Shown: positions 1 to 59,067 of the stretch, in pieces
Layout: every line of letters starts with the position of its first letter
How positions within the stretch are numbered: position 1 is the stretch's first letter
DNA from: Vulcanimicrobiota bacterium
Lineage (GTDB): Bacteria > Vulcanimicrobiota > Vulcanimicrobiia > Vulcanimicrobiales > Vulcanimicrobiaceae
Reading direction: 5' to 3'
Length of the DNA stretch: 59,067 bases
NCBI GenBank assembly: GCA_027307235.1
Contig: DAHUXH010000015.1
Coordinates: forward strand, 1 to 59,067
The notes under the pieces: model-generated
Database searches by the model: none
What the model saw: only the letters and a program-made list of their open reading frames with translations
Told to the model about the DNA's origin: nothing
Translations under genes and position numbers: made by a program

Positions 1-1
1 G

Positions 2-658
2 CACGTCGTTCTCGAAAACGGATACCAACTCACCGTCGCACCGTCGGCAACGCCGCAGACGCTCGCGCAGTACACACAAGGCTTTCAGCGATTCGGTCTC
101 GGGAAGGGGCTGGAACTGGATGCGATCGGACCGCTCTTCAACCGCGCTCGCGCCGGTGCGAGCGTGACCACCGGCTTCGGCGACTACGGAGTCGGCGCGA
201 AATACGAATTTCGCCAGCGCGGGCGTTTCACGTACGCGCTCGACGGACTCTGGACGCTGCCGAGCGGAAGCAACGGTTTCTCGACCGGCGCACCCGTGCA
301 GACGTTCAATCTCGACATCGCCTATCAGGTGAGTTCCAGTGTCGGCGTGGGAACGACGCTCGCCGCCGTCTCGTCGGCGGGCGCGGACACAACAACCGGC
401 GTCACACGACGATTCGGCGCCTTCGATCCGTCGGTCGTCGTGACCGATCAGCTACCGCACTATTACCAGTTCTATGCAGAATTGGTCGCGAACACCGCAA
501 CCGCTCCGGGTTCAGGCGGCCGCGTCTTCACCGATTTCGGCCTGCAAAAACTCATCGGTTCCGGCGTCGAACTCGATCTCGAATACGGCCTCGGTTTCGC
601 CCCCACCGGCCCCAACCGCTTTCACTATCTCGGAGTCGGCACCGGCATCCGTCTGTAA
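2..658 (+). CDS. Outer-membrane beta-barrel protein, 5'-truncated
   Basis: The reading frame is open from the first bases of the window, so the N-terminus and any signal peptide lie outside; 218 residues are visible. The visible part has many short alternating strands rich in Gly, Tyr and Phe, and ends in a hydrophobic strand (YLGVGTGIRL) typical of outer-membrane barrels. The pattern resembles the MetA-pathway/transporter family of putative outer-membrane channels (PF13557), but this is by eye. An internal GTG at 164 could be taken for a start, yet the in-frame coding upstream continues the same barrel pattern. The stop codon abuts a palindromic repeat that separates this gene from the convergent oxidoreductase gene. 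Substrate unknown. Confidence 0.6.
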   Translation, partial: HVVLENGYQLTVAPSATPQTLAQYTQGFQRFGLGKGLELDAIGPLFNRARAGASVTTGFGDYGVGAKYEFRQRGRFTYALDGLWTLPSGSNGFSTGAPVQTFNLDIAYQVSSSVGVGTTLAAVSSAGADTTTGVTRRFGAFDPSVVVTDQLPHYYQFYAELVANTATAPGSGGRVFTDFGLQKLIGSGVELDLEYGLGFAPTGPNRFHYLGVGTGIRL

Positions 659-758
659 GGAAGCTCTGATTTTCGTCAGGCCGAGGCGCGGAGAGGCGAA
701 GTGTACTCTGGTACACGAGTCTCTCCGCAACGACGGCCTGGCGGAAATCAGAGTTTCC
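659..758 (+). repeat. Intergenic palindromic repeat, copy R1
   Basis: A ~100-bp imperfect palindrome fills the whole gap between two convergent stop codons (TAA ending at 658; TAA of the reverse gene at 760-762). From outside in: an outer stem (GGAAGCTCTGATTT with AAATCAGAGTTTCC, one G-T wobble), a second stem (CAGGCC with GGCCTG), an asymmetric internal loop (GAGGCG opposite CAACGA), a third stem (CGGAGAG with CTCTCCG), and a tip GTGTAC-TCTG-GTACAC. Three more copies occur in the window. Its position suits a bidirectional terminator. It is in the same orientation as R4. Confidence 0.9.
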
Positions 759-759
759 T

Positions 760-2001
760 TTAGTCGGCGGTCCAATCGAGGAGGGCGGGCCACTCGGTTT
801 TTGGGAAACGGGATTTCGTTTTGATGGCGTCGACGTACTTGCGTTTGCCGGCGCGGTTGCCTTTGCCCAGGAACAAACCGCCAACCAAACGTTCTTGCCA
901 GAAGTACAGCGCGCGATACCACTGCTTCTCGCGATCGATCTTGCGCGCGGTTTCGATCTCCGGTTGAACGTCGGGAGAAAGTCCGAACTGCGTGATAGTT
1001 TGCCCCTTGAAGAGCAGCGACGAATATTCCGGAACATCGTGATAGCGCTCGCTGCCGCCCATCATGTTCTGCGCGACGATCTTTCCGTGCGCGCCCGCGT
1101 TGTTCCACGTGCCCATGCGGTAGCGCATCTCCAGGATCGGATCGTAGAAGTCGGCGATGTCGCCGGCTGCGTAGATGCCGTCGACGTTCGTTGCCAAGCG
1201 ATCGTTGCAGAGGATGCCGTTCTTGCTCGTTTCGATACCGCTGCCGTCGAGCAGATCGGTGTTCATCGTCAGCCCAAACCCGGCGCCGTAGCACTGTGCT
1301 TCGATTTCGAGGCCGCTGTTGGTGATCACTTTCGTTGCCACGCCGTTGGAGCGAACGAACTCCCGCACTTCCTCACCGTAGTGCATGTGAACGCCTTCAT
1401 TGCGCGCCGCGGTGTCGACGAACTCACCGGCGACCTCGTCGAGCATACGATGGAGAAAATGCGGTCCGCGGATGAGCCAATGCGCTTCGAGTTTGCGTGA
1501 TGAGAATGCTTCGGCCAATTCGTACGCGATATACGAACCGCCGATGGCAACTGCCGTCTTGCTGCGATCGATCTGCTCGGAGATGGCGCGCGTGTCGTCG
1601 AGATACTGAAAGTTGAAGATGTTCGCCGCATCATGGGAACCGGGCTTTCCGATGGGATTCGGACGTCCGCCGGTTGCGACCAACAGCGCGTCGTAGGGAT
1701 AGCTGCGGCCGCCGGCGATCACAATCTTCTCTTCCGGGACGACGCGCTCGACACGCGTCCGCAGGTGAATGCCGATACGATGGTCTTCGTGCCAGCGCAA
1801 GTCGCGGATCATCACCTTGGCTTGCGGAATTTGGCCGCGCAGCATCGGCGGAAGCGATATGCGATTGTAGAGCGTGTAGGGCTCGTCCGTGAACAACGCG
1901 ATCTCGCAGGCCGGGTCGTGCTTACGCAACTGTTCGGCAGCGGTCGTTCCGGCAAAACCGTTCCCGACGATGACGTAACGACGAACCTCGGACGATGCCA
2001 C
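760..2001 (-). CDS. NAD(P)/FAD-dependent oxidoreductase
   Basis: A 413-residue flavoprotein of the pyridine nucleotide-disulfide oxidoreductase fold. An N-terminal FAD dinucleotide-binding motif (VIVGNGFAGTTAAEQL, about residues 10-25) is followed by a NAD(P)-binding segment (AVAIGGSYIAYELAEAF, about 150-166) and the FAD-contacting motif GIYAAGDIADF (about 275-285). No CxxC redox pair is visible. This resembles single-chain rubredoxin/ferredoxin reductases and the N-terminal part of NirB-type nitrite reductase, but the sirohaem and iron-sulfur domains of NirB are absent. The electron acceptor is unknown. It lies downstream of the M20 gene on the same strand (40-bp gap) and ends against repeat R1. 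Confidence 0.8.
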   Translation of the reverse strand: MASSEVRRYVIVGNGFAGTTAAEQLRKHDPACEIALFTDEPYTLYNRISLPPMLRGQIPQAKVMIRDLRWHEDHRIGIHLRTRVERVVPEEKIVIAGGRSYPYDALLVATGGRPNPIGKPGSHDAANIFNFQYLDDTRAISEQIDRSKTAVAIGGSYIAYELAEAFSSRKLEAHWLIRGPHFLHRMLDEVAGEFVDTAARNEGVHMHYGEEVREFVRSNGVATKVITNSGLEIEAQCYGAGFGLTMNTDLLDGSGIETSKNGILCNDRLATNVDGIYAAGDIADFYDPILEMRYRMGTWNNAGAHGKIVAQNMMGGSERYHDVPEYSSLLFKGQTITQFGLSPDVQPEIETARKIDREKQWYRALYFWQERLVGGLFLGKGNRAGKRKYVDAIKTKSRFPKTEWPALLDWTAD

Positions 2002-2041
2002 AGACGTTCCCTTCTTCGCGCAACCCCTCGCAGGGTGCTCG

Positions 2042-3205
2042 TCAGCCGTGCAGACCGAGACCGACCATCATGCGAAAGCCGACGTCGAGCGCCCGTTCGT
2101 CGATGTCGTAGCGCGCGCTGTGCTGCGGCTCGCGGCCGAGTTCTTCGCCGCGCGCGCCCACCAAGAAGTAGGCGCCGGGACGTAGTTCCTGCATATACGC
2201 CATGTCTTCCGACCACATCACGATGTCGTGCGGATCGACGATGTTGTTCTGCCCGAGCGCCGCGAGCGCGACGGCGCGGACAACGTCGTTCATCGCACGG
2301 TCATTCACCGTCGGCGGATAGTTCCAGAAGTATTCAAAGTCGAATTCGACGCGCATCGCCTCGCAGAGTCCATGAGCGATGCGCTGCAGCCGTTCGGGCA
2401 TCGAGGCGCGAACATCCGCGTCGAGCGCGCGCACCGTGCCGAGCAGCGTCGCCGAGTCCGGGATGACGTTGAAGGTGGTGCCGCTCTCGATCTTGCCGAC
2501 GGTGACGACGGCCGGATCCTTGGGCGCGATCTCGCGGCTAACGACGGTTTGCAGCATCGTCACCAGATGGGCCGCTGCGACGATCGGATCGACGGAGCGA
2601 TCGGGCATTGCGCCGTGGCCGCCCTTTCCGCGCACGGTCAGCGCGAAGCGATCGGACGATGCGAAGAACGCGCCGTCGCGAATGCCGACCTTGCCGACGT
2701 CGAGCCCGGTGTAGAGATGCAGGGCGAAGACCCGATCGACGTGGGGGTTTTCGAGCGCGCCGTCGTCGATCATCAGCTTGTTGCCGGCGAAGCCTTCCTC
2801 ACCGGGTTGAAAACAAAACACCAACGTTCCGGGAACGTCGGCGCGGCGCCGCGTGAGTTCTTGCGCGGCCGCGAGCAAGATCGCCACATGCCCGTCGTGA
2901 CCGCACGCGTGCATGACGCCCTGGCGCGTCGATGCGTACGGCGCGGTGCCGAGTTCGACGACGGGCAACGCGTCCATATCGGCGCGCAGCAACGTCGTGG
3001 GTCCGGGTTTGCCGCCGGCAAGCACCGCGATGATGCCGGTTTTCCCAACCCCGGTGCGCACCTCGTCGAGCCCGAAGGCGGTCAGTTCACGCGCAATCAA
3101 CGCCGCGGTCTCGACTTCTTCCATCGAGAGTTCCGGATGCGCGTGCAGGTGCCGGCGGTAATCGACGAGTTGTTTGCTCGGGACTTCCAGGACAGTCGCG
3201 GTCAC
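2042..3205 (-). CDS. M20 family metallopeptidase / amidohydrolase
   Basis: A 387-residue enzyme of the M20D amidohydrolase group (hippurate hydrolase, N-acyl-amino-acid amidohydrolase, IAA-amino-acid hydrolase relatives). Metal-site motifs are present in order: HACGHDGHV with the metal-binding Cys/His near residues 102-110, the catalytic Glu pair in QPGEEG, and a downstream His in FALHLYTG. The dimerisation domain is intact (GKGGHGAMPD). It probably removes an acyl group from an N-acylated amino acid in the cytosol; the acyl and amino partners cannot be told from sequence. Length is normal for the family. The secreted-protein gene lies 13 bp upstream on the same strand. Confidence 0.85.
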   Translation of the reverse strand: MTATVLEVPSKQLVDYRRHLHAHPELSMEEVETAALIARELTAFGLDEVRTGVGKTGIIAVLAGGKPGPTTLLRADMDALPVVELGTAPYASTRQGVMHACGHDGHVAILLAAAQELTRRRADVPGTLVFCFQPGEEGFAGNKLMIDDGALENPHVDRVFALHLYTGLDVGKVGIRDGAFFASSDRFALTVRGKGGHGAMPDRSVDPIVAAAHLVTMLQTVVSREIAPKDPAVVTVGKIESGTTFNVIPDSATLLGTVRALDADVRASMPERLQRIAHGLCEAMRVEFDFEYFWNYPPTVNDRAMNDVVRAVALAALGQNNIVDPHDIVMWSEDMAYMQELRPGAYFLVGARGEELGREPQHSARYDIDERALDVGFRMMVGLGLHG

Positions 3206-3218
3206 GGACGTGGCGTTC

Positions 3219-4169
3219 CTAAGGAACGAACAACTGCCAAGCGTTTACGTTGGAGCCGTCGGGAACGCTGCTCCCGCCTGCTTCGTCAACGGGGTTGGTG
3301 TTCGCCCAGATCGGTTGGATGTACTCAGTCTTCGCCGGCAAGCAATAGGCAAGGGACGGATTGAAGATGAGGTGCATCACGCCTTGCACGGCCGGATCGG
3401 CGAAGCGGCTGTCGCCGCCGCGACCGACGAGCCAAGCATCGCTGACCGTGCCGTCCGTGTTCACGATGAAGTCGACCAGCGCGAAGGCGGTTGTTTCCAG
3501 CGCGGCGGGCAATACGATCGTTTCACGCCGCGGTGCGCGCGCGAACTGATTCATCGGCTTGCACAATGGGTCATAGGTGAACGGCGCGCTCGACGCCGAT
3601 GCCTCCAGCGGCGTCGCGGTCTTCGCGAGCACGGCTTTCCACGAGAACGTCGGATCGTAGTCGTGCGACTTGTTCACCGAGCCGTCGAAGGGCACGGTCG
3701 GAGCACACGCTACTTTGCCTTTGGTCGACCAGCCGAAAAATTGATCGTCCGGGCTCATCGCTTGCGACACCCACGCATTTTGAATGACGACCGGCATGGG
3801 AAAGTGCACGTAGACCGGCGGCGAAACGAAGGTCACGTACTGCGCTTGAAAGCCGACCCAACTGAACGTGCGAATCGTGCGCGCGAGCGAGACCTTGTCG
3901 AAGTTTACCGAGAACCAGCCATGATCGGTCTGGATGGTGATCGTTCCGCTGGCCGTGCGCGGCCCATGGGCGTCCAACAGCAGCGCGTAGAGCTGCGTGT
4001 CTTTGGCGGGAACGTCTTTTACCGCAAGCGCCGATTCATCGACCGGATGCTGGTCGTACACGATGGCGGGACACAGGTCGGTGAGCGCAAGCGCCTTGCG
4101 TGTGTCCAGACCCATCGCCAACAGCGACAAAAAGATCAGGATCGAAACCCGGAACAGAAGACCCTTCAT
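3219..4169 (-). CDS. Secreted protein with possible TonB-like C-terminal domain
   Basis: A 316-residue protein with an N-terminal hydrophobic segment (residues 6-20) that looks like a signal peptide ending near KALA. The C-terminal third (VDFIVNTDGTVSDAWLVG ... DPAVQGVMHLIFNPS) has the pattern of the TonB/energy-transducer C-terminal fold found in many periplasmic proteins, followed by about 40 further residues. There is no transmembrane anchor beyond the signal and no Pro-rich linker, so it is not a normal TonB. Function unknown. It is the first gene of the short reverse group with the M20 enzyme and the flavoprotein, and is divergent from the 2-oxoacid dehydrogenase operon across a 78-bp gap. 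Confidence 0.55.
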   Translation of the reverse strand: MKGLLFRVSILIFLSLLAMGLDTRKALALTDLCPAIVYDQHPVDESALAVKDVPAKDTQLYALLLDAHGPRTASGTITIQTDHGWFSVNFDKVSLARTIRTFSWVGFQAQYVTFVSPPVYVHFPMPVVIQNAWVSQAMSPDDQFFGWSTKGKVACAPTVPFDGSVNKSHDYDPTFSWKAVLAKTATPLEASASSAPFTYDPLCKPMNQFARAPRRETIVLPAALETTAFALVDFIVNTDGTVSDAWLVGRGGDSRFADPAVQGVMHLIFNPSLAYCLPAKTEYIQPIWANTNPVDEAGGSSVPDGSNVNAWQLFVP

Positions 4170-4247
4170 CTCGCCAAACTACGGGCCGAACGGCTCCTTA
4201 CCTGCCTGCGCAGGATTTCTCGCGCGAACCGGTGACTAGAGCGAGTC

Positions 4248-5285
4248 GTGGCAACCAAAAGCAGCGCCTCCGCCAAGCACGTCCCCGCCTTCGAGCGTCA
4301 CGGGCTTTCCGACGAACAACTCGTCTCGATGCTGCGTACGATGCTGATGCAGCGAACGCTCGAAAGCCGCGGCTTTCAGCTCAACCGGCAGGGCAAGATC
4401 CCGTTCGCGTCTGCAAGCGAAGGCCACGAGGCCGTCCAGGCCGGCGCGGCCATGGCGTTTCATCGCGGCAGCGACATCCTCGTTCCGTACTATCGCGACC
4501 TCGGACTGGATTTGGGCATCGGACTCTCCGCCGACGAGGTGCTGCTCTCGCTGTTTGCCCGCGCCGGCGACCTCTCCGGCGGGCGGCAGTTTCCGCACCA
4601 CTACGCGAGCAGGGAACTCGGACTGCACTCGATCTCGTCGGTCATCGCGGCCCAGCTTCCACATGCGGCCGGCGCGGCATACGCGATCAAACTGCGTAAG
4701 CAGACCGGCCGCGCCGTGCTCGTCACCTTCGGCGACGGCGCCACCAGCGAAGGCGAGTGGCACGAGTCGCTCAACTTCGCCGCCATTCATGCGCTCCCAA
4801 TCGTCTTTCTCTGCGAGAACAACGAGTGGGCAATCTCGACACCGCTCTCTAAGCAGATGGCACAGCCCGACGTTCACAAGCGCGCGGCCGGCTACGGTAT
4901 GCCGGGCGTCGCGGTGGACGGCATGAACCCGGTCGCGTGCTACAAAGCGGTGGCGGACGCCATGGAGCGCGCGCGCTCGGGCGGCGGACCGACGCTGGTC
5001 GAAGCCAAGTGTTATCGCTTTCTATCCCATACCACCGACGACGACGACCGGACCTATCGGTCCCGCGAAGAGGTCGACGAGCGCCGGAAGAACGACCCGG
5101 TACCGGCCTTCGAGCGTCTCCTGATCGAAAACGGCGTCCTGACCGCCGATGCAGTGGCGGAATTGAAGAGAGAAATCCTCACGGAAACGAATGAAGCGAC
5201 GGATCGGGCGGAAGCGATGCCGTACCCGCTGCCGCGCGACCTCTACAGCAAGGTATACGCCGACACGTACGAACCCTGGCGTTGA
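4248..5285 (+). CDS. 2-oxoacid dehydrogenase E1 component alpha subunit, copy 1
   Basis: A 345-residue thiamine-diphosphate-dependent E1-alpha subunit. The ThDP/Mg-binding motif starts GDGATSEGEWHE and ends about 30 residues later in ENNEWAISTP. The family's phosphorylation-loop region follows (SHTTDDDDRTYR). With E1-beta it decarboxylates a 2-oxoacid and passes the acyl group to the E2 lipoyl arm. The heterotetrameric E1 with strong similarity to 2-oxoisovalerate dehydrogenases points to branched-chain 2-oxoacids, though pyruvate or acetoin cannot be excluded. The start is GTG; no strong ribosome-binding site is visible. It heads a four-gene operon and is followed 20 bp later by a close paralogue. 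Confidence 0.88.
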   Translation: MATKSSASAKHVPAFERHGLSDEQLVSMLRTMLMQRTLESRGFQLNRQGKIPFASASEGHEAVQAGAAMAFHRGSDILVPYYRDLGLDLGIGLSADEVLLSLFARAGDLSGGRQFPHHYASRELGLHSISSVIAAQLPHAAGAAYAIKLRKQTGRAVLVTFGDGATSEGEWHESLNFAAIHALPIVFLCENNEWAISTPLSKQMAQPDVHKRAAGYGMPGVAVDGMNPVACYKAVADAMERARSGGGPTLVEAKCYRFLSHTTDDDDRTYRSREEVDERRKNDPVPAFERLLIENGVLTADAVAELKREILTETNEATDRAEAMPYPLPRDLYSKVYADTYEPWR

Positions 5286-5305
5286 CCGCTCATTAGGAAA
5301 CGAGA

Positions 5306-6331
5306 ATGGCAAAAACGGACACCACGGTGAAAACCCTGGCACGCTACGGGCTGACCGACGAGCAGTTGCGAGAGATGTTCCGCAACATGCTCATGCAGCG
5401 GCAGCTCGACAATCGCGGCTTTCAGCTCAATCGCCAAGGGAAGGTTCCCTTCGCGCTCGGCAGTGAAGGACACGAGGCGCTGCAGGCCGGCGCCGCGATG
5501 GCGTTCACGCGCGGCAAGGACATCCTTGCGCCGTACTATCGCGATCTTGGTCTCGCGCTCGGGATCGGCTTGACCCCCTTCGAGATCATGCTCTCGATCT
5601 TCGCGCGCGCGCAGGACCACAACGGCGGCCGTCAATTTCCCAATCATTACTCCTCGAAGAAGGCCGGATTGATGTCGTTCTCGTCGATCCTCGCGGCGCA
5701 CATTCCGCACGCCGTCGGCGCCGCGTACGCGCTGAAACTGCGGCGGCAGGCCGACCGCGCGGTGCTCGTCACCTGCGGCGACGGCACGACGAGCGAAGGC
5801 GAGTGGCATGAAGCGATGAACTTCGCGGCGATCCACGGTTTGCCGCTGGTGATGCTCGTCGAGAACAACGAGTGGGCGATCTCGACGCCGCTTGATAAGC
5901 AGATGGGCCAACCGGAGATTTGGAAGCGCGCGGAGGGCTACGGCATGCCCGGCAAGCGTTTCAACGGATTCGATCCGATCGAGACCTACGGCGTCGTGAA
6001 GGAAGCGATGGACCGCGCCCGTGGCGGCGGCGGCCCGTCGATCATCGAGGGCATGTGCTACCGCTTCCTGGCGCACTCCACCGACGACAACGACATGACC
6101 TATCGCACCAAAGACGAGGTCGTCGAACATCGCAAGCACGACCCGGTGCCGCGCTTTGAAGCGCTCCTGCTCGAGCAAGGCGTCCTGACCGCCTCCGCCG
6201 TCGACGCGATGAAGAAAGACGTCCTGCGGGAGACCAACGAAGCGACCGACCAAGCCGAAGCGTTGCCGTATCCGCAAGCATCCGACCTGTATACCAACTT
6301 GTTTGAAGGAGCCTGGCAGCCGTGGCAGTGA
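5306..6331 (+). CDS. 2-oxoacid dehydrogenase E1 component alpha subunit, copy 2
   Basis: A 341-residue paralogue of the preceding gene, intact throughout, with its own ThDP motif (GDGTTSEGEWHE to ENNEWAISTP). Over the first ~70 aligned residues the two are about three-quarters identical by eye, and they stay alignable to the end (EATDQAEALPYP versus EATDRAEAMPYP). Differences cluster in a mid-protein stretch (PGKRFNGFDPIETYGVV versus PGVAVDGMNPVACYKAV) and at the extreme termini. Both may share the single E1-beta and E2 encoded downstream, giving E1 with alternative alpha chains and perhaps different substrate preference. An ATG start follows a purine-rich AGGAAACGAG. Confidence 0.88.
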   Translation: MAKTDTTVKTLARYGLTDEQLREMFRNMLMQRQLDNRGFQLNRQGKVPFALGSEGHEALQAGAAMAFTRGKDILAPYYRDLGLALGIGLTPFEIMLSIFARAQDHNGGRQFPNHYSSKKAGLMSFSSILAAHIPHAVGAAYALKLRRQADRAVLVTCGDGTTSEGEWHEAMNFAAIHGLPLVMLVENNEWAISTPLDKQMGQPEIWKRAEGYGMPGKRFNGFDPIETYGVVKEAMDRARGGGGPSIIEGMCYRFLAHSTDDNDMTYRTKDEVVEHRKHDPVPRFEALLLEQGVLTASAVDAMKKDVLRETNEATDQAEALPYPQASDLYTNLFEGAWQPWQ

Positions 6332-7305
6332 TGAACAACGTCGAAGCGGTCCGCGCAACGCTGTACGACGCACTCAAGAACGATGACCGCACCCTGATTC
6401 TGGGTGAGGACGTCGGAGCACGCGGCAACGTCTTCCTCATCACCAAGGATTTCGTCAACGAATTCGGTCCCGAGCGCGTCATCGACACACCGATCGCCGA
6501 GGCGTCGATCGTCGGCATCGCGGTCGGCATGGCGATGGAGGGGCTGCGCCCAATCGCCGAGATTCAATTCGCCGACTTCATCTACCCGGCGTTCAATCAA
6601 ATCGTGGGCGAAGCCGCCAAGACGCGCTATCGCAGCAACGGAGAGTACACGTGTCCGCTCGTGATCCGCACGCCGTACGGCGGCGGCGTGCGCGGCGCAC
6701 TCTCGCACTCGGTCTCGATCGAGGCGCTGTTCTATCACGTTCCCGGACTGAAGATCGTCGCACCCGCGTTTCCGGCCGACGTCAAAGGCTTGTTGAACGC
6801 CTCGATCGACGATCCCGATCCGGTGCTCTTCTTGGAACACAAGAAGACGTACCGCCTGATCAAAGGCGAGGTGCCCGACGGTCACTACACGATTCCGCTT
6901 GGAAAAGCCAACGTGCTCAAAGAGGGCTCGGCGTTGACGGTCGTCTCCTACGGGCTCTACGTGCACTGGGCGCTGGAAGCGGCGCAGAAGCTGCAAGAAG
7001 AAGGCCTGTCGGTCGAAGTGATCGACTTGCGTTCCATTCGTCCGATGGACAAGGCGACGATCCTCGAGAGCGTGCGCAAGACGCGCAAGCTCTTGATCGT
7101 CCACGAAGACAACAAGTTCGGCGGCATCGGTGCGGAGATTTCCGCGATGGTCGCCGAGGAAGCGTTGTTCGATCTCGACGCGCCGATCCGGCGCCTATGC
7201 GCGCCCGACGTTCCGGCGATGGGCTACGCGCTGCCGCTCGAGGAAGAGTACATGTCGTCCCCGGCCGAGATGGCCGACGCAATGCGCGAGATGGTGAGAT
7301 TCTAA
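6322..7305 (+). CDS. 2-oxoacid dehydrogenase E1 component beta subunit
   Basis: A 327-residue E1-beta subunit with the transketolase-like pyrimidine-binding domain first (LGEDVGARGNVF ... IDTPIAEASIVGIAVG) and the transketolase C-terminal domain last (VEVIDLRSIRPMD ... HEDNKFGGIGAEI). It partners the upstream alpha subunits to make the decarboxylating E1. The GTG start at 6322 overlaps the previous gene by 10 bp and is preferred over the ATG at 6331 because a GAAGGAG ribosome-binding site lies 9 nt ahead of the GTG. The overlap indicates translational coupling with E1-alpha copy 2. Confidence 0.9.
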   Translation: MAVMNNVEAVRATLYDALKNDDRTLILGEDVGARGNVFLITKDFVNEFGPERVIDTPIAEASIVGIAVGMAMEGLRPIAEIQFADFIYPAFNQIVGEAAKTRYRSNGEYTCPLVIRTPYGGGVRGALSHSVSIEALFYHVPGLKIVAPAFPADVKGLLNASIDDPDPVLFLEHKKTYRLIKGEVPDGHYTIPLGKANVLKEGSALTVVSYGLYVHWALEAAQKLQEEGLSVEVIDLRSIRPMDKATILESVRKTRKLLIVHEDNKFGGIGAEISAMVAEEALFDLDAPIRRLCAPDVPAMGYALPLEEEYMSSPAEMADAMREMVRF

Positions 7306-7308
7306 ACG

Positions 7309-8643
7309 ATGGCAACCACAATTACGATGCCGCAGCTCGGCGAGACCGTGACCGAAGGCACGGTCGCGCAATGGCTGAAAAAAGTCGGCGATACCGTTGA
7401 AAAATACGAAGCGTTCGTCGAGGTCTCGACCGACAAAGTCAACGCCGAAGTTCCCTCTCCCGTGACGGGAACGATTCGCGAGATGCTCGTCAAGGAAGGC
7501 GAGACGGTCCCGACCGGTGCGCCGATCGCAATCATCGACGAAGTCGGCGCGCCGAGCGGCACCAAGGCCGGCGACGGACAGGCGCCCGCGGCGGCGACGC
7601 CGCCGGCTCCCGTCACCGCGCCGCCCGCGCCGAACGGTCATGCTCCAAGCTTCGTCGTGCACGACGGCGATCTCGAGATGGCACTGCGAAAGGCGTCACC
7701 CGCGGTTCGCAAACTCGCGCGCGAGCACCATATCGACATTCGCACGATCCGCGGCAGCGGCGCCAACGGCCGCGTGACCGCAAGCGACGTCTTGACCGCG
7801 TCGAGCATGGGTCCGGCCGCCGCCGTCGGTCAAGCCATCAGCGTCGGCACCAACTTCGCGGCGACCGGCGCTCCCGCCATGCCGGCGGCGACCGGCGGCG
7901 CCAAGACACCGCCGCCGAGCGGAACGTCGACATACGGAGAGCCGATTCCGGGCACGATCATCCCGCTCAATCAAGCGCGGCGCATCATCGCCGAACGGAT
8001 GGTCGAGTCCAAGCATACCGCGCCGCACGCGTGGTCGATGGTCGAAGTCGACGTCACCAACGTCTGGAAGTGGCGCTCGCGCGAGAAGGATCGTTTCGAG
8101 CGCGAGACCGGCTACAAGCTCACGCTGTTGCCGTTCTTCATGCGCGCGGTGATCGAATCGCTCGCGGCTTTCCCGCTGATGAACGCAAAATTCACGACCG
8201 ACGGCATCTACGTCAACAAGGATGTGAACATCGGCATCGCCATCGGCTTGCCGACCAACCTCGTCGTTCCGGTTGTGAAGAACGCAGATCAGAAGTCGAT
8301 CAAGGGACTTGCGATCGCGGCCGGCGAGTTGATCGACAAGGCTCGCAAGAACAAGCTCGGCGTCGACGATCTGGCGGGCGGCACGTTCACCGTCAACAAC
8401 AACGGCGCCAACGGCTCCTACGCATCGGCGCCGATCATCAACGGCGGACAAGCGGGCATCGTCACGATGGAGACGGTCGTCAAGAAGCCCGTCGTGCGCG
8501 ACGACGACTCGATCGCGATTCGCCAGATGATGAACTGCTGTCTCTCGCTCGACCACCGCGTCGTCGACGGCTACGTCGCCAGCGGCTTCCTCGCAGACCT
8601 CAAGCGCCGCCTCGAGAAAATGCCCGCCGACGGAAGTCTCTGA
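7309..8643 (+). CDS. 2-oxoacid dehydrogenase E2 (dihydrolipoamide acyltransferase)
   Basis: A 444-residue E2 subunit. Residues 1-77 form one lipoyl domain with the lipoylated Lys at position 43 (TDKVNAE). A Pro/Ala-rich linker follows, then the E1/E3-binding domain (SPAVRKLAREHHIDI ... GRVTASDV, about 128-160), a second Gly/Ala/Pro-rich linker, and the acyltransferase catalytic domain ending in DHRVVDG (residues 415-421, active-site His 416). It transfers the acyl group from lipoate to CoA and forms the core of the complex. It starts 3 bp after E1-beta. No dihydrolipoamide dehydrogenase (E3) is encoded nearby. Its last codons (GGA AGT CTC TGA) form part of the outer stem of repeat R2. Confidence 0.92.
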   Translation: MATTITMPQLGETVTEGTVAQWLKKVGDTVEKYEAFVEVSTDKVNAEVPSPVTGTIREMLVKEGETVPTGAPIAIIDEVGAPSGTKAGDGQAPAAATPPAPVTAPPAPNGHAPSFVVHDGDLEMALRKASPAVRKLAREHHIDIRTIRGSGANGRVTASDVLTASSMGPAAAVGQAISVGTNFAATGAPAMPAATGGAKTPPPSGTSTYGEPIPGTIIPLNQARRIIAERMVESKHTAPHAWSMVEVDVTNVWKWRSREKDRFERETGYKLTLLPFFMRAVIESLAAFPLMNAKFTTDGIYVNKDVNIGIAIGLPTNLVVPVVKNADQKSIKGLAIAAGELIDKARKNKLGVDDLAGGTFTVNNNGANGSYASAPIINGGQAGIVTMETVVKKPVVRDDDSIAIRQMMNCCLSLDHRVVDGYVASGFLADLKRRLEKMPADGSL

Positions 8644-8733
8644 TTTCCGCCATGCCTTCGTTGCGGAGAGGCTCGTGTACCAGAGTACACGTCGCCTCTC
8701 CGCGCCTCGGCCTGACGAAAATCAGAGACTTCC
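8632..8733 (-). repeat. Intergenic palindromic repeat, copy R2
   Basis: The second copy of the R1 family, in opposite orientation. The outer stem is perfect: GGAAGTCTCTGATTT pairs with AAATCAGAGACTTCC. The core carries GTGTAC-CAGA-GTACAC at the tip and the GAGGCG/CAACGA internal loop. One mismatch relative to the other copies (ATGCC in place of AGGCC) disturbs the second stem. The left arm overlaps the end and stop codon of the E2 gene. The element lies between the convergent E2 and lipoprotein genes. Confidence 0.9.
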
Positions 8734-8744
8734 GCGTTGCGGCT

Positions 8745-9617
8745 TCATTTCGAGCTTGGTGCGCCGGAAGATAGTTGCTTAAAGAGTGTAACGCCGTTGA
8801 TGCAGACGGGGCTGTTTAGGATGAGGTGGCAGGCGACTGACGGGAACGGCGTCGCGACGTGCGCGTTTTCGGCGTCGAGCCACAGCAGCAGCGACCACGC
8901 GTTGTCCTGACGCTCGCGCTCGAACTGGGCGCGCTGGTCAACCGACTCGATGCCTTCCCGCTCGGCCAGCATCGTCGCGAACCGGTCTTCACCGCTCGTA
9001 CGCGGCGCGCTCGGCAGCGTCGAACAAAGCGACGCGACAGAACGTCCGTCGAGTTGCTTCATTGCGGCGACCGAGCCGCGCAATGCCGCGTGCAGGCGTC
9101 CGCCTTGCACGTACCAGATGCCGAACGGAGCCAGGGTGGTGCGGAAGTAGCGCGCGTCTTCGGTCGAGCGGGTGAGAAAGACGACCGGCGCCGAGAGTCC
9201 GCTCGCAACCTGCGGCAAGATGCTGCCGGCCCCTTGTTTCTCGGCGATGAGGATCTCGCTGCCCACGTGGACCGTATGCCGCTCCCAAGGCGCGATGCGA
9301 ATCACGCGGTCGACGCGGGCATGCGCGATGCCGGCGTTGCCGAGCGTTGCCGGTGCGGCGTCGATGGCCTCGACGTGCACTTGCGCGACCAGGCTCGACG
9401 CGAGATACACCGCGGTGAGGTCCATGTGCCGGTGAAACGGCGGCTCCGCATCGTCTTCTTGATTGAATGCGCTCGCCGGCGGCTCGACGGTGAGATCGGT
9501 GCCGAACAGCGTGCGGCATGGCAACGCGAGCGTCGCCGGCGCGGCCGGGGCATGTGACGAGCAACCGGCGGCACCCGCCGCCAATGCAACGCACACGATC
9601 AGTGCAAGAAACCGCAT
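8745..9617 (-). CDS. Predicted lipoprotein of unknown function
   Basis: A 290-residue protein with a lipoprotein signal peptide: hydrophobic residues 3-17 and a lipobox AAGC with the modified Cys at residue 19. The mature part has no family recognised by eye. It contains a predicted beta-rich middle (HVGSEILIAEKQGAG ... PVVFLTRS), like proteins that check whether an output string is complete, but this is not enough for an assignment. It is monocistronic. Its start is divergent from the epimerase gene across a 49-bp AT-rich gap (9618-9666, with a TTAATATTTT tract) that probably carries both promoters. Confidence 0.6.
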   Translation of the reverse strand: MRFLALIVCVALAAGAAGCSSHAPAAPATLALPCRTLFGTDLTVEPPASAFNQEDDAEPPFHRHMDLTAVYLASSLVAQVHVEAIDAAPATLGNAGIAHARVDRVIRIAPWERHTVHVGSEILIAEKQGAGSILPQVASGLSAPVVFLTRSTEDARYFRTTLAPFGIWYVQGGRLHAALRGSVAAMKQLDGRSVASLCSTLPSAPRTSGEDRFATMLAEREGIESVDQRAQFERERQDNAWSLLLWLDAENAHVATPFPSVACHLILNSPVCINGVTLFKQLSSGAPSSK

Positions 9618-9666
9618 AAGCTTAATCTCGTTACCCTTCTTCTCTTAATATTTTCCGCGTACGCTC

Positions 9667-10665
9667 GTGTGCGTGGAACTGAACCGCCTGCGCACCATCG
9701 GGGTGCTCGGCGCGACCGGCGCCATTGGCCGCGCACTCGGCGACGTCTTCGAACAGCACGACGCCGACTACCGCGTGGTGAGCCGAAGCCGCCCGCTGAC
9801 GGCGTGTTTTCCGCACGCCGACGCTGTCCCCGCCGATCTCCTCGATGCCGCGTGCGTCGAGCGGGCGGTCACCGGACTCGAAACGATTTTTTTCGCGCCG
9901 GGCATCGCTCGGACCGACTGCGAGAACCTCGTGCCGATGACGCGCAACGTGCTCGCGGCAGCCGCGCGCGCCGGGGTTCGCCGTCTGGTCGCCATCACCT
10001 CGATCGCCGCGTACGGGGTGACGGCCGCCGAGCGCGTCTCCGAACGCCACGCCCACGCGCCGTCCGGACGGGAAGGCGCCGTCCGCAACGAGCAAGAGCA
10101 GCTCATTCTGTCGGCGCACGACGCGCACGGGCTGCGGACGTTGGTCGTCCATCTCCCCGGTGTCTACGGCCCTCACGCCGACCGGGGTTTCGTCAACCAT
10201 TTCATGCGCGAAGCGCTGGCCGGCAAAGCGGCTCCCTACGTCGGAAGCACGGCGTTGCCGCATGAATATCTCTTCGTTCCCGACGCCGCGGAGACGCTCA
10301 TCCGGCTGACGATGGACGACGGCGCATTCGGACGTTGCTGGAACTTGGGCGGGGCCGGGACAATCACCGGCGACGAATTTTTCGCGCAGGTCGAGCTTGC
10401 GATCGGTCATAGCGTCCGCGTCCATCACGTCAACAAGTTGATGCTGCACACGCTCGGCCTCTTCATTGGATTCGCGCGCGAGTCGGCAGAGATGTTCGAG
10501 CTCGCGGAACAATCCGTCATTCTTGACGATTCGGCGCTGCACGCCCGCATCGCTAACGTGCACAAGACCAGCTACGCCGATGGCATCGCTCGCACGATCG
10601 CCTGGATGCGCGAGCATCCCATCGCCGCGCCGGACCGGCACGACAACACGCTGCGCGCGTCGTAG
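9667..10665 (+). CDS. NAD-dependent epimerase/dehydratase (extended SDR)
   Basis: A 332-residue extended short-chain dehydrogenase. The N-terminal nucleotide-binding motif GATGAIG (about residues 15-21) is clear. A serine/tyrosine region follows (VAITSIAAYGVTAAERV), but the usual YxxxK is not obvious: the Tyr of AAYG is not followed by Lys at +4. The rest matches NAD-binding epimerase relatives with a Rossmann fold (HLPGVYGPHADRGF). Substrate unknown. GTG at 9667 and GTG at 9673 are both possible starts. It opens the forward run that continues with queD. Confidence 0.7.
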   Translation: MCVELNRLRTIGVLGATGAIGRALGDVFEQHDADYRVVSRSRPLTACFPHADAVPADLLDAACVERAVTGLETIFFAPGIARTDCENLVPMTRNVLAAAARAGVRRLVAITSIAAYGVTAAERVSERHAHAPSGREGAVRNEQEQLILSAHDAHGLRTLVVHLPGVYGPHADRGFVNHFMREALAGKAAPYVGSTALPHEYLFVPDAAETLIRLTMDDGAFGRCWNLGGAGTITGDEFFAQVELAIGHSVRVHHVNKLMLHTLGLFIGFARESAEMFELAEQSVILDDSALHARIANVHKTSYADGIARTIAWMREHPIAAPDRHDNTLRAS

Positions 10666-10718
10666 GCGAGGCGCCGAGGGTTCCCGTGAGCGCGGCGGCG
10701 AACCCGAGGGGACGCGCC

Positions 10719-11087
10719 ATGCAGATTCGCAAGCACTTCCGCTTTGAGGCGGCGCACGTGCTCCCACACCATTCGGGCAAGTGCGCCCGCATGCACGGTC
10801 ATTCGTATCGGCTCGAAGTCGCGATTCGCGGTCCGCTGCAAAACCACGGCCCGGCGCGCGGCATGATCGAAGATTTCGATGCGCTGCGAGCGATCGTGCG
10901 CGCCGAGGTCATCGACCCGCTCGACCACACCACCCTCAACGATCTCATCGAGAACCCGACGTGCGAGCGGATCATCGCGTGGATGTGGGAGCGGCTGCAC
11001 CCCGCCCTTCCGTTGCTCGACGAACTCGTGCTGTGGGAAACGTCGACGTCGTGCGCGGTGCTGCGCCGCGACGATTTCATACCCTGA
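10719..11087 (+). CDS. queD: 6-carboxy-5,6,7,8-tetrahydropterin synthase
   Basis: A 122-residue QueD/PTPS-family enzyme that converts dihydroneopterin triphosphate to 6-carboxytetrahydropterin, the second step to preQ0 and queuosine. Zinc-ligand positions match the family: His13 (FEAAH), His26 and His28 (MHGHS), with the catalytic Cys22 (GKCARMHGH). The ATG at 10719 is chosen over an in-frame GTG at 10686 because it gives the normal N-terminus (MQIRKHFRFEAAH) and has GAGGGG just upstream. The gene ends in TGATG, overlapping the start of queE by one base. Confidence 0.9.
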   Translation: MQIRKHFRFEAAHVLPHHSGKCARMHGHSYRLEVAIRGPLQNHGPARGMIEDFDALRAIVRAEVIDPLDHTTLNDLIENPTCERIIAWMWERLHPALPLLDELVLWETSTSCAVLRRDDFIP

Positions 11088-11662
11088 TGCTGGCGCTGCG
11101 CGAAATCTTCTACAGCATCCAAGGCGAGGGAACGTGGACAGGAACTCCCGCCGTCTTCGTGCGACTTGCCGGCTGCAATCTCGCGTGTGATTTCTGCGAC
11201 ACCGATTACTCGATCAAGTTCTTCGCGTCGGTCACGGACGTCGTCGAGCGGGTACGTGCGCTCGGGGCGGATTGTCCGATGGTGATTCTCACCGGCGGTG
11301 AACCGCTCGCGCAATCCAAAACGATCGCGCTCGTCGATGCGCTCTGCGCCGACGGCCGCCGCGTCCACATCGAATCCAACGGAACGATCTTCACCGAGCT
11401 TCCGGAGGACGTATGGCTGTGCGTCTCGCCGAAAGAGCGCGTCGATCCGCGCATGGCGCGACGTGCGAATGAGGTCAAGCTGATCGTCGACCGGCGCGTT
11501 CCCGAAGAGCATCTCGCGCTCTTCGAAGACGCGCACACCGTCTTTCTTCAGCCGGAAGGCAACGCGCCCGCCAACGTCGCGATCGCGCTCGACTATGCGA
11601 TGGCGCATCCCCAACGATTCCGGCTCTCGCTGCAGACGCACAAGTTCATCGGGGTCCCGTAA
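11087..11662 (+). CDS. queE: 7-carboxy-7-deazaguanine synthase (radical SAM)
   Basis: A 191-residue radical SAM enzyme that contracts 6-carboxytetrahydropterin to 7-carboxy-7-deazaguanine. The family's CxxxCxxC cluster motif is visible (Cys30, Cys34, Cys37 in AGCNLACDFCDTDY), together with the typical N-terminal YSIQGEGTWTG and the GGEPL motif that binds SAM. The length is short, as usual for QueE. The start at 11087 overlaps the queD stop (TGATG). Together queD and queE cover two of the steps to preQ0; queC and queF are not in the window. Confidence 0.92.
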   Translation: MLALREIFYSIQGEGTWTGTPAVFVRLAGCNLACDFCDTDYSIKFFASVTDVVERVRALGADCPMVILTGGEPLAQSKTIALVDALCADGRRVHIESNGTIFTELPEDVWLCVSPKERVDPRMARRANEVKLIVDRRVPEEHLALFEDAHTVFLQPEGNAPANVAIALDYAMAHPQRFRLSLQTHKFIGVP

Positions 11663-12268
11663 ATGATTTTGCTCGCGTGCGCAACGTCGGCGGAACTCGC
11701 CTTTCTCGAAAAGCCGGAACACGTGACGATCCTCGTCACCGGCATCGGACCGGTCGAAGCCGCCGCCAACGTGTCGCGCGCGCTCGCGCTCGGCGACTAC
11801 GACGCCGTCGTCAGCGCGGGAATCTGCGGCGTCATGCGCGAGACCGGCAGCGTCGGCGAGAGCTTCGTGGTGAGCGACGAGATGATCGAACTCGATCTGG
11901 AAACCGGAATGCCGATCCCGTTGCCGCCGGGCATGCGCGTCGTCGAACGCGCCTCATCCGATCTGGCCATCGTCGATCGGCTGGTGGAGCGCGGTTTTCG
12001 TGCGGTGCGCGGCGCCACGGTCGCGCGCGTCACCGCGACCGATGCGACGGCACGGCGTTTGCTCGACCTGGGCGCGCACGTCGAAAGCATGGAGGGGTTC
12101 GGCGTCCTGCGCGCGGCCGAGATCGCCGGCGTGCGCGCCGTCGAAGTGCGCGGAGCGTCGAACTACATCGGCGACCGCACGCGCAGTGCATGGGACTTCG
12201 CGGCCGGCGTCGCCGCGCTCGAGCGCATCCTGCTCCCGCTGCTCGGCCTGGTCTTGGCGGGGGGATGA
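11663..12268 (+). CDS. mqnB: Futalosine hydrolase
   Basis: A 201-residue nucleosidase of the MTA/SAH-nucleosidase (PNP) fold. The family features are the N-terminal MILLACATSAEL, the glycine-rich VSAGICGV and the VESMEGFGVLRAAEIAGV segment, which carries the purine-nucleosidase Glu-Ser-Met-Glu signature. It cleaves futalosine to dehypoxanthinyl-futalosine in the futalosine route to menaquinone. The assignment over generic MTA nucleosidases rests on length and on the overlapping mqnD gene. It starts directly after the queE stop (TAAATG). Confidence 0.85.
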   Translation: MILLACATSAELAFLEKPEHVTILVTGIGPVEAAANVSRALALGDYDAVVSAGICGVMRETGSVGESFVVSDEMIELDLETGMPIPLPPGMRVVERASSDLAIVDRLVERGFRAVRGATVARVTATDATARRLLDLGAHVESMEGFGVLRAAEIAGVRAVEVRGASNYIGDRTRSAWDFAAGVAALERILLPLLGLVLAGG

Positions 12269-13113
12269 ACGTGAACGGCAATTCCTTCTCGCTGGCCTAC
12301 TCGCCGTGCCCGAATGACACGTACATCTTCGCGGCGCTGACCAACGGACTGCTCGATGACGCTCCGCGCGTGCGCGTCGTGCTCGACGACGTCGAACAAC
12401 TCAACGCTGCAGCCGCGCGCGGCGCATTCGAGATCACGAAGATCAGCTACGGCGCGATTCCATTCCTGATGGATCGCTACCGCATCTTGCGCGCCGGCGG
12501 CGCGCTCGGACGCGGCTGCGGGCCGCTGCTGGTCGCGCGGCCGGGTCACGGTGAACGCATCGAGGATTTCGCCGGAAAGCGCATCGCGATTCCCGGCGAG
12601 CGCACCACCGCGTTTTTGCTGTTGCAGCTCGCGCTCGGCGGAGCGCCGGCGGTGGTCGTCGAGCGTTTCGACCGCATCGTCGATGCGGTCGCACGCGGCG
12701 AGGCCGATGCGGGACTGATCATTCATGAATCGCGTTTCACCTATCGCGATGCCGGGCTCGTCTCCGTCGCCGATCTGGGCGCCTGGTGGGAGGATGCGAG
12801 CGGCGCGCCGATTCCGCTCGGCGCGATTCTCGTACGCGATGACGTCACCGAATCGGACGCTAGCGCGATCAACACCGCGATTCGCCGCAGCCTCGCGTTC
12901 GCGCGCACGGCGGAGGCCGCGATCATGCCGTACGTTCGCCGCCACGCATTCGAGATGAACGAGGAGGTTATGCGTCAACACATCGGTTTGTATGTCAACG
13001 ACTATTCGGACGATGTCGGTGAGAGCGGCATGGCGGCGGTGCGCGAACTGTTCGCGCGCGCGCATGCCGCGCGTCTGCTGCCCGCGGCCGTCAACGCGAG
13101 GTTCCTCGCATGA
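12265..13113 (+). CDS. mqnD: 1,4-dihydroxy-6-naphthoate synthase
   Basis: A 282-residue periplasmic-binding-protein-fold enzyme. The family signature SPCPNDTYIFAAL is at the N-terminus, followed by DVEQLNAAA and KISYGAIPFLMDRYRILRAGGALGRGCGPL, which are characteristic of MqnD. It converts cyclic dehypoxanthinyl-futalosine to 1,4-dihydroxy-6-naphthoate in menaquinone synthesis. ATG overlaps the mqnB stop (ATGA). mqnA, mqnC and mqnE are not in the window, so the pathway genes must be split across the chromosome. Confidence 0.9.
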   Translation: MNVNGNSFSLAYSPCPNDTYIFAALTNGLLDDAPRVRVVLDDVEQLNAAAARGAFEITKISYGAIPFLMDRYRILRAGGALGRGCGPLLVARPGHGERIEDFAGKRIAIPGERTTAFLLLQLALGGAPAVVVERFDRIVDAVARGEADAGLIIHESRFTYRDAGLVSVADLGAWWEDASGAPIPLGAILVRDDVTESDASAINTAIRRSLAFARTAEAAIMPYVRRHAFEMNEEVMRQHIGLYVNDYSDDVGESGMAAVRELFARAHAARLLPAAVNARFLA

Positions 13114-14354
13114 CGATCTCGCGCGCCACGTTTGTTCGCGCGGCAGGAGCCGCGCTCGCCGCATCGGCCGTCGCGCGCACCTCCCAACGAGCGCGCGCCG
13201 ATGCGCTCCCGCCTGCGGCCATCGACCTCGGCGACGACGTGTTTGTGCAGGAAGCATGGCGCGATCTGGGCGGGCGGCGCGTCGGCATCGTCGCCAATCA
13301 AGCGAGCGTGACGTCGCGTCTGGATTCGATCGTCGATGCGATCCGCGCCAACCCGTCGATTCGTCTGACCGCGATCTTCGCACCGGAACACGGCCTGCGC
13401 GGCGATCGCCCCGCCGGAAGTTACGTCGCCTCGTACATCGACCCGCGCAGTTCGCTGCCGGTGTACAGCTTGTACGGCGCGACGCGAAAACCGAATGCGG
13501 CCATGCTGGCCGGCGTTGACGTTCTGCTGGTCGATTTGCAAGACGTCGGCGATCGCGCATACACCTATGTCTCGACGATGGCATCGGTCATGCAGGCCGC
13601 GAAGGAACACGGAAAAGCCGTGTGGGTGCTCGATCGGCCCAATCCGATCGGCGGGGCGATCGTCGAAGGCCCGGTCCTCGATCCTCGCTTCTCGACGTTC
13701 ATCGGTCTCTATCCGATCGCGTTGCGCCACGGCATGACGATCGGTGAGCTGGCCCGTGCGTTCAACGATGCGTTCGGCATCGGGTGTTCGTTGCGCGTCA
13801 TCCCCATGCGGCGCTGGCGGCGCGAGATGCTGTGGGAAGACACGGGGCTTGTCTGGGTGCCGACCTCGCCGAACATTCCCGACGCTGCGACTACGCTGGT
13901 CTATCCGGCAACCGGCGTGATCGACAATGCCGGCATCAACAACGGCGTCGGCACCGCCAAACCGTTTTGGTATGCGGGCGGATACGGCGTCGACGGCTAC
14001 GCCTACGCGCGGCGCTTGAATGCGCTCGAACTGCCCGGCGTCTTCTTCCGTCCAGCGAACTGGTCGCCGTTCGCGGGTTTTTGGGCCGGTAAAGACCTCT
14101 CCGGGGTCGAGCTCGTGCTCACGCAGCCGCACCGCTTTCTGTCGGTTCGCACCGGCCTCGAACTGATCGCGGCCGCGCGCGCGGTGGCACCGTCGCTCGT
14201 GCGCTGGAAGGTTCCGCACATCGACCGCGACTGGGGCACGGACACGCTTCGCAACGGAATCGAGAACGGCGCGAGCGTCGCCGCCATCCTCGCCGGTTGG
14301 CAAGAGCGCTTGACGGCCTTTCGAACGCTGCGCGAGCGGTATCTGCTCTACTGA
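13110..14354 (+). CDS. NamZ-type exo-beta-N-acetylmuramidase (DUF1343)
   Basis: A 414-residue DUF1343 protein; characterised members (NamZ) cleave terminal N-acetylmuramic acid from peptidoglycan fragments. Residues 1-32 form an export signal with an Arg-containing start (SRATFVRAAGAALAASA), possibly twin-arginine-like although only one Arg pair-like site is present. Family motifs: VGIVANQASV, IFAPEHGLRGD, VDLQDVGDRAYTYVSTM and VLDRPNPIGG. The C-terminal part (NNGVGTAKPFWYAGG ... PANWSPFAGFWAG) is intact. It probably acts in the periplasm in peptidoglycan turnover. It overlaps mqnD by 4 bp (ATGA). Confidence 0.85.
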   Translation: MTISRATFVRAAGAALAASAVARTSQRARADALPPAAIDLGDDVFVQEAWRDLGGRRVGIVANQASVTSRLDSIVDAIRANPSIRLTAIFAPEHGLRGDRPAGSYVASYIDPRSSLPVYSLYGATRKPNAAMLAGVDVLLVDLQDVGDRAYTYVSTMASVMQAAKEHGKAVWVLDRPNPIGGAIVEGPVLDPRFSTFIGLYPIALRHGMTIGELARAFNDAFGIGCSLRVIPMRRWRREMLWEDTGLVWVPTSPNIPDAATTLVYPATGVIDNAGINNGVGTAKPFWYAGGYGVDGYAYARRLNALELPGVFFRPANWSPFAGFWAGKDLSGVELVLTQPHRFLSVRTGLELIAAARAVAPSLVRWKVPHIDRDWGTDTLRNGIENGASVAAILAGWQERLTAFRTLRERYLLY

Positions 14355-14371
14355 TCTCTAACCTCACGAGC

Positions 14372-15751
14372 GTGCTGCATCAACAGCTCGTCGAGGCGCT
14401 CGGCGCCGAGGCCGTCAAGACCGCGCCGGAAGATCTCTCGGTCTACGCTTTCGATGCGTATTCGAGCGGAACGCTGCCGAGCGCGGTGGTGCTGCCTGAA
14501 ACCACCCGCGACGTCGCGCGCATCGTGCGCATCGCGCGCGCCTGCGAAGAGCCGCTCATCGCGCGCGGAGCCGGAACGGGCTTGTGCGGCGGAGCGATTC
14601 CGGCTCGCGGCGGCGTCGTCGTGTCGTTCGCACGCATGCATCGCGTGCTCGATCTGGATCTCTCGCGCCGCCGCGCGCACGTCCAACCCGGCCTCGTCAA
14701 TCTCGATCTTTCCAAAGCGGTGTCGATGCACGGGCTGTTCTACGCGCCCGATCCCGCCTCGCAGAAAACGTCGACCATCGGCGGTAACATCGCCACCAAC
14801 GCCGGCGGCCCGCACTGCTTGTCCTACGGCACGACCGTGAATCACGTCTGCGCGCTGGAAGTCGTCGATGCGTCCGGCGAAGTCTTTCGTACCGACGTGG
14901 ACGACGCGGGCTACGATCTCACCGGCGTGCTGGTCGGAAGCGAAGGCACGCTCGGCATCGTGACGTCGGCCTGGGTGCGACTCACGCGCCTGCCGGAATC
15001 GGTGCGCGTTTGGCTCGCCGCTTTCGGCGACATCGACTCCGCCTCGGCAGCCGTCTCGGCGATCATCGCGGCGGGCATCGTTCCGACGGCCCTCGAGATG
15101 ATGGATCGCGTTATCGTCACCGCCGTGGAAGCGGCATTTTGCGCGGGCTATCCGACTGACGCGGGCGCGGTGCTGCTGATCGAACACGCCGGGTACGAGG
15201 ACGACATGAATACGCTCGAAGCCGCCGTCGCGCAGATCGCGCGCGAACACGGTGCGCTGTCATGGCGCGCGGCGCGCAGCGCGTCCGAACGCGACGCGCT
15301 CTGGGCCGGACGCAAAGGCGCGGCGGGCGCGACCGGACGCATCTCGCCCAACTACTACACGCAGGACGTCTGCGTTCCGCGCAGCGCGCTGCCCGCCGCG
15401 CTGCGCGCCGTCGGCGACGCCGCCGCACGGCATCATCTTACCGTCGGCAACGTTTTTCATGCCGGTGACGGCAATCTGCATCCGCTCCTCATGTACGATC
15501 GCCGCGATCCCAAGCAAGTCGCCGCCGTGATCGAGACCGGCAATGAGATACTGCAAACCGCCGTCGATCTCGGCGGAACGGTGAGCGGCGAACATGGCAT
15601 CGGTTACGAGAAACGCGAGGCGATGACGCGCGTCTACTCAACGGACGATCTTGCGACGATGGCACGTGTGCGGGAAGTGTTCGATCCGGCCCGCATGCTC
15701 AATCCCGAAAAGATTTTTCCGAGCGGCGTGCGCTGTCCGGAGTTGCGATGA
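14372..15751 (+). CDS. glcD: Glycolate oxidase subunit GlcD-like FAD-linked oxidase
   Basis: A 459-residue FAD-binding oxidoreductase (FAD_binding_4 plus FAD-oxidase C-terminal domain). The flavin-binding motif GAGTGLCGGAIP lies near residue 70, followed by GGNIATNAGGPHCLSYG; the C-terminal domain carries GNVFHAGDGNLHPLL, which includes the family's His. It oxidises a 2-hydroxy acid such as glycolate or D-lactate. The GTG start at 14372 is 17 nt after the NamZ stop and gives a normal N-terminus; a longer in-frame start at 14297 lies inside namZ and is unlikely. It overlaps glcE by 4 bp. No iron-sulfur GlcF is adjacent. Confidence 0.82.
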   Translation: MLHQQLVEALGAEAVKTAPEDLSVYAFDAYSSGTLPSAVVLPETTRDVARIVRIARACEEPLIARGAGTGLCGGAIPARGGVVVSFARMHRVLDLDLSRRRAHVQPGLVNLDLSKAVSMHGLFYAPDPASQKTSTIGGNIATNAGGPHCLSYGTTVNHVCALEVVDASGEVFRTDVDDAGYDLTGVLVGSEGTLGIVTSAWVRLTRLPESVRVWLAAFGDIDSASAAVSAIIAAGIVPTALEMMDRVIVTAVEAAFCAGYPTDAGAVLLIEHAGYEDDMNTLEAAVAQIAREHGALSWRAARSASERDALWAGRKGAAGATGRISPNYYTQDVCVPRSALPAALRAVGDAAARHHLTVGNVFHAGDGNLHPLLMYDRRDPKQVAAVIETGNEILQTAVDLGGTVSGEHGIGYEKREAMTRVYSTDDLATMARVREVFDPARMLNPEKIFPSGVRCPELR

Positions 15752-16965
15752 GCGGGCGGCAGCGCATCGTTCCCACGAGCGTGGAAGAACTCGCGTCGGT
15801 GCTGGCGACCCACCATCGCGATCGTCGTCCGCTCGCCGTCGAAGGCGGCAACACATTGCGCGGCATGCTGCCTCCCGACCACGAGAGCGACACGCTCGTC
15901 ACCACCGCGCTCGCAGGCGTTCTGGCATTCGCTCCCGACGATCTGGCGGTCGCGGCGCAGGCCGGCATATCGCTGCGCGCGCTCGGCGCGACGCTGGCGC
16001 AACGCGGGCAGTTCATTCCGTTCGATGCGCCGCAACGCGCCGACGCGACGCTCGGCGGCACGCTCGCCGCAGGCTGGAACGGTCCGCGTCGCCACCGCTA
16101 CGGACGGCCGCGCGACTTCGTGATGGGAACGACGATCGTGCTCGCCGACGGAACGGTCGCCGCCGCCGGCGGAATGGTTCCTAAGAACGTCAGCGGCTAT
16201 GACATGAGCAAACTCTACGTCGGATCATGCGGCACGCTCGGCGTACTCGTGCGCGCGAACCTGAAAACGCTGCCGCTCGCGCAACGCTCGCGCGCGTTTA
16301 TCGCGCCGCTGCCGGAGTACACGCGCGAACGCGCCATCGCGCGCCTGCGCGAGTCGCCGGTCGAGCCGGCCGCGGCGCTCTGGATCGAAGGCTTTCACAA
16401 AGAGATCGAAGGCACCGACGGACCTGAGGGCCGCTTGTTTTTGTTGATTGAAGGCAGCGACTCGTTCGTCGAACGCGCGTCACGCGATGTGCGCACCGAG
16501 ATGGGGAAAGCCGGCGTCCCGGAGACGTACGTTGTCGACGGCGCCGTCACCGAACGTTTCGAGCGCGTGATCGATGCTTTGGCCGCGACCATCGGCGAGC
16601 GATCGGTGACGTATCGCGTCAGCGGCGATCCGGCCGCCATCGGCACACGTGCGAGCCGCATGCTCGACGTCGCCGCGCGCTGCGAGATGCGCGGTGAAGC
16701 GATCGGCGACGTGATGAACGGCGACGTCTACGTGCGCTGCACCGACGCCGACACGCGCAGCTTTGCCGCCAAAGCGCCGATGCTTGACGATGCGATGCAC
16801 GACGACGAGCCGGCCGCGCGGATCGTCGCCTGCGATCATCCTGTGCGAGCCAAACTCAACGTCTGGGGGCAGCCGCCGGGGACGCTCGACCTGATGCGCC
16901 GCGTAAAAGCGCATTTTGATCCGGCCGGCATCCTCAATCCGCATCGCTACGTCGGAGCGATCTGA
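15748..16965 (+). CDS. glcE: Glycolate oxidase FAD-binding subunit GlcE-like
   Basis: A 405-residue protein with an N-terminal FAD_binding_4 domain (LAVEGGNTL; DATLGGTLAAGWNGPRRHRYG; PKNVSGYDMSKLYVGSCGTLG), matching GlcE rather than GlcD. GlcE is the second flavin-domain subunit of the glycolate oxidase complex and usually acts with GlcD and the iron-sulfur protein GlcF. The C-terminal segment (LMRRVKAHFDPAGILNPHRYV) is the usual family ending. It is translationally coupled to glcD through ATGA. The next gene is not glcF but a terpene-synthase homologue 8 bp later. Confidence 0.82.
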   Translation: MSGRQRIVPTSVEELASVLATHHRDRRPLAVEGGNTLRGMLPPDHESDTLVTTALAGVLAFAPDDLAVAAQAGISLRALGATLAQRGQFIPFDAPQRADATLGGTLAAGWNGPRRHRYGRPRDFVMGTTIVLADGTVAAAGGMVPKNVSGYDMSKLYVGSCGTLGVLVRANLKTLPLAQRSRAFIAPLPEYTRERAIARLRESPVEPAAALWIEGFHKEIEGTDGPEGRLFLLIEGSDSFVERASRDVRTEMGKAGVPETYVVDGAVTERFERVIDALAATIGERSVTYRVSGDPAAIGTRASRMLDVAARCEMRGEAIGDVMNGDVYVRCTDADTRSFAAKAPMLDDAMHDDEPAARIVACDHPVRAKLNVWGQPPGTLDLMRRVKAHFDPAGILNPHRYVGAI

Positions 16966-16973
16966 GCAAAACC

Positions 16974-18098
16974 ATGCACGACGACATCAAGCGCGTGGTC
17001 ACCGGGACGCTGCACAGCCGGACGCGCCTGCACATGCTGGCCGACGACGGTCTGTTCACCGCTACGCATCTCGCGCGGTTTCTGCATCGCATCGTTCCGC
17101 TCGCGTCGCGCAGCCTTGACGACATCGAACGGTACGCGCGAGCGATTCCCGACGACCGTCTACGCGAGCAGGCGCTGGCGAGCATCAGCGGCAAAGCGTA
17201 TCACGTCGCCGGCGCCGCCATCTTCGCCACGTTTCTGCCCGATGACGCCGCCAAGCATTATATCGAGCTGGTCGCTCCGCTCGAAACGCTCTACGACTAT
17301 CTCGACAACCTGTGCGACCGCATGCCGAACGTCTCGCCCCAAGCCTTTCGCACGCTGCACGCAGCACTCGCCGACGCGCTCGACCCAGCCGCGCCGATCC
17401 GCGATTATTACGCCGACGGCCCAGCCGGCGACGACGGCGACTATTTGGCCTGGCTGGTTCGCCGCGTCAAGAGCGCGCTGCGCCGCATCGGCGGCCATCA
17501 CGCGTTGCTGCCACACTTGCGTGAAGCCGCGAGCTTCTATGCCGATCTGCAGACGTACAAGCATCTGCCGCGCGGCGAGCGCGAACGCGCCTGCATCGAG
17601 TGGTACGAACGCAACCGTGCGCGCTTCGCGCATTTGGAATGGTTCGAGTTCGCCAGCGCCTGCGGATCGCAGTTCCACGTGTACGCACCACTCTATGCGC
17701 TCTTCGCGGGACAGACCTACGCCATCGACGCGACCTATGCCGCGTACTTTCCACCCGTGTGCGCGCTGCACGTGCTCTTCGACTACTTCATCGACCACAC
17801 CGAAGACCGGCTGCACGGAGAACTGAATTTCGTCGATTGCTATCCATCGCGCGGCGTGATGGTCGAGCGGCTGGGAGCCCTGGCCGCGCAGGCGGCGTCG
17901 TCGTTTGCCCACCTGCCGCAACCGCGCGTACACCGCTTCGTGTTGCGCATTATGACGCTCTTCTATCTCACCCACCCGAAGGTGTTCGCGCAGGGCCTCG
18001 ACGGGACGGCGCTTCGTCTCCTGGCCGCGATTCGCGAGGCCTTCACCGCACCCCGACAGGCTCCTAGCGCTGACGATTGGAGAGAACGCCCGGCATGA
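16974..18098 (+). CDS. DUF2600 / YtpB-family terpene synthase homologue
   Basis: A 374-residue all-alpha protein of the DUF2600 family, whose known member YtpB of Bacillus is tetraprenyl-beta-curcumene synthase, a class of terpene synthase without classical motifs. Family marks visible here: SISGKAYHVAGAAIFA (residues 70-85), ETLYDYLDNLCDR with an Asp-rich stretch at 108-115, and LFDYFIDHTEDRLHGELNF near residue 265, followed by a Cys-Tyr-Pro-Ser-Arg segment. The Asp-rich motifs probably bind Mg and diphosphate of a long prenyl substrate. No other terpenoid gene is adjacent. The stop overlaps the M28 peptidase start (ATGA). Confidence 0.8.
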   Translation: MHDDIKRVVTGTLHSRTRLHMLADDGLFTATHLARFLHRIVPLASRSLDDIERYARAIPDDRLREQALASISGKAYHVAGAAIFATFLPDDAAKHYIELVAPLETLYDYLDNLCDRMPNVSPQAFRTLHAALADALDPAAPIRDYYADGPAGDDGDYLAWLVRRVKSALRRIGGHHALLPHLREAASFYADLQTYKHLPRGERERACIEWYERNRARFAHLEWFEFASACGSQFHVYAPLYALFAGQTYAIDATYAAYFPPVCALHVLFDYFIDHTEDRLHGELNFVDCYPSRGVMVERLGALAAQAASSFAHLPQPRVHRFVLRIMTLFYLTHPKVFAQGLDGTALRLLAAIREAFTAPRQAPSADDWRERPA

Positions 18099-19948
18099 AC
18101 TCTCGAAAAGCCATCGGCCTCATGCTCTTGTGGACGCTGCTCGCAAGCGTGACCGACACCGATCAGCAGCGCTGGGAACAGCAGTTCTTGGATATTCCAA
18201 GCGCGTCGGAGACCATGAACACTTCGAAGATCATCGACGCGCAAGCGCACTACCCCGGGACACCGGGCGACCATGCGATCGCGCAGTTCATGCGCGACAA
18301 ACTCGCCGAATTCGGCTTTGACGCGCGCATCGAGCCGTTTTACAGCGAAGTGTACACGCCCAAACGTCTGGTGTTGCAGTTGATGACCAAGCCGACGGTC
18401 GACTTCGATCTGCGCGAAGGCGGAGTCGACGGTGACGACGCCGCGTCGCGGCCCGATGCCGGCATTCCGTTCAACGCATTCAGCGCGAGCGCGAACGTCA
18501 CCGCACCGCTGGTCTATGCGGGCCGAGGTCTCGACGCCGACTACACCACGCTTGCCGGCGCCCACGTCGACGTTCGCGGGAAGATCGTGCTCGTGCGCTA
18601 CGGCGCGGAGTTTCGCGGTTTGCTGGCGCGGCGCGCCGCCGATCGCGGCGCAACCGGTGTCTTGTTCTACAACGATCCGATCGACGAGAACCGTGGAACC
18701 GGACAGCCTTACCCGAACGGCCCCTTTCGTCCGTCAGGTTCGGTGCAACGCGGAAGTCTGGGATATCCGCCGGTGAAGATCCCGGCGCTCCCGATTTCGG
18801 CGCAGGTTGCCGCGCAACTGATCGGCGCGCTGCATGGTATCGCCGCTCCGGATACGATGCGCGGTGCCCTCGCGGTGCCGTACGTGTTGGGGATGACGCC
18901 GGCCGGCGTTCATCTGAACGTGCAACTCACCAAAAGCGTGGTCACGCTGTGGAACACCGTCGGCGTGCTTCCCGGGACCGACGCATCGCAAAGCGTTGTG
19001 TTCGGCGGCCATCGCGACGCGTGGGCATACGGTGTCACCGACAACGGCTCGGGGATCGCGGCACTCTTGGAGGCTGCGCGCGGATTGGGCTTCCTCTACC
19101 AGAGCGGTTGGCGCCCGCATCGCTCGATCTACGTCGTCGGATTTGACGGAGAAGAGATCGGCGAAGCCGGTTCGCAGACGTTCGTCGCGCAGCACAAGTT
19201 CGAACTGCAGCGCGGCTGCGTGGCATACGTCAACGCCGACGAAGTCACGACCGGTCCGACCTTCGGCGGCGATGCGGCGGCGGCGCTCGCGCCGCTGGTC
19301 GTCGGCGCCACGCACGTGGTCAGCGATCCGTCGCATCCGCACGAGAGCGTGTTCGACTACTGGCACAGACAATCGCCCGCAACGCATCTGCGATCGCCGG
19401 GCGGCGGTTCGGATTTCGAGCCTTTTCTCTATCAGCTCGGCATCCCGACCTTGGAGGTCGGATTTTTCGGTCCATTCGGCGTCTACCATTCGGCGTACGA
19501 CGATCTTGCCTACGCAACGAAGATCGCCGATCCCGGATTCGTCAACCACCGCACCGAGGCCCAACTGCTCGGCGTGATGGCGATTCGGCTGGCAGGCTCG
19601 CCCGCGATTCCCTATCAGCTCTCCGCCTTCGCACCAGCGATGAACGCGCAGCTCACCGCGCTGGAAGCGCATTATGCCGGAGCGCCGCTCGGCGCGGTCC
19701 ACCAAGCGATCGCGCGATTCGAGTTAGCCGCTGCGCGCTTCGATGCGCGCGACGGCGCGCGCGACCAGGCACGCGCGATCGATGCCGTGCGCACGCTCGA
19801 CGCGATCTTCTACGGACGGCGTGGATATGCGGCCGTTGCCTTCCCCGACCTCACGAGCGCGCTCGACTCCGGTTCGAAGGATGCCGTCGCCGCCGCGGCG
19901 CTGCGGGTTGCCGCGCAGATCGACCGCGCGCGCGACGACGTGCGGTAA
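18095..19948 (+). CDS. M28B-type metallopeptidase (glutamate carboxypeptidase II-like)
   Basis: A 617-residue secreted peptidase. A hydrophobic N-terminal segment (residues 6-18) serves as signal or anchor. A protease-associated (PA) domain follows (about 130-200; VRGKIVLVRYG, ATGVLFYNDP), then the M28 catalytic domain with zinc ligands in GGHRDAWAYG, VTDNGSG and DGEEIGEAGS, and the late VYHSAYDD His. A C-terminal helical dimerisation-like region completes the PSMA-like layout. It should trim short peptides outside the cytoplasm. The ATG at 18095 overlaps the previous stop, with GGAGAG 10 nt upstream; an upstream in-frame start at 18077 is less likely. Confidence 0.85.
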   Translation: MNSRKAIGLMLLWTLLASVTDTDQQRWEQQFLDIPSASETMNTSKIIDAQAHYPGTPGDHAIAQFMRDKLAEFGFDARIEPFYSEVYTPKRLVLQLMTKPTVDFDLREGGVDGDDAASRPDAGIPFNAFSASANVTAPLVYAGRGLDADYTTLAGAHVDVRGKIVLVRYGAEFRGLLARRAADRGATGVLFYNDPIDENRGTGQPYPNGPFRPSGSVQRGSLGYPPVKIPALPISAQVAAQLIGALHGIAAPDTMRGALAVPYVLGMTPAGVHLNVQLTKSVVTLWNTVGVLPGTDASQSVVFGGHRDAWAYGVTDNGSGIAALLEAARGLGFLYQSGWRPHRSIYVVGFDGEEIGEAGSQTFVAQHKFELQRGCVAYVNADEVTTGPTFGGDAAAALAPLVVGATHVVSDPSHPHESVFDYWHRQSPATHLRSPGGGSDFEPFLYQLGIPTLEVGFFGPFGVYHSAYDDLAYATKIADPGFVNHRTEAQLLGVMAIRLAGSPAIPYQLSAFAPAMNAQLTALEAHYAGAPLGAVHQAIARFELAAARFDARDGARDQARAIDAVRTLDAIFYGRRGYAAVAFPDLTSALDSGSKDAVAAAALRVAAQIDRARDDVR

Positions 19949-19954
19949 CACTGC

Positions 19955-20797
19955 ATGCGCATAGCGGTCTTCGGCGCGAGCGGATTTATCGGCGGACACC
20001 TGACCGCGGCATTGCGCGCGCGCGGCGATGACGTGCATGCCGGTTCCCTGCGCGATCCGGCAGCCGCTGCGCACCTCGCGGACGGCTGCGACGTCGTCGT
20101 GAATCTGTCGGGCGAGCCGATCGGACAACGCTGGAACGCAGCCGTCAAACGCGCCATCGGCGAAAGCCGCGTCGAGCTGCCGCGCCGTTTCATCGAGGCA
20201 CTGGCGGCAGCCAAGCACCTACCGCGGGCATACATCTCGGCCTCGGCGGTCGGCTACTATGGGTCGAGCGAGCGACGGACATTTACGGAAAGCAGCCCGC
20301 CCGGCAGCGATTTTCTCGCCGACGTCTGCGTTCGCTGGGAGCGTGAGGCCGATCTGGCAGGCGCGCTCGGGATGCGCGTCGCGAAGATTCGCACTGCGCT
20401 TGCGCTCGGCAACGGCGGCGCGCTTGCGAAGATCGTGCCGCCGTTTCGGTTGGGACTGGGCGGCATCATCGGCAGCGGTCGTCAATGGTTTCCTTGGATT
20501 CACATCGATGATCTCGTCGGCATCTATCTTCTGGCGATCGACGGCGCGGACGGCGTGCTCAACGCCGTCGCACCCAATCCGGTCACCAACGCGCAGTTCA
20601 CGCACGCGCTCGGGCGCGCGCTCCACCGCCCGACCATCGTCACCACGCCCACGTTCGCGCTACGCACGATGCTCGGTGAAGGCGCCGACGTCGTCCTCAC
20701 CGGCCAGCGTGTCCTTCCCGAACGCACGCTCGCGCTCGGATATCGCTTCGTCTATGAAACCATCGACGATGCGCTCCACGCGATCCTCGGAGACTAA
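19955..20797 (+). CDS. TIGR01777 family SDR (YfcH/SulA-like)
   Basis: A 280-residue NAD(P)-binding protein of the TIGR01777 group. The N-terminal VFGASGFIGGHL is the nucleotide-binding motif; NLSGEPIGQRWN, SASAVGYYG and FPWIHIDDLVGI are hallmarks of this group. E. coli YfcH belongs to it, and plant and cyanobacterial homologues affect cell or plastid division, but the reaction is not established. Length is normal. It ends the forward run that began near 9.7 kb and is convergent with trxB, with only 10 bp between stops. Confidence 0.85.
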   Translation: MRIAVFGASGFIGGHLTAALRARGDDVHAGSLRDPAAAAHLADGCDVVVNLSGEPIGQRWNAAVKRAIGESRVELPRRFIEALAAAKHLPRAYISASAVGYYGSSERRTFTESSPPGSDFLADVCVRWEREADLAGALGMRVAKIRTALALGNGGALAKIVPPFRLGLGGIIGSGRQWFPWIHIDDLVGIYLLAIDGADGVLNAVAPNPVTNAQFTHALGRALHRPTIVTTPTFALRTMLGEGADVVLTGQRVLPERTLALGYRFVYETIDDALHAILGD

Positions 20798-20807
20798 GAC
20801 GCTCGTT

Positions 20808-21743
20808 CTACACGGCGGCGTGCATCGAGAATTCGAGCGCTTCGAGATACTTCTCGGCGTCCATCGCCGCTTTGCAGCCCGCGCCCGCAGCCGTGATCGC
20901 CTGCTTGTACCGCAGATCGCTCACGTCGCCGGCAACGAAGACGCCGGTGACGTTGGTCGCCGTGCCGTCCGGCGTGAGAATGTATCCGGCCGGATCGAGG
21001 TCGATCTGTCCGCGGAATATCTCTGTGTTGGGCGTGTGACCGATGGCGATGAAGAGCGCATCGGCAGCAAGATCATGGACGCTATCGTCCATGACGTTGC
21101 GCAAGCGCAGACCGGTCATGACCGGCGCGCCCAGCACTTCTTCGATGACGGTGTTCCACACGAATTCGATTTTGTCGTTGGCGAGCGCGCGGTCGGCCAT
21201 GATCTTGCTCGCGCGCAACGAGTCTCGACGATGGATCACGGTCACCTTGCGTCCGAAGCGCGTTAGGAAGAGCGCCTCCTCCATCGCCGAATCTCCGCCG
21301 CCGGCAACGACGATGTGCTTGTCGCGGAAGAACGCGCCGTCGCAGGTCGCGCACGTCGAGACCCCGCGGCCGCGCAGTTTCTCTTCACCGGGAATATTCA
21401 GCCAGCGCGCGCTCGCACCGGTGGCGATGATTACTATCTTGGCCTGATACTCGGCCTCCGCCGTGCGAACGATCAGCGGCCTCGTCGAGAAATCGACCGA
21501 CGTCGCATCGACGTTCTCGATGCGAGCGCCGAAGCGCTCGGCTTGTTTGCGGAACTCTTCCATCAGTTCCGGACCCATGATGCCCTCGGCGAAACCGGGG
21601 TAATTTTCGACTTCCGTCGTCAACATGAGTTGCCCGCCGTAGAGGCCGCCGGCGAGCACGAGCGGGTTGAGATTCGCGCGCGCGGCGTAGACGGCGGCGG
21701 TAAGGCCGGCGGGGCCGGACCCGATGATAATGACGCGTTCCAT
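20808..21743 (-). CDS. trxB: Thioredoxin reductase
   Basis: A 311-residue low-molecular-weight thioredoxin reductase. FAD motif GSGPAGLTAAVYAARA at residues 8-23; redox-active pair CATC (Cys131, Cys134); NADPH motif GGGDSAMEEALFL; and a second FAD motif GVFVAGDVSD. It reduces thioredoxin with NADPH in the cytosol. The ATG at 21743 gives the usual N-terminus; the open frame extends upstream to 22331 but runs antisense to the neighbouring gene. The 62-bp gap to the divergent HTH/metallo-beta-lactamase gene probably holds both promoters. Confidence 0.93.
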   Translation of the reverse strand: MERVIIIGSGPAGLTAAVYAARANLNPLVLAGGLYGGQLMLTTEVENYPGFAEGIMGPELMEEFRKQAERFGARIENVDATSVDFSTRPLIVRTAEAEYQAKIVIIATGASARWLNIPGEEKLRGRGVSTCATCDGAFFRDKHIVVAGGGDSAMEEALFLTRFGRKVTVIHRRDSLRASKIMADRALANDKIEFVWNTVIEEVLGAPVMTGLRLRNVMDDSVHDLAADALFIAIGHTPNTEIFRGQIDLDPAGYILTPDGTATNVTGVFVAGDVSDLRYKQAITAAGAGCKAAMDAEKYLEALEFSMHAAV

Positions 21744-21805
21744 GATGCGCCCGTTTCGACCGCCGGCCGGGGGGTTCCGGTTGCACCGCGGCGGAACCAT
21801 TCTCC

Positions 21806-22636
21806 ATGATCGCGCTCGAAGACGAATTCGGCGACATCCTGCGTAAGGCCATGCGTGGACACCGCATCGACACGCGCGCTCTCGCAGCGGCGAGCGGCAT
21901 CGCCGTTTCCAGCATCGAGGGCTGGCTGCGCTATCACGGCTCGGCTCGCGACGACGAGGCGCGCACGCTCGCGACGTTGCTGCACCTGGACCCCGGAAAA
22001 CTCGCCGACAGCGCGGCGAAACGATGGGCACCGCCGCAGATCGCGCATCCCGACGTGCGTCACCATCCGCAAGACCCGCATCCGAGCAACGGGTACGTCT
22101 TCTTTCTCGACGGCGGGCAGCGTGCGGCGCTCGTCGACCCCGCCGGCCTGCCGCGCAACCTGTTGCGCGTCTTACGCGACGGGGCCTATCACCTGCAATA
22201 CATTCTCGTGACGCACAAGCATGCCGATCATTGCGACGCGACCGCCGACGTGGCCGCAGCCTTTCCGAACGCGAAGATCGTGATGCACCGCGACGACGTT
22301 CATGCCATCGGGTCTCTCGCTTCCAAAGCAACGCTCGTCAAAGACGGCGAGGATCTCCCCTTCGGCGACGACGGCGTGCGCATACGCATGCTCCACACGC
22401 CCGGTCACACCGACGGCTCGGCGTGCTATCTCGTGCGCTCGGCCCTGTTCACCGGCGACACGCTCTTTGCCGGAAGCGTCGGCGGCGCGGTCGCGGACCA
22501 CGCTACCTACGCCGACCTGCTGCACGGCATCCAATCGAAGCTGTTCACGCTGCCGGACGACACGGTGGTGATGCCCGGTCACGGACCGCCGACCACGCTC
22601 GCGTTGGAAAAAGCTCACAACCCGTTCTTTCCATGA
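21806..22636 (+). CDS. HTH-metallo-beta-lactamase fusion hydrolase
   Basis: A 276-residue protein with two parts. Residues 1-70 read as a small helical domain like a Cro/C1-type HTH (ALAAASGIAVSSIEGWLRYHG, with the second helix as recognition helix). Residues ~95-276 are a metallo-beta-lactamase-fold hydrolase close to glyoxalase II: THKHADHCDA (136-145), HTPGHTDGSA, FTGDTLF and a late MPGHGPPTT supply the metal ligands. It could hydrolyse a thioester or glutathione-type conjugate; whether the N-terminal part binds DNA or only resembles an HTH is open. Divergent from trxB. Confidence 0.7.
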   Translation: MIALEDEFGDILRKAMRGHRIDTRALAAASGIAVSSIEGWLRYHGSARDDEARTLATLLHLDPGKLADSAAKRWAPPQIAHPDVRHHPQDPHPSNGYVFFLDGGQRAALVDPAGLPRNLLRVLRDGAYHLQYILVTHKHADHCDATADVAAAFPNAKIVMHRDDVHAIGSLASKATLVKDGEDLPFGDDGVRIRMLHTPGHTDGSACYLVRSALFTGDTLFAGSVGGAVADHATYADLLHGIQSKLFTLPDDTVVMPGHGPPTTLALEKAHNPFFP

Positions 22637-22975
22637 CGTGCGAACGGCCGTGACCGTGGTCGAGGCGCCGTCGTCGGTGTCGATGCGCGCGGAGGTGCGC
22701 GGCGCGGCTCGATCGTTATCGCGAATCAGTTCGAAGGCGATCGTCGCCGTTCCCGAACGTGAAAGGGTGACCCAAGTCTGCGTGGGCGAGCAGAGCTGCG
22801 GCGTGCAAAACGCCGCGATCCAGCCCGACGCAACGCCGCTTGCGCGCAGATGAATGCGCGCGTTCGGCGTCCCGCGCACGGTGAGCGCGTACTTCGCGGC
22901 CGACGGCGTCACCGTCGGAAGGTCGGCACCGTGCCACGGCGATAGCGTCAGGATAGTTGCGAGGAAGAGCAGCAT
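22637..22975 (-). CDS. Small secreted protein, 3' end unresolved
   Basis: The start is well supported: the ATG at 22975 follows a strong GGAGGA ribosome-binding site, and the first codons give a signal peptide (MLLFLATILTLSP). The visible part of about 113 residues includes a Cys pair (AFCTPQLCSP) and a beta-rich pattern (WVTLSRSGTATIAFEL). The frame then stays open antisense through the convergent metallo-beta-lactamase gene to 22172, where the amino-acid pattern turns shadow-like. Either the natural stop was lost by a small indel or sequence error, or the tail is really read. A shift of one frame would stop near 22616. It is the last gene of the ABC-2 exporter operon. Function unknown. Confidence 0.45.
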
Positions 22976-22996
22976 GGCGATTCCTCCGGTGCGCGC

Positions 22997-23770
22997 TTAT
23001 GCGCGCAGTTTGTAACCGACCGCGACCATGCGCCACGCGACCGCCGTCGCGGCAACAGCGAGCGTGGTGACGACCCCCACCGACAGTGCCGGCGACAGAT
23101 AGCTCTGACCGGTGTAGCTCAGCCGGAAAGCGTCGATCATGTAAAAGATCGGATTGATCAGCTCGAGCGAGCGCAGCGCCGGCGGCAACATCGTCGCAGC
23201 GGTGAACACGCCGCCGACGAAGACCAGCGGCGTGATCGCGAACGTCGTCAAGACCGCAATATGATCGAACTTCTCGGCGAGCAGACCGACGATCAATCCG
23301 AGCGACGAGAACAGCACCGAGACGATCGTGATGAGCAGCAAGAAGATGCCCCACTGCTGCGGCACGGCGTGGACGAGCACGATGCCGAGGATGGTGATCA
23401 GGCCGGCGATCACATAGGCGCGCCCCAAGCTGCCGAGCAGGAAACCCAAGACGATCTCGGTCGCCGAGAGCGGTGCGATCAGCAGTTCCTGAATCGCGTT
23501 CATAAAGCGCATTTGGAAGAGCGAGCTCGAACACTCGCCGTACGATGCGTCGATGACCTGCAGCATGATCAAGCCGGGGATCAAGAACTGTGCGTACGAC
23601 ACGCCTTGCAGACTCGGTATCCTACTTCCGAGCGCCACGCCGAACACGAAGACGTAGAGCAGCGTTGTGATGACCGGCGGCCAGAGCACCTGATTGATGA
23701 TCTTCAGACTGCGAACCATCTCGCGTTTGATCAGCGTCCACAGCGAGACCATGTTGATGGCGGTATTCAT
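22997..23770 (-). CDS. ABC-2 type transporter permease
   Basis: A 257-residue integral membrane protein with six predicted transmembrane segments, typical of ABC-2 exporters (DrrB/NodJ type), with the ABC-2 signature region before the last helix (FVGGVFTAATMLPPALRSL ... NPIFYMIDAFR). It pairs with the adjacent ATPase to export a drug, lipid or polysaccharide; the substrate is not predictable. The ATG at 23770 overlaps the ATPase stop by 4 bp (ATGA), so the two are translationally coupled; a longer in-frame start lies inside the ATPase gene and is rejected. Confidence 0.88.
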   Translation of the reverse strand: MNTAINMVSLWTLIKREMVRSLKIINQVLWPPVITTLLYVFVFGVALGSRIPSLQGVSYAQFLIPGLIMLQVIDASYGECSSSLFQMRFMNAIQELLIAPLSATEIVLGFLLGSLGRAYVIAGLITILGIVLVHAVPQQWGIFLLLITIVSVLFSSLGLIVGLLAEKFDHIAVLTTFAITPLVFVGGVFTAATMLPPALRSLELINPIFYMIDAFRLSYTGQSYLSPALSVGVVTTLAVAATAVAWRMVAVGYKLRA

Positions 23771-24468
23771 CGGCGCGTCAGCTCCAAGAAGACGTCCTGC
23801 AAACTGTCGCCGCTCGCGAGAAGTTCGGTCGTCGGCTTGAGCGCGACCAGTTTTCCGGCACGCACGATGCCGATGTTCCGGCAGAGTTCTTCGGCTTCTT
23901 CTAAATAGTGCGTGGTCAGGAAGATCGTGAGACCTTCGGCATTGAGCGCGCGCAGCATCGACCACAACTCCAGACGCAACTCGACGTCAACACCCGCCGT
24001 CGGTTCGTCGAGAATCAACAGTTTCGGCGAGTGGACCAGCGCGCGCGCCAGTGTGAGACGTCGCTTCATCCCGCCCGAGAGCTTGAGGTAATCCTTGCTC
24101 GCCCACTCCTTCAAACCGAAGCGCTCGAGCAATTCGTCGACACGCGCACGCACCGAGCGATGAGATATTCCGTAGTATCCGGCCTGATAGAGCAGAACGT
24201 CGCGAATCGACAGGTAGCGGTCAAAGTTATATTCTTGCGGTGCGAGTCCGACCAGGCGGCGTGCCTCACGCCATTCGCGCACGTTATCGTGACCGAAGAC
24301 GGAGATCGAGCCGCTCGTGGCGTGCACGAGACCGACGATCGAGTTGATGCTGGTCGTCTTTCCCGCACCGTTGGGACCGAGAAATCCGAAGAAGTCGCCG
24401 GCTTCGACCCGAAACGACATGCCGCCGACGGCGGTGAACGCACCGTAGCGCTTGACGAGTCCGTCCAC
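23767..24468 (-). CDS. ABC transporter ATP-binding protein
   Basis: A 233-residue nucleotide-binding subunit of an ABC-2 exporter (CcmA/DrrA-type). Walker A is GPNGAGKTT (residues 31-39), the signature is LSGGMKRR, Walker B is LLILDEPTAGVD, and the switch His is in LTTHYLEEAEEL. The GTG at 24468 is the annotated start, but the family usually has about ten more residues; the frame is open upstream (…AALHVDGLVKRYG) into the end of the metallophosphoesterase gene with no ATG/GTG, so a rarer start such as CTG may be used. Confidence 0.88.
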   Translation of the reverse strand: MDGLVKRYGAFTAVGGMSFRVEAGDFFGFLGPNGAGKTTSINSIVGLVHATSGSISVFGHDNVREWREARRLVGLAPQEYNFDRYLSIRDVLLYQAGYYGISHRSVRARVDELLERFGLKEWASKDYLKLSGGMKRRLTLARALVHSPKLLILDEPTAGVDVELRLELWSMLRALNAEGLTIFLTTHYLEEAEELCRNIGIVRAGKLVALKPTTELLASGDSLQDVFLELTRR

Positions 24469-24494
24469 GTGGAGGGCCGCGGTCGACGAGCCGT

Positions 24495-25217
24495 TCAGGG
24501 AATGCTGTGTGCTAATTTCTTGTACCTATGGCGGCGCAGAGTGGCGATGAGTTGGTCGCTTCCTGGAATACCGCTGTCGGCGATTTGGGTTGCGACTTTC
24601 TTGACGTCGAAATCGACACGGCGATGCTTGACTTGCCAACCGCCTGGGCGGCGGGTGAGCAGCGCATAGGCGGCGCGCGGGTCACCGTCCTTCGGAATCC
24701 CGGCCGACGCGACGTTCACGAGCAGTTGCCCGCGCCACGTGCGCACGTACGGCAAGTGCAGATGGCCGAAGGCGATCACCGCGGCACGCTCGTCACCGAT
24801 CAAACGTTCGAGCGTCGCATCGTCGGCATCGGGCCACAGCTGCTCCTCGTCGTTGGACGGGTTGGCGTGAACCACCAAGAGTTCACCGTCGCACAGGCGG
24901 ATCGTCGCGGGCAGCGCGCGCAGCCACTCGATCCATTTCTCACCGAGGTCGCGACGGTTCCACTCGATCTGCGACGCTTCCAGCGCTTCGAACCCATCCA
25001 GCGATTCGCTTGCGATGTAGCGATCCGTGTTCCCGCGAATGCACTGCGCTCCGATCTCCGTCAAACGCTGCAAGACCTTCTTCGGCTTCGGGCCGTCCAA
25101 GCAGTGATCACCCGCGGCGATCACGACGTCCGCACCGCCTTGGTGTTCGAGATCCGACAGACAGGCGTCGAGTCCGACCAGATTGCCGTGAATGTCAGAG
25201 AGAATCGCTATGCGCAT
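24495..25217 (-). CDS. Metallophosphoesterase
   Basis: A 240-residue calcineurin-like phosphoesterase. Metal-binding motifs in order: LSDIHGNL (residues 6-13), AGDHCLDG, RGNTD, VVHANPS and AFGHLHLP. This is the pattern of the YfcE/YmdB/Icc-like group of small phosphodiesterases; the phosphodiester substrate is unknown. It lies 3 bp after the pentein gene and overlaps the start region of the ABC ATPase, so all four genes are likely one transcript. Confidence 0.85.
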   Translation of the reverse strand: MRIAILSDIHGNLVGLDACLSDLEHQGGADVVIAAGDHCLDGPKPKKVLQRLTEIGAQCIRGNTDRYIASESLDGFEALEASQIEWNRRDLGEKWIEWLRALPATIRLCDGELLVVHANPSNDEEQLWPDADDATLERLIGDERAAVIAFGHLHLPYVRTWRGQLLVNVASAGIPKDGDPRAAYALLTRRPGGWQVKHRRVDFDVKKVATQIADSGIPGSDQLIATLRRHRYKKLAHSIP

Positions 25218-25220
25218 GCG

Positions 25221-26054
25221 CTAGTCGCGCTTCAGATCGACGACCAGCCGCGACGGAGTGATACCGACCTTGGTGAACTCGTAGAGATCGATCGCCTCGG
25301 CGACGATGCCGGCCTTGCGCAGTTGCGTGAGCGCCGAGCGGTAGCGCAGATCGGCGAGCACGTGCCGTTCGCTCAGGCACACGACGCCTGCGCCGAAGCC
25401 TTCACCGCGCTCGAGCACAATGGTCTTGAAACCGGCGAATGCGCTTGCATCGACCTTGTCGGCCGCGATCACGAGCGTATCGGCCGCGACGACGCCGGCG
25501 ACGCTGCGCAGCGCGGGCACGCCCGGCGCGAGCGCGACGTTTACCGTGCGGTAGCCGTGGGCACGTGCAACGGCGGCGAAGCCCTCCCGGCCGAGCGCAT
25601 TGCCCCGCGCCCCGACGCCGATGAAGGCCACGTCGCCCACAAGCAGCGCGTCACCGCCGTCGAACAATCCGGGAGGCGCGATGTGCCCCGCGATCGGAAC
25701 GTCGATCCGCGCGAACTGCGACTCGACGCGATCGGCTTCGCCGCGCCGTCCCATCGCGGTCGGGCGCATGAGCAGCGCACCGTTCTCGAAGGCGACCGCA
25801 GCATCGGCAATCGCCGTTTCTTCGGGATCGTCGCTGATGGAGTCGATCGTGACGGTCTCGACACCAAAATAGCGCAGCAGGCGCACGAGCCCGGCGTGCT
25901 GTTCGAGCGCGCGCTCGTAGACGGCGCCGGGCTCTCCCGGCAGCGGCTTCGCGCGTTCGATCGCCGGTGACGGTTTGAGCGTGAGCGCGCCGCGCAGTTT
26001 CCCGGAGGGATGCGCGATCAGGCGGGGTCCGAAATGCACCTCAGCAGTAGTCAT
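25221..26054 (-). CDS. Pentein-fold protein (DDAH/arginine deiminase family), catalytic residues missing
   Basis: A 277-residue protein with the layout of dimethylarginine dimethylaminohydrolase and related amidinotransferases: a substrate-binding LLMRPTAMGRRGE (about 94-106), FDGGDALLVG (about 131-140), FIGVGARGN and an NG-rich late segment. The catalytic His usually found in LHLK is replaced (PGVPALRS), and the C-terminal catalytic Cys usually in GGVxC is absent (FTKVGITPSRLVV). The gene is otherwise intact and coupled to its neighbours. It is probably a non-enzymatic or altered pentein. The ATG at 26054 is preferred to a TTG at 26063. Confidence 0.7.
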   Translation of the reverse strand: MTTAEVHFGPRLIAHPSGKLRGALTLKPSPAIERAKPLPGEPGAVYERALEQHAGLVRLLRYFGVETVTIDSISDDPEETAIADAAVAFENGALLMRPTAMGRRGEADRVESQFARIDVPIAGHIAPPGLFDGGDALLVGDVAFIGVGARGNALGREGFAAVARAHGYRTVNVALAPGVPALRSVAGVVAADTLVIAADKVDASAFAGFKTIVLERGEGFGAGVVCLSERHVLADLRYRSALTQLRKAGIVAEAIDLYEFTKVGITPSRLVVDLKRD

Positions 26055-26084
26055 CGGCGGCAATTTTCGACACGCGACGCCGAC

Positions 26085-28457
26085 TCACTTTGCGGCATCG
26101 TACGGCGTCACGTCGGGCCGCGCCGTGAAAAAGTCGCTCATGTCCGTCGCCAGCAGATCGCCCAGCGCCAAGGGCGCGAGCCCGAGCAATTCCTCTTCGG
26201 TCTTCAATACGCTCGCAGCAGAGAGCAGGCGTCCTCCGGAATACCGGTGTTTGGCGAACGGCGACACCACCAGCGCATAGGTGTGGAACGGGCTCACCGC
26301 ATCGGCGCCGCCGGATCCCATCGGCACGATGAAGATCGCGCTCGATGACCACGCGGGACCATGCGAGATGTTCTCGACGATGCGGCCGACCGCCGCGTCG
26401 ACCTCCGCCATCGCCGGCGCATCACCGGGAAGCGACACGCAGGTAAACGCCGGAACGTCGGTTGCCTGCGAAAATTGCGCGAAGTCTTTGACGAATTCAT
26501 CTGCACGCGCACCTGCGGAGATCGCCGGATTGCCGAGCGCAAAGGCGGTGTCGACGTGATCGGCCAGCGCAGCCTCGGCCCGAACATCCAAGGTGAAGGT
26601 TCCGCCCATCGGCGCGCGCGCTGCGTCGGGCACTGCGCTCGGCGCGAATCCGGAGAGCGTCAAGCCCGCACCGTAGTCGCGGTACGTGGCGTGCGCACGA
26701 TGCAGCGCGTCGAAGATCGTCCCCGCGCGCGGAAGATCGTCGGGATCGGCGGCATTCGAGCCGAGCGGAGCGCGAAGCGCCGTGAGCCCGTGAAACCGCT
26801 CCAGGAATGGGGACGACGCTCCCGCGAGCGCGACACTGGAATCCAGTACGGGATCGCGCGACTGCGCGTAATAGTTGCGCGCAAGCGCAAACGTGCCGGC
26901 GAGCGCGCGCAGGTTGGGAACGTTTGACGTCGCGTTCGCAGCGAAGATGCTGTCGAAGGTCGCGCCCGGTACCAGAATCTCGAAGACATGGGCGATCGCA
27001 GCGCTATGCTTGCGGCTGCGCAGCGTGGGAACGAGCGCGTTCGGCCGCGCCGCCTGCGCGATGCGCAGATAGCGCAGCGCGGAGAGCGTCACGCGCTTGA
27101 GCTGCAGACCGCGACGTGCCTCCAACGGCGCGAGCGGAACACGCTGCAGCGTGGACCAGCGCGGAGTTCCGCCGCCGGTGCTCGCACGGTCAGGTCCGAT
27201 GCCGCCGCGATTGAGCACGTAAAGGACGCGATCGTCAGCGGAAAGCGCGACGCCGACCGGCTGCCATCCGGTCGGAATCAAGCCCAGGCGGTGGAGCTTC
27301 GCCGGCTTGGTCGCGTCGAGGACGGCAACCGCGTTGATCCCCGCGAGCGCGACGAAGAGACGCTTGCCGTTGCGCGAGCGCGTAATCGCCACCGGCTGCG
27401 TGCCGAGCGGCGCTCCCGGAAAGAAGCCGAGATCCAGGCCGGAGACGACGTGCGGATTCCCACGAAGATCGACCACGACCACGCGATCGACGCCGCCCAG
27501 GCACACATACGCAAACCGGCCATCGGGTGAAGCGGCCACGGCATTGGGATGGGCCCCGCCGATTCTTGCCATGCCGTCGGGGACCCGATCGAGCGGGACG
27601 AAATCGGCCTCTCCGGCAATCCCGCCGTCCGTGCCGAGCGGCACGATCGCGAGCGACGACGACTTCATCGGGTCAGCCGCAGATACGTCAAACACCGGGG
27701 TCAAGGTCGGCGCTGCAGCCGTTGTGTACGCGGTGAGGCCTTCATCCGTCACCAGCAGCGACCGTCCGGCGATCGCCGCCGCGCTCGGAAAGAATCCGAC
27801 CGGCGTGTCATCGGGCGTACCGGAAGCAGTGTCGCCGAATGCGCTCACGGTGTTGGCGAGCCGGTTGACGGCGTAGACGCGGCTCGCATCGCGAGCGGCG
27901 GCCAACGCGACCGGGAAACCGCTTGCGCGTGCGCCCGGGGCGGGACTCGAGCCGGAATTCCAGCGGCCGCAGTTCTCATCCAACTGTCCGGTCTCGTTCA
28001 GGCACCAGACCTTCACGCCGTCAGCCGCCGTGGCGAAGACCACCGAGCGGCCCGCGCTGTCGGTCGAAACCGTGATACCACCGCTGACGTCCGCCGGCCG
28101 GGAATCGGTCACGCGCAGCGTGGCCGCGTCGAGGACGACCACCCGCGCAGCGCTGTCCAGGGCGGGCGACATCGTGCTGCTCGCTGCGGTATCGCGACTG
28201 CCAAGACTGGCGACGAGAACGAAACGCCCGTCCGGCGTGGTCGCCAAACCGGCCGATTCTGAACCCGCCACGGCACTGGTTCCGATCGGCGCGACGATGC
28301 GGCCGTCCGGCAAGATCAGATCGAACGGACGCTCTGGGTTCGGAACACCGGATGGGCGACTGCCGGCCGGCGCGACGTACGCCGTCGGCAAAGCGGCTTT
28401 CGCAGGCGCGACTAGAGTCAGCGCCAGCGCCGAGACGATGAGGACACGGGGGATCAT
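26085..28457 (-). CDS. Secreted beta-propeller / degenerate phosphoesterase fusion
   Basis: A 790-residue exported protein. Residues 1-22 are a signal peptide. A YncE-like/YVTN beta-propeller follows (about 60-440) with repeats such as TTPDGRFVLVAS, ASPDGRFAYVCLGG and LSADDRVLYVLNR. The last ~300 residues match the phosphoesterase (PF04185-like) domain seen in YncE-alkaline-phosphatase fusions by layout (IAHVFEILVP ... FDSIF; ALVVSPFAKHRYSGG ... TEEELLGLAPLALGDLLATDMSDFF). The metal-ligand motifs are degenerate. The ATG at 28457 is preferred because the signal peptide begins there. Function unknown; a secreted binding or scaffold protein is possible. Confidence 0.65.
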   Translation of the reverse strand: MIPRVLIVSALALTLVAPAKAALPTAYVAPAGSRPSGVPNPERPFDLILPDGRIVAPIGTSAVAGSESAGLATTPDGRFVLVASLGSRDTAASSTMSPALDSAARVVVLDAATLRVTDSRPADVSGGITVSTDSAGRSVVFATAADGVKVWCLNETGQLDENCGRWNSGSSPAPGARASGFPVALAAARDASRVYAVNRLANTVSAFGDTASGTPDDTPVGFFPSAAAIAGRSLLVTDEGLTAYTTAAAPTLTPVFDVSAADPMKSSSLAIVPLGTDGGIAGEADFVPLDRVPDGMARIGGAHPNAVAASPDGRFAYVCLGGVDRVVVVDLRGNPHVVSGLDLGFFPGAPLGTQPVAITRSRNGKRLFVALAGINAVAVLDATKPAKLHRLGLIPTGWQPVGVALSADDRVLYVLNRGGIGPDRASTGGGTPRWSTLQRVPLAPLEARRGLQLKRVTLSALRYLRIAQAARPNALVPTLRSRKHSAAIAHVFEILVPGATFDSIFAANATSNVPNLRALAGTFALARNYYAQSRDPVLDSSVALAGASSPFLERFHGLTALRAPLGSNAADPDDLPRAGTIFDALHRAHATYRDYGAGLTLSGFAPSAVPDAARAPMGGTFTLDVRAEAALADHVDTAFALGNPAISAGARADEFVKDFAQFSQATDVPAFTCVSLPGDAPAMAEVDAAVGRIVENISHGPAWSSSAIFIVPMGSGGADAVSPFHTYALVVSPFAKHRYSGGRLLSAASVLKTEEELLGLAPLALGDLLATDMSDFFTARPDVTPYDAAK

Positions 28458-28559
28458 TGCACCCGATGTACGTTCTTCACCGCGAAACGCCCTCGAAGGA
28501 CTCATTACCGCCGCGTCGATACGCTCGCTCGCTCGGCGCAGAGAAGCAAGAGCGGGTGA

Positions 28560-29252
28560 CTATTTTCCGTCGAGCCGGTACCCGATGCCGCGCACGCTTG
28601 CGATTTCGACCGGCGCTTCGACTTCGGTGAGCTTCTTGCGCAATGCGGCGACGTGAACGTCGACGACGCGGGTCGGAACACCCGACGTGTCGTTCCACAC
28701 GTGTTCCAGAATCTGCGCCCGCGTCAACAAGCGGCCTTCGGATTCGGCGAGGAACCACAAGAGGCGAAATTCGAGCGCGGTGAGCGTGACCGTGCGTTCG
28801 TCGTAGGCGATCGTGTGAAAGTCGCGGTTGAGCTGCGCCGTGCCGACGGTCATGAGCGAGGGAGCTTCCTTGCGCTGCGCGTGCTTGTCGCGGCGGCGAA
28901 GGAAAGACGCGACGCGCGCTACCAACTCGTTGCCGGAGAAGGGCTTCGTGATGTAGTCGTCCGCGCCCAAACCAAGTCCGAGCAAGACATCTTGCTCGCG
29001 TGAATGACCGCTCACCATCAGCACGAACGCCTGATTTGAATTGGAGAGCGACGTGCACACGTCCAAGCCGGAGATGTCGGGAAGACCGACGTCCAGGATC
29101 ACCACGTCGGGCTTGTAAGAGTCCGCCAGTTCGAGCCCTTCGGCACCGGACGGCGTCACCTTGACTTCATAGCCTGCCCGCTCGAGAACGGTCTTTTCGA
29201 GACGCGCCACGTCATCATCGTCTTCGATGACCAGGATGCGCGCTAGAGCCAT
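28560..29252 (-). CDS. OmpR/PhoB-family response regulator
   Basis: A 230-residue two-domain regulator. The receiver domain has the acidic pocket EDDDD (10-14), the phospho-accepting Asp54 (VILDVGLPD) and the conserved Lys in ITKPFSG. The C-terminal winged-helix domain (about 130-228) is of the OmpR/PhoB type (LTALEFRLLWFLAESEGRLLTRAQILEHVWN). No sensor kinase is next to it; upstream lies malic enzyme (17-bp gap) and downstream the propeller fusion gene. The partner kinase must be elsewhere. Confidence 0.92.
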   Translation of the reverse strand: MALARILVIEDDDDVARLEKTVLERAGYEVKVTPSGAEGLELADSYKPDVVILDVGLPDISGLDVCTSLSNSNQAFVLMVSGHSREQDVLLGLGLGADDYITKPFSGNELVARVASFLRRRDKHAQRKEAPSLMTVGTAQLNRDFHTIAYDERTVTLTALEFRLLWFLAESEGRLLTRAQILEHVWNDTSGVPTRVVDVHVAALRKKLTEVEAPVEIASVRGIGYRLDGK

Positions 29253-29269
29253 CGAGTTCTACCTCCCTG

Positions 29270-30712
29270 TTACACCGGCAGCGGAAGATCCTCGCCGTCC
29301 TTCCTTATCAGGGTTCGGCGAGCAATGCCTTCCTCTACAGCCGCATTGGAGACTGCTTGGGCCACTGCGTCCACGACGCGGGGATCGAAGACGCTTGGAA
29401 CGATGTATTCGGGTCCCCGCTCGTCGTCGCCGACGATCGCCGCGATGGCGCGGGCCGCCGCCAGCTTCATCCTTTCGCTGATGCGGCTGGCGCGCACGTC
29501 GAGCGCTCCGCGGAAGATGCCGGGGAAGGCCAGCAGATTGTTGACCTGATTGGGAAAATCCGAGCGCCCGGTTGCTACCACCGCGACGTACGGTGCCGCG
29601 ACGTCGGGCATGATCTCGGGTGTCGGGTTCGCCATCGCGAAAACGATCGGATCGCGCGCCATCTTCTTGAGATGCTCGGGCTGCAAGATGCCCGGTGCCG
29701 AGACGCCGATGAAGACGTCGGCACCGGAGAGCACGTCGGCGAGCGTCCCGCGGCGGTTCTCGCGATTGGTGTGCTCGGCAAGCCAGCGCCAATGCACGTT
29801 TTCGTAGCGCTCATCACGATTGATCGCGCCGCCCCGATCGACGGGAATCACGTCGCCGACCCCGGCTTCGAGCAGCATCTTGATCGTCGCCGTGCCGGCC
29901 GCACCGCTGCCCGCCACCACGATGCGCAGATCGCCCAGGTCCTTGCCGACCACCTTCGCCGCGTTGATCAACGCCGCGAGGATCACCACCGCCGTGCCGT
30001 GCTGATCGTCGTGCATGACCGGAATGTCGAGGCGCTCGATGAGCCGGCGTTCCACTTCGAAACAGCGCGGAGCCGAGATGTCTTCGAGATTGATGCCGCC
30101 GAAGACCGGCGCGATGCGAACGACGGTGTCGACGATCTCGTCGACGTCCTTGGTATCCAGACAGATCGGGAAGGCGTCGATGCCGGCGAACTGCTTGAAG
30201 AGCATCGCCTTGCCTTCCATTACCGGCAAGGCGCCGAGCGGGCCGATGTCGCCCAAACCGAGCACGGCGGTGCCGTCAGAGACGACCGCGACCGTATTGC
30301 GCTTGATTGTGAGTTGAAATGCTTTGTTCGGGTCGGCCGCGATCGCCATCGAGACGCGCGCCACACCCGGCGTGTAGACGGTCGAGAGATCCTGACGCGT
30401 CTTGACCGGAATCTTCGGCTCAACGCGAATCTTGCCGCCGAGATGGGCGAGGAAGGTGCTGTCGGAGATGCTCACGATGCGAACGCCGTCGAGCGCCTCG
30501 ACGCTGAGTCGAACGTCGTTGCCGATCACGTCCGAACTGACGTTGACGGTGACGTCGCGAACGCTGCGGTTCTTGCCGACCGAGCGCATATCGACCGCCG
30601 CGATAACCCCGCCCGCGTCCGCGATGGCGCTTGCGAGCTGCGCGAACGCGCCGGCCGTATTCGGCATCTCGACGCGCATGATGAGCGTGAAACTGATCGC
30701 TACTTGAGGCAC
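29270..30712 (-). CDS. NAD-dependent malic enzyme with N-terminal ACT domain
   Basis: A 480-residue protein. Residues 1-85 form an ACT regulatory domain (FTLIMRVEMPNTAGAFAQL), followed by the malic enzyme N-terminal domain (DLSTVYTPGVARVSMAIA; GTAVLGLGDIGPLGALPVMEGKA; HDDQHGTAVV) and a C-terminal NAD-binding domain (RIVVAGSGAAGTATIKML). It decarboxylates malate to pyruvate using NAD(P); the ACT domain probably senses an amino acid. The N-terminal ACT arrangement is seen in other bacterial malic enzymes of this short class. It lies between pmbA and the response regulator gene. Confidence 0.92.
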   Translation of the reverse strand: MPQVAISFTLIMRVEMPNTAGAFAQLASAIADAGGVIAAVDMRSVGKNRSVRDVTVNVSSDVIGNDVRLSVEALDGVRIVSISDSTFLAHLGGKIRVEPKIPVKTRQDLSTVYTPGVARVSMAIAADPNKAFQLTIKRNTVAVVSDGTAVLGLGDIGPLGALPVMEGKAMLFKQFAGIDAFPICLDTKDVDEIVDTVVRIAPVFGGINLEDISAPRCFEVERRLIERLDIPVMHDDQHGTAVVILAALINAAKVVGKDLGDLRIVVAGSGAAGTATIKMLLEAGVGDVIPVDRGGAINRDERYENVHWRWLAEHTNRENRRGTLADVLSGADVFIGVSAPGILQPEHLKKMARDPIVFAMANPTPEIMPDVAAPYVAVVATGRSDFPNQVNNLLAFPGIFRGALDVRASRISERMKLAAARAIAAIVGDDERGPEYIVPSVFDPRVVDAVAQAVSNAAVEEGIARRTLIRKDGEDLPLPV

Positions 30713-30733
30713 GCGCTACTCCTATGCGAGAGG

Positions 30734-32068
30734 TCAATTGCCACTGATCGTCATCTCCGCCACGCGAAAGGACGGCGACACGACCGTCCCGTCAAAACGC
30801 AGATCGTTTGCAACGGCGTCGATACCTGCCAGCATCTGCGGAAACGTCGCGGCGATCGTGCATTCATCGATCGGGTACGCGAGTTCGCCCCCTTCGATGA
30901 AAAATCCGCGAGCGCCGCGGCTGTAGCTCCCGGTCGCGTGCTCGGTCGCGAAACCGATCGTGTCCAGCACCAAGACGCCCTCCTCGGTCGCGGCGATCAG
31001 GTCGGCCAACGACTGCGATCCGGACTGCAGGAAGAAGTTGTTGGGGCCGATCCCGCCGGCCGAGGCGTTCCCGGTCGTCCGCGCACCCAGGCGGCGCGCG
31101 TGATAGGTGTCGTACAGAAACGTTCGCAGCACGCCCTGGTCGAAGACCACCGTGCGGCGCGTCGGCGACCCCTCGCCGTCGAAGGGCAAGGTGCCCAACC
31201 CGCGCGCCAGCGTGCCGTCGTCGATGATCGAGACCAGCGCGCTGCCGACGCGCTCGCCGACCCGATCGATCAACCACGAGTTTCCATTGGCGACATTGGC
31301 CGCGTTGAGGGCTGCGAAGACGTCGTGCAGCACACTGGCCGCCACATCGCGCTCGAAGATCACCGGCAGACGCTTCGTCGGCGGCTTGCGCGCGCCGAAG
31401 AGATCGGTGGTTCGACGCACTGCGATCGATGCAACGGTCGCGACCGGTTCGAGATCGCCGAGCGCGCGCGCCGCCGTGCCGTAACTGGCGGTGCGCTTGT
31501 CCCTGCCGTCGATGGCGACCGGCGAGGTGCTCAAGCTGGCTCGCGTTCCGGTGTGGACGCCGGAGAACCCGCGTGAGTTTGCCAGGGCCGCGGTGACGAT
31601 CGCATCGGCATAATGCGAACCACCGGAGTTGAGGATGCGTGGATCCGCATCGCGGATTGCGCGTTCGAGACCGAGCGCGTCGGCGATGCGCGCGTCGTCC
31701 GTGCGGGCGCGCAGCGCATCGTCGAACAGTTCGAGCGCAGCGACGTCGATGCTGCCGCACTCGTCGGGAAGACCGGCATGCGGGTCGATCTGCACGAAAC
31801 GCGCTTGCGCGACGACGCGCGCCATCGCATCGCGAATGTTCTCCGGCGCGAGATCAGACGTTGAAAACGACGCCTTGCGCCCGTCGATAAAAATACGCAC
31901 GCTCAAACTGACGGCGGTGGATTGCTCGAGCTTCGAAACCGTGCGATCGCGTGCTTCGCAAGAGAAGCGCTGCGCGACCGTCACCGTCGCTTCACCGTCG
32001 CCGGCTCCAGCCGCGCGCGCTGCTTCGACGGCGGCGCGCGCCACCGTCAGTGCTCGTGTCTCATCCAT
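30734..32068 (-). CDS. pmbA: TldE/PmbA-family metalloprotease subunit
   Basis: A 444-residue TldD/PmbA-family protein lacking the HExxxH zinc motif, which marks it as the non-metal partner (TldE/PmbA). Characteristic segments are present (GVHTGTRASLSTSPVA; FDGEGSPTRRTVVFDQGVLRTFLYD; IGFATEHATGSYSRGARGFFIEGGE). With TldD it forms a heterodimeric protease that in E. coli helps mature microcin B17 and removes small proteins such as CcdA. It overlaps tldD by 8 bp. Confidence 0.9.
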   Translation of the reverse strand: MDETRALTVARAAVEAARAAGAGDGEATVTVAQRFSCEARDRTVSKLEQSTAVSLSVRIFIDGRKASFSTSDLAPENIRDAMARVVAQARFVQIDPHAGLPDECGSIDVAALELFDDALRARTDDARIADALGLERAIRDADPRILNSGGSHYADAIVTAALANSRGFSGVHTGTRASLSTSPVAIDGRDKRTASYGTAARALGDLEPVATVASIAVRRTTDLFGARKPPTKRLPVIFERDVAASVLHDVFAALNAANVANGNSWLIDRVGERVGSALVSIIDDGTLARGLGTLPFDGEGSPTRRTVVFDQGVLRTFLYDTYHARRLGARTTGNASAGGIGPNNFFLQSGSQSLADLIAATEEGVLVLDTIGFATEHATGSYSRGARGFFIEGGELAYPIDECTIAATFPQMLAGIDAVANDLRFDGTVVSPSFRVAEMTISGN

Positions 32069-33458
32069 CGGCAGTGCCTCCCACGGTGATCGACGAGATC
32101 TTCACCGTCGGCATACCGACGCCGACCGGCACGTATTGCCCGCCTTTTCCGCAAGTGTAATGCCGGCTCGACAGCCGTGCATCGTTGCCGACCGCGACCA
32201 CTTTCGTCATCGCATCGGGTCCGTTGCCGACGATGGTGGCATTCTTCACCGCAGCCGTGACGCGCCCGTTCTCGACGAGATACCCCTCGGCGACCATGAA
32301 CACAAAGTCACCTTTGCTGATCTCGACCTGTCCGCCCGCGAACGACTTGGCGTAGATGCCGCGCTTGGTCGATGCGATGATCTCATCGACGCTCGACTCA
32401 CCCGACGGCATGTGGGTGTTGCACATGCGCGGCTGCGGCATCACGCGAAACGATTGGCGCCGTCCGCTTCCGGTGGACGTGACGTTCATCAACCGCGCGT
32501 TCTGACGATCTTGCATGTAGCCGCGCAAGATGCCGCGCTCGACCAGCACTTTATGCTGTCCCGGAATGCCTTCGTCGTCGACCCCGATGCTGCCGCGCTC
32601 TTCGTCGAGATTGCCGTCGTCGAAGATCGTGACCAGTTCACTTGCGACGCGCTCGCCGACGCGGCCGCTGTAGAGCGAGATGCCCTCGCGGTTGAAATCG
32701 CTTTCGAGGCCGTGTCCGACCGCTTCGTGCAACAGCACACCGCCGCCGCCCGCGCCGACGATCATCTCCATCTCGCCGGCCGGCGCAGGAATCGCCTCCA
32801 GGTTTACTATCGCGCGGCGCGCCGCCTCGCGCGCGATCGTCTCGGGCGTGGTGACGTCGTAGAACGCGAGCGACGTGCGTCCGCCGTCGCCGTGAAAACC
32901 GTTGCCGCGCTCGCCGTTCGTGTTCGAGACGACTTGAACCCCGAATGACACCAGCGGCCGGCGATCGTGGACGAGCGCGCCGTCACTGGAGGCGATCCAC
33001 ACCTCCTGCACTTCATCGGTGACGGTGGCATTGACCGCGACGATGCGCGGATCGAAGGCGCGCGCAGCCGTGTCGGCGCGCTCGAGCATGCGCACGTAGA
33101 TGCTTGCATCGCGTGCGATCTCGTGCCGCGTGTCATATGGGAAGTGAATCTCGCGCGGCGCGACCGCGATCCGCCCGGCCGTTCCGCTGGGCGCGGTCCG
33201 TGCGATGAGCGACGCGGTGCGCGCCGCGCGTTCGAGTGCTTCGAACGAGAGATCGTCGGAATAGGCGTACCCGGCCGACTCACCGCAAAGGACGCGAATG
33301 CCCGTGCCGACGGTAATGCCGAGCGAGGTCTCGTGAATCGCCCCGCGCATGAGCCGAAAACCGACCGAGGTGCGGCGTTCGCAGAAGACGTCGGCGAAGT
33401 CGCCTCCGTGCGCCAGCGCAAGCGACAACAGCCGGTCGAATGTCTGCCGGTCCAGCAT
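32061..33458 (-). CDS. tldD: TldD metalloprotease
   Basis: A 465-residue TldD with the HExxxH zinc motif HEAVGH at residues 244-249, and the family context (GGVLLHEAVGHGLESDF; GSIGVDDEGIPGQHKVLVERGILRGYM; RMCNTHMPSGES). It is the metal-bearing subunit of the TldD-TldE protease. Its start overlaps the M1 aminopeptidase stop by one base (TGATG), and pmbA follows with an 8-bp overlap, so three peptide-degrading genes are coupled. Confidence 0.93.
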   Translation of the reverse strand: MLDRQTFDRLLSLALAHGGDFADVFCERRTSVGFRLMRGAIHETSLGITVGTGIRVLCGESAGYAYSDDLSFEALERAARTASLIARTAPSGTAGRIAVAPREIHFPYDTRHEIARDASIYVRMLERADTAARAFDPRIVAVNATVTDEVQEVWIASSDGALVHDRRPLVSFGVQVVSNTNGERGNGFHGDGGRTSLAFYDVTTPETIAREAARRAIVNLEAIPAPAGEMEMIVGAGGGGVLLHEAVGHGLESDFNREGISLYSGRVGERVASELVTIFDDGNLDEERGSIGVDDEGIPGQHKVLVERGILRGYMQDRQNARLMNVTSTGSGRRQSFRVMPQPRMCNTHMPSGESSVDEIIASTKRGIYAKSFAGGQVEISKGDFVFMVAEGYLVENGRVTAAVKNATIVGNGPDAMTKVVAVGNDARLSSRHYTCGKGGQYVPVGVGMPTVKISSITVGGTADG

Positions 33459-36028
33459 CAGGACTGCCGCTGCCCGGCGAGTGACGCGATGCGCTCGTGC
33501 AGAGCGCGTTGCTCGGCACGTAACGCATCGAGATCCTCGCGCAACGACGTGACTTGCGCCGGAACCTTCCGTGCCTCACGGATGCGACCGATCGCCTCGT
33601 GCGCGTCGCGACGTACGCGCCCGTCGAAGGCCGTGTCGGCAAGACGCGTGAGCGTCGGTATCAATCGCGGATCGCCCAGCGACTCCGCCGCGGCGACCGC
33701 TGCGATTTGCACCATGAACATGGTGTCATCGAGCATCCTGTCGATCGCGTCCACTGCGCGCGTGCGTTCGCTTTCGACCAGCGTGCCGATGCGCGCCAGC
33801 GCCGCGGGCACCGCACGGCGGACACCTTCATCGCGCCCGAGCATGCCGGCCGAGATCACGTGCTCCATGGCGCGCGCATCGGCGAGTTCAGCCAGCCCGC
33901 GCACCGCGCCCGCTTCAACGACACCGTTCCACGTCTGCAATCGCGCGCCCGCGATCAGCGCATCAAGCGCACGCGCATCGCGTGTCTTGCCGAGCGATTC
34001 GTATGCGGCCGCGCGCACGAAGTACGATGTATCGCCGTGCGCGCATGCCAGGAGCGCGCTCGCCACGCCGGCATCGCGGAAAGTTCCGAGCGTGGCCGCG
34101 ACCGCGCGGCGGACTTTCGGGTGCTCGTGCGAGCGCGCTTCGAGCAAGATCGCGCGCGCCCACGGCGCGCGCGTGGCGCCCAGCGCGCTCGCAGTCTCCA
34201 CCAGCACACCCCAGAACGGATCGTTGTCAAAAGCCGATCGCACGGCTTCCTGCGCCTTCTTGCTCGCGTCCTTGATCAGTGCGCGCGCGGCACGGATACG
34301 CGTGACGACGTCCGGATCGCGCGCCAGCGATGCCGCGGCGAGATCGACGCCAAAGGCAAGGGTGACGTCGGCGAGGACGATCGCGCCCGGATCGAATCGC
34401 ACCAGCGCCGGTTCGCGGTCGAGCGGAACCACGAACGTCTCCCGTGCGCGAGCGACGTTCACGCGAACGCGCTTTTCACCGGGCAGCGTTCCCGCGCCGG
34501 CGTTCGCTTCAAGCGTCTTAGGAAGATCAGCCACGAACCCGAGGTCCACGCCGAATGTGTAGGCGGGATGCTCGTCGTCGATCGTCTGCTTCTGATCGAC
34601 GGTCACCGTCATCGTCGAGCGCTGCGTATCCCATGTGAGCTCAACGACGATCTCGGGGTGCCCGCCGCTCAAGACCCACTGATCGAAGAATCCGCGCATG
34701 TTGCGCCCGGTCGCATATTCGATGGCGCGGACAAAGTCGATGGTCTCGACGTTGCGCTGCGCGTTGTCGGCGACGTAGCGGCGAATCGAGCGCCAGAAAC
34801 GCGCGTCGCCGAGTTCGCCGCGCAGCATGTGCAGGACTGCACCGCCCTTTTCGTAGAGGTGACGGTCGAAGAGTTCGATCGGATCGCGGAAGCGCCGGCA
34901 GACGATGGGACGACGATACCGCTGTTCGTCTTCCTCAATGTACCGCGCGACGCATTCGAAGACGTTGTAGAGATACTCGTCGTAGCCGAGGTCGGCTTCG
35001 CGCCAGATACACTCGAAATACGTGGCGAAGCCTTCGTTGAGCCATGCGTGCGACCAGTCGCGGCAGGTGAGCAGATCGCCGAACCACTGATGGGCGAGTT
35101 CATGCGCGACCAGCGGATCGCTCGAAAAATCGAGGTGGGCGATCTCGTCGTGCAGCGTTCGCTCGGTCTGCGTCGTCGCCGACGTGTTTTCCATCCCGCC
35201 GAAGATGAAATCGCTGACGGCGATCTGCGAATACCGCGCATACGGGTACGGAGCGCCGATCTTCTCCTCGAAGACCTCGACCATGCGCGGCGTGTTGGCG
35301 AAAGCACGTTCGCCGTCGGCTTCGCGCCCCGGCAGCACGTAGTAGGCGAGCGGCGTCTTCTTGGAACCGGCGGCGCGCTGCTCGATCTCGACGAACGGTC
35401 CGACGACCATCGTCATCACATAGGTGGCGTGCGCGACATCCTGACGATAAGCGTAGATGGTGCGCTCGCCTTCGTCACGAGTTTCGACGAGCGCACCGTT
35501 GGCAAGCGCGAAGAGGCCCTTGGGCACCGAGACGATCGTCGAGGTGGTCTGCTTGGCATGCGGATAATCCAAGCATGGAAACCAGAAGCGCGCGTTGGAG
35601 TCCTGGCTTTGCGTCCATGCATGAGCGTGCTTGTGCGGATACTCCGGCGTCGGCTTCACGAAAAAGACGCCGTGCCGCGGCTGGCGGGTGCGATAGGCGA
35701 TCGCCACGCGTGCCCGCTCGCCGGGCGCGACCGGAGCATCGAAACGAATATCGAGCCGATCGCCGCGCCGCGCGAAGCCGAGCGCGACGCCGTCGCGTTC
35801 GACGCGCGTCACCTCGAGATCGACGGCGTCGAGGGACAGCGCGTCCACCGGTTCGTCGAGCGCCCGAAAGGTTGTCGTACACACTCCATCGAGCGTTTCG
35901 GCTTCCAAGTCGGGGACGAGGTAGAGGTCGATGTGCTCGACGTCCACCGTTCGATCGGGGCCGTATTGATCGCGGGCGCCGGGAAGCGCGAACGTGCGAT
36001 GTCCGTTCGTATCGTCGCGAAGGATCAT
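33458..36028 (-). CDS. M1-family aminopeptidase with C-terminal HEAT repeats
   Basis: An 856-residue M1 metallopeptidase. The exopeptidase motif is GGMEN (277-281, in place of GAMEN) and the zinc motif is HELAHQW (309-315) with the third ligand Glu332 (NEGFATYF). After the catalytic and Ig-like domains, roughly residues 520-830 are HEAT/Arm-like helical repeats with many Ala and Arg residues (ALGATRAPWARAIL; DARAMEHVISAG), and a short coiled coil ends the protein (DLDALRAEQRALHERI). There is no signal peptide, so it probably works in the cytosol, trimming peptides. Overlaps the SDR gene by ATGA. Confidence 0.9.
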   Translation of the reverse strand: MILRDDTNGHRTFALPGARDQYGPDRTVDVEHIDLYLVPDLEAETLDGVCTTTFRALDEPVDALSLDAVDLEVTRVERDGVALGFARRGDRLDIRFDAPVAPGERARVAIAYRTRQPRHGVFFVKPTPEYPHKHAHAWTQSQDSNARFWFPCLDYPHAKQTTSTIVSVPKGLFALANGALVETRDEGERTIYAYRQDVAHATYVMTMVVGPFVEIEQRAAGSKKTPLAYYVLPGREADGERAFANTPRMVEVFEEKIGAPYPYARYSQIAVSDFIFGGMENTSATTQTERTLHDEIAHLDFSSDPLVAHELAHQWFGDLLTCRDWSHAWLNEGFATYFECIWREADLGYDEYLYNVFECVARYIEEDEQRYRRPIVCRRFRDPIELFDRHLYEKGGAVLHMLRGELGDARFWRSIRRYVADNAQRNVETIDFVRAIEYATGRNMRGFFDQWVLSGGHPEIVVELTWDTQRSTMTVTVDQKQTIDDEHPAYTFGVDLGFVADLPKTLEANAGAGTLPGEKRVRVNVARARETFVVPLDREPALVRFDPGAIVLADVTLAFGVDLAAASLARDPDVVTRIRAARALIKDASKKAQEAVRSAFDNDPFWGVLVETASALGATRAPWARAILLEARSHEHPKVRRAVAATLGTFRDAGVASALLACAHGDTSYFVRAAAYESLGKTRDARALDALIAGARLQTWNGVVEAGAVRGLAELADARAMEHVISAGMLGRDEGVRRAVPAALARIGTLVESERTRAVDAIDRMLDDTMFMVQIAAVAAAESLGDPRLIPTLTRLADTAFDGRVRRDAHEAIGRIREARKVPAQVTSLREDLDALRAEQRALHERIASLAGQRQS

Positions 36029-36792
36029 GGAAGCGGAGCGTTTCGCTCGATCGCCTGCCGTAACCCGCCGTCGACCGCGAGCACCGCGCCGGTCACGAAA
36101 TCGCGTTGCGGTGCCACGAAGAAACGCACCGCATCGGCGACGTCTTCCCAGGAACCGGGACGCCCGCGCGGATTGTTGGCCGTGCGCTCACGCGCTTGCG
36201 ATCGATCGATCGTCTTGTCGCGGATGTCGCCGGGCTCGACGACGTTGACGGTGATGCCGAACGGAGCTTCTTCCAGCGCCAAGCTGCGCGCGAACGCCAC
36301 CAGCGCACTCTTCGCCGCGGCGTGCAGCGCCAGGTTGCGCGCGCCGCGCGCGACGCTCGAACCGTTCATGCCGAAGAACACGACGCGCCCGAAGCCTCGC
36401 TCGCGCATCGACGGCAGCACCGCCTTCACGACGAGCAGCGCACTGCGCACATTACCGTCGAACATCTCGCGGTAGTCGTCGGCGGATGCTTTGCCCGCCG
36501 GACCGATCACCATCGGGCCGACCCCGTGCACCACCACGTCGAACGGACCGCTCTCCTCGACGGCCTGTTCGAGCCGCGCCGCGACGTCGGCAGCATCGGC
36601 AAGAAAGTCGATGCAAAACGCGCGCGCGTCCACGCCGGCGTCGCGCAGCTCACGCAACGTCTGATCCGGCGGCGTGGCGCGATACGTGATCGCGATCCGC
36701 TCGTACCCGTCGCCAGCAAGCGCGATCGCCACGCCGCGTGCCAGTCCGGCGGCCGCACCCGTGACCAGCACGCGTCGCGAAGAGTTGTTCAC
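36025..36792 (-). CDS. SDR family oxidoreductase (FabI/FabG-like)
   Basis: A 255-residue classical short-chain dehydrogenase. The N-terminal cofactor motif is VTGAAAGLARGVA (about 10-22). The catalytic Ser-Tyr-Lys is not of the usual YxxxK pattern: the segment is ALVAFARSLALEEAPFG with LHAAAKSALVAF ahead of it, so the active Lys is present while the Tyr appears replaced by His/Ala (NLALHAAAKSAL). Enoyl-reductase relatives tolerate such changes, but activity is uncertain. It is the first gene upstream of the M1-TldD-PmbA group and lies 46 bp after the RND pump gene. Confidence 0.75.
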   Translation of the reverse strand: MNNSSRRVLVTGAAAGLARGVAIALAGDGYERIAITYRATPPDQTLRELRDAGVDARAFCIDFLADAADVAARLEQAVEESGPFDVVVHGVGPMVIGPAGKASADDYREMFDGNVRSALLVVKAVLPSMRERGFGRVVFFGMNGSSVARGARNLALHAAAKSALVAFARSLALEEAPFGITVNVVEPGDIRDKTIDRSQARERTANNPRGRPGSWEDVADAVRFFVAPQRDFVTGAVLAVDGGLRQAIERNAPLP

Positions 36793-36838
36793 AAGCCGTT
36801 CTTTAGCGAAGACGGCACCGGAACCCCGGCGCCGTCGA

Positions 36839-39800
36839 TTAAGTCGCCGCCGCGACCGGGGCTTGCAGTTCCGCGGCTACCGCGCGCCGGTCGCCGAGCC
36901 GTTCGAAGAATCCCATCCACGTGTTGTAGATCAGGGGAACGAGGAAGAGCGTCAGGATCAACGACGACATCAGCCCGCCGATGATGACCGTTCCGATCGA
37001 TTGGCGCCACTCCGCTCCTTCGGCGAACCCGAGCGCGAGCGGCATCATGCCGAAGACCATCGCGAACGTCGTCATCAAAATCGGACGAAAGCGCGTGGAC
37101 GCCGCACGGGGCACTGCATCGCGCACGCGCATGCCGCGCTTGACCAGCGTATTCGAGTAGTCGACCAGCAGAATGCCGTTCTTCGCGACGAGGCCGAAGA
37201 GCATGATGATGCCGATCATCGAGATCAGATTGAGGGATTGCGGTCCCTGCGGATTGATCACGTGCATCAGCGCAAGCGCGACCAAAGCACCCACGATCGC
37301 CATGGGCACGGAGAACATGACGATCAGCGGTTCCAAGAATGAACCGTAGAGGATGACCATGAGCATGTAGACGAGCATGAACGACACGGTGAGCGCGATG
37401 AGCATGTTCGCGATCGTCTGATTGGCATACTGGGTATCGCCTTGCGCTTCCAGATGCACGCCGTTGGGCAAAAAACCGGGCTCGCCGAGCTTGCGTTCGA
37501 GCGGTCCGGTCACGTCACCCAGCACGTAGGTGGGAAGAACGCCGCCGGTCACGTTGACGACGCGCTCGCGGTTGAGCCGATCGATCACGGTCGGCGCGGT
37601 CGTGTAGGTGAACGTCGCGACGCTCGAGAGCGGCACCATCGTGCCGTCCCCGGCGCGTACGTTGAGGTTCTTCACCGCGTCGAGCTTGTTGCGCTCGGCA
37701 TCGGGGAACTGCACGCGCACGTTCACGAGTCCGTCCGAGGTGCGCACCTTCGTGGCGATCGCACCGCCGACCGCCACGCGCGCGGCAAATGCCGCATCCG
37801 CCGGTGAAACACCGAGCAAGGCGGCTTTCTCGGGATCGATCTGCACGTTCAAGCGCGGCGCACCCGATTGAATGCTCGACTGAACGTTCACCGAACCGGG
37901 CGTGTTCTTCAAGAACGTCACGACTTTGTTTGCCGCAGTGTTCAGTTCCGCGTCGGGACCTTGCAGCGCGTAGAAGATCTGTGCTCCCGTGCCGCCGCCG
38001 CCCGCACCGGAGACCTCGAGATCGCCGCCGGGCGCAAGATAGGTAAGCCGGCGAATCTTCTCGATGATGGCGTTCGTCTCGCTTCGATAATCCGGTTTGG
38101 TCTCAGCGTTGATCGTCGCGTAATTCCCGCCGTTGGTCGATCCGTAGCCGGTCTGCTTGAAGCCGACGTTCGAACTCACCGTGTCGATACCGTCGATTTT
38201 CATGATCGCGAAGTTCAGCTTATCGACGTACGCGGCCGTCGTCGCGATCGGCGTTCCGACCGGATAGCTGAGCGTCATGGAGATCGATCCCGTTTGCGTG
38301 GAAGGAACGAAATCCGTGGATACCCGGTCGAGGACCGGCATGACCACCGCCAAGACGAGCGGTATCGCAAAGGTCGCGCTCGTCATCGCTTTGTTCGTCC
38401 ACATTCCGGCGGCACTGCGTCCAAGGAACTTAAAGAAATTCCCATACGCCGCGAGATACAGCGATCTGCGAACCGGCACCCAAAGCATGGCAAGCACGTG
38501 CAAACCGATGATGCCGCCGAAACCGCGCGCTCCCTCGGTGTAGCGATTGGGTTCCAAGCGTCCGCGCTCGGCACCGCGTTTGCAGATGAGCCCAAGCCCC
38601 AAGCCAGCCACGAGCGCGGCCATGACGAAGACGTCGAGCCCGGTCGCAAGCCAGCGTCCGACGCCGGGCGCCTGGCCGCTCACCACCAGCATGAGCGCGT
38701 TGATCACGAGCATGCCGCAGAGAAACACGATGAAGTAGCCGTGTGACAGCGCGGCCGGCAGTGCGGTGTCGTGATAGAACGACAGAATGCGATCGTAATG
38801 CTGCACGAAGATGTTGAGTGCGGTCAGCGCGACGAGAATGATTCCGATGACGTGCGCGTACGTCCAGGGAGCCACGAACAGCACGACGGCTGCGGCGATC
38901 AGGCCGATGAACGTCCAGGGGTGTTTGAGCGCGTCCATCCAGCGCGGCGGCGCGCCGGACCGTTTCAAGACGCTCCAGCGCCCGGCGAGCAGCGGAGTGA
39001 GCGTGAACGAGATCAGCAGCGAGAACAGCGTTGCCACCACGATGACGAGCGCGAATTCCTTGAGGTACTTGCCGACGATACCCGGCAAGAACGCAATCGG
39101 CAAGAAGACGATGACGTCGACCATCGTAATCGCGACGGCCGCGCCGCCGATCTCGCTGCGGCCGTTAACGGCCGCGCTGATCGGGTCTTCGCCCAAGTCT
39201 CGATGTCGAGTGATGTTCTCCAAGACCACGATGGAGTCGTCGACGAGGATGCCGATGATCAACGACAACCCCATGAGCGACATGAAGTCGAACGTGAATC
39301 CGAGCGCCTTCATCACCACGAAGGTCGAGAAGATCGAGGCCGGTATCGCGATCATGACGACCAGCGCATTGCGCCATGCGTGCAAGAACAGCATCATGAC
39401 GATCGCGGTGAGGATGATACCCTCGATGAGCGACTGCCAGACGCCGTCGAGCGTCTTGGCCGTGTAATCGGCGGCGGCGGGCATCTCGCGGAAGGTCAAC
39501 TGCGGAAATTGGGCTTCAATCCCTTTGAGCGATTGGCGCGCGATCGCCGTCGACGTTATCTCGTCGGCGGTCAAGACCTTGTTGAGATCGATGTTGACCG
39601 TCGAGAGACCCTCGAAGCGCGAGACGAGGCGCTGATCTTGATAGCCGTCGGAAACGTCGGCGATGTCGCCGACGTGGAGAAACTGACGGCTGACGCCCGG
39701 GATGGTGAGCGGAACGCGCGCCAGATCGGAGGCGCCGTTGATGTTCGCAAGCACCGAGACCGTCGTTTCCTGGGTCGGAGACGATATCAAGCCGCCCGGC

Positions 39801-40441
39801 AAGTTCACGTTGTTGGCGGCGACGGCTCCGAAAACGTCGTTGACCGTCGCGCCCAAGCCGATCAAGCGGCTCGGGATCGGTTCGACGTGAAATTCGCGCG
39901 TCTGCTGACCGTAGGCACTAACGCTCTGCACGTTCGGGATTAGCTTGAGCGCCGGAATCAGTTGATTGTTCACGACGTCGGCAAGGCGCGTCGGAGAAAG
40001 TGAAGTCGAACTCACCGCCATGGAGAGCAGCGGCGACTGCGATCCGTTCTTGCGAACGGTCGGCGGGTCGAGATCGCTCGGAAGGTAGACACGCGCCTGG
40101 TTGACCCGGTTCTGAACTTCGATCGCGGCTTTGTCGAGGTCGGTGTCGATCTGGAACTGGACCGCAATCGAGGCTTGCCCCTCCTGGGCGTTGGCGGTCA
40201 TCTGATCCAGGTTGTCGATGCCGTCGATCTGGTCCTCAATCGGCTTGACGACCAGCTTCTCCATGTCTTGCGGCGAGGCGCCCGGGTAGCTCGCCTCGAC
40301 GAGGACGAGCGGAAACTGCGTGCCCGGCGGATTCTGGCTGCGCCCGATTTGAAAATACGCGATGAGTCCAAAGACAAAGAGGGCCAAGAAGACCATCAGC
40401 GTCACGACGGGTCGCGAAAGAGAAAAACGGGTCAGCCACAC
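36839..40441 (-). CDS. RND (HAE1-type) efflux transporter with an inserted membrane segment
   Basis: A 1200-residue inner-membrane proton-driven exporter of the AcrB/HAE1 type; the family is usually near 1030-1060. The N-terminal TM1, the porter domain and the proton-relay Asp pair (GILVDDSIVVLENI, Asp401-402) with the later Lys region (VAKNGILLVDYSN) are present. Between TM6 (TPLLAGRW, ~488) and TM7 (~690) there are about 150 extra residues with at least four hydrophobic stretches (about 510-527, 531-545, 569-587, 602-620). GTG start with GGGAG upstream. No membrane-fusion protein or TolC gene is adjacent. Substrate unknown. Confidence 0.88.
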   Translation of the reverse strand: MWLTRFSLSRPVVTLMVFLALFVFGLIAYFQIGRSQNPPGTQFPLVLVEASYPGASPQDMEKLVVKPIEDQIDGIDNLDQMTANAQEGQASIAVQFQIDTDLDKAAIEVQNRVNQARVYLPSDLDPPTVRKNGSQSPLLSMAVSSTSLSPTRLADVVNNQLIPALKLIPNVQSVSAYGQQTREFHVEPIPSRLIGLGATVNDVFGAVAANNVNLPGGLISSPTQETTVSVLANINGASDLARVPLTIPGVSRQFLHVGDIADVSDGYQDQRLVSRFEGLSTVNIDLNKVLTADEITSTAIARQSLKGIEAQFPQLTFREMPAAADYTAKTLDGVWQSLIEGIILTAIVMMLFLHAWRNALVVMIAIPASIFSTFVVMKALGFTFDFMSLMGLSLIIGILVDDSIVVLENITRHRDLGEDPISAAVNGRSEIGGAAVAITMVDVIVFLPIAFLPGIVGKYLKEFALVIVVATLFSLLISFTLTPLLAGRWSVLKRSGAPPRWMDALKHPWTFIGLIAAAVVLFVAPWTYAHVIGIILVALTALNIFVQHYDRILSFYHDTALPAALSHGYFIVFLCGMLVINALMLVVSGQAPGVGRWLATGLDVFVMAALVAGLGLGLICKRGAERGRLEPNRYTEGARGFGGIIGLHVLAMLWVPVRRSLYLAAYGNFFKFLGRSAAGMWTNKAMTSATFAIPLVLAVVMPVLDRVSTDFVPSTQTGSISMTLSYPVGTPIATTAAYVDKLNFAIMKIDGIDTVSSNVGFKQTGYGSTNGGNYATINAETKPDYRSETNAIIEKIRRLTYLAPGGDLEVSGAGGGGTGAQIFYALQGPDAELNTAANKVVTFLKNTPGSVNVQSSIQSGAPRLNVQIDPEKAALLGVSPADAAFAARVAVGGAIATKVRTSDGLVNVRVQFPDAERNKLDAVKNLNVRAGDGTMVPLSSVATFTYTTAPTVIDRLNRERVVNVTGGVLPTYVLGDVTGPLERKLGEPGFLPNGVHLEAQGDTQYANQTIANMLIALTVSFMLVYMLMVILYGSFLEPLIVMFSVPMAIVGALVALALMHVINPQGPQSLNLISMIGIIMLFGLVAKNGILLVDYSNTLVKRGMRVRDAVPRAASTRFRPILMTTFAMVFGMMPLALGFAEGAEWRQSIGTVIIGGLMSSLILTLFLVPLIYNTWMGFFERLGDRRAVAAELQAPVAAAT

Positions 40442-40592
40442 GGTTCGAACTCCCTCAAGGCGTGTCGCCTAGGTCTACGATATACCACGCCCGAGTGTTT
40501 CAGGTCTTCCTGAGCGTGTCCCAAATCCGGCGTCGCAAACGTCATAGGGTTGGATAGCCGCCTGGCATCCGGCTTTATGAAGGAGAACAACG
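40442..40592 (+). promoter_or_regulatory. Leader region upstream of the 39-residue small ORF
   Basis: A 151-bp non-coding stretch between the RND pump start (reverse strand) and the small ORF (forward strand). Near its 3' end is a hairpin at 40552-40570 (GGAT-A-GCC loop GGC-ATCC, one bulged A), followed by the ribosome-binding site AAGGAG at 40580-40585. The region should hold divergent promoters for the pump and the small ORF, but no convincing -35/-10 pair stands out. Confidence 0.35.
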
Positions 40593-40712
40593 ATGTGTCC
40601 GGCGCACCTGGCTCCGGCCGCAATGCTCGCGGCGAGCACCCTTTCGATCGTAGCCAAAGCAGCGTGGGCGAGATTGCAACAGGGAGCAGAAAATAACAGG
40701 GGGCGGTCATAG
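40593..40712 (+). CDS. 39-residue small protein starting MCPA
   Basis: A short ORF with a textbook ribosome-binding site (AAGGAG, 7 nt before ATG). The peptide begins MCPAHLAPAAMLAAS and has a hydrophobic Ala/Leu-rich middle, then a basic tail (ARLQQGAENNRGRS). It recalls the widespread short hypothetical proteins that begin MCPAC and have one hydrophobic segment, from memory only; here the second Cys is replaced by His. Its stop codon TAG lies in the loop of the strong hairpin at 40695-40724, so the last codons are part of the stem. Unknown function; possibly a membrane micro-protein. Confidence 0.5.
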   Translation: MCPAHLAPAAMLAASTLSIVAKAAWARLQQGAENNRGRS

Positions 40713-40724
40713 CCGCCCCCTGTT
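40695..40724 (-). terminator. Strong 12-bp hairpin terminator
   Basis: A perfect 12-bp stem (AACAGGGGGCGG with CCGCCCCCTGTT) and a 6-nt loop. On the reverse strand the stem is followed by ATTTTCT, so it should end transcripts from the upstream tRNA at 40810-40882. On the forward strand no U-tract follows, but the stem would still protect or stall the small-ORF transcript, whose stop codon sits in the loop. A separate 12-bp palindrome, GCTCAATTGAGC, follows at 40729-40740. Confidence 0.7.
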
Positions 40725-40809
40725 CGTAGCTCAATTGAGCGTCCTTCGCAGGGCGCCATCATCATAGCATGGTTCGCTACCTCCACGCTCCGAAGACGCC
40801 CCACTTGGT

Positions 40810-40882
40810 GACCCCTGCCGGGACTCGAACCCGGACCACCGCCCTGCGAAAGACGGGCTCTATCCAGTTGAGCTACAGGGGC
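40810..40882 (-). tRNA. tRNA, probably Arg (UCG), with unusual anticodon arm
   Basis: Acceptor stem GCCCCTG/CAGGGGT (first pair G-U), TA at 8-9, D-stem GCTC/GAGC with D-loop AACTGGATA, and T-arm CCGGG-TTCGAGT-CCCGG are all clear. The anticodon arm is odd: the only good 5-bp stem is CCGTC/GGCGG with an 8-nt loop TTTCGCAG and no base 26. In that frame the anticodon is most simply UCG (Arg), supported by A20 in the D-loop; CGC (Ala) is the alternative. The 3' end continues CACCA, so the discriminator is C or A depending on how CCA is read. A terminator follows. Confidence 0.7.
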
Positions 40883-40980
40883 TGCACCTATAGGTGTCAT
40901 CACGCGTCCGCCCGCCAAAAGAAAGGGCAACACGTGCAAAAAGGTCAGCAAACCGCGGAAGCGCCAAGCAATGAGAAACA

Positions 40981-41000
40981 CCCCGGAATACCTCCCGGGG
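40981..41000 (-). terminator. Hairpin terminator after tRNA-Leu
   Basis: CCCCGG and CCGGGG arms with an 8-nt loop, 14 bp downstream of the tRNA-Leu 3' end in its direction of transcription. It is followed on the reverse strand by TGTTTCTC, a weak U-rich tract. The rest of the gap 40883-40980 holds nothing recognisable. Confidence 0.5.
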
Positions 41001-41014
41001 CGAACATTTCTAAC

Positions 41015-41098
41015 TGCGCAAGACTGGACTCGAACCAGCACGGGATTGCTCCCGCTAGCACCTCAAGCTAGTGCGTCTACCAATTCCGCCACTCGCGC
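41015..41098 (-). tRNA. tRNA-Leu (GAG)
   Basis: An 84-nt class II tRNA with a long variable arm. Acceptor stem GCGCGAG/CTTGCGC, D-arm with the Leu-type GGCGGAATTGGTAGACGC, a perfect anticodon stem CTAGC/GCTAG with loop TTGAGGT (anticodon GAG), a variable arm (GGGAGCAATCCC) and T-loop TTCGAGT. Discriminator A; the CCA end is not encoded. It reads CUC and CUU Leu codons. It lies 27 bp downstream of the oppC-like permease gene on the same strand. Confidence 0.95.
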
Positions 41099-41125
41099 AC
41101 GAGGTCAACCCAAGGAGCTTACCGT

Positions 41126-42064
41126 CTATCGGAGGTTGGGGTCAAGGGCATCACGCAGACCGTCGCCGATGTAGTTGATGGCGAGGACCGTCAACAGGAT
41201 GCAGACCCCGGGAAAGACCGCCGCCCACCATGCGGTTTCGAGATTGGCCTGGGAATTGACCAGCATGTTTCCCCAGGACGCGGTCGGCTGCTGGATGCCG
41301 AAGCCGAAGAATGAGAGCGTCGACTCAAGGACGATGATGCTCGCGACATCGAGCGTTGCCTGGACCACGATCGGGGCGACCGCATTAGGCAACAGGTGAC
41401 GGAAGATGATGCGCGCGTCCCCGCCGCCGATCGCTCGCGCCGCGTCGGCGAACTCGCGCTCGCGCAGGGTCAAGAACGAGGCGCGCACCAAGCGCGCGAC
41501 GCTCGGCCAGGAGAGCGCCCCGATGATCAGCACGATCACCCCGAACCCGAGCGCCGCCTTCGACGAGCTGGCGGCGACGATGCCGGTAAGGGTGAGCAGC
41601 AGCGGCAGAATCGGAATCGAAAGAAAGACGTCGGTGAGGCGCATGATCGCGTAGTCGATCCAGCCGCCGTAGTAGCCGGCGATCGCGCCTAGGATCGTCC
41701 CGATCACGACCTCCATCAGCACCGCGAACAAGCCGACCGTCAGCGAGATGCGCGCGCCGAAGAGCATCCGTGAGAGCAGATCGCGAGCAAGGTCATCGGT
41801 ACCGAGCGTATGCCCGGCGCAAGTGGCCGCGCTTTCGAAGCACGGCGCGAGCGCGTTGCCCTTCCAATGCGCGTTGTCGATGAGGTTGGGATCGAACGGC
41901 GAGAGTTGCTGCGCGAAGACCGCGCCGAGGATGATCACGATCAGCACGGCCAGACCGATCATGGCCATGCGATGGCGGCGGAAGCGCGCCCAAAACGTGA
42001 CCCGCTTCGACTGAAACTCGTCGTCGAACGGAGCGGACGGCAGCACTTCCACTGATGATGCCAT
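41126..42064 (-). CDS. Peptide/nickel-type ABC transporter permease (OppC/DppC family)
   Basis: A 312-residue permease of a peptide/nickel-family importer. An N-terminal cytoplasmic stretch is followed by TM1 (MIGLAVLIVIILGAVFA) and about five more helices. The EAA loop that contacts the ATPase is FADAARAIGGGDARIIFRHLLPNA. An OppC-type N-terminal extension and substrate-path loop (LGTDDLARDLLSRMLFGARISL) are present. It lies 3 bp after the OppB-like gene. No solute-binding protein or ATPase gene is present in this cluster. Confidence 0.9.
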   Translation of the reverse strand: MASSVEVLPSAPFDDEFQSKRVTFWARFRRHRMAMIGLAVLIVIILGAVFAQQLSPFDPNLIDNAHWKGNALAPCFESAATCAGHTLGTDDLARDLLSRMLFGARISLTVGLFAVLMEVVIGTILGAIAGYYGGWIDYAIMRLTDVFLSIPILPLLLTLTGIVAASSSKAALGFGVIVLIIGALSWPSVARLVRASFLTLREREFADAARAIGGGDARIIFRHLLPNAVAPIVVQATLDVASIIVLESTLSFFGFGIQQPTASWGNMLVNSQANLETAWWAAVFPGVCILLTVLAINYIGDGLRDALDPNLR

Positions 42065-42067
42065 GCG

Positions 42068-43030
42068 CTAGTCGTACTTCACGCGCGGATCGAGCCACGC
42101 GTAGGCGATGTCGGCAAGCAGGTTCGAGAACACGACCAGTACCGCGATCATGACTAAATACCCCATCAGCAGCGCGATGTCGCTGTTGTCGAGGGCGTTC
42201 AAGAACAACCGCCCCATGCCGGGCCAGGCGAAGATCTTCTCGGTGACGATCGCGCCGCCGAGAATCGTCGGCAGCGAAAGCGCGATAACGGTAACGACCG
42301 GAATCAGCGCGTTCTTCAGGCCGTGCTTCATGATGATCGTGCCCGAACTCAACCCCTTGGCGGCCGCCGTGCGGATATAGTCGGACTTCATCACTTCGAG
42401 CATCGAAGAGCGCGTGAAGCGGCTGAAGAGCGCGAGTTGCAAGAGCGCGAGCACGATCGTCGGCAAAACAAGATGCGCGATGCGATCGCCGAGATCGAAG
42501 GTGTCGCTCGAAGCCAGGCCCGCCGACGGCAGTTGAATCTGATAGCCGAATGGCAGGGGAATGCCGTGCACCGCGAACGCTAGCTGGAGCATCAGCGCAA
42601 ACCAGAACACCGGCATCGATTGCCCGAAAAACGCGAACGTCGTAATGAAGTAATCCGCGAACGAATACGGACGCACCGCCGAAAAGATGCCGGCGGCGAT
42701 CCCGATCGTCATCGATAGGACGAGCGAAACGCCCATCAGTTCCAGCGTCGCAGGCAAGCGTTCCAACAGCGCGTTCAACACCGGTTCGGCATTGCTCGTG
42801 GAGTACCCGAAATCGCCGGTCACCACGTGGCCGAGCCAGACGGCGTAGCGGTACCAGATCGGCCGATCGAGCCCGAAGTTGTGCCGCAGCCTGGCGATGT
42901 CGGCCGGCGTGATATGCGGGTTCTGCAGATACGGCCCGAGCGGACCGCCGGGCGCATTGCTCAAGATCACGAAGAGTATGATCGAGATCAGGAGCAGCAA
43001 CGGGATCGCTTCGAGCGTCCGCCGCACCAC
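42068..43030 (-). CDS. Peptide/nickel-type ABC transporter permease (OppB/DppB family)
   Basis: A 320-residue permease of the OppB/DppB type: TM1 (LEAIPLLLLISIILFVIL), the family's NAPGGPLGPY and LGLDRPIWYRY-like segment (FGLDRPIWYRY), and the EAA loop SDYIRTAAAKGLSSGTIIMKHGLKNA. It forms the translocation pore with the OppC-like protein. The GTG at 43030 is the annotated start; the frame is open upstream (FNYV), so a few more residues are possible. It lies 50 bp after the beta-keto acid cleavage gene, suggesting co-transcription and uptake of an amino acid or peptide linked to that enzyme's pathway. Confidence 0.9.
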   Translation of the reverse strand: MVRRTLEAIPLLLLISIILFVILSNAPGGPLGPYLQNPHITPADIARLRHNFGLDRPIWYRYAVWLGHVVTGDFGYSTSNAEPVLNALLERLPATLELMGVSLVLSMTIGIAAGIFSAVRPYSFADYFITTFAFFGQSMPVFWFALMLQLAFAVHGIPLPFGYQIQLPSAGLASSDTFDLGDRIAHLVLPTIVLALLQLALFSRFTRSSMLEVMKSDYIRTAAAKGLSSGTIIMKHGLKNALIPVVTVIALSLPTILGGAIVTEKIFAWPGMGRLFLNALDNSDIALLMGYLVMIAVLVVFSNLLADIAYAWLDPRVKYD

Positions 43031-43080
43031 GTAATTGAACAGAGACCGGCCCCCTCTTCAGCGTACGTAAGGGAGCGGGC

Positions 43081-43932
43081 CTAGTTAGGTGCCGCCGCCG
43101 CGACTCCTTGCGCGCTGCGCATCGGCCCGAGCTTGAGGATGCGGCGCGCCTGGCCGGGTGTCGCTACCGGGCGCCCGGCCTCCGCCGCGATGCGCGCGAC
43201 GCGCGCGACCAGTTGTTCGTTGGTCGCAAGTTCGCCTTTGCTGTAGTACAGATTGTCCTCGAGACCGACGCGCACGTGCCCGCCCATCGCGATCGCCACC
43301 ATCGCGAGCGCAAGTTGCGCGCGTCCGATGCCGGCCACCGACCACGTGCATCCCGGCGGTAGATCGTCGACGAGATCGCAGAGATTTTGCGCGCTCGCTT
43401 CGAGTCCGCCCGGCACGCCGAGCACGAAGTCGACGTGCTGCGGGAGGTCGATCGCGCCTTCCTTCGCCAACCGGCGCGCGTTGGCGAGGTGTCCCTTGTC
43501 GAAGATCTCAAGCTCGGGGCGAACGTCGAATTCACGCATCTTCGCGGCGATACCGCGCATGATCGGAAACGAATTTTCAAAAACGTCGTCGCCGAAGTTC
43601 ACGGTTCCGCAGGTCAGCGTTGCCATCTCGGGGCGCAACTCCAAGACCGAGGCGCGCTCGTGCGGCGTCATTCCGATCGCGCCTCCGGTCGAGAACTGCA
43701 CGATCAGATCGCTCTGCGCGCGAATCGCTTCATATGCCTGATGAAAACGCCGCACACTGTGCGTATTGCTGCCATCGTCGTTGCGACAATGCACGTGAAC
43801 GATCGAGGCGCCGGCTTCGCGAATCTTGCGCGCGGTCTCGCCCAGTTGCGCCGGCGTCACCGGCAGATGCGGCGTTTGCTCGGGAAGAATCTCCGCCCCG
43901 ACGGGCGCGCACGTGATGATCAACGGCTCCAT
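43081..43932 (-). CDS. kce: Beta-keto acid cleavage enzyme (BKACE), probably 3-keto-5-aminohexanoate cleavage enzyme
   Basis: A 283-residue TIM-barrel enzyme of the BKACE (DUF849) family. Zinc ligands are in VHVHCRNDDG (His46, His48), and the late GGHVRVGLEDN holds the conserved His/Arg/Glu. These enzymes react a beta-keto acid with acetyl-CoA to give acetoacetate and a new CoA ester. Many substrates are known for the family, but the two adjacent upstream genes look like the reactivase of lysine 5,6-aminomutase, so the substrate is most likely 3-keto-5-aminohexanoate of lysine fermentation. It lies 45 bp after the KamC gene. Confidence is high in the fold and moderate in the exact substrate. 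Confidence 0.82.
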   Translation of the reverse strand: MEPLIITCAPVGAEILPEQTPHLPVTPAQLGETARKIREAGASIVHVHCRNDDGSNTHSVRRFHQAYEAIRAQSDLIVQFSTGGAIGMTPHERASVLELRPEMATLTCGTVNFGDDVFENSFPIMRGIAAKMREFDVRPELEIFDKGHLANARRLAKEGAIDLPQHVDFVLGVPGGLEASAQNLCDLVDDLPPGCTWSVAGIGRAQLALAMVAIAMGGHVRVGLEDNLYYSKGELATNEQLVARVARIAAEAGRPVATPGQARRILKLGPMRSAQGVAAAAPN

Positions 43933-43977
43933 GGCTACCTCTTTGTCGCCCCGAGCTGAAGGTCCCGTGCCGAGCGA

Positions 43978-45579
43978 CTAGGTCAGCGCGTTGCGCGCGG
44001 CGTCGATGAGCCGGTCGTCGAGCCCGAGCAGCGACGCGAGCGCGATGGCATCGGTGTGGGGAATCTCCTCACTGCCCACGACCTGCACGGAGTAATCCAT
44101 CGATGCGGCGAGCGTGGCGAGCGCATCGGCGAGGTTGCCGCTCGGCGCCTTCTGCAGGACGCCGCGCAACCCGCGCACTGCATAATGCACGGCGCCGCTC
44201 GCACGTGCGATGCCGTCAAGGTGGGTGGCGATCAGCGCGCGCACGCGCCGCTCGCGCAAGCGTTCGATCAATCCGATCAACAGCGCTTTGCCTTCATACG
44301 GCGTGGTGGTGCGGGCAAATTCATCGACGAGCAGCAGCGAGCGTTCGCTCGACCGATCGAGCAGATCGCGCAGCCGCACGACCTCACGTGCAAACGACGA
44401 GAGCAGGCCGCCGACTTCACCGTCGCCGCCGACGCCCAGCCACGCGATGCTCTCGAAGATCCCTACACGCGCGCGCTGCGCGGGAACCGGCAGCCCGAAC
44501 GACGCCAGCACCGCGAGCGCGCCGCACGTCTGCAGACAGACGCTCTTGCCGCCCATGTTGGGCCCGGTCAACACCGCCACGTCGTCGAGCCGCAGCGCGA
44601 TCGGCGTGTAGGCGCGGCCTTCGCGCGCAAGTGCGGCCTCCAACGGAGAGAACCGCGCACCTTCGGCATCGATCGACGTATCGGCGACCACCTCAGGCGC
44701 ACAACACCGCTGCAAACGCGCGAAACGAACCTGCGCGACCAGGACGTCGCGTTCACCCAGCGCTGATGCCAGCGCCTCGAGGGCGTCAGCGTGTTCGCGC
44801 ACCTGCGCCGAGAGTTGCGCGCGCACGCGTTCTTCGGCATTGGCGTGTGCGGCCGTCGCCGCGTCGCGCCGCTCGAGCGCGGCGCGCGCCGCATCGTCGA
44901 GTTCAATCGCGCACAGCCAATACGTCGGCGTCTCGCGTACGACGCGCACCCCCTGCGGCAGCGCGCCCGGCACGTCGGCGCGCATTACGATGAACTCATC
45001 CTCCGGCAGATCGTCGCGGTGCAGCGCACCCATGATCTCGGCGACACAGCGGCCGCTCGCGGCGTCGTACTCGGCCTGCGCCCCCGCGAGCGCAACACGC
45101 GCCCGCGCGAGTCCGTCGTCGAAGTCGTCGGCAAGATAGAACCCCGATGTGCCGGTGCGTCCCCGTTCGAGGGCGCGCGCGACCTCGCGCAACGCATCGC
45201 CGGCCATCGGCTCGATACCCGCGACACCAGCGCAGATCGCGTCGATGCGCGCGACCGCGTCGGCAAAGCGCATCAGTTCGAGAAGATGCACGTCGGAGAG
45301 GTGATCTCCCATCGAGGCACGCGCAATGGCCGCCAGCGCATCCGGCGTCGTGCGCAAGACGTCGCGCACCGCGTCGATGAGCGCATCGTCGAACGCCGAT
45401 GCCAGCGCGGCGATGCGGTGCGCCGAAGCCTGCGCGGCGAGCCGTGCTTGCGGCGCGAACGGCTCGATCGCGGCAAAGACGCGCTCGCCGTAGACGCTGA
45501 CCGGCGCGAGGTGATCGCGAAACCAATCCAGCCGCAGCGCAGCGGCGGTGGCGGCATCGACGATGCGTTCGAACTTCAT
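43978..45579 (-). CDS. kamC: MutS-like ATPase, probable lysine 5,6-aminomutase reactivase KamC
   Basis: A 533-residue protein with a MutS-type C-terminal ATPase: Walker A TGPNMGGKS (338-346), Walker B LLLVDEFARTT (415-425) and a late TH in ALIATHLDG. The N-terminal half is a helical lever-like region with no mismatch-recognition domain, so it is not a repair MutS. MutS-like ATPases of this size paired with a small P-loop protein are the reactivating chaperone (KamBC) of the B12 enzyme lysine 5,6-aminomutase. It overlaps the KamB gene by 4 bp and is followed by kce, the fermentation gene. The ATG at 45579 is chosen; the open frame extends further upstream as a shadow. Confidence 0.75.
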   Translation of the reverse strand: MKFERIVDAATAAALRLDWFRDHLAPVSVYGERVFAAIEPFAPQARLAAQASAHRIAALASAFDDALIDAVRDVLRTTPDALAAIARASMGDHLSDVHLLELMRFADAVARIDAICAGVAGIEPMAGDALREVARALERGRTGTSGFYLADDFDDGLARARVALAGAQAEYDAASGRCVAEIMGALHRDDLPEDEFIVMRADVPGALPQGVRVVRETPTYWLCAIELDDAARAALERRDAATAAHANAEERVRAQLSAQVREHADALEALASALGERDVLVAQVRFARLQRCCAPEVVADTSIDAEGARFSPLEAALAREGRAYTPIALRLDDVAVLTGPNMGGKSVCLQTCGALAVLASFGLPVPAQRARVGIFESIAWLGVGGDGEVGGLLSSFAREVVRLRDLLDRSSERSLLLVDEFARTTTPYEGKALLIGLIERLRERRVRALIATHLDGIARASGAVHYAVRGLRGVLQKAPSGNLADALATLAASMDYSVQVVGSEEIPHTDAIALASLLGLDDRLIDAARNALT

Positions 45580-46493
45580 GCCGCGGCGCTCGCGGCGTAG
45601 ACGTCGTAGACCGGAAGACCGGTCGCCTCGGCGACAGCGCGTGCGAATGCGTGCGGCTCGAAATACCGTTCGCGTCCGATCGATGCGGCAGTCACCGCGA
45701 CGACGCGCAGGGGCCGCTCGCACCGCAGGCGCAAGCGTTCGTTGACACCGAGAAACGTATGACCGGTGATCGCGATCTGCGTCGGATCCATGACGACGAT
45801 TTGACGTTGATCCCGCGCCTGCGCCAACGCGCGCGCGAGCGTCGGAGTCAGCGCACCATCGATGCGCACAAACGGTTCGCGCGCGTCATACGCGGGAACG
45901 CTCAAGCGTCTGACCAGCGCCTGCACGTCGGCGACCGCTTCGTCCAGCGTCGAGGCATCGGCCGCTCCCGTCGCGACCACGACCGCGTCATCGCCGCCGG
46001 CCAGCACCGCCACGCGATCGACCGCGCCGTCGACGATTGCGAGTTCGCATCCGAAGTCAAAGAATCGGTCGATGCACGAGCGGACACCTGCGGCGGTCGG
46101 CGGTCCGACGATCTCGTAGCATGCGTCCGCGCGAACGCGCACAAAGGCAACCGAACCGGCTGCCGTCGCCAGTTTAGACACGTCGAGCACCTCGGTCGCC
46201 GGGGCGTCGGGCAGTGAGCCGCGCGCCGTGGCGAGCACGTCGCCGGCGCGCAAAAACAGGCGCGGCTTGGGCATGGCGTCGACGATGTCGACGCCTTCGC
46301 CGTCACGGCCGGTCGAGGTCAAACCCAAACGCAAACCGCGCGCGTGCGCCGCCTGCGCGATCGCCCGCACGGCGACCGTCTTCCCGACGTTCTTCCCGGT
46401 GCCGATCACCACGATCGAACGTGCGCCGCTCGCACGTGCGCGATCGAGCAATGCCATGCCTACCCGCATGTTCACGCCGTTCGTGGCGCGCAC
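45576..46493 (-). CDS. kamB: P-loop protein, probable lysine 5,6-aminomutase reactivase subunit KamB
   Basis: A 305-residue protein with a P-loop near the N-terminus (IGTGKNVGKTV, residues 30-40) and a GLTSTGRDGEGVD segment, recalling a nucleotide-dependent switch. It matches the KamB half of the lysine 5,6-aminomutase reactivase by size, P-loop and coupling to the MutS-like KamC gene. GTG start at 46493 with an AGGAG ribosome-binding site 6 nt upstream. The C-terminal part (VYDVYAASAAA) is intact. The aminomutase genes kamD and kamE are not in this window. Confidence 0.7.
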   Translation of the reverse strand: MRATNGVNMRVGMALLDRARASGARSIVVIGTGKNVGKTVAVRAIAQAAHARGLRLGLTSTGRDGEGVDIVDAMPKPRLFLRAGDVLATARGSLPDAPATEVLDVSKLATAAGSVAFVRVRADACYEIVGPPTAAGVRSCIDRFFDFGCELAIVDGAVDRVAVLAGGDDAVVVATGAADASTLDEAVADVQALVRRLSVPAYDAREPFVRIDGALTPTLARALAQARDQRQIVVMDPTQIAITGHTFLGVNERLRLRCERPLRVVAVTAASIGRERYFEPHAFARAVAEATGLPVYDVYAASAAA

Positions 46494-46507
46494 GCGCCGC
46501 TCCTGAT

Positions 46508-47071
46508 TTAGCCGATGTTGAACGCTTTATTGAGGATGAAGATGAGGCCGGTGAGAATGAGCACGACGCCTGCAATGTGCTCTGCTCGATCCTCGACGCG
46601 CTTGCCGAGCGTGTGTCCGAGCGCGAGCCCGAGCGTCGTCGAGGCCACCGAAACAACGGCGATGACCGCGAGCGCAAGCCCCAACGGCACGCCGATATAC
46701 AGGATCGAGAAACCGATGCCGAGCGAGTCGAGCGAGATCGAGAGCGAGGCGAGAAAGAGACCCCAGCCGCGTGCCAGATCGAGGCGTTCGGCCTCCTCTT
46801 CGCGCTCGCGCGCTTCCCAGAGTATGTAGACGCCGACGCCGATGAGCGCCACGAAGCCCACATAGCCGGCGAACGGACCGATCAATCGTCCGGCCACGGC
46901 TCCAAGCCCCGCACCGACCAGGTTCATGCTGACCTCGGCGCACGCGAACGCAGCCCCGATGCGAAGCCGGAGCGATCGCGGAATGCCGCGAATGCCGACA
47001 CCGACGGAAACAGCAAAGACATCCAGCGCGAGCGATATCGCCACGAGGACGATCTTGAACAGACTCGTCAC
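46508..47071 (-). CDS. mntP: MntP-like manganese efflux pump
   Basis: A 187-residue membrane protein of the MntP (DUF204) family. Six hydrophobic segments are visible, with the conserved Asp-containing TM motifs LALDVFAVSVGVGIRG (residues ~14-29) and SISLDSLGIGFSILY in the second half, matching the two-fold repeat of the family. It exports Mn2+. GTG start at 47071 without a strong ribosome-binding site. It lies between the KamB gene and the response regulator, 10 bp after the latter, and may be regulated with it. Confidence 0.9.
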   Translation of the reverse strand: MTSLFKIVLVAISLALDVFAVSVGVGIRGIPRSLRLRIGAAFACAEVSMNLVGAGLGAVAGRLIGPFAGYVGFVALIGVGVYILWEAREREEEAERLDLARGWGLFLASLSISLDSLGIGFSILYIGVPLGLALAVIAVVSVASTTLGLALGHTLGKRVEDRAEHIAGVVLILTGLIFILNKAFNIG

Positions 47072-47081
47072 GCGAACGCGT

Positions 47082-47489
47082 TTACGAAGCTGATCCGAAC
47101 GGTTCTTTTGACTGGGCGAGGAGCGTGTTGATCGCTGTGCGCAACTGCGAGATCGTGAACGGCTTATTGAGGAAGAGATTAGCTCCGGCGTTCTTCGCGC
47201 GACCGTCCATGGCGTAGTTGGTGTGACCGCTGATCATGAGGATCGGCGTGCGGCGGGTGTTTTCTTTGGATCGCAACCGTTCGATCAAGTCGATGCCGGA
47301 GATGCCCGGCAACATGAAGTCGCAGATGATGATGTCGAACGGCGGCTGGCGATCGATGGTGACGAGCGCGCTCTCGGCGTCGTTGCAGATGATCATCTCG
47401 TACGGGCCTTTTTTGAGCACCGTGTCGATGAGTGTGCAGATCGCCGGGTCGTCGTCCGCGATGAGGACTCGCCAGTTGGGTTGCGTCAT
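47082..47489 (-). CDS. Single-domain response regulator
   Basis: A 135-residue receiver domain only. Acidic pocket ADDDP (11-15), phospho-accepting Asp57 (IIICDFMLPG), Thr/Ser (MISGH) and Lys in LNKPF. There is no output domain. It may act as a phosphorelay intermediate or a CheY-like effector; its kinase is not in the window. A purine-rich GGAGGGAG lies 12-19 nt upstream of the ATG. It is divergent from the ModB-like permease. Confidence 0.9.
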   Translation of the reverse strand: MTQPNWRVLIADDDPAICTLIDTVLKKGPYEMIICNDAESALVTIDRQPPFDIIICDFMLPGISGIDLIERLRSKENTRRTPILMISGHTNYAMDGRAKNAGANLFLNKPFTISQLRTAINTLLAQSKEPFGSAS

Positions 47490-47560
47490 GACAGTCGGGG
47501 GTTCTCCCTCCGCGGCGGGTTGCCTCGCCCTCCTCTCGTGTCTTTGGTAAAGTCTTGCTT

Positions 47561-48334
47561 ATGATTCGTACTCGCGGCGCGGCACCGGCGCTGCTCCCGT
47601 TAGCCGTGCTCGTCGCGGCGATGGCCGCGCCGGTGCTCACGCTGCTGGCGACCGTCTCGCCGTTCCAAGCGGCGCGCGCCCTCGGCGATCCGTCGTTGCG
47701 GGCTGCCGCGGCCGTTTCGCTCGAGGCTTCGGCGATGGCGGTTGCCGTCGCGACCCTCCTCGGTGTACCGGCCGGATACGCACTCGCGCGCGCATCCGCA
47801 TTCCTGCGCGGCCCGTGCGTCTTCATCTTGGCGCTGCCGCTGGCGTTCCCGCCGGTCGCCTCAGGCGTCATGCTCCTCTCTCTGCTCGGGCTTCGCGCTC
47901 CGCTGGGTGCGTGGCTCGCCGCGCACGGCTTCCTCGTCGCCGATTCGTTGCTGGGCGTGGCCTGCGCGCAGTTCTTCGTCGCCGGCTCCTTCGTCGCGAT
48001 CGCCGCGACGGCGGCCTTCGGCGCAGTCGACCCCGAATACGCCGATGCGGCGCGAACGCTGGGCCTCCCGGAATGGCGCATCTTCCTGCGGGTGGCGCTG
48101 CCGCTCGCCGGCGGCAACATCGTGGCCGCCGTCGCTTTCGCCTGGCTTCGTGCCATCGGCGAATACGGGGCCACCTCGATCGTCGCGTACAACCCGACCT
48201 CGCTGCCGATCGCGCTCTCGATCGCGCTCGGAGCCTCGGGCGTCAACGCGGCGCTCTCGGTCTGCTATGGCTTTGTCGTACTTGCGGCCCTTGTGCTGAC
48301 CATACAATGGCTGCTAAGACGCCGCTTCATTTGA
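47561..48334 (+). CDS. ModB/CysU-like ABC transporter permease
   Basis: A 257-residue permease with about five to six hydrophobic helices and an EAA loop EYADAARTLGLPEWRIFLRVALPLAG. The glycine- and proline-rich start of the pore region (PLAFPPVASGVMLLSLLGLRAPLG) is typical of molybdate/sulfate/thiosulfate permeases. No ATP-binding or binding-protein gene is adjacent. The ATG at 47561 is chosen over a TTG at 47555 because it starts at the typical Met-Ile-Arg cytosolic end. Proline dehydrogenase follows 16 bp later. Confidence 0.8.
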   Translation: MIRTRGAAPALLPLAVLVAAMAAPVLTLLATVSPFQAARALGDPSLRAAAAVSLEASAMAVAVATLLGVPAGYALARASAFLRGPCVFILALPLAFPPVASGVMLLSLLGLRAPLGAWLAAHGFLVADSLLGVACAQFFVAGSFVAIAATAAFGAVDPEYADAARTLGLPEWRIFLRVALPLAGGNIVAAVAFAWLRAIGEYGATSIVAYNPTSLPIALSIALGASGVNAALSVCYGFVVLAALVLTIQWLLRRRFI

Positions 48335-48350
48335 ACGCCAGGAGTTATCT

Positions 48351-49244
48351 GTGGCCGTGATCGATCGTTTGCTCGCACCCGACTCGTCGTTTCAAAAACA
48401 CTTCTTCTTCCTGGCGAAGCGGTTCGTGGCGGGCGAGACGATCGCATCGGCGGTCGAAACGGTGCGCCGGCTCAACGCCGAGGGCATGACCGTGACGCTC
48501 GACTTCCTCGGTGAGGACGTCTTCGAGCGCGAGGCCGCGATCAAGACGCGAGACGCCTATCTGGAGACTCTCGACGCCGTCGCCGCCGCCGGTGCCGACG
48601 CCAACATCTCGGTAAAACTCACCGCGATGGGCCTGCTGGTCGACGAAGGGTTTGCGCTCGACAACGTCACCGCACTGCTCGAACGCGCGAAGCACAACCG
48701 CGATCCATTCGTTCGCATCGACATGGAAGGCAGCAGCGTGACCACAGCGACGCTGCACGTCTTCGAGCGCGCGTATGCGACACACGCCAACGTCGGCCCG
48801 GTGCTGCAGGCCTATCTCAAGCGCACGCCCGACGACGTCGAACGCGCGATCGCGCTCGGTGCGCGCGTTCGCTTGTGCAAGGGCGCGTACAACGAGCCGC
48901 CGGACGTGGCGCTCAAGGAGATGCCGGCGATTCGCGCGCGGTACCTGGAGCTGGCGCAAGCGCTCTTGCTGCGCGGAAATTATCCGGGCATCGCCACGCA
49001 CGACCTCTCGCTCATCGCCGCGGTGAAGGACTTTGTCGCGCAGCATGCGATCGCGCGCGATCGCTTCGAGTTTCAAATGCTCTTCGGCTGCCGTCCGCAC
49101 GTGCAGCGCAAACTGGTCGCGCAGGGATATCGCGTGCGCGTCTATGTTCCGTTTGGAACGCATTGGGCCGGCTACTTCTACCGCCGCATTCTCGAACGCA
49201 GAGAGAACGCGTTCTTCGCGCTCTCATCGATGTTCAGCAGATAG
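48351..49244 (+). CDS. putA: Proline dehydrogenase
   Basis: A 297-residue monofunctional proline dehydrogenase of the (beta/alpha)8 barrel type. Key stretches: ANISVKLTAMGLL (barrel strand), FVRIDMEGS, RVRLCKGAYNEP (substrate Lys/Arg region) and RVRVYVPFGTHWAGYFYRRI (C-terminal flavin/substrate Arg pair). It oxidises proline to pyrroline-5-carboxylate and passes electrons to quinone. It lacks the P5C dehydrogenase half. GTG start at 48351 with GGAG 7 nt upstream. Its 3' end overlaps the convergent HEAT-cyclophilin gene by 21 bp. Confidence 0.92.
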   Translation: MAVIDRLLAPDSSFQKHFFFLAKRFVAGETIASAVETVRRLNAEGMTVTLDFLGEDVFEREAAIKTRDAYLETLDAVAAAGADANISVKLTAMGLLVDEGFALDNVTALLERAKHNRDPFVRIDMEGSSVTTATLHVFERAYATHANVGPVLQAYLKRTPDDVERAIALGARVRLCKGAYNEPPDVALKEMPAIRARYLELAQALLLRGNYPGIATHDLSLIAAVKDFVAQHAIARDRFEFQMLFGCRPHVQRKLVAQGYRVRVYVPFGTHWAGYFYRRILERRENAFFALSSMFSR

Positions 49245-50705
49245 GTCCGCGACGCGTTCGATGCGCAGCACGCTGTCCGACTCGTCGAGGTGCGCCAGCA
49301 CCTGACTGCCGGAAACCACCGCACCGAACACGGTGAAACTTTGATCGAGATGATACTGCGGTGAGAGCGTGATGTAGTACTGCGTTCCGGCCGAATCGCG
49401 CACCGCGCCGTGATCGTCGTAATTCAACCCCATCGAGATCACGTAGCTATGTTGCTGCAGCGGATTCTCTTCGGCACCGATCGTGTAACCGGGGTCGCCG
49501 TCGGGGTTGTTGTTCTTGTCCCCGGTCTGCACGACGAAGTCGGGAACGATGCGAAACCACCGGTTGTTGTCGTAGTAGCCGGACTGCGCGGCGGTGAGGA
49601 AACTTTCCACGGTGAGCGGTGCCCACTCGGGATAGAGTTCGACGTAGACGTTCCCCTTGGTCGTGACCAGTCGCACGCGCGGATGCGGACCCGGCGCCGG
49701 CGCATCCATCGCCCGCGCAGAGATGGGGTCGATCATCGGTTGGAGCATCGCGCGCAATGGATTCCCAGGACCCGGAGACGGCGGCGCCGGTGCGCGCGCC
49801 AACGCAGGCAACGCAGCGAACGGATCGGGCGGAATCACCGGGAGGTGGATGCCGGTCGCAATCGCCTTGAGGTGATCGGTCGGCGGCTCACCTTTCAGTT
49901 GGCGCATCGATTCGAGGGCCTGCTCCTGCACGCGCCAGGACGGATCGTTGCGCAGCGGTTCGAGCACCGGGAGCGCGTCGACGTTCTTCACGCGCCCGAG
50001 CGCTCGCACCGCTTCGATCCGCACCACCTCGTCAGGGTCTTTGGTTCGCTGAACGAGCGCGGCGCGCGGCACGCGAATCGCATACCCGCGGAAGATCGAC
50101 CACATCACCAGACGGCGCACCCGCGCGGCGCGATCCGCGGCGGCGCAAAGCAGTGCGCGCGAAGCGGCGTCCCCCTGCCCTGAGCCGGCGAACCACGATA
50201 GTGCGATCGCGGCGCGCCCGCGCACGCGGGCATCGCGGTCGTTGAGCAGCAGGCCGCTGACGGCGCGCACCGCGCGCCCTTGTTCGGCCGGCGTGAACCG
50301 GCCGGCGGTTTGGTAGCGTCCGATCGCGTCGAGTGCCGCGGCGCGCACCGCCGAATTTCGGTCGCGCACCGCGTCGATGATGCGCTCGGGGGCTACGCCT
50401 GCGGCGATGAGCCCGAGGCCGTAGACGCTCATTGCGCGCACTTGCGGCCGCCGATCGCCCAGATGCGCCACCAGAGCGACCGCTCCGGCGGGCTGCTTGG
50501 TGCGCCCGATCGCGAGCGCGGCGCGCGCCGCGATCCGGGGATCGGGATAGTTCAAAAACCCCGCCAGCGCGCCGTCCCCGAGCGAACGGGCCTGCTCCAA
50601 CTGGAGGATGCGAACCGGAACCGTGACCATCGTACCGGGCGCCTGACCGGCTCCGAGCACTCCGAGAGCGGCCAGCGCTAAGGCGGCGGCTCGACCCCAA
50701 GACAT
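49224..50705 (-). CDS. HEAT-repeat protein with C-terminal cyclophilin domain
   Basis: A 493-residue exported protein. Residues 1-20 form a signal peptide (ALALAALGVLGAGQA). Residues ~40-280 are HEAT-like helical repeats (DRRPQVRAMSVYGLGLIAAG; DARVRGRAAIALSWFAG). A Pro-rich linker follows, and the last ~160 residues are a cyclophilin-type peptidyl-prolyl isomerase (VRLVTTKGNVYVELYPEWAP; NRWFRIVPDFVVQTGD; QSFTVFGAVVSGSQVL). It probably folds exported proteins, with the HEAT part as a docking platform. The ATG at 50705 is chosen; an upstream in-frame start lies in the next gene's leader. Confidence 0.85.
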   Translation of the reverse strand: MSWGRAAALALAALGVLGAGQAPGTMVTVPVRILQLEQARSLGDGALAGFLNYPDPRIAARAALAIGRTKQPAGAVALVAHLGDRRPQVRAMSVYGLGLIAAGVAPERIIDAVRDRNSAVRAAALDAIGRYQTAGRFTPAEQGRAVRAVSGLLLNDRDARVRGRAAIALSWFAGSGQGDAASRALLCAAADRAARVRRLVMWSIFRGYAIRVPRAALVQRTKDPDEVVRIEAVRALGRVKNVDALPVLEPLRNDPSWRVQEQALESMRQLKGEPPTDHLKAIATGIHLPVIPPDPFAALPALARAPAPPSPGPGNPLRAMLQPMIDPISARAMDAPAPGPHPRVRLVTTKGNVYVELYPEWAPLTVESFLTAAQSGYYDNNRWFRIVPDFVVQTGDKNNNPDGDPGYTIGAEENPLQQHSYVISMGLNYDDHGAVRDSAGTQYYITLSPQYHLDQSFTVFGAVVSGSQVLAHLDESDSVLRIERVADLSAEHR

Positions 50706-50817
50706 CTTGCTCACCAAACTCAACTTTCCGAGCGACCTGCACGTTACTGATATGCAGCGTTTCGCCGTCCTTTCAGCGGCGGTTCGAAACGACCATCCTG
50801 AGGTGAACCCCAAAACT

Positions 50818-51159
50818 ATGCCAGGCACACAAGAACCCAAAAAGGGCATGTCGGTACGCGAAGCCGGCCAAAAAGGCGGCGAGACCGTGAAGAAAAAGTA
50901 CGGCTCGGCCTTCTACGAGCAAATCGGCCGAAAAGGCGGCATGGCGACGAAACTTGCCCATGGCCACGAATTCTACGAAACGATCGGGAAGAAGGGCGGG
51001 AAGAAAGGCGGAGAAGCTACGCGGGATCGCTATGGACCTACCTTCTACGAAGAGATCGGACACAGAGGTGGCCAAAAAGTCAAGAAACTCATTGAAGAAG
51101 GAAAACGCGCCGCTGCCGCTCCGTCCGGCACCACGCATGCGGAGAAGCGGGCGAGTTAG
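50818..51159 (+). CDS. KGG-motif stress protein
   Basis: A 113-residue hydrophilic protein with four KGG repeats spaced about 20-25 residues apart (GQKGGETVKKKYG, GRKGGMATKLAHG, KKGGKKGGEATRDRYG, GHRGGQKVKKLIE) and the accompanying FYExIG turns, the pattern of the GsiB-like/KGG stress-induced family. Members accumulate in stress and are predicted to be disordered or LEA-like. The ATG at 50818 is chosen; GAGGT lies 16 nt upstream, so initiation may be weak. It overlaps the next gene by 23 bp. Confidence 0.85.
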   Translation: MPGTQEPKKGMSVREAGQKGGETVKKKYGSAFYEQIGRKGGMATKLAHGHEFYETIGKKGGKKGGEATRDRYGPTFYEEIGHRGGQKVKKLIEEGKRAAAAPSGTTHAEKRAS

Positions 51160-51910
51160 CCTGCCTCGAATCGGACTCGCGGTCGCTGTAACGTTGAGCA
51201 TGTGCCTGACGCTCGGTGAGCGCGGCCGCGCAACGGAAGCAACACCTGCTCCAAGCGCGACGCCGAGCGCGTCGCCGACCCCGCTGAAGGATCTCCCGAT
51301 CTCGTCGAGTCTGTTCTTTGTGCTCGATGACACGCTCAAGTCATATGGCGTTCCGGATGACACCATCGTGCGCGCGCACCTCAAGAGCGCGCTCGTGATC
51401 GACGGCGTCACGGTGGCCGAAGCCGGAGCGCCCGAACAGATCAAGATTCTGAGTTCACATGGAGCCTCGGCGGGCGATCAGTCCGGATACGTGGACATCT
51501 ACTTCTTGCCGTTCCCGCTCAAGGACGGAACGGCGCTCTCCCTGCGCGCACCGACGATGCGCTTGACGCCGCGTGTGACCACCGGACAAGAATCGACCAT
51601 CGGCATCGCCGACACCGTCGGTGACATCTTCGTTCCCTACTACTTCCTCGCATCGCAATTCCGCAAAGGAAAGAACGTCGTCCTCAAGCCCGGATTCGTC
51701 TTGCGTGCGCGCACCGCCGAGAGTCTTTCGATCGAACATGGAGCCGTCGTCGTCAAACCCGCCGCGCCGATCGCCGTGGCGACGAGCACGCCGCACCCGG
51801 CATTCGACCCGATGCCGATGGTGACGCCGACCCCATTTCTTCCCAAGAAACCGCAGGCGCCTCCGAGCGCGCCGGTATCCTCCCCTTCGCCCACAACCTC
51901 ACCGCAATAA
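51137..51910 (+). CDS. Secreted protein of unknown function with Pro/Ala/Ser-rich tail
   Basis: A 257-residue protein. A signal peptide (LPRIGLAVAVTLSMCLTLG) follows a short basic start, then a low-complexity ATPAPSATPSASPTP linker, a compact domain of about 130 residues (FFVLDDTLKSYGVPDD ... YYFLASQFRKGKNVVLKPGFVLRARTA) and a long C-terminal Pro/Ala/Ser-rich tail. The domain has no family I recognise. The ATG at 51137 overlaps the KGG gene by 23 bp and is the nearest upstream start that leaves the signal peptide intact. Probably co-transcribed with the KGG gene. Confidence 0.65.
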   Translation: MRRSGRVSLPRIGLAVAVTLSMCLTLGERGRATEATPAPSATPSASPTPLKDLPISSSLFFVLDDTLKSYGVPDDTIVRAHLKSALVIDGVTVAEAGAPEQIKILSSHGASAGDQSGYVDIYFLPFPLKDGTALSLRAPTMRLTPRVTTGQESTIGIADTVGDIFVPYYFLASQFRKGKNVVLKPGFVLRARTAESLSIEHGAVVVKPAAPIAVATSTPHPAFDPMPMVTPTPFLPKKPQAPPSAPVSSPSPTTSPQ

Positions 51911-51921
51911 GGAGTACCACC

Positions 51922-52587
51922 GTGCTACACCGCATGTTTGCCGCCGTCGTCACGGCAGCGTTATGCGTAACGATCGGTTGCGCCGCAACCGTCACGCCGC
52001 CGCCGCAGCCGCAGGGCGCCGAAGTCCAGTTCGTCACTCAGATGCAACATGATCTGATGGCGCGCTTCCCGACCGCCGCCGATGCTGAAAAAGCCGGCTA
52101 CTTCCGCTACACGAACGAAGACAATACCGGCGCGATCAGTTACGCGAATTTGCAGTGGCAAAGTGCCGACCCGCAGCATCCGAGCCAGCTCTGGTATGAC
52201 GCGCACGGCAACTTGCTCGGCGCCGACTTCTCAGTGCTGCAGAGCAATTCACCCCAAGCGCCCTCATTGTGGGGTGTGAATCCCGCGCGCTGGACCAAAT
52301 TCACCGCGCATATGCACTACGTGATCACGTCCGCGGGCAAGATCTCGTATCGCGGCGGCAGTATCGCGAAGTACAAAGCCGCCGGCGGAGACCCGGATCA
52401 TCCGACCGCTGACGCAGTGGTGAAGCTCGGCATGGCGCATCAAGCCGCCGACGTGCAAAAGGTATTCGTCTTCCCCGCGATCTGGGATCTCATCGTCTGG
52501 GTGAAGACCAACCCCGACGGCGCCTTCGCCGAAAAGAACCCGCTAGTAAAACCCAGCAAGCCCTCCACCATGCCCGACGGCATGTAG
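51922..52587 (+). CDS. Lipoprotein of unknown function
   Basis: A 221-residue protein with a lipoprotein signal: hydrophobic residues 6-19 and lipobox TIGC (Cys20). The mature domain is globular (VQFVTQMQHDLMARFPTAADAEKAGYFRYTNEDN) with a HMHYVIT stretch. GTG start with AAGGAG 7 nt upstream, a strong ribosome-binding site. It follows the previous exported-protein gene by 11 bp, so they are likely one operon. The stop at 52585-52587 is 2 bp before repeat R3. No family assigned. Confidence 0.6.
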   Translation: MLHRMFAAVVTAALCVTIGCAATVTPPPQPQGAEVQFVTQMQHDLMARFPTAADAEKAGYFRYTNEDNTGAISYANLQWQSADPQHPSQLWYDAHGNLLGADFSVLQSNSPQAPSLWGVNPARWTKFTAHMHYVITSAGKISYRGGSIAKYKAAGGDPDHPTADAVVKLGMAHQAADVQKVFVFPAIWDLIVWVKTNPDGAFAEKNPLVKPSKPSTMPDGM

Positions 52588-52589
52588 GG

Positions 52590-52694
52590 ATTGGGGGGCG
52601 TGATTTACGCCGGGCCGTCGTTGCGGGGAGGCTCGTGTACCCGTAGTACACGTCGCCTCCCCGCGCCTCGGCCCGACGAAAATCACGCCCCCAA
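52590..52694 (-). repeat. Intergenic palindromic repeat, copy R3
   Basis: The third copy of the R1 family, in the same orientation as R2. The outer stem is locus-specific: ATTGGGGGGCGTGATTT with AAATCACGCCCCCAAT (one bulged G). The second stem reads CGGGCC/GGCCCG, where R1 and R4 have CAGGCC/GGCCTG: a compensating change. The third stem has GGGGAGG/CCTCCCC where R1 and R2 have GGAGAGG/CCTCTCC, again compensated. The tip is GTGTAC-CCGTA-GTACAC (5-nt loop). Confidence 0.92.
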
Positions 52695-52708
52695 TCGGGC
52701 CAGCCGTA

Positions 52709-52736
52709 TAAATAAAAAAGACCGTACACCAAACGG
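52709..52736 (-). terminator. Rho-independent terminator candidate after rpoD
   Basis: On the reverse strand, CCGT-TTGGTGT-ACGG is followed by TCTTTTTTATTTAT, a strong U-tract. The stem is short (4 bp) and shares its CCGT with the outer arm of R4, so R4 and this hairpin compete or act in tandem. It lies ~100 bp downstream of the rpoD stop codon. Confidence 0.5.
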
Positions 52737-52834
52737 AGCGCTCATTTTTGTCAGGCCGAGGCGCGGGGAGGCGACGTGTACTATGGTACACGAGCCTCCC
52801 CGCAACGAAGGCCTGGCGAAAATGAGCGCTCCGT
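52733..52834 (+). repeat. Intergenic palindromic repeat, copy R4
   Basis: The fourth copy, in the same orientation as R1 and head-to-head with R3 across 38 bp. The outer stem is ACGGAGCGCTCATTTT/AAAATGAGCGCTCCGT, perfect and unrelated in sequence to the outer stems of R1-R3. The core has GTGTAC-TATG-GTACAC, stem GGGGAGG/CCTCCCC and the GAGGCG/CAACGA internal loop. It abuts the rpoD stop codon (TAA at 52834-52836), overlapping it by one base. Confidence 0.92.
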
Positions 52835-54009
52835 TATTCGTTGGACCAGTAGTCTTTGAGAGCTTTACCCCTCGAAGGGTGGCGTAGTTTGCGGAGCGCT
52901 TTTGCTTCGATTTGGCGGATGCGTTCGCGCGTGACGCCGAACTCCTGACCGACCTCCTCGAGCGTGCGCTGCTGGCCGTCTTCGAGGCCGAAGCGCAGCA
53001 CGAGCACGCGCCGCTCGCGCTCGGTGAGATTTTGCAGCACGTCCTGCATCTTCTCTTTGAGCAGCATGACCGACGCGGCTTCCGCGGGCGCGATCGCTTC
53101 CTGATCCTCGATGAAGTCGCCCAAATGCGAATCTTCCTCTTCACCGATGGGGGTTTCGAGCGAGATCGGCTCTTGCGAGATCTTCATGACCTCGCGCACT
53201 TTTTCGGGGGTGAGTCCCATCGACTCGGCAATTTCGTCGACCGAGGGCTCTCTGCCGAGCTCTTGCAACAACTGGCGCGAAATTTTGATCAGACGATTGA
53301 TCGTCTCGACCATGTGCACGGGGATGCGGATCGTGCGTGCCTGATCGGCGAGCGCGCGTGTGATCGCTTGGCGAATCCACCAGGTCGCGTACGTGGAAAA
53401 CTTGTAGCCTTTGCGATAGTCGAACTTCTCGACGGCACGGATCAGTCCGAGGTTGCCTTCCTGGATCAAATCCAAGAACAGCATGCCGCGACCGACGTAT
53501 TTCTTCGCGATCGACACGACCAATCGAAGATTCGCCTCGGTCAACTGGCGTTTGGCCTCGTCTCCGATGAACACGATCGCCGGATCGGCTGCGCCGTTCT
53601 TGAGGTTCTCATTCTCCATCGCCTCGATCTTCATCGCGAGGTCTTTCTCTTGTTCCATGGACAAGAGCGGAACGCGACCGATCTCTTTGAGATACATGCG
53701 AACCGGATCGTCGAGCGACAGGCCGTCGCTGATCGCCTCGGCCGGATCGGGACGCTCCTCGTCTTCTTCGACCTTCTCGTCTTTTTGCTCGTAGACGATC
53801 TCCACGCCCATTGCGAGCAGTTCCTCGCAAAGCTCGTCGATGAACTCCGGACTGACGTCTTCGACGGCTTCGAATGCCGCCGCAATTTCTTCATAGGCCA
53901 GCGACCCGCGACTCTTGCCGCGCGCAATGACCTTCTTCTTCATCTCGTCGAGTGACGGCGCCGTAGCCGGCGCATCCATCACCGCAGCGTTCGTCTTCTT
54001 GCGTGCCAT
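52834..54009 (-). CDS. rpoD: RNA polymerase primary sigma factor RpoD
   Basis: A 391-residue sigma-70 primary factor. After a short N-terminal acidic region, region 1.2 ([17 protein letters not shown]) is followed by region 2 ([37 protein letters not shown]), region 3 and region 4.2 with a helix-turn-helix ([32 protein letters not shown]). The N-terminal part is shorter than E. coli RpoD. It is cotranscribed with dnaG (24-bp gap), a classic arrangement. It is followed by the R4 palindrome and a U-tract hairpin. Confidence 0.97.
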
Positions 54010-54033
54010 GTTGTTCTCTTCACCCCCCTTCCG

Positions 54034-55827
54034 TTATTTCTTCAGTTTTGCGACGAGCGCTTCATATTCTCCGCGCAGGTCGGCCGCGACGGGTTCACCC
54101 TTCGCGATCAGGTCGTCGATTCGTCGGGCGAGTTCCCGATACCGCCGGCGCTCGTCATCGAGTTCAAACCGCTCGACGATACGCTCTAGATGCGCGCGCC
54201 GTGCCGAGACATCCTCGTAACGGATCGCGGGCGAGCGGTCGCGCCGTCCCAGACCCGTCAAAATATCGTGGCTCTCTTGGTCTTCGGCAAAAAGCGAGAA
54301 GACGTCGCCCGCCTCCCGCAGCCGCTCCGCGAATTCCACGATCGTCGCGTAGATACGCCGGTACGTGTCATTGCGGAAGCGCTCCGGAACGATGCGGCCG
54401 CGAAAATCGACCGCGAGCGATGGTTCTTCCAGCAAGATGCCGAGGATTTCTCGCTCGAACGAAACCGGCTCGATGCCACGAGGAAGATGACGGCTGGCGG
54501 TGGGCGCTGCAGCGTTCGATCGCGGTGCGAAATTCGCTCCGTCTGCAAGAAACGGGCTATTTCTAAGGTCCGCAACGTTCACCTTCAGCCTGCCGGCCGC
54601 ATAGACGAGCCATCGGTCCCATTCTTCACGCGGGGCCAGGCGCGCGATCAAACCCATCGCCGCCCGCGCGACCTTCGCCGGCGATTCGAAACCCTCCGCG
54701 AGGCGTTCGAGTTGCGGATCGAGCTGAAATTCGATCGACGTTTTCGCTGCGTCAAGCAGCGCGGCAAACGACGGCGCGCCGTTCTTTTTCACGAAACTGT
54801 CCGGGTCGTCGCCCGGGGGCAACTCCACCACGCGCACGTTCGTCCCCGCGTTTTCAATCGACGTCGCGGCGACCTCGACCGACTTATGCGCCGCACTGTT
54901 CCCGGCGGCATCGCCGTCGAAACAGAGAAAGACACGATCGGCATACTTGTGGAGTTCCGTCGCTTGTTCGGCGGTGAACGAGGTGCCGAGCGCAGCCACG
55001 GCGTTCTCGAAGCCGGCTTGGTGCAGCGCGATGCAATCGAGGTATCCTTCGACCACGATGATCGTGCGGTCGCCTTGCGCGGCGCGTCGCGCGATATTGA
55101 GAGCGAAGAGAAACTTTCCCTTGGTGTAGACCGGCGTCGACGTCGTATTGAGGTATTTCGGCTCAGCGTCGCCCAGCGCGCGTCCGCCGAATGCCACGAT
55201 CTCACCGGTGGTTGCATAGGTCGGCACCATCAGCCGGTTGCGGTAGAAATCGTAGTAACCGCGCTGCCCCTGTTTGACCAGTCCGGCTTTCTCCGCAAGC
55301 ACGAGATCGACGCCGTGCCGTTGCAGTTCGACAACCAGCGCGTCCCAGGTATCCGGCGCGAACCCAAGATGAAAACGCTCGATGGTCGCCTGCGAGAATC
55401 CGCGCTGCTCGGCATACGCGCGAGCCTGCGATCCGCCCGCGTCGCGCAGCATCCGCTCGAAGAACGCGGCCGCCACGACGTTGGCTTCGTAGATCGCTTC
55501 GCGCTCGGTGCGCGCCCGCGCCGAGCCCGGCGTTTCGGCTTCCACCGCCACGCCCGCCTTGGCCGCCAGCATGCGCACCGCGTCGCCGAATGGCAGGTTC
55601 TCGAATTTCTGTGCAAACGAGATCACGTCACCGCCGGCGCCGCATCCAAAGCATTTGAAGAACCCGCGATCGGGATGGACGTGGAACGACGGGGTTTTCT
55701 CGGAATGGAACGGACATAGTCCGACCAAGTCGTTTCCACGCTTGCGCAGTGAAACGTATTGCCCGATATAGCTCGCGATGTCGGTTCGTGCGTGAATCTC
55801 ACGCACCACACTCTGATCGAATCTCAT
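54034..55827 (-). CDS. dnaG: DNA primase DnaG
   Basis: A 597-residue bacterial primase. Zinc-binding CHC2 domain: Cys38, His41, Cys59, Cys62 (LCPFHSEKTPSF ... FKCFGCG). Toprim catalytic domain near residues 250-330 (IIVVEGYLDCIALH and later CFDGDAAG). A C-terminal helical region that contacts DnaB follows. Synthesises RNA primers for replication. It lies upstream of rpoD in the same operon. The 47-bp gap to the divergent HD gene should hold its promoter. Confidence 0.97.
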   Translation of the reverse strand: MRFDQSVVREIHARTDIASYIGQYVSLRKRGNDLVGLCPFHSEKTPSFHVHPDRGFFKCFGCGAGGDVISFAQKFENLPFGDAVRMLAAKAGVAVEAETPGSARARTEREAIYEANVVAAAFFERMLRDAGGSQARAYAEQRGFSQATIERFHLGFAPDTWDALVVELQRHGVDLVLAEKAGLVKQGQRGYYDFYRNRLMVPTYATTGEIVAFGGRALGDAEPKYLNTTSTPVYTKGKFLFALNIARRAAQGDRTIIVVEGYLDCIALHQAGFENAVAALGTSFTAEQATELHKYADRVFLCFDGDAAGNSAAHKSVEVAATSIENAGTNVRVVELPPGDDPDSFVKKNGAPSFAALLDAAKTSIEFQLDPQLERLAEGFESPAKVARAAMGLIARLAPREEWDRWLVYAAGRLKVNVADLRNSPFLADGANFAPRSNAAAPTASRHLPRGIEPVSFEREILGILLEEPSLAVDFRGRIVPERFRNDTYRRIYATIVEFAERLREAGDVFSLFAEDQESHDILTGLGRRDRSPAIRYEDVSARRAHLERIVERFELDDERRRYRELARRIDDLIAKGEPVAADLRGEYEALVAKLKK

Positions 55828-55874
55828 TCCAAAGGTAAGGTGGGTTTCGCGGGCGATGCCGAAATGGCCCTCGC

Positions 55875-57098
55875 ATGAAGAGGATCTTCGATCCGGTCCA
55901 CCACTTCATCGAATTGTCCGCGGCCGAAGCGCGCTTGCTTGACATACCGGCCATGCAGCGCCTGCGCCGCTTGCGCCAACTCGGCCTCGCGTTCTACGCC
56001 TTCCCCTCCGCCGAGCATTCTCGCTTCGGTCATGCGCTCGGGGCCCTCGCCATGGGCACGCGCGTCTTCGACCAGTTGGCACGCTCGGGACAGGAGTTCT
56101 TCGGGGGAGAGGCCGACATCGCGTATCAGCGCAGGCTCGTGCGCGCGGCTTTGCTGCTGCACGACGTCGGCCACGGCCCGTTCAGCCATGCCTGCGAAGC
56201 GGTGCTCGGCGTGCGTCATGAACTGCGTACGGAGGCGATCGTCTTCCTCGATGAGGTCCGCGCGAGCGTCGTCGACCTCGGCGTCGACCCCTACGACGTG
56301 CTGCAACTCATCATCGGTTCAACCGAAACGCGGTATCCGGCGCTGCGCGAGATCGTGAGCGGCCCGAACCTGGACGCGGACCGCATGGACTACCTGCTGC
56401 GCGATGCCTACTTCACCGGCGTCGCAAACGGCCGCTACGACAGCGATCAACTCGTCGCATCGCTGCGACTGCTCGAACGTGACGGTAAGATCGTTCTGGG
56501 GATCGACGGTCGCGGCGTCGTCGCGCTCGAATCCTTCGTGCTCGCGCGGTACATGATGTTCGCTTCGGTCTACTTTCACCACACGACACGTATGTTTGAG
56601 CGCATCTTGCAGGATACGCTGCGCGAGCTGTGGCCGCAGCCGCGCGCGCTCGATGCCATCGAGGAATTCCTCCGGTGGGACGACTTTCGCGTCCTCAACG
56701 AGTTGCGTGACTCACCGAGCGTCACCGCCCGGGCCTTGCGCGAGCGCATCAAACTCTACGCGCTCGCCGCCGAATTCAACGCGGAGCGCGACTTGCGCTC
56801 GTATGAGCATTGTGAGCGCGCCTTGCGCGAACGCTTCGGTGACGACAACGTTTGGGCGGACGAGCAATCTCAGGTGCTTCATCGCATTCCGCTCGGCGTC
56901 GCCGACACCCCCAACGTCTTCGTGATCACGCCCGGCGGCGTCGCCGACGCGCGCGAGGCCTCGGACCTGATAGCGAAACTCACCGGGAAGGCCTACTGGC
57001 GCAAGCTGTTCGTGCGACGCGACACCGTCGACGTGGCGCAAGCACGACGCATCTGCCGCGAGGTCGGCCAACGGGGTGTCACGCAAACGTCTTCGTGA
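55875..57098 (+). CDS. HD-domain phosphohydrolase (dGTPase-like, YwfO/SAMHD1 type)
   Basis: A 407-residue HD-superfamily enzyme. Metal-site residues: His53 in RFGHALG, the HD pair His96-Asp97 in LLHDVGHGPFSH, and a further Asp in NLDADRMDYLLRD. This is the layout of bacterial YwfO and SAMHD1-like phosphohydrolases, probably hydrolysing dNTPs or a related nucleotide. The N-terminus MKRIFDPVHHFIEL is typical of the group. Monocistronic; divergent from dnaG across 47 bp. Confidence 0.88.
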   Translation: MKRIFDPVHHFIELSAAEARLLDIPAMQRLRRLRQLGLAFYAFPSAEHSRFGHALGALAMGTRVFDQLARSGQEFFGGEADIAYQRRLVRAALLLHDVGHGPFSHACEAVLGVRHELRTEAIVFLDEVRASVVDLGVDPYDVLQLIIGSTETRYPALREIVSGPNLDADRMDYLLRDAYFTGVANGRYDSDQLVASLRLLERDGKIVLGIDGRGVVALESFVLARYMMFASVYFHHTTRMFERILQDTLRELWPQPRALDAIEEFLRWDDFRVLNELRDSPSVTARALRERIKLYALAAEFNAERDLRSYEHCERALRERFGDDNVWADEQSQVLHRIPLGVADTPNVFVITPGGVADAREASDLIAKLTGKAYWRKLFVRRDTVDVAQARRICREVGQRGVTQTSS

Positions 57099-57187
57099 CC
57101 ACAGGTAAGGAGCGCTCCAGCGGCTTTCGTTTTGATTGTGTGAAGCGGAAGGGCGCGTCGCCGCACGTAAAAAAGTACGCCCGCAAG

Positions 57188-58099
57188 ATGGGTGTAGTGA
57201 AGATGGCGCTAGCATCGCTGTTCTGTGCGAGCATGTTGCTCGCGTGCGGCGGAGGCGGCGGCGCTCCGCCTTCAACGAGCGGCTCAAACGGCGGCGGCGC
57301 GACGCCGTGTCCCGCCGGCATGACCGGCACGCCGCCGAACTGCGCGCTCGCGCCAACCAGCACGACGGCAAGCGGCAGGCTCGTCGACGACCCAAGCGGC
57401 ACTGCGCTCGGCGGGATTAACGTGGGCCTCGCACCGTGGACGGCCGGCGCAACGCCGATGCCTGAAGGCACCACCGCCCCGGACGGCACGTTTGCGTTCA
57501 CCGCTCCCAACGGCCACTATCTGTTGATCATCGGCAGCGAATCCAGCACCGATCTCACGCGTCCGACCATTCACGACAACATCACGCTGACCGGCGGCAA
57601 GCAAGTTCTGCACGCCCCGGTGCTGCCGCCGATCCCGACAATCACCCCCGCGCCGATGGAACTCAACGGTGATTACCGTCTGGTGACCCTCTCGACGACC
57701 GACGAAGTCCCGTGCATTCAAGCCTTCAATGCACAACGGACCACCTTGAACGTGCAACCGGTTGTTGTCGACGAATGGCTCACGGAGAATGTGCGTGCCG
57801 AAAATGCGTTCGCCCTGAATCCGAACTTCCCGGTATTGAACAGTATGGTTGTTGGTTTCGGCGGCTTTCTCACTACCGGTAACACAACACCAGGCGGCGG
57901 AACATCCTGTGCGGAAGCGGTGAAGGGTATCCAAAGCCTCGCCGCAACCGCTGCGTATGCAAATAGTCTGCATACATTGTGGTTCGGCGGTACTTACCAT
58001 GACTTCGGCGTACCCAACCAATTCAAGAATAGCGGCGTGATGGAGTTTCCGGTCGATCCTCGTTTCACGCCGGACCCGAATGTTCCGATCTGGCCCTGA
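57188..58099 (+). CDS. Lipoprotein with possible CAP/SCP domain
   Basis: A 303-residue protein with a lipoprotein signal (ALASLFCASMLLAC, Cys at about residue 20), a Gly/Ser-rich stretch, then a beta-rich carboxypeptidase-regulatory-like segment (SGRLVDDPSGTALGGINVGL ... GTFAFTAPNGHYLLIIG), and finally a region that resembles a CAP/SCP domain (CIQAFNAQRTTLNVQPVVVDEWLTENVRAENAF; LWFGGTYHDFG). ATG at 57188 or 57203 could start; the first gives a basic residue before the hydrophobic core. Convergent with the truncated gene; the stops are 1 bp apart. Function unknown. Confidence 0.6.
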   Translation: MGVVKMALASLFCASMLLACGGGGGAPPSTSGSNGGGATPCPAGMTGTPPNCALAPTSTTASGRLVDDPSGTALGGINVGLAPWTAGATPMPEGTTAPDGTFAFTAPNGHYLLIIGSESSTDLTRPTIHDNITLTGGKQVLHAPVLPPIPTITPAPMELNGDYRLVTLSTTDEVPCIQAFNAQRTTLNVQPVVVDEWLTENVRAENAFALNPNFPVLNSMVVGFGGFLTTGNTTPGGGTSCAEAVKGIQSLAATAAYANSLHTLWFGGTYHDFGVPNQFKNSGVMEFPVDPRFTPDPNVPIWP

Positions 58100-58100
58100 T

Positions 58101-59067
58101 TCACGGCAACGGAATTGCGTCGCTCGCTAAATCGGGATCGTTGAAACGGACGGCAGGGTCGTCAGGTGACCACGTGCCGGTAGGCGCTGGATTTGAGAAA
58201 CTGCTGCATCCATCCCATTCCGGGCGACTGAAGGTGAACGTTCCGACCTTCACGCCGTTGTGAAACACGTCTTCAGTAGACGAGAACGCGAAATACATCA
58301 ACGGTCCCCCGGTTTCTCCGGGCGGACAACCTGGACCAGGACGCGGATGACCCCCTGCCGTGCCCGTCTGCCTCGTGACGATTGCGCAGAATCCGAGTGC
58401 ATCATAGGCGCACGAACCAACAACATTCACGCCGACCGCTTGCGCTGGACTGCTGCTAGAGTTATCGCTGATCGTGAAACTGCACGTCTGACCCGCAGTC
58501 GCCGCAGGCGAAATTGATAGACCCACTGCCGCATTCCCGCTCGATCCAGAGGCGTTGCCGCTCCAACCGTCTTGCCGCAGCATTGACTCACAAGAGCCAG
58601 GCTCGTACTGATAAGCGCCCACAAATCCCGGTTCGCTTGCTTGGGCGACGACTGGACTGCCGGCGACGTTGATGGCGCCGTAGCAGCCGGCGTCGTTGAC
58701 GATGCCGAGCGCGTTGCCCGCGGGTGTGCCGGGTTGAATGGGATTGCTGAAACCGGGTCCGGCGTACGCGATCGCAGGACAGCTTGTCGCTGCATCGGCG
58801 ATGGCGCCGCCCACGAGTGTGTTGAGCAGGGCCGTTAGCGTGCGTTCGCGCGGTGCGAACGCCACGTCGCCGCCGCCTTGCGCAATTGTGATCGCTGCCG
58901 GAATCACACTGAGTTGGCCGGCGACGTGAATCGGCACCGCGATCGCTCCCGCCACATTCGCAAACGCAAGCGCGCAGGCACCACCGCCGATGCCGCTGGT
59001 CGATCTCTTTGGCGTGATCGTAAACACGTCAACCGCCGGGGTCGTGCCCGGCGTCGCCGGAATGCTC
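58101..59067 (-). CDS. Exported Ig-like protein, 5'-truncated by window end
   Basis: The frame is open from the window edge, and a GTG at 59027 is only an internal candidate, so the N-terminus lies outside. About 320 residues are visible, rich in Gly, Ala, Ser and Thr, with paired Cys residues (GGACALAF, GSCESMLRQ, TCSFTISD, GSCAYDALGFC) and repeated beta-like segments (VAGQLSVIPAAITIAQGGGDVAF; GLSISPAATAGQTC), like bacterial Ig-like or cell-surface proteins. The 3' end abuts the previous convergent gene. No family assigned with confidence. Confidence 0.5.
   Translation of the reverse strand, partial: SIPATPGTTPAVDVFTITPKRSTSGIGGGACALAFANVAGAIAVPIHVAGQLSVIPAAITIAQGGGDVAFAPRERTLTALLNTLVGGAIADAATSCPAIAYAGPGFSNPIQPGTPAGNALGIVNDAGCYGAINVAGSPVVAQASEPGFVGAYQYEPGSCESMLRQDGWSGNASGSSGNAAVGLSISPAATAGQTCSFTISDNSSSSPAQAVGVNVVGSCAYDALGFCAIVTRQTGTAGGHPRPGPGCPPGETGGPLMYFAFSSTEDVFHNGVKVGTFTFSRPEWDGCSSFSNPAPTGTWSPDDPAVRFNDPDLASDAIPLP

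Follow-up and report, generated by a model that had tools for sequence, protein, structure and literature searches.

A dispersed family of structured palindromes adjoining gene 3' ends in a Vulcanimicrobiota genome and in genomes of other phyla

Introduction

Which kind of element is represented by four palindromes of about 100 bp that lie between genes of a Vulcanimicrobiota bacterium, and what accounts for their position and their self-complementary arms? The palindromes, R1 to R4, are located in a stretch of 59,067 nucleotides (GenBank assembly GCA_027307235.1, contig DAHUXH010000015.1, positions 1 to 59,067), hereafter referred to as the window, which is contig C15, one of the 20 contigs of a 2.41-Mb genome (G000). 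A first-pass annotation had described them as one family and read them as a conserved folded RNA or a protein-recognised hairpin, inserted into terminator stems between convergent genes. The elements and their conserved cores are listed below, with the strand given as the reading strand of CGTTGC...GCGCCT.

659-758, minus strand: element R1; one edge adjoins the stop codon of the minus-strand gene 760-2001 (pyridine nucleotide-disulphide oxidoreductase), the other end the stop of a plus-strand gene ending at 658
685-731, minus strand: conserved core of R1 (GTTGC at 727-731, stem C and tip at 701-716, GCGCC at 685-689)
8632-8733, plus strand: element R2; the left arm contains TGA (8641-8643), the stop codon of the upstream 2-oxoacid dehydrogenase acyltransferase gene
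8660-8706, plus strand: conserved core of R2 (GTTGC at 8660-8664, stem C and tip at 8675-8690, GCGCC at 8702-8706)
52590-52694, plus strand: element R3, behind the stop of the plus-strand gene 51934-52587
52620-52667, plus strand: conserved core of R3
52733-52834, minus strand: element R4; adjoins the stop codon of the minus-strand rpoD-type sigma factor gene 52834-54009
52760-52806, minus strand: conserved core of R4

R3 and R4 share one intergenic region, in which each faces its own gene. The genes abutted in the window include rpoD and two genes of the pyruvate dehydrogenase type.

Results

The palindromes belong to a multicopy family

All four palindromes are present at the positions listed above and fold as long imperfect hairpins, with energies of -64 to -85 kcal/mol. 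A 19-nt core pattern occurs four times in the window, exactly at R1 to R4, compared to 0.27 occurrences on average and never more than 2 in shuffled sequences. Further copies had been expected elsewhere in the genome and were found in large number: nhmmer on fetched loci yielded about 75 distinct copies in G000, three to four of which are short remnants, and the covariance model labelled R2 gave 79 matches (E<=1e-4). The element has multiplied throughout this genome, in that many copies have identical or near-identical cores; one exact 47-nt core is found in seven to eight copies, the arms of which differ. No description of the family was found in the open-licence literature and, as far as this can be tested, R1 to R4 are members of an undescribed non-coding palindromic repeat family. 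Three-copy tandem arrays with a spacing of approximately 85-100 bp were seen at two loci, L040 (G000 C10:72584-72864) and L282 (C4:217738-218004 of genome G017).

Fixed loops, covarying stems and locus-specific feet

When the element is read in the same direction as the gene that it abuts, its first half consists of a left arm (~28 nt), CGTTGC, stem B (~8 nt), TC, stem C (5-6 nt) and a tip of 4-6 nt, and the second half of stem C', NTCG, stem B', GCGCCT and a right arm (~28 nt). The two arms form stem A of about 28 bp. Two asymmetric internal loops, the sequences of which are fixed, set the stems apart and flank a tip loop of variable length. We put the unit at about 103 bp because the information in the arms falls from about 2 bits to zero at about 28 nt from the core on both sides. 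Up to this distance the arms share a consensus, GGAAGCnCTGATTT.. and GGAAGC-n-CTGATTTTCG, so that the outer stems of different loci are related to one another, contrary to what had been thought from the four window copies; only the outermost bases are locus-specific, and these are nevertheless self-complementary. At one locus, L110, an identical 47-nt core is enclosed by arms which are unlike all others and still pair over about 20 bp. The bases of the stop codon are mirrored on the far side of the element, and about 93% of the outer arm pairs in G000 are of the Watson-Crick type.

The compensating base changes reported for the stems were confirmed far above both kinds of control. In an alignment of 43 copies, 21 of 41 pairs show double compensatory changes, and in 165 cells both partners have changed and pairing is retained, compared to 47.5 +/- 5.6 after shuffling and 22-49 with slid partners, while the unpaired loop bases are invariant, as the first-pass annotation had also noted. 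Its interpretation as a conserved folded RNA or protein-recognised hairpin stands insofar as the element is a conserved folded nucleic acid; a function as RNA does not follow from covariation alone, since template switching in DNA palindromes yields the same pattern.

If the gene-sense RNA were under selection, G·U pairs should outnumber A·C pairs on the gene strand, and this was not seen. On this strand, the counts of A·C versus G·U, which are not phylogenetically independent, were 23 to 1 at the closing pair of stem C, 42 to 15 in stem B, and 26 to 15 (G000) and 45 to 21 (elsewhere) in the outer arms. Because A·C exceeds G·U on the gene strand, it is the antisense strand of the abutted gene that folds better. 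The bias in the outer arms comes from convergent contexts (30:7) and not from tandem ones (21:17; p=0.025), which may reflect an effect of the opposing transcript at the level of RNA, or selection at that level. Taken together, the strong arm covariation, the few G·U intermediates and the lack of a gene-sense excess show that covariation alone is not proof of a functional RNA.

Several copies are rearranged. Three (L003, L012 and L023) are followed by a tandem duplication of the exact 3' half (G000 C11:51133-51182, C10:170159-170203 and C8:97433-97475), which runs from the tip (GTACAC...) to the foot specific to that locus; cleavage of the hairpin at its tip, or template switching there, would be expected to leave such a product. 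Two shortened hairpins (L220 1996-2038 and L214 2040-2076; G000 C18:73991-74059 and C9:81535-81605) carry internal palindrome deletions, in which the outer arms were kept and the tip and most of the core were lost.

The element abuts the end of one gene with fixed polarity

All copies had been proposed to sit between the ends of convergent genes. This is correct for the four copies of the window and does not extend to the genome, where the junctions of 75 copies are convergent in 41, tandem in 32 and divergent in two cases. With 10 convergent, 31 tandem and 9 divergent junctions in the window as a whole, the convergent excess of the element over the rest is nevertheless clear (p=2e-4). The constant feature is the polar abutment of the element to one gene's end, for which the term 'convergent junctions' is too narrow. 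Using gene calls from a simple codon-usage caller rather than an annotation, and counting as abutment a distance of -2 to +5 nt from the stop codon or a TGA 11 nt inside the arm, a defined end of the element lies at the stop codon in 46 unambiguous cases, in 43 of them in one orientation and in three in the other (p=5e-10); the preference for gene 3' ends and the non-random position are thereby upheld. Where two elements share a convergent gap, each faces its own gene. The stop codons at the element edge are TAG in 29, TAA in 10 and TGA in two cases, compared to 49, 63 and 87 elsewhere (p<1e-6). Genes abutted elsewhere in G000 include rpsJ, rpsO, rplA, nusG, rho and metK. Direct repeats at the element boundaries did not exceed those in swapped-flank controls, i.e. 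no target-site duplication was found.

Some copies adjoin tRNA genes (tRNA-Pro, -Val, -Ser, -Ala and one antisense tRNA; loci L312 1519-1682, L304, L120, L156 and L145). Either tRNA end, 3' or 5', may be abutted, always by the same edge of the element.

The element occurs in several phyla

Copies in related genomes, which had also been anticipated, are common: in 55 of the 81 genomes of the order, the model labelled R1 found between 1 and 46 copies, and in the order-wide sample it matches 24 of the 34 genera sampled from the family of the window organism. A strict core-loop pattern retrieved at least 80 stretches in GTDB contigs. Among the matches listed are Eremiobacterota, alphaproteobacterial MAGs (including Paracaedibacteraceae), Burkholderiales, Cupriavidus, Methylotenera, Chromobacterium amazonense, Rheinheimera, a Spirochaetaceae MAG and a MAG labelled archaeon, and the copy numbers of the carriers range from 1 to 40. 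The proteobacterial carriers are scattered over the alpha, beta and gamma classes. Since this pattern fixes GTTGC, RYGTAC/GTACRY and TCG, the conservation of these bases across the carriers is no evidence; GCGCCT, the covarying stems and the position behind stops are outside the pattern. In the cross-phylum alignment, 157 double changes were counted versus 50.6 +/- 5.4 in controls. From the stop of a long ORF to GTTGC, 37 of 48 gaps in other genomes measure 24-31 nt (mode 26), and the distribution on the mirror side is flat; the element thus has the orientation there that it has in G000. The upstream genes in these carriers include groES, groEL, rplL and clpX. The core shape is common across phyla while the stem sequences differ. 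The families are genome-specific.

The occurrence is patchy. In the phylum of Chromobacterium, the strict pattern is missing from 397 of 398 sampled genomes, the seed genome being the sole match, and many Chromobacteriaceae matches with E above ~1e-9 look like ordinary hairpins and were left uncounted; the strong matches of this family are located in rRNA operon spacers. The Chromobacterium and Rheinheimera copies lie in rRNA operon spacers beside tRNA genes. In the Chromobacteriaceae rRNA operons (L221-L223 and L226), each spacer holds two opposite elements about 190 bp apart, and in C. amazonense the pair brackets tRNA-Ile. An origin from phages or plasmids was considered and dismissed, as no viral contig contained the core pattern and a blastn search of phage and plasmid records, with one Cupriavidus copy as the query, gave no match. 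A genome of 0.8 Mb with 16 copies (G118, SI039_bin30, in a record labelled archaeon) offers a useful small gene set in the search for a partner protein.

Retention of copies at the same gene was observed in some lineages. In Cupriavidus, a copy is kept behind a gene ending in RKKEGYF, with compensatory changes between species (L142 versus L152), and in one genus of the Eremiobacterota a copy is kept behind one gene. Between genera, orthologous retention was seen at nusG (three genera), clpX (two) and rpoD (two); such orthologous abutted genes are few, and the whole set is little above chance. Related genomes were examined at rpoD for a clean empty site, and none was obtained: one species (G017) has an intact element there, and in the other genus nothing was alignable. 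Behind rpoD in genome G053 (L325), a third species with a decayed copy, a remnant of the 3' half of the element lies at the stop, and the 5' half is replaced by another short repeat (GTCATCCTGAGCGAAGCGAGTG...), which may represent a separate repeat family.

Comparison with known palindromic repeats

REP palindromes are found between convergent and same-direction gene pairs, mostly less than 20 bp from ORF 3' ends, and GTAG REPs often provide the TAG stop codon (PMC3733652). The present family resembles REPs and BIMEs in being a many-copy intergenic palindrome with a 3'-end bias and few divergent junctions, and GTAG REPs in that TAG is the edge stop in 29 of 41 cases. It differs from them in its length (~103 bp versus 20-40 bp in REPs), in a build of three stems stacked on one another with two internal loops of invariant sequence, in its almost fixed orientation to the abutted gene, and in the lack of a conserved GTAG tag, although TAG is common at the foot; neither a GTAG nor a CGTC family fits, the structure of CGTC-tagged REPs (PMC3733652) being incompatible with that of the element. 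The Y1_Tnp domain of RAYTs (PF01797) was not found in G000, which is 96.6% complete, nor in 8 of 14 other element-bearing genomes searched. A reverse transcriptase was not detected in G000 and is missing from most element-rich genomes tested, and the integron integrase (TIGR02249) was not found in G000 and exceeded the cut-off in one of 15 genomes. We thus discarded RAYTs, integron integrases and reverse transcriptases as the common partner.

MITEs and longer palindromic repeats of bacteria include Correia/NEMIS, ERIC and RUP elements. Like these, the present family consists of non-coding, dispersed, intergenic, imperfect palindromes of ~100 bp. MITEs have conserved terminal inverted repeats, whereas the information in the present element peaks in the core and has its minimum at the ends, and it lacks a target duplication above control. 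With structured RNAs of Rfam it has in common covarying stems and invariant loops; no Rfam family reached its gathering threshold, whether in the window or over the elements of ten further loci, and a permissive search gave chance-level matches only. The family is like REPs and MITEs in its distribution, fails their defining tests and follows an unexplained placement rule. That it constitutes a distinct class is conceivable, albeit rather doubtful.

Discussion

The explanation which we tentatively prefer, and which falls somewhat short of being probable, is a mobile palindrome similar to REPs or MITEs, the loops of which are recognised by a putative factor and the arms of which are kept complementary by template switching. 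The mobile part of this reading is based on the multiplication in the genome, the genome-specific families, the patchy cross-phylum occurrence and the polar placement. The fixed loops, together with conserved C·A and G·U irregularities, would form the recognition site of a putative protein or nuclease by which the hairpin is moved or maintained; its substrate would probably be the antisense strand of the abutted gene in a folded, single-stranded form. The element would be mobile now or have been so until recently. The outer arms might be kept complementary mainly by template switching, i.e. quasipalindrome correction, with the gene-side arm as the template: polymerases stalled in the palindrome would copy from the opposite arm, and those conserved mismatches that resist such correction would mark the functional part. 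Template switching at quasipalindromes is documented in E. coli (PMC7202029). It would account for the mirrored stop-codon bases on the far side as well as for arms that differ blockwise and yet are perfect, with scarce wobble intermediates. Several results speak against mobility: no transposase was found in the searches for Y1_Tnp, integron integrase and reverse transcriptase, no target-site duplication was seen, and no clean insertion site relative to an otherwise alignable relative was obtained. The tight spacing to the stop codon, which is matched by no known insertion rule, also counts against it, and the restriction of the outer-arm strand bias to convergent contexts could instead mean selection on RNA; retention at the same gene in several species likewise speaks against pure selfishness and points to a function.

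The main rival is a function in the 3'-UTR, in which the hairpin behind the stop acts in cis on the mRNA by blocking 3' exonucleases, or by being processed or bound by a protein, and so protects the reading frame and stop of important genes. The position directly behind stops with fixed spacing in several phyla, the retention with compensatory change in Cupriavidus and the nature of the abutted genes (rpsJ, rpsO, rplA, nusG, rho, metK and rpoD, and elsewhere groES, groEL, rplL and clpX) agree with this, and for copies within conserved operons a role in stability or processing is plausible. However, G·U does not exceed A·C on the gene-sense strand, where the bias is in fact reversed, some copies adjoin tRNA genes at either end and have no stop codon, and a regulatory site that stays in place is harder to reconcile with families specific to one genome and recently multiplied, which suggest copying. 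We consider this explanation unlikely, though deserving serious attention. The lack of an RNA-strand signal on the gene strand in spite of structural conservation would be compatible with a DNA site for a host protein at the ends of active genes, comparable to BIMEs and bound by gyrase, a nucleoid protein or a factor acting in replication-transcription conflicts, as would the 3'-end location, the near absence of divergent junctions and the many housekeeping genes. Since the tip varies between 4 and 6 nt while the flanking loops are fixed, which favours a folded hairpin over a duplex, and since the scatter among Pseudomonadota argues against a general host factor, we regard such a site as distinctly improbable.

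It is very unlikely that the elements are bidirectional intrinsic terminators of convergent genes. Strong hairpins between convergent genes, present at 41 of the 75 junctions, are what such terminators would provide, but there is no U-tract in either direction (TTTT within 12 nt in 2 of 69 and 4 of 69 flanks), 32 of the 75 junctions are tandem, including those behind rpsJ and nusG (and groES in other genomes), copies stand beside genes of conserved operons, the ordinary terminators of G000 look different, and simple terminators would need no invariant internal loops. The first-pass proposal that the core had been placed in the loop of existing terminator stems had to be given up as well: the arms share ancestry to 28 nt and have no U-tract, and pre-existing stems are wanting as hosts, in that element-free genes rarely have a hairpin directly at the stop and the few ordinary terminators there begin ~30 nt downstream with other sequences. 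Integron attC sites, finally, form a hairpin behind a stop codon, in which the antisense strand is the better folder and conserved irregularities are combined with variable stems. The element shares this general layout, and could on this ground be taken for an attC-like recombination site active as a bottom-strand hairpin. It lacks the integrase boxes, however, as no RYYYAAC or GTTRRRY is present at the foot, which is its least conserved part and almost without sequence information, and there are no cassette arrays, the abutted genes being chromosomal housekeeping genes; given also the results for the integron integrase described above, an attC-like nature is extremely improbable.

A wider form of the mobile reading, which we put forward with considerable reserve, is a class of structured mobile elements that crosses phyla and keeps a fixed polarity at gene boundaries, namely ORF 3' ends and tRNA edges. 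The folded single strand would be recognised by a putative enzyme unrelated to RAYTs, integron integrases and reverse transcriptases, and the arms would be rewritten from the end of the host gene, giving locus-specific palindromes. If the element is mobile, it represents a palindromic repeat family with an internal structure common to several phyla, a strict rule of position and orientation and no known transposase, and the search for its enzyme is a defined task. If it is functional, ribosomal, chaperone and transcription genes carry a 3'-end element that has gone unrecognised. In addition, the family lends itself, as a natural example, to telling apart the maintenance of DNA palindromes by template switching and selection acting on RNA structure.

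Further features of the window

Apart from the palindromes, the window contains a 300-nt direct repeat (4328-4627 and 5374-5673, 70% identical) within two neighbouring plus-strand genes, which probably reflects paralogous domains. Two tRNA genes are located on the minus strand at 40810-40882 and 41015-41098.
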